This document shows positions 1 through 15,300 of a DNA stretch of 15,300 nt, piece after piece; the stretch's first letter is position 1; each line of letters starts with the position of its first letter. Under the pieces are notes generated by a model. It ran no database searches, was not told the origin of the DNA, and saw nothing but the letters and a program-made list of their open reading frames with translations. The position numbers were made by a program, and so were the translations under genes. Origin of the DNA: Victivallales bacterium (GTDB taxonomy: Bacteria > Verrucomicrobiota > Lentisphaeria > Victivallales > UBA1829); assembly GCA_016285335.1 (NCBI GenBank), contig JAEEQO010000053.1:1-15300 (forward strand), in the 5' to 3' direction.

Positions 1-1568
1 CTGGTATCGGCGTTGTAGCTAATTTCCTTCTTCCTCTCCCAGCGTTCCGCCTCGCGTTCGTCGTGCGGCTCGCCGGGCGCTTTGAGGCAGACCGCCAGGG
101 ATTCCATCGCGGGTTCGACCCGCTGTTCCGCCGCCTTGCGGAACCATTTGACGGCTTCCGACTTGTCTTTCGGCACGCCGGTCCCGTCGAGATAACACTC
201 CCCCAGATATATTCTTGCCTGGGGAATGCCCAGCCCGGCGAGGTGTCGGAGCATTCCGACGCCTTCCGCCTTGTCTTCCTCCGTTTCCTTCTCCAGCAGG
301 ATCCTCGCCAGCCTGAGCTGGTAGGCGAAAATGCCGCTATGCTTCACCAGTTTGCGGTAAAACGTCGCGATGTCTTCCGTTTCGAGCCCTCTTCCCTCGC
401 GGAGATTGTCCACGGAGCGCAGAAGAAAGAACGTGACCTCGCTGGTCTGATCCGCGTTCCAGAGGGCGGCGGTGATGCGGTCCGTCAGGCCGTCTACCGT
501 TTCCTCGTCGGCGATCCCCTCCAGGAAATCCTCCGAGAACCGGTCGAATATCCAGACAAACGTGTAAAGGTCCCGCGGGTCGCCGTCCTCCTCCAGATGC
601 TTCATTGCGGTGTCGAACGCCTTCCGTTTCCACGTTTCCGCCGCTTCCCTGTCCGGCTCCCGGATCACGACTTTCTCGTACTCGGAAGTCGCTTCGTCCT
701 CCACCCAGTCCTCAATGCCGCTTTCGCAGAGCATGGCGTACTTGCACATGGCGAAAACGGAACCGTTTTCCGCGTTTTTAAGGTAACATTCGGGCGGAAA
801 ACCGATCTTGTCGAACGCCAGCGCCACGGCGTCGCCCCGTTCCGCCGCCTCCTGGATCCTGCGCCGCGCCGAATCGCTGTGGGAAACGCTGTACTCCGCG
901 TACATGTTTCCGTTCTTCGCCGCGGTTTTCATCCACTGTTTCTGTTCGGCTTCCATCAGCTCAAATTCCCGAAGTTTAAAGGAAAACTTGCTTTTCAGTA
1001 CGGGATGCCAGTCCTCATAGCATTTCGCGAGCAGATACTGCGCGTCCGCGTGTCCCTGCCGGGCAGCTTTGAGAAGCCATTTCTCCGCCGGGGCAAGATC
1101 CGGGACGACATATTTCATCAGCTCGCGTCCGGCGGAGGCCCGCACGGGATCATCGTCCAGGTAGAGACAGGCGAGGCGGTACTGCGCGTCCCTGTCGCCA
1201 GACTCCGCGGACCGGAGCAGGGCTTTCAGTTCGTCGGGCCAGAAGGATTCCTCCGGGAACCGTGCGCGGATGAGCCTGGTCTTTTCTTCGTCGGAGACGT
1301 CGAGCAGCGCGATGTCGTCCAGTTCCTTCAATGCCGCCTGAAGCTCGGGCGAATCCTTGTCCGGATGCGTCATGACGAGGTAGCGTTCCGTCTTGGATGC
1401 CACATCGCCGAGGCTTTCCGGGTCGTCGTAGTCCACATGGATATGCAGCGCGAACGCGACCGCGGCGGCAAACGCCGCGCAGAGGAACAGGATGACGGCG
1501 AAAACGAAAAGGAGGATCCTGACTGGCTTTTTCATACCTTCGTGCCCGGTGTTCTTGTTTAAGTCCAT
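1..1568 (-). CDS. Sel1-repeat (TPR-like) membrane-anchored protein, partial
   Basis: The frame stays open to the left edge, so the C-terminus is missing; about 522 residues are visible. An N-terminal hydrophobic segment (about residues 17-42, preceded by KKPVR) is a membrane anchor or uncleaved signal. The rest is acidic and alpha-helical, with recognisable Sel1-like repeats at about 119-225 (for example AARQGHADAQYLLAKCYED) and 441-490 (for example YLDGTGVPKDKSEAVKWFRK). Sel1 repeats are alpha-alpha solenoids used for protein-protein contacts; no enzymatic motif is visible, so the partner and role are unknown. The first ATG at 1568 has no Shine-Dalgarno sequence and lies almost on top of the likely transcription start. 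The in-frame ATG at 1535 gives a protein beginning MKKPVRILLF and may be the true start. It lies downstream of the amtB terminator and is a separate transcription unit. Confidence 0.85.
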   Translation of the reverse strand, partial: MDLNKNTGHEGMKKPVRILLFVFAVILFLCAAFAAAVAFALHIHVDYDDPESLGDVASKTERYLVMTHPDKDSPELQAALKELDDIALLDVSDEEKTRLIRARFPEESFWPDELKALLRSAESGDRDAQYRLACLYLDDDPVRASAGRELMKYVVPDLAPAEKWLLKAARQGHADAQYLLAKCYEDWHPVLKSKFSFKLREFELMEAEQKQWMKTAAKNGNMYAEYSVSHSDSARRRIQEAAERGDAVALAFDKIGFPPECYLKNAENGSVFAMCKYAMLCESGIEDWVEDEATSEYEKVVIREPDREAAETWKRKAFDTAMKHLEEDGDPRDLYTFVWIFDRFSEDFLEGIADEETVDGLTDRITAALWNADQTSEVTFFLLRSVDNLREGRGLETEDIATFYRKLVKHSGIFAYQLRLARILLEKETEEDKAEGVGMLRHLAGLGIPQARIYLGECYLDGTGVPKDKSEAVKWFRKAAEQRVEPAMESLAVCLKAPGEPHDEREAERWERKKEISYNADT

Positions 1569-1578
1569 GGTTTTACCA

Positions 1579-1608
1579 ATAATATACTTCTTTCTAGGAA
1601 CAATTCAA
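1579..1608 (-). promoter_or_regulatory. Candidate sigma70-type promoter of the Sel1-repeat gene
   Basis: On the minus strand a TTGAAT box (1603-1608) is followed after 16 bp by TATATT (1581-1586), or after 18 bp by TATTAT (1579-1584). The predicted transcription start falls only a few bases before the ATG at 1568, which favours translation from the ATG at 1535 or a near-leaderless message. Prediction by eye only. Confidence 0.45.
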
Positions 1609-1630
1609 GCTGGATAAGATAATATGAAAT

Positions 1631-1673
1631 AAAAAACCGCCGCCGGATTCCCTGGAGGAGTCCCGGCGGCGGG
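1631..1673 (-). terminator. Rho-independent terminator of glnK-amtB
   Basis: Arms 1637-1646 (CCGCCGCCGG) and 1663-1672 (CCGGCGGCGG) pair perfectly over 10 bp. The stem can be extended inward past one bulged C. In the minus-strand transcript the hairpin is followed at once by six T (complement of 1631-1636). It lies about 40 bp after the amtB stop codon and separates that operon from the Sel1-repeat gene. Confidence 0.9.
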
Positions 1674-1711
1674 TGGTGTTTACAGATTCTGTCAGACGGT
1701 TTGCGGGAGCC

Positions 1712-3100
1712 TCACATGTTGACGAAGAACTGGAATCCGGGGTAGGCTTCGCCGCCGTGTTCGCAGAGGTCGAGGCCGCGGAGTTCTTCTTCCTCGGAGA
1801 CGCGGATCCCGGTGGTCTTCTTCATCGCGAAGAAGATGGCGAAGGAGGAGGCGAACGAGACGAGTCCGATCACGACCGCGCCGAGGAGCTGCACCTTGAA
1901 CGTGTATTCCGGCACGACGGAGAAAATGCCGACCGCGAGCGTGCCCCAGACGCCGTTCACGAGGTGGACGGAGAGCGCGCCGACGGGGTCGTCGAGGTGG
2001 ATCCGGTCGAAGAGCACGACCGCGGGGACCACGATGACGCCGGCGATGAGGCCGATGATGACCGCCGAACCCACGCTCACGCAATCGGCGCCCGCGGTGA
2101 TGCCGACAAGGCCGGCCAGGCAGCCGTTCATGGTCATGGAGAGGTCGGGGTGATGCAGCATGATGCGGCTGGTGAGCATGCTGGAGACGACGGCCGCGCT
2201 GGCGGCGATCATGGTGTTCACGAGCACGAGGCTGACCTTGCTCGGATCGGCGTTCAGGGCGGACGCGCCGTTGAACCCGAACCAGCCGAGCCACAGCAGG
2301 AAGACGCCGATGGTCACGAGCGGCATGTTGTGGCCCATGATGGGCATGACCTTGCCGTCGACGTACTTGCCGATGCGCGGCCCGAGCAGGATCACGCCGG
2401 AGAGCGCGGCCCAGCCGCCCACGCTGTGCACGAACGTGGAGCCGGCGAAATCGTGGAAGTGCAGGGCGTCCAGCCAGCCGCCGCCCCATCCCCAGGAGCC
2501 GACGATCGGGTACACGACCGACACGTAGATTGCCGTGAAGATCAGGTAGCTGCTCAGCTTCACGCGTTCCGCCACCGCGCCGGACACGATGGTCGCGGCG
2601 GTCGCGGCGAACATGCCCTGGAAGAAGAAGTCCGTCCAGTACGTGAACTCGCCGTTGTGGTACAGGATCGGATCGCCCGCGGGCAGATGCAGGCCGAATC
2701 CGGCGAACCCGAACCAGTTGTTCCAGATCCAGTGCACGCCGGGGTACATCAGGGCGAACCCGCAGAACGCGTAGGACAGGAACCCGATCGCCGGGGTCAG
2801 GGAGTTCTTGAAAAGGATGTTGTTGCAGTTCTTGGCGCGGGCGAGACCGGACTCGACGCAGGCGAATCCGAGGTGCATCAGGAAGACGAGCATGCCGCCA
2901 GCCATGACCCACAGGTTGTTGACTGCGAACATCGCCAGGTCGGCGGTCGAGGGCGCGGGCGCGACTGCTTCCGCGACGGTTTCGGTCACTGCCGCGACCT
3001 GTTCGACCTGTGCGACGGCTTCGGCGGCCTGTTCCTCCGCCCCGGCGCAGATTCCAACGAAAACGAGGCTCATCAGAGCCGCTGTCAGGATTTTATTCAT
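1712..3100 (-). CDS. amtB: Ammonium transporter AmtB
   Basis: Inner-membrane channel of the Amt/Mep/Rh family, 462 residues, that conducts ammonium/ammonia into the cell. It has a cleavable-looking signal peptide (about 1-20), then an Ala/Glu/Val-rich stretch (21-55) and about eleven hydrophobic segments. The pore signature is intact: Asp217 in HDFAGSTFVHSVGG, the twin pore histidines His225 and His379 (in HLVNGVWGT), and the conserved FFFQGMFAATAATIVSGAVA segment (158-177). The C-terminal tail, with GLDLCEHGGEAYPGF, is the cytoplasmic region that docks P-II proteins in this family. The start is supported by AAGGA about 8 nt upstream. It lies 33 bp downstream of the P-II gene, the classical glnK-amtB pair, and should be co-transcribed from the sigma54 promoter at 3520-3535. 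Confidence 0.96.
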   Translation of the reverse strand: MNKILTAALMSLVFVGICAGAEEQAAEAVAQVEQVAAVTETVAEAVAPAPSTADLAMFAVNNLWVMAGGMLVFLMHLGFACVESGLARAKNCNNILFKNSLTPAIGFLSYAFCGFALMYPGVHWIWNNWFGFAGFGLHLPAGDPILYHNGEFTYWTDFFFQGMFAATAATIVSGAVAERVKLSSYLIFTAIYVSVVYPIVGSWGWGGGWLDALHFHDFAGSTFVHSVGGWAALSGVILLGPRIGKYVDGKVMPIMGHNMPLVTIGVFLLWLGWFGFNGASALNADPSKVSLVLVNTMIAASAAVVSSMLTSRIMLHHPDLSMTMNGCLAGLVGITAGADCVSVGSAVIIGLIAGVIVVPAVVLFDRIHLDDPVGALSVHLVNGVWGTLAVGIFSVVPEYTFKVQLLGAVVIGLVSFASSFAIFFAMKKTTGIRVSEEEELRGLDLCEHGGEAYPGFQFFVNM

Positions 3101-3133
3101 GATGAATTCCTTCTTTCTGTTCTGATGTTGCGG

Positions 3134-3475
3134 TTATCCGATTGCCTCGCTGCCGCGTTCGCCCGTGCGGATGCGGACGCATTCGTCGATGGGCAGCACG
3201 AAGATCTTGCCGTCGCCGATGTGGCCCGTGCGGGCGCCTTCGCAGATGCCTTCGATCGTGGGCTCCACGAAATCGTCGTTCACGGCGATCGCCAGGCGGA
3301 CCTTCTTCAGCAGGTTGACTTCCTGAAGCGCGCCGCGCCACATGTGAACATAGCCGCGCTGCTGGCCGCAGCCGAGCGCGTTCGTCACGGAGATCTTGAA
3401 GATTTGGCGGGCGTAGAGCGCCTGCTTGACGGGATTCAGCCGGTCGGGCTGGATGTACGCGATGATGAGTTTCAT
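3134..3475 (-). CDS. glnK: P-II family nitrogen regulatory protein (GlnK/GlnB type)
   Basis: At 113 residues this is the standard P-II length. P-II trimers bind ATP/ADP and 2-oxoglutarate and control AmtB, glutamine synthetase regulation and NifA- or NtrC-type regulators. Visible hallmarks are the T-loop region (about 36-55, GCGQQRGYVHMWRGA), the B-loop TGHIGDGKIFVLP (about 83-95) and the C-terminal RIRTGERG. Pairing with amtB argues for GlnK. The residue aligned with Tyr51, the uridylylation site of enterobacterial P-II, is Gln51, and position 46 is Trp, so control by classical uridylylation is unlikely; binding of effectors alone is the likelier signal. The start is supported by AAGGAG 8-9 nt upstream. 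It is the first gene of the operon, with a sigma54 promoter about 45 bp ahead of the ATG. Confidence 0.95.
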   Translation of the reverse strand: MKLIIAYIQPDRLNPVKQALYARQIFKISVTNALGCGQQRGYVHMWRGALQEVNLLKKVRLAIAVNDDFVEPTIEGICEGARTGHIGDGKIFVLPIDECVRIRTGERGSEAIG

Positions 3476-3519
3476 TCCGGTGTCTCCTTAGTGGATTTTG
3501 AGGTTACGCCGGAGCATTA

Positions 3520-3535
3520 AGCACATCCCGTGCCA
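3520..3535 (-). promoter_or_regulatory. Sigma54 (-24/-12) promoter of glnK-amtB
   Basis: The minus strand reads TGGCACGGGATGTGCT, matching the RpoN consensus TGGCACG-N4-TTGCW at all but one of the specified positions and with exact GG-N10-GC spacing. The transcription start is expected near 3509, giving a leader of about 35 nt with a good ribosome binding site. Fourteen of its 16 bases are the same as in the gltB promoter, including the GGAT spacer. Confidence 0.88.
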
Positions 3536-3575
3536 AAGTCTGTTTGAGGCGGAAATGCCGGATGATACGGCAAAT

Positions 3576-3621
3576 ATGTTTTACAAAAACGGGGGAGTGC
3601 TGACCACAAAATGTAAAACAT
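3576..3621. repeat. Inverted repeat upstream of glnK, possible activator site
   Basis: Arms ATGTTTTACA (3576-3585) and TGTAAAACAT (3612-3621) are perfect 10-bp inverted copies around a 26-bp spacer. They contain the TTACA and TGTAA half-sites that form the tight palindromes upstream of gltB, here 31 bp apart. The centre lies about 77 bp upstream of the glnK -12 element, a plausible enhancer position. The repeat also sits 17 bp before the -35 box of the divergent GyrI-like gene. The function is inferred. Confidence 0.55.
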
Positions 3622-3637
3622 CCTCCCATTGTTGAGC

Positions 3638-3666
3638 TTGACAAACCATCCTGGGGGCGGTACATT
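3638..3666 (+). promoter_or_regulatory. Sigma70-type promoter of the GyrI-like gene
   Basis: A perfect TTGACA (3638-3643) and TACATT (3661-3666) are separated by 17 bp. The expected start is near 3673, giving a leader of about 43 nt that ends with AAAGGA (3703-3708), 7 nt before the ATG. Confidence 0.65.
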
Positions 3667-3715
3667 ATAACATATTCAATCAAATCTTATCCATAAACCG
3701 GGAAAGGATCGGATC

Positions 3716-4231
3716 ATGGAAATCCAGCCTGTTATCAGACATCATAACGAACTTACCGTTATCGGCTGCTCCATCGTCATCAGAAGCGGGGAGGGCAACA
3801 CGAAATGCCCCGAATTCTGGAACGAATATGCACAGAAATTTTCACGCCTGTTCCGGACCATGAAGCCGGAAACGCCGGAGGAACAGGCTGTTTTAGATAA
3901 CAGCATCGGACAGTACGCCGTCTGCCGCTGCCTGAAAAGCGAGGGACAGGGGGACGCGTTCGAGTACCTGATCTGCGGCGAATACAAGGGCGGGCCAGTG
4001 CCGGAGGGCATGAAACTCTTCACGCTTCCCGAATCCGACTGGGCGGAATTCCGCTGCAAGGGCGCGCTGCCGAAAACGCTGCAGGACCTTTACGACGCCG
4101 CGTACGGGACCTGGCTGAAGGACAACCCGGAATACCAGGGACTCGGCATCGACATCGAGAGTTACACCCCCGGCGATCCCGCCGCGCCGGACTACGAGTG
4201 CAGCCTCATCCTCCCGGTGAAAAAAGCGTGA
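3716..4231 (+). CDS. GyrI-like / AraC effector-binding domain protein, stand-alone
   Basis: At 171 residues this is a single GyrI-like small-molecule-binding (SHS2/SOUL-like) domain with no DNA-binding region. The C-terminal half is typical: LYDAAYGTWLKDNPEYQ, then GIDIESYTPGD and the final strand DYECSLILPVKK. Such domains bind hydrophobic or cationic ligands in transcription factors of the AraC and MerR types, and the stand-alone forms are ligand-binding or hydrolytic proteins of mostly unknown substrate. The start is set by AAAGGA 7 nt upstream and a good sigma70 promoter. It is transcribed divergently from glnK-amtB and convergently towards the NifA-like gene, and nothing ties it to nitrogen metabolism beyond position. 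No terminator is evident in the 66 bp that follow. Confidence 0.85.
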   Translation: MEIQPVIRHHNELTVIGCSIVIRSGEGNTKCPEFWNEYAQKFSRLFRTMKPETPEEQAVLDNSIGQYAVCRCLKSEGQGDAFEYLICGEYKGGPVPEGMKLFTLPESDWAEFRCKGALPKTLQDLYDAAYGTWLKDNPEYQGLGIDIESYTPGDPAAPDYECSLILPVKKA

Positions 4232-4297
4232 CGAAACTGCGAAATAAGGGTAATAAGATTCGCTCTGAAGCAGACCGGCAGGGGCGGCGGCGCGGCC

Positions 4298-5818
4298 TCA
4301 GGATTCTTTTTTGACGCCGAGGCGGTTCATCCGGTAGTTCATCATGCGCGGGGAAAGCCCGAGCGAACGTCCGGCGGCGGAGAGGTTGCCGTCGTTCTTG
4401 CGGATGGCGTCCTGAAGGATTTCGCGTTCGTAGTTGGCGAGCAGGACTTCGAGCGTGGAGGAGTCGTTGTCGGAGGCGGAAGCGCCGCCGGACGCCTGGA
4501 CCGCCTGAAGCGAGGGCGGGAGGTTGTGCCCGTGGACGCAGTCGCCTGTGGCGGTGAGCACGGCGCGCTCCATGCAGTTTTCGAGCTCGCGGACGTTGCC
4601 GGGCCAGCTGTAGTTCATCAGCAGGTGGATCGCGCCGGGGGAGATCTTGCGGATCGCCTTGTTGTACTTCACGTTCAGGTTTTCGATGAAGTATTCGGCG
4701 AGCAGGATGATGTCACTCTTGCGCTGTGCCAGGCTCGGCATCATGATGGGGAAGATGTTCAGGCGGTAGTAGAGGTCCTCGCGGAAGAGCTTCTTTTCCA
4801 TGAGCTCCTCGAGGTTTCGGCTGGTGGCGGCGAGGAAGCGCACGTTGGAATGCAGCTCCTCGTTGCTGCCGACGCGGGAGAAGGTGCGTTCCTGCAGGAA
4901 ACGCAGGAGCTTGACCTGGGTCTGCATGGTCAGGTCGCCGATCTCGTCGAGGAAGAGCGTGCCGCCGTCGGCTGCCTCGGCGCGTCCGATGCGACGGCTG
5001 ACCGCGCCGGTGAACGCGCCTTTTTCGTGGCCGAAGAGCTCGCTTTCCACGAGGTTTTCGGGCAGGGCGGCGCAGTTCAGCGTGATGAACGGCTTATTCT
5101 TGCGGCCGGAGAGTTCGACGATGGCGTGCGCGAGAAGTTCCTTGCCGGTGCCGCTCGCCCCGCGGATCAGGACCGTGGCGTCGGAGGGCGCGACCTGGCG
5201 TAGCTGTTCGTAGACCATCTGCATCTCGCGGCAGTTGCCGATCATCTTGCCGGGGGCCTTCTGAAGCATGCTGCGGAGCTTGCGGTTTTCCTCGAGCAGG
5301 GATTCGCGTTCGTCGTGGATCTCCGTGCAGGCGGCCGCGGCGTCGGCGGTCAGGTTCGCAATGATCTCCAGGAACGCGACGTCGCGGTCGAGGTCGGTGT
5401 CCGGCAGGACGGGACGGTCGATGGAGAGCGTGCCGATCACGCTGTCGTGATGGATCAGCGGGACGCAGAGGAACGCGACCTGTTCGGTGTAGTTGCGTGC
5501 GCCCGTGCGGTTGAGGAACCGGCTGTCGTTGCGGAGATCGGGAATCACATGGCTGACGCCTGTTTCGGCGACATGCCCGGTGATGCCTTCGCCGATGCGG
5601 TAGTGACCGAGCTTCTTCTCTGTTTCGGCGAGTCCGCGCGAGACTTCGATCCGCAGGGTGTCCCCGTACAGAAGCGCAAACGTGCCGCGGATCATGCCCA
5701 GGTCGCTTTCGAGGATGGAGAGCACGCTTTCGAGAAGCGCCTCCACGTCGCGTTCGCGGGTGATGACCGTGCTGACTTTCTGGATTACGAGGATTTGCGG
5801 ATCGATGACATTTTTCAT
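4298..5818 (-). CDS. NifA-like sigma54-dependent transcriptional activator (GAF-AAA+-HTH)
   Basis: The 506-residue enhancer-binding protein has an N-terminal GAF domain (about 20-165) with a NifA-like sequence (GEGITGHVAETGVSHVIPDL). A short coiled linker (165-190) follows, then an AAA+ domain (about 190-420) and a Fis-type helix-turn-helix at the C-terminus (about 477-500, NLSAAGRSLGLSPRMMNYRM). The AAA+ motifs are complete: Walker A GASGTGKE (220-227), the sigma54-contacting GAFTGA loop (267-272), Walker B GGTLFLDE (285-292), arginines in FREDLYYR (345-352) and WPGNVRELEN (405-414). Cys415 and Cys427 have the C-X11-C spacing known from oxygen-sensitive NifA proteins, but the later C-X4-C pair is absent. 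There is no receiver domain, so it is not NtrC. It is the third gene after gltB-gltD (43-bp gap), with a candidate promoter of its own. It is the probable activator of the three sigma54 promoters here (inference). Confidence 0.92.
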   Translation of the reverse strand: MKNVIDPQILVIQKVSTVITRERDVEALLESVLSILESDLGMIRGTFALLYGDTLRIEVSRGLAETEKKLGHYRIGEGITGHVAETGVSHVIPDLRNDSRFLNRTGARNYTEQVAFLCVPLIHHDSVIGTLSIDRPVLPDTDLDRDVAFLEIIANLTADAAAACTEIHDERESLLEENRKLRSMLQKAPGKMIGNCREMQMVYEQLRQVAPSDATVLIRGASGTGKELLAHAIVELSGRKNKPFITLNCAALPENLVESELFGHEKGAFTGAVSRRIGRAEAADGGTLFLDEIGDLTMQTQVKLLRFLQERTFSRVGSNEELHSNVRFLAATSRNLEELMEKKLFREDLYYRLNIFPIMMPSLAQRKSDIILLAEYFIENLNVKYNKAIRKISPGAIHLLMNYSWPGNVRELENCMERAVLTATGDCVHGHNLPPSLQAVQASGGASASDNDSSTLEVLLANYEREILQDAIRKNDGNLSAAGRSLGLSPRMMNYRMNRLGVKKES

Positions 5819-5826
5819 AGTCTATT

Positions 5827-5855
5827 AATATACTCCGGTTTCCCGGATTTATCAA
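5827..5855 (-). promoter_or_regulatory. Sigma70-type promoter of the NifA-like gene with palindromic spacer
   Basis: On the minus strand TTGATA (5850-5855) and TATATT (5827-5832) are separated by 17 bp. The spacer contains the palindrome TCCGG-GAAA-CCGGA (5834-5847), a possible operator or small hairpin. The predicted start lies 1-2 nt from the ATG at 5818, so messages from this promoter would be leaderless or nearly so. No Shine-Dalgarno sequence is properly placed; GGAG lies about 15 nt upstream. Confidence 0.5.
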
Positions 5856-5861
5856 GCGGGA

Positions 5862-7241
5862 TCACGTCAAATCCCGGATGATTTCGCGGACGGCGTCCCT
5901 GGCGTTCGCCATGGCGCGGACCACGAGCGAGGCTCCGGTGGCGCAGTCGCCGACCGTGTAGACGTGGTGTTCCGGGTCGGGGATCAGGCCGTTGCGGGGT
6001 GTCATTTTAAGCTGGAGATCGGCGGCCGGACCTTCGGGGGCGGCTCCGGTGAACCCCATCGCGAGCAGGATGAGGTCCGCTTCGATGATGCGCGTGGAGT
6101 TCTCGACTGCGACGGGCTTCAGCGGCTTGCCTTCGGGCGTGGTCTCCCATTGGACCGAATGCACCTCGACTCCGGTCAGCACGCCGTTTTCGCCGAGGAA
6201 ACGGTCGCTCGCCACGTTCCATTCGCGTTCGCAGCCTTCCTTGTGGCTGGAACTGGTACGGAGCATCCACGGCCACGCGGGCCACGGGGTGGAGGCGGAA
6301 CGCGTCTCCGGCGGCATGGGCATGATCTCGACCTGTTTCACGCTGGCCGCGCCCTGACGGATGGCGGTGCCGGCGCAGTCGCTGCCGGTGTCGCCGCCGC
6401 CGATGATGAGCACGCGTTTTCCCGCAGCGTTCACGGGGAGCGTCCGGGCTTCGCCGCCGTTCAGGCGGTTCTGCCCCTGCAGGAATTCGAGCGCGAAGTG
6501 GACGCCGTTGAGTTCGCGTCCGGGTATCTTCAGGTCGCGGGCGCAGGCGGTGCCGATGGCGAGCACGACGGCATCGAAGTTGCGGCGGAGGTACTGCCCG
6601 GCCACGTCGACGCCGATGCGGCAGTCGGTCTGGAATTCGATCCCGGCCTGGCGCATCAGGGCGATGCGGCGGTCGATGACGTGCTTGTCGAGCTTGAAAT
6701 CGGGGATGCCGTAGCGGAGCAGTCCGCCGGGCTTGTGATTGGCTTCGAAGACGACGACCTGGAATCCGGCGCGATTCAGCGCTTCGGCGGCGTACAGGCC
6801 GGAGGGACCGCTGCCGACCACCGCGACGCGCTTGCCGTTGCGGACCGCGGGGACGGCCGGCGTCACCCAGCCGTTTTCGAACGCGTTTTCGACGATGACC
6901 TTTTCGCACTGGCGGACCATGACGGGGTCGTCGTTGACGCCGTTGCAGCACGCGCCTTCGCAAAGGGCGGGGCAGATGCGGCAGGTGAATTCCGGGAAGA
7001 AGCTCGTTTCGGAGAGAATGCGCCACGCGGTCAGCCAGTCGCCTTCGGCGGCTGCGCTGTTGAAGTCGGGGATGACGTTTCCGAGCGGGCACCCGGCGCC
7101 GTGGCAGAACGGCACGCCGCAGTTGTGGCAGCGGAGCATCTGTTCGTGGATCTGTTCCTTCGTGAGGCGGATTTCGACCTCGCTGAAGTCGTGTCTGCGT
7201 TCTTCGACGGGGCGGTAGATATCGTGAATGCGGTTTGTCAT
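5862..7241 (-). CDS. gltD: Glutamate synthase, small (beta) subunit
   Basis: This is the 459-residue FAD- and Fe-S-containing NAD(P)H oxidoreductase subunit that feeds electrons to GltB for glutamate formation from glutamine and 2-oxoglutarate. The N-terminal Cys clusters that ligate 4Fe-4S centres are complete (Cys38, 41, 46, 51 and Cys87, 90, 94, 98). The FAD-binding GSGPSG motif lies at about 143-148, the NAD(P)H-binding IIGGGDTGSDC at about 279-289, and the C-terminal FAD-contacting VYTVGDCATGASLVVRAMA near 425-443. The conserved PWPAWPWMLRTSSSHKEGCE block is present. The start is supported by AAGGAG about 10 nt upstream, and the gap to gltB is only 18 bp, so the two are co-transcribed and probably translated in concert. 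Length and motifs match a functional GltD; the nucleotide preference (NADH or NADPH) cannot be read from the sequence. Confidence 0.96.
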   Translation of the reverse strand: MTNRIHDIYRPVEERRHDFSEVEIRLTKEQIHEQMLRCHNCGVPFCHGAGCPLGNVIPDFNSAAAEGDWLTAWRILSETSFFPEFTCRICPALCEGACCNGVNDDPVMVRQCEKVIVENAFENGWVTPAVPAVRNGKRVAVVGSGPSGLYAAEALNRAGFQVVVFEANHKPGGLLRYGIPDFKLDKHVIDRRIALMRQAGIEFQTDCRIGVDVAGQYLRRNFDAVVLAIGTACARDLKIPGRELNGVHFALEFLQGQNRLNGGEARTLPVNAAGKRVLIIGGGDTGSDCAGTAIRQGAASVKQVEIMPMPPETRSASTPWPAWPWMLRTSSSHKEGCEREWNVASDRFLGENGVLTGVEVHSVQWETTPEGKPLKPVAVENSTRIIEADLILLAMGFTGAAPEGPAADLQLKMTPRNGLIPDPEHHVYTVGDCATGASLVVRAMANARDAVREIIRDLT

Positions 7242-7259
7242 GATCTGGGTACTCCTTTC

Positions 7260-11672
<4,413 letters not shown>

Positions 11673-11724
11673 GTTTTTTGCCTTTCGTGAGTCAGGTTAA
11701 TGAATAGAATGTTTGCAGGGATTG

Positions 11725-11740
11725 AGCATATCCCGTGCCA
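11725..11740 (-). promoter_or_regulatory. Sigma54 (-24/-12) promoter of gltB-gltD-regulator
   Basis: The minus strand reads TGGCACGGGATATGCT, one mismatch from TGGCACG-N4-TTGCW, with GG-N10-GC spacing. The transcription start is expected near 11714, about 42 nt before the gltB ATG. Confidence 0.88.
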
Positions 11741-11773
11741 AAATTCCATTCAGCGTAAAAGCCTTTTGTGGTG

Positions 11774-11788
11774 TTACAAAAAATGTAA
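11774..11788. promoter_or_regulatory. Palindrome TTACA-N5-TGTAA (site 1), probable activator binding site
   Basis: Perfect inverted repeat TTACA AAAAA TGTAA. Its centre (11781) is about 55 bp upstream of the gltB -12 element and 84 bp upstream of the purF-like -12 element. It is a candidate upstream activating sequence for the NifA-like regulator. It differs from the classical NifA TGT-N10-ACA and NtrC TGCACC-N5-GGTGCA sites. Confidence 0.65.
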
Positions 11789-11804
11789 TCGCGAAATATG
11801 GCGG

Positions 11805-11819
11805 TTACAGGATTTGTAA
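11805..11819. promoter_or_regulatory. Palindrome TTACA-N5-TGTAA (site 2), probable activator binding site
   Basis: Perfect inverted repeat TTACA GGATT TGTAA. Its centre (11812) is 31 bp, about three helical turns, from site 1 and 53 bp upstream of the purF-like -12 element, mirroring the distance of site 1 to gltB. The spacer differs from site 1 while the arms are the same, which points to selection on the arms. Confidence 0.65.
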
Positions 11820-11850
11820 AGCCAATGGCGTGTTTTCGCCTCAAACGTTT

Positions 11851-11866
11851 TGGCATGTTTGATGCT
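11851..11866 (+). promoter_or_regulatory. Sigma54 (-24/-12) promoter of purF-like-carA-pyrG
   Basis: The plus strand reads TGGCATGTTTGATGCT, two mismatches from TGGCACG-N4-TTGCW, with the invariant GG (11852-11853) and GC (11864-11865) at exact spacing. The transcription start is expected near 11877, giving a leader of about 54 nt with AAAGGAG (11914-11920) ahead of the ATG at 11931. It diverges from the gltB promoter across the shared palindromes. Confidence 0.75.
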
Positions 11867-11930
11867 GTAAAAACCACGAACCATTTTGTCAGAAACAGGA
11901 TTTCCCCGCACAGAAAGGAGTCGTCAGGTC

Positions 11931-13655
11931 ATGTCTGATGCGGTCAAACACGAATGCGCGGTCGCTCTGCTCCGTCTCCGGAAGCCGCCCGAGTACTACT
12001 TCAGCAAATACGGCAGTGCCGACTACGGATTCAGCAAGATGGCCCTGCTGCTCGAAAAACAGCACAACCGCGGTCAGGACGGCGCGGGCATCGCGTCGCT
12101 GTACCTGAACCCGGAGCCGGGCACGCCGCCTTACCATGTGGAACGCTCCGCCGCGTCGGAAGACCCGCTGGCCGACCTGCTGGGACGCTGCGGCGGCGCG
12201 CCGGGATTCGACGGCGGACTCCTGCTGGGGCATCTGCGGTACGCGACCTACGGACGGCACGAAGTTTCCGCGTGTCATCCGTTTGTGCACGATTCGAACT
12301 GTCTGCGGCGGACGCTGCTGCTGGCGGGCAACTTCAACCTCACGTCCGCGCAGGACCTCTTCGACAGGTTCCTGAAGCTGGGGCATCATCCGAAGAGCCG
12401 GGCGGACGGCTACCTGATCCTCCAGACCATCGCGCACTATCTGGAGCAGGATTCGAACCTGCATCCGGGCCAGCCGGACTGGGCGAAGATCCTCCGGCAG
12501 GCGCTGAACAACCTCGACGGCGCGTTCACCCTCTGCGGCTTCAACGGCGCGGGCGACGCATTTGCGATCCGGGACCCCCATGCGATACGTCCCGGATATT
12601 TTTATTTTGACGACGAAGTGTTTACGGCGGCCAGCGAACGCCCCGCGATCCAGGCGGCGTTCGACTGCTCCACGTCCGAAGTCATGGAGATCCCGCCCGG
12701 AAAGGCGGTCGTCGCAAGCGCGGACGGCAGCGTGGAGATCCTCGACTGCCTCGACCAGGCGGAACGCCGCAGCTGCGTCTTCGAGCGCATCTACTTCTCG
12801 CGTCCGAACGACGCGGACGTCCACCGCGAACGCCGCCACCTCGGCAAGGCGCTCGTCCCGGCTGTCCTTCAGGCGGCGGACAACGATTTCGACAACACGT
12901 TCTTCAGCTGCATCCCGAATTCCGCCCGCGTAAGCTTCCTCGGCATGCTCGAAACGCTGATCCCGGTCGCCTCGCATCAGGACAAACAGGTGCGGTTCGG
13001 CGAGATCGCGGTGAAGGACGCCAAGTTCCGCACGTTCATCGCCGACGCCGACAGCCGCAAGGAACTCTACATGCACGTGTACGATGTGACCTACGGGCTG
13101 GTCCGCCCCTGCACGGACTCGCTCGTGGTCGTCGACGACTCCATCGTGCGCGGCAACACCATGCGGAACGCGATCCTGCCGATCCTGGACCGCCTCGGCC
13201 CGAAACGCATCATCGTGGCGAGCTCCGCGCCGCCGGTCAAATACCCCGACTGCTACGGCATCGACATGGCGTCGGCGGGCGACCTCGTGGCGTTCCGCGC
13301 CGCCGTCTCGATCCTGAAGCGCACCAACCGCGTCACCGTCCTGAACCGGGCGTACGAGGCCGCGAAGAAGGCGCTGAAGAACAGTGCGGTCCCGTGCGGG
13401 AACCACATGAAGGAAGTGTACGACGCGATCCCGGAGGAAGAGCTTCACGCGGAGATCGCGAAGCTCCTGACCCCGCCGGGCCTGAAGGCCGAACTGAAGG
13501 TCGTCTACCAGACGATCGACGCGCTGCGATCCTGCTGCCCGGAGTATCCCGGCGACTGGTATTTCACGGGCGAATACCCGACCCCGGGCGGGTTCCGCAT
13601 GGTGAACCGCGCCCTGGTCCAATTCATGGAAAACAATCACGAAAGAGCATACTGA
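11931..13655 (+). CDS. purF: Amidophosphoribosyltransferase, PurF-like (long form)
   Basis: At 574 residues this is a two-domain enzyme expected to make 5-phosphoribosylamine from PRPP and glutamine, the first step of purine synthesis. The class II glutaminase domain has the nucleophile Cys9 (after propeptide MSDAVKHE), KQHNRGQDGAGIAS (43-56), GHLRYATYG (100-108) and GNFNLT (133-138). The phosphoribosyltransferase domain keeps the PRPP loop VVVDDSIVRGNT (about 399-410). It resembles the longer, divergent PurF-like proteins I associate with Bacteroidetes (HECGVA, KQHNRGQ) more than the usual enzyme of about 500 residues. The residue after the nucleophile is Ala rather than the usual Gly. The ATG at 11931 is chosen because AAAGGAG lies 10 nt upstream and because it leaves a propeptide of normal length; an upstream TTG at 11886 has no such support. 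The symbol is tentative, since a second purF may exist elsewhere. Confidence 0.88.
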   Translation: MSDAVKHECAVALLRLRKPPEYYFSKYGSADYGFSKMALLLEKQHNRGQDGAGIASLYLNPEPGTPPYHVERSAASEDPLADLLGRCGGAPGFDGGLLLGHLRYATYGRHEVSACHPFVHDSNCLRRTLLLAGNFNLTSAQDLFDRFLKLGHHPKSRADGYLILQTIAHYLEQDSNLHPGQPDWAKILRQALNNLDGAFTLCGFNGAGDAFAIRDPHAIRPGYFYFDDEVFTAASERPAIQAAFDCSTSEVMEIPPGKAVVASADGSVEILDCLDQAERRSCVFERIYFSRPNDADVHRERRHLGKALVPAVLQAADNDFDNTFFSCIPNSARVSFLGMLETLIPVASHQDKQVRFGEIAVKDAKFRTFIADADSRKELYMHVYDVTYGLVRPCTDSLVVVDDSIVRGNTMRNAILPILDRLGPKRIIVASSAPPVKYPDCYGIDMASAGDLVAFRAAVSILKRTNRVTVLNRAYEAAKKALKNSAVPCGNHMKEVYDAIPEEELHAEIAKLLTPPGLKAELKVVYQTIDALRSCCPEYPGDWYFTGEYPTPGGFRMVNRALVQFMENNHERAY

Positions 13656-13656
13656 C

Positions 13657-14772
13657 ATGAACGATTTCAAAGAGATTTGGAAACAGCAGAGGGAACGCAA
13701 GGCGTTTCTCGCTCTCGCAGACGGCGCGGTCTTTCACGGCTGCGCCTTCGGCTATTTGCACGACTGCACGGGCGAGGCGGTCTTCAACACCGGCATGACC
13801 GGGTATCAGGAGATCATTTCCGATCCGTCCTACGCGGGGCAGTTCGTGACGCTCACGACCGCGGAAGTCGGCAACTACGGCTGCAATCAGGCGGACATGG
13901 AATCGCGCGGATGCTTCCTGAACGGACTGGTGATCCAGGAATTGAACCCCGCCTCCAACTGGCGGTCCGAGGAAGACCTCGACGCTTTCATGACGCGCCG
14001 CCGCAAGCCCGGCCTCGCCGGCGTCGACACGCGCGCGCTGACGCTTCACCTGCGGACTCACGGCAGCCAGAAAGCCTATCTGCACGTGAGCGAGGAGGAA
14101 ATCACCGAGGCGGAGGCGGTCCGCCGGGCGCAGGAATGGGAAGGACTCGACGGCCGCGACTACGCCTCCATCGTGACGACGCCGGTGCCGTACGACTGGA
14201 ACGACGCCGGGAAATACCGCGTGATCGTGTACGATTTCGGCGTGAAATACAACATCCTGCGGATGCTCGCCGCAAACGACGTCCGCGTGACGGTCGTCCC
14301 CGCCGCGACGCCCGCGGAAACGGTGCTGGCGGAAAACCCGGACGGCGTGTTCCTGTCCAACGGTCCCGCCGACCCGTCCGCCGTAACCTACGCCATCGAC
14401 AACATCCGCCTGCTGCTGGGACGCGTCCCGATGATGGGGATCTGCCTCGGCCACCAGCTGCTCGGCCTGGCATGCGGCGCGAAATGCGGCCGCCTGAAAT
14501 TCGGCCACCACGGGTGCAACCACCCTGTGAAAAATGTCCTGACCGGCGAAGTCGCGATCTCCAGCCAGAACCACAACTTCGCGCTGGCGGACCTGCCCGC
14601 CGACCTTGAATTGACGCACATCAATCTGAATGACAATACAATCGAAGGGATCCGGCACAAGTCGCTCCCGGCGTTCAGCGTGCAGTACCACCCGGAGGCC
14701 GCTCCGGGCCCGCACGACGCCGCCAGCCTCTTCGCCGCGTTCCGCAACCTCATGGAGGATTTCAAAGCATGA
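13657..14772 (+). CDS. carA: Carbamoyl-phosphate synthase, small (glutaminase) subunit
   Basis: The 371-residue protein hydrolyses glutamine and passes ammonia to the large subunit CarB for carbamoyl phosphate, the precursor of pyrimidines and arginine. The N-terminal CarA domain contains [20 protein letters not shown] (43-62) and [12 protein letters not shown] (122-133). The class I amidotransferase domain (about 188-368) has LSNGPADP (233-240), nucleophile Cys263 in GICLGHQ, and His345/Glu347 in [10 protein letters not shown]. About 15 extra residues precede the usual CarA N-terminus. The ATG is one base after the purF-like stop, with only a weak GAAAGAG as ribosome binding site, which suggests translational coupling. 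The stop overlaps the pyrG start. No carB follows directly, so the large subunit must be encoded elsewhere or further on. Confidence 0.96.
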
Positions 14773-15300
14773 AAACGAAACACATCTTCATCACGGGCGG
14801 CGTTGTTTCCAGTCTCGGCAAAGGCATCACCGGAGCCGCCCTCGCATTCCTCCTGAAGCAGCGCGGCTACCGCGTGGCGATGCAGAAGCTCGACCCGTAC
14901 CTGAACGTCGACCCCGGCACCATGAGCCCGTACCAGCACGGCGAGGTCTTCGTGACCGACGATGGCGCGGAGACCGACCTGGACCTCGGCCACTACGAGC
15001 GCATCGCCGGCGTGACCTGCTCGCACGCCAGCAACTACACTTCCGGCCGCATCTACGGCAGCGTGATCGCGCGCGAACGCGCCGGCGGCTACCTCGGCGG
15101 GACCGTGCAGGTCGTGCCGCACATCACCGACGAGATCAAAGCTGCCATCCGGTCGCTCGACAGCCCGGACGTCGACATCGCCATCACGGAGATCGGCGGC
15201 ACCACCGGCGACATCGAAAGCCTGCCGTTCCAGGAGGCCACCCGCCAGTTCAAACTCGAAGCCCCCGCGGGCGACGCCATCTTCATCCATCTCACGCTCG
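14769..15300 (+). CDS. pyrG: CTP synthase, N-terminal part (runs off the window)
   Basis: CTP synthase aminates UTP to CTP using glutamine and ATP. Only the first 177 residues, within the amidoligase (synthetase) domain, are visible. They include the nucleotide-binding [11 protein letters not shown] (10-20), [20 protein letters not shown] (40-59), the Mg-binding DLDLGHYER region with Asp72, and [14 protein letters not shown] (141-154). The glutaminase domain lies beyond the right edge. The ATG overlaps the carA stop (ATGA) and has GGAGGA 9 nt upstream, so it is co-translated with carA. Its identity is clear from near-continuous agreement with known PyrG proteins. Confidence 0.96.

Follow-up and report, generated by a model that had tools for sequence, protein, structure and literature searches.

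The intergenic region between gltB and a divergently transcribed purF-like gene raises the question of whether its two outward-facing sigma54 promoters are served by one shared enhancer or by separate sites, and which regulator would act there. The window, that is the whole stretch of 15,300 nucleotides analysed from a Victivallales bacterium, carries on its minus strand gltB (7260-11672; Pfam, and NCBIfam NF008730 above cut-off), coding for the large subunit of glutamate synthase; gltD (5862-7241; Pfam), coding for the small subunit and starting 18 bp after gltB; and, 43 bp after gltD, a gene for a GAF-AAA(sigma54)-HTH_8 activator (4298-5818), the third gene of a presumed gltB operon. On the plus strand lie the purF-like class II glutamine amidotransferase gene (11931-13655; Pfam GATase_6, with the purF model TIGR01134 at 141 bits, below its cut-off of 350) and carA (13657-14772; PF00988, PF00117), coding for the small chain of carbamoyl-phosphate synthase. 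Beyond the activator gene by 822 bp, also on the minus strand, are glnK (3134-3475; PF00543), coding for a P-II protein, and amtB (1712-3100; PF00909), coding for an ammonium transporter. The plus-strand gene at 3716-4231, between glnK and the activator gene, codes for a GyrI-like/Cass2 effector-binding protein, for which a link to nitrogen is not evident. The region 11725-11866 very likely acts as a single bidirectional sigma54 enhancer within a nitrogen-assimilation regulon, at which the activator encoded at 4298-5818 occupies two palindromes and both outward promoters are served.

Motif scanning places the -24/-12 box of the gltB-gltD-activator operon, TGGCACGGGATATGC, at 11740-11726 on the minus strand and that of the purF-like/carA operon, TGGCATGTTTGATGC, at 11851-11865 on the plus strand; together with the next base, each is the 16-mer put forward in the original prediction. 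Both boxes match the pattern TGGCAY-N7-GC of sigma54-dependent promoters. Between them lie two exact TTACA-N5-TGTAA palindromes, TTACAAAAAATGTAA at 11774-11788 (proximal to gltB and distal to the purF-like gene) and TTACAGGATTTGTAA at 11805-11819 (proximal to the purF-like gene and distal to gltB), 31 bp apart from start to start. They are jointly centred on 11796.5, and the point halfway between the two GC elements is 11795.5. The distances from the GC element to the palindrome centres are 54.5 and 85.5 bp on the gltB side and 52.5 and 83.5 bp on the purF side. The geometry originally described thus holds throughout, with the promoter-site distances right to about 1 bp.

Six palindromes with at most two mismatches are present in the window as compared with 0.60 expected, and none of 200 shuffles reached six. 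When the 258-bp intergenic region was subjected to 10,000 dinucleotide shuffles, at least one exact palindrome arose in three and two palindromes in none, while TGGCAY-N7-GC boxes on both strands arose in three. A loose sigma54 scan of the whole window (at most two mismatches) stayed at chance level, with 14 matches found and 14.2 expected, and a repeat search of the control region under default settings found no repeats. Some 18-20 bp ahead of the -24 box a T-rich element is seen, both in the window (11741-11773 and 11820-11850) and in the profiled pattern loci. An IHF site between palindrome and box was considered and rejected, as inspection by eye gave no good match. A third exact TTACA-N5-TGTAA palindrome, at 10573-10587 within gltB, recurs in gltB of some relatives; it is probably accidental and was rejected as a regulatory site because it is spelled by the codons for RYTKCK.

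A further -24/-12 box, TGGCACGGGATGTGC, was identified by motif scan upstream of glnK-amtB (3521-3535, minus strand), where it aligns with a like box in three related loci (L196, L199 and L206). It is accompanied by upstream half-sites spanning 3581-3616, the outer halves being TTACA at 3581-3585 and TGTAA at 3612-3616 and the inner halves degenerate. Both outer half-sites occur at nearly the same places in L196 and L199, and the second is displaced in L206. This box with its half-sites is an addition to the features first noted. Within the window's group, the promoters of gltB, purF and glnK also contain a TTTTCCGCCTGAAA-like block.

Of the 80 loci that a scan with the purF-like protein gave, the analysis covered ten belonging to the window's side of the tree (L001-L008, L010 and L015). 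An alignment of 12 sequences was made from the window and 11 close relatives found by pattern scans (L178-L188), all from the class of genome G002, the genome of L002 (Victivallales), with gltB 94-96% and the purF-like protein 88-93% identical to those of the window over the compared parts. Such an alignment of orthologous regions, proposed as a check along with the original prediction, finds the palindromes conserved. In their half-sites 18 of 20 columns are invariant, compared with none of 10 in the N5 spacers, 22 of 30 in the two boxes and 36 of 198 in the remaining region. Both boxes are kept in all 12 sequences, as is the palindrome at 11805-11819 in exact form; the palindrome at 11774-11788 is exact in ten. 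An extra TGTAA half-site between the palindromes occurs in ten of the 12 and is absent from the window and L181. RpoN (PF04552) was found in all 30 relatives sampled, a sample that lies outside the window's own genome.

The divergent layout itself recurs. Of the 30 class-of-G002 loci retrieved (L165-L194), 22 have a palindrome flanked by outward boxes: 11 of these stand between gltB and the purF-like gene, seven between gltB and glnN, the gene for type III glutamine synthetase (L167, L173, L174, L175, L177, L191 and L192), and four between other genes (L168, L169, L189 and L194). Across all 66 pattern loci examined (L129-L194) the box-palindrome-box layout is present in 27. Several relatives (L002, L003, L006 and L007) carry glnN followed by the purF-like gene and carA, which suggests that, in the window's group, the glnN promoter has been replaced by the purF promoter.

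The wider distribution of the sites was surveyed with a pattern consisting of the palindrome, 12-72 bp and a sigma54 box, the same pattern run backwards serving as control. The genomes scanned belong to the classes of G006 (288 genomes), G002 (197) and G001 (188; Akkermansia sp.); the class of locus L002 is represented by Victivallales and that of L006 by Kiritimatiellae. The pattern gave 110 matches in 46 of the 288 genomes in the class of G006 (3 backward) and 67 matches in 31 of the 197 in the class of G002 (3 backward), numbers from related genomes, for which p-values overstate the evidence. Among the 188 genomes in the class of G001 the N5 pattern was at control level, with one match forward and one backward. 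The 66 pattern loci include some that share a genome, nine that came from a separate scan (9 matches, 1 backward), and a subset, L129-L137, that overlaps the genomes of the class-of-G006 scan. In 53 of them the promoter faces a homologue of gltB, gltD, glnN, glnK, amtB, the purF-like gene or the activator gene. Among the other 13, Pfam searches identified asparagine synthase (L131), the large chain of carbamoyl-phosphate synthase (L146) and glutamate dehydrogenase (L153 and L154). The translations at L160 and L161 are about the same protein as that at L153, and the promoter sequence of L149 is that of L146; L176 gave no Pfam match, the pattern match at L190 looks like chance, and L145, L162, L189 and L193 make up the rest. 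Palindrome and sigma54 box together mark mostly promoters of nitrogen genes, a nitrogen-assimilation regulon.

The gaps between palindrome and box are not spread evenly. They cluster mainly at 21-22, 31-34, 43-44, 54-55 and 63-65 bp, with a periodicity of 10.6 bp (pooled R 0.85, n=177). The Rayleigh R at this period is 0.876 in the class of G006 (n=110) and 0.818 in the class of G002 (n=67), and the maxima in 20,000 uniform simulations for each were 0.31 and 0.39, respectively. Removal of the commonest gap class (29-35) leaves R at 0.822 and 0.795, and restriction to the 88 unique promoters gives 0.804. Even with each of the 25 distinct gaps counted once, R is 0.59, a value that 20,000 random draws never reached. 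In the control region of the window, each palindrome stands in phase with each box, the gaps being 33 and 64 bp on the gltB side and 31 and 62 bp on the purF side. With what we take to be the usual geometry between box and transcription start, palindromes at gaps of 32 and 21 would be centred near -66 and -55, respectively.

The sites had at first seemed close for sigma54 enhancers. In the excerpts available of the sources compared, this stands against NtrC, for which the review PMC7408454 puts the minimum working distance at 70 bp, and against the Clostridiales activators, whose sites lie mostly 100-250 bp upstream (PMC6615313). It does not stand against Desulfovibrio vulgaris, in which, according to the excerpted text, the nearest activator site is within 100 nt for the largest fraction of sigma54 promoters (PMC4641369).

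The divergent geometry is conserved and sets each site in helical phase with each promoter, which fits the shared enhancer originally proposed. A competing explanation, unlikely though still to be taken seriously, is that two independent promoters merely occupy one intergenic region, each depending on its own proximal palindrome with no joint complex. It would be favoured by the 52 of 88 unique promoters whose nearest palindrome lies at a gap of 31-34 bp, which implies that a single site may suffice, and by L181 and L182, in which the gltB-proximal palindrome has one changed base and both boxes are kept. Against it, both palindromes are present in all 12 aligned sequences, those two included, with their spacing fixed at 31 bp, whereas the box distances vary by 2-3 bp (gaps of 33-36 bp on the gltB side and 31-33 bp on the purF side). 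Ahead of the activator gene, L084, L085, L091 and L252 also have a palindrome pair 30-32 bp apart, so that the pair looks like a unit.

The protein encoded at 4298-5818 has the features of a bacterial enhancer-binding protein, an AAA+ domain with GAFTGA and a Fis-type helix-turn-helix (HTH). It contains a GAF domain, a Sigma54_activat domain (PF00158, 1.9e-69) and a Fis-type HTH (PF02954, 6.1e-07), with GASGTGKE at residue 220, GAFTGA at 267 and the recognition helix SPRMMNYR at 489. It is named here as the probable binder of the TTACA-N5-TGTAA palindromes because its orthologue co-occurs with the pattern and because its recognition helix predicts the type of site. With orthologue thresholds of 1e-178 and 1e-185, chosen after the scores were known, the pattern is found in 41 of 67 genomes with an orthologue and 5 of 221 without in the class of G006, and in 28 of 67 with and 3 of 130 without in the class of G002. 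Conversely, the exact N5 pattern is absent from 26 of the 67 orthologue-bearing genomes in the former class and 39 of the 67 in the latter, and the N4 sites described below account for only part of these 39. Among the eight pattern genomes that lack an orthologue at threshold, the matches in G295 and G619 look like chance.

Close upstream palindromes at the activator's own gene occur in a minority of orthologues only. The whole pattern lies within 400 bp upstream in 9 of the 69 orthologues from pattern-bearing genomes. A palindrome with at most one mismatch lies within 300 bp upstream in 10 of 81 orthologues of at least 57% identity, as against 0.52 in mononucleotide shuffles, and six of these 10 have two or more. 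Among the 26 more distant homologues (below 57%), a mix of paralogues and distant orthologues, a palindrome was found upstream of one, L088, which is 55% identical. In L082, L084, L085 and L091 a TATACT-like -10 element was seen by eye near the activator start, with the palindromes upstream, suggesting that in these loci the gene may be expressed from a sigma70 promoter with autoregulation.

The recognition helix provides a second association between activator and site. In the first orthologue set, the N5 pattern was found in 37 of 50 genomes whose helix has no His at position 6 (SPRMMNYR-like) and in one of 26 with His, and the gltB upstream regions of many His-type genomes contain the same half-sites at N4 spacing. 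A scan for N4 sites in the class of G002 gave 38 matches in 29 of the 197 genomes and none backward; the class of G006 was scanned for N5 only. The clearest division, selected after the table was known, is at helix position 5 in 73 helices from the class of G002, a tally that drops G527. With Ile or Leu at this position, N5 sites occur in 0 of 41 genomes and N4 sites in 24 of 41; with other residues the numbers are 27 of 32 and 2 of 32. The two N4 exceptions are G597, with the helix SQRIMHYK, and G577, whose two activators carry SPRMMNYR and SERIIHYK and which has both types of site (L208, L370 and L288); its N4 site is found some 120-140 bp before the second activator's gene. The division by His in the same class, which includes the misframed G527, gives N5 sites in 24 of 29 genomes without His and 4 of 45 with it, and N4 sites in 2 of 29 and 24 of 45. 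In the class of G006, N5 sites occur in 41 of 61 genomes without His, the misread G371 among them, and in none of five with it. These tallies omit second activator copies (G577 and G669) and G302, and the helices of G570 and G564 were taken from the 3' piece on account of an in-frame stop. The helix predicts the type of site, SPRMMNYR-like helices going with N5 and SPRV[IL]HYK-like helices with N4, with the same half-sites. Relative to the box, both types have their dyad centres on one and the same face (phase 8.1 bp for N5 and 8.4 bp for N4), and the N4 gaps are less tightly phased (R 0.58, n=38) than the N5 gaps (R 0.85, n=177).

That the palindromes bind some other regulator, such as a nitrogen repressor or a general dimeric factor, while the activator drives the boxes from elsewhere, is improbable. 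The idea draws plausibility from how common such palindromes are among dimeric regulators of unrelated families; yet the type of site follows the activator's own helix, the pattern co-occurs with the activator gene, and the palindromes are phased to the sigma54 box. Nor was a second motif of comparable information found in the stretches that were profiled, namely the 31 bp preceding the box and, around the palindrome, the 10 bp preceding it and the 19 bp following it. Chance or an artefact of base composition, for which only the loose sigma54 scan of the window would speak, has a negligible probability given the shuffles, the backward control in 485 genomes and the conserved half-sites with variable spacers.

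Under the shared-enhancer reading, nitrogen shortage would lead activator dimers to bind the two TTACA-N5-TGTAA palindromes, where the AAA+ ring would assemble and contact sigma54-RNA polymerase at either outward promoter through a very short loop. Since each promoter has one palindrome at three helical turns and the other at six, one bound complex would present the same face to both, and direct or near-direct contact over these turns would give rise to the helical rule. Both gltB-gltD-activator and purF-like-carA would be switched on, and the position of the activator gene in the gltB operon would add positive feedback on the activator. The nitrogen signal may enter through the GAF domain, through GlnK, or through both; the GAF domain and the neighbouring glnK suggest, by analogy with NifA, control by 2-oxoglutarate or P-II.

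As to known systems, the palindrome fits neither the NifA nor the NtrC consensus, in line with the original prediction, and assignment to either was rejected on account of half-sites and spacing. The NtrC site is GCACY-N5-RGTGC, with half-sites GCAC/GTGC in a 5-5-5 layout. The NtrC enhancers of enterobacteria, at glnA and nifLA, resemble the present region in serving sigma54 nitrogen promoters from 5-5-5 palindromes placed upstream, but the half-sites here are TTACA/TGTAA. The activator differs from NtrC in possessing a GAF domain and no receiver domain, and its score with TIGR01818 is 306.9 bits, below the cut-off of 558.6. Dependence on the face of the helix is said to have been found at nifLA by Minchin in 1989, as cited in PMC7408454. 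Facing is perhaps less important at glnA, according to the excerpted text of PMC7408454, and the proximal sites here, centred near -65 to -67, fall inside the 70-bp minimum quoted there.

NifA shares with the activator the GAF-AAA-HTH architecture; nifA is its best NCBIfam model, and the NifA chain 9qq6 its best solved-structure match by sequence. However, the TIGR01817 score of 448.9 bits is below the cut-off of 528.85, the match stops at residue 430, before the HTH, and the targets here are assimilation genes. The upstream activating sequence (UAS) of NifA, as given in the excerpted text of PMC6615313, has TGT and ACA 10-12 bp apart, unlike TTACA-N5-TGTAA. The sigma54 regulons of Clostridiales (PMC6615313) and Desulfovibrio (PMC4641369) are alike in that comparative genomics defined activator groups each with its own UAS motif, and unlike in the placement of sites, reported in those excerpts as mostly 100-250 bp upstream in the former and with the largest fraction within 100 nt in the latter. 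The word 'helical' is absent from the available text of both papers, and neither title is on the lineages studied here. The NifA-like homologues Nlh1 and Nlh2 of Aquifex are likewise GAF-type sigma54 activators (4g3k and 4g3v; PMC9866876, in excerpt); among solved structures only their GAF domains are represented, and these match the activator weakly.

In kind, then, the region is a sigma54 enhancer and not categorically new. No account of the regulator clade, its site, the close helical rule over many promoters or the N4/N5 switch was found in the literature searched, and the open-licence PMC literature searched yielded no work on nitrogen control of this kind in these lineages. To our knowledge, the whole-turn rule for close sigma54 activator sites is otherwise known only from single test promoters. 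It is fairly likely that the classes of L002 and L006 harbour a clade of nitrogen master activators undescribed in the searched papers, with close enhancers at whole helical turns (10.6 bp) and a switch between 15-bp and 14-bp dyads (TTACA-N5/N4-TGTAA) that accompanies the change of helix. If so, nature would offer an example of an activator that has shifted its dyad spacing across a whole regulon with the half-site sequence unchanged, and the N4/N5 pairs of site and helix would form a ready set on how a Fis-type HTH dimer sets spacing. For nitrogen control in these lineages, the analysis puts forward a regulator together with its proposed binding site and regulon, and offers a many-promoter sequence case for close sigma54 activator sites kept at whole helical turns. 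The divergent region would allow a compact in vivo test of joint service of two sigma54 promoters by a single enhancer; a shared switch would most likely join the making and the spending of glutamate and glutamine.

Sites of the N4 type were also found in the class of G001, at 85-145 bp from the box, with 27 matches in 15 of the 188 genomes, a noisier scan given the 11 matches in 10 genomes obtained backward. The outward pairs there lie 121-134 bp from the boxes, outside the short-range rule, and carry little weight, as most of the loci are homologous; they look like the same divergent idea at longer range. Outward boxes around paired N4 palindromes were seen in nine of these genomes (L312-L331: G029, G105, G110 and others), and in G029, G105 and G110 the pair is located directly upstream of gltB.
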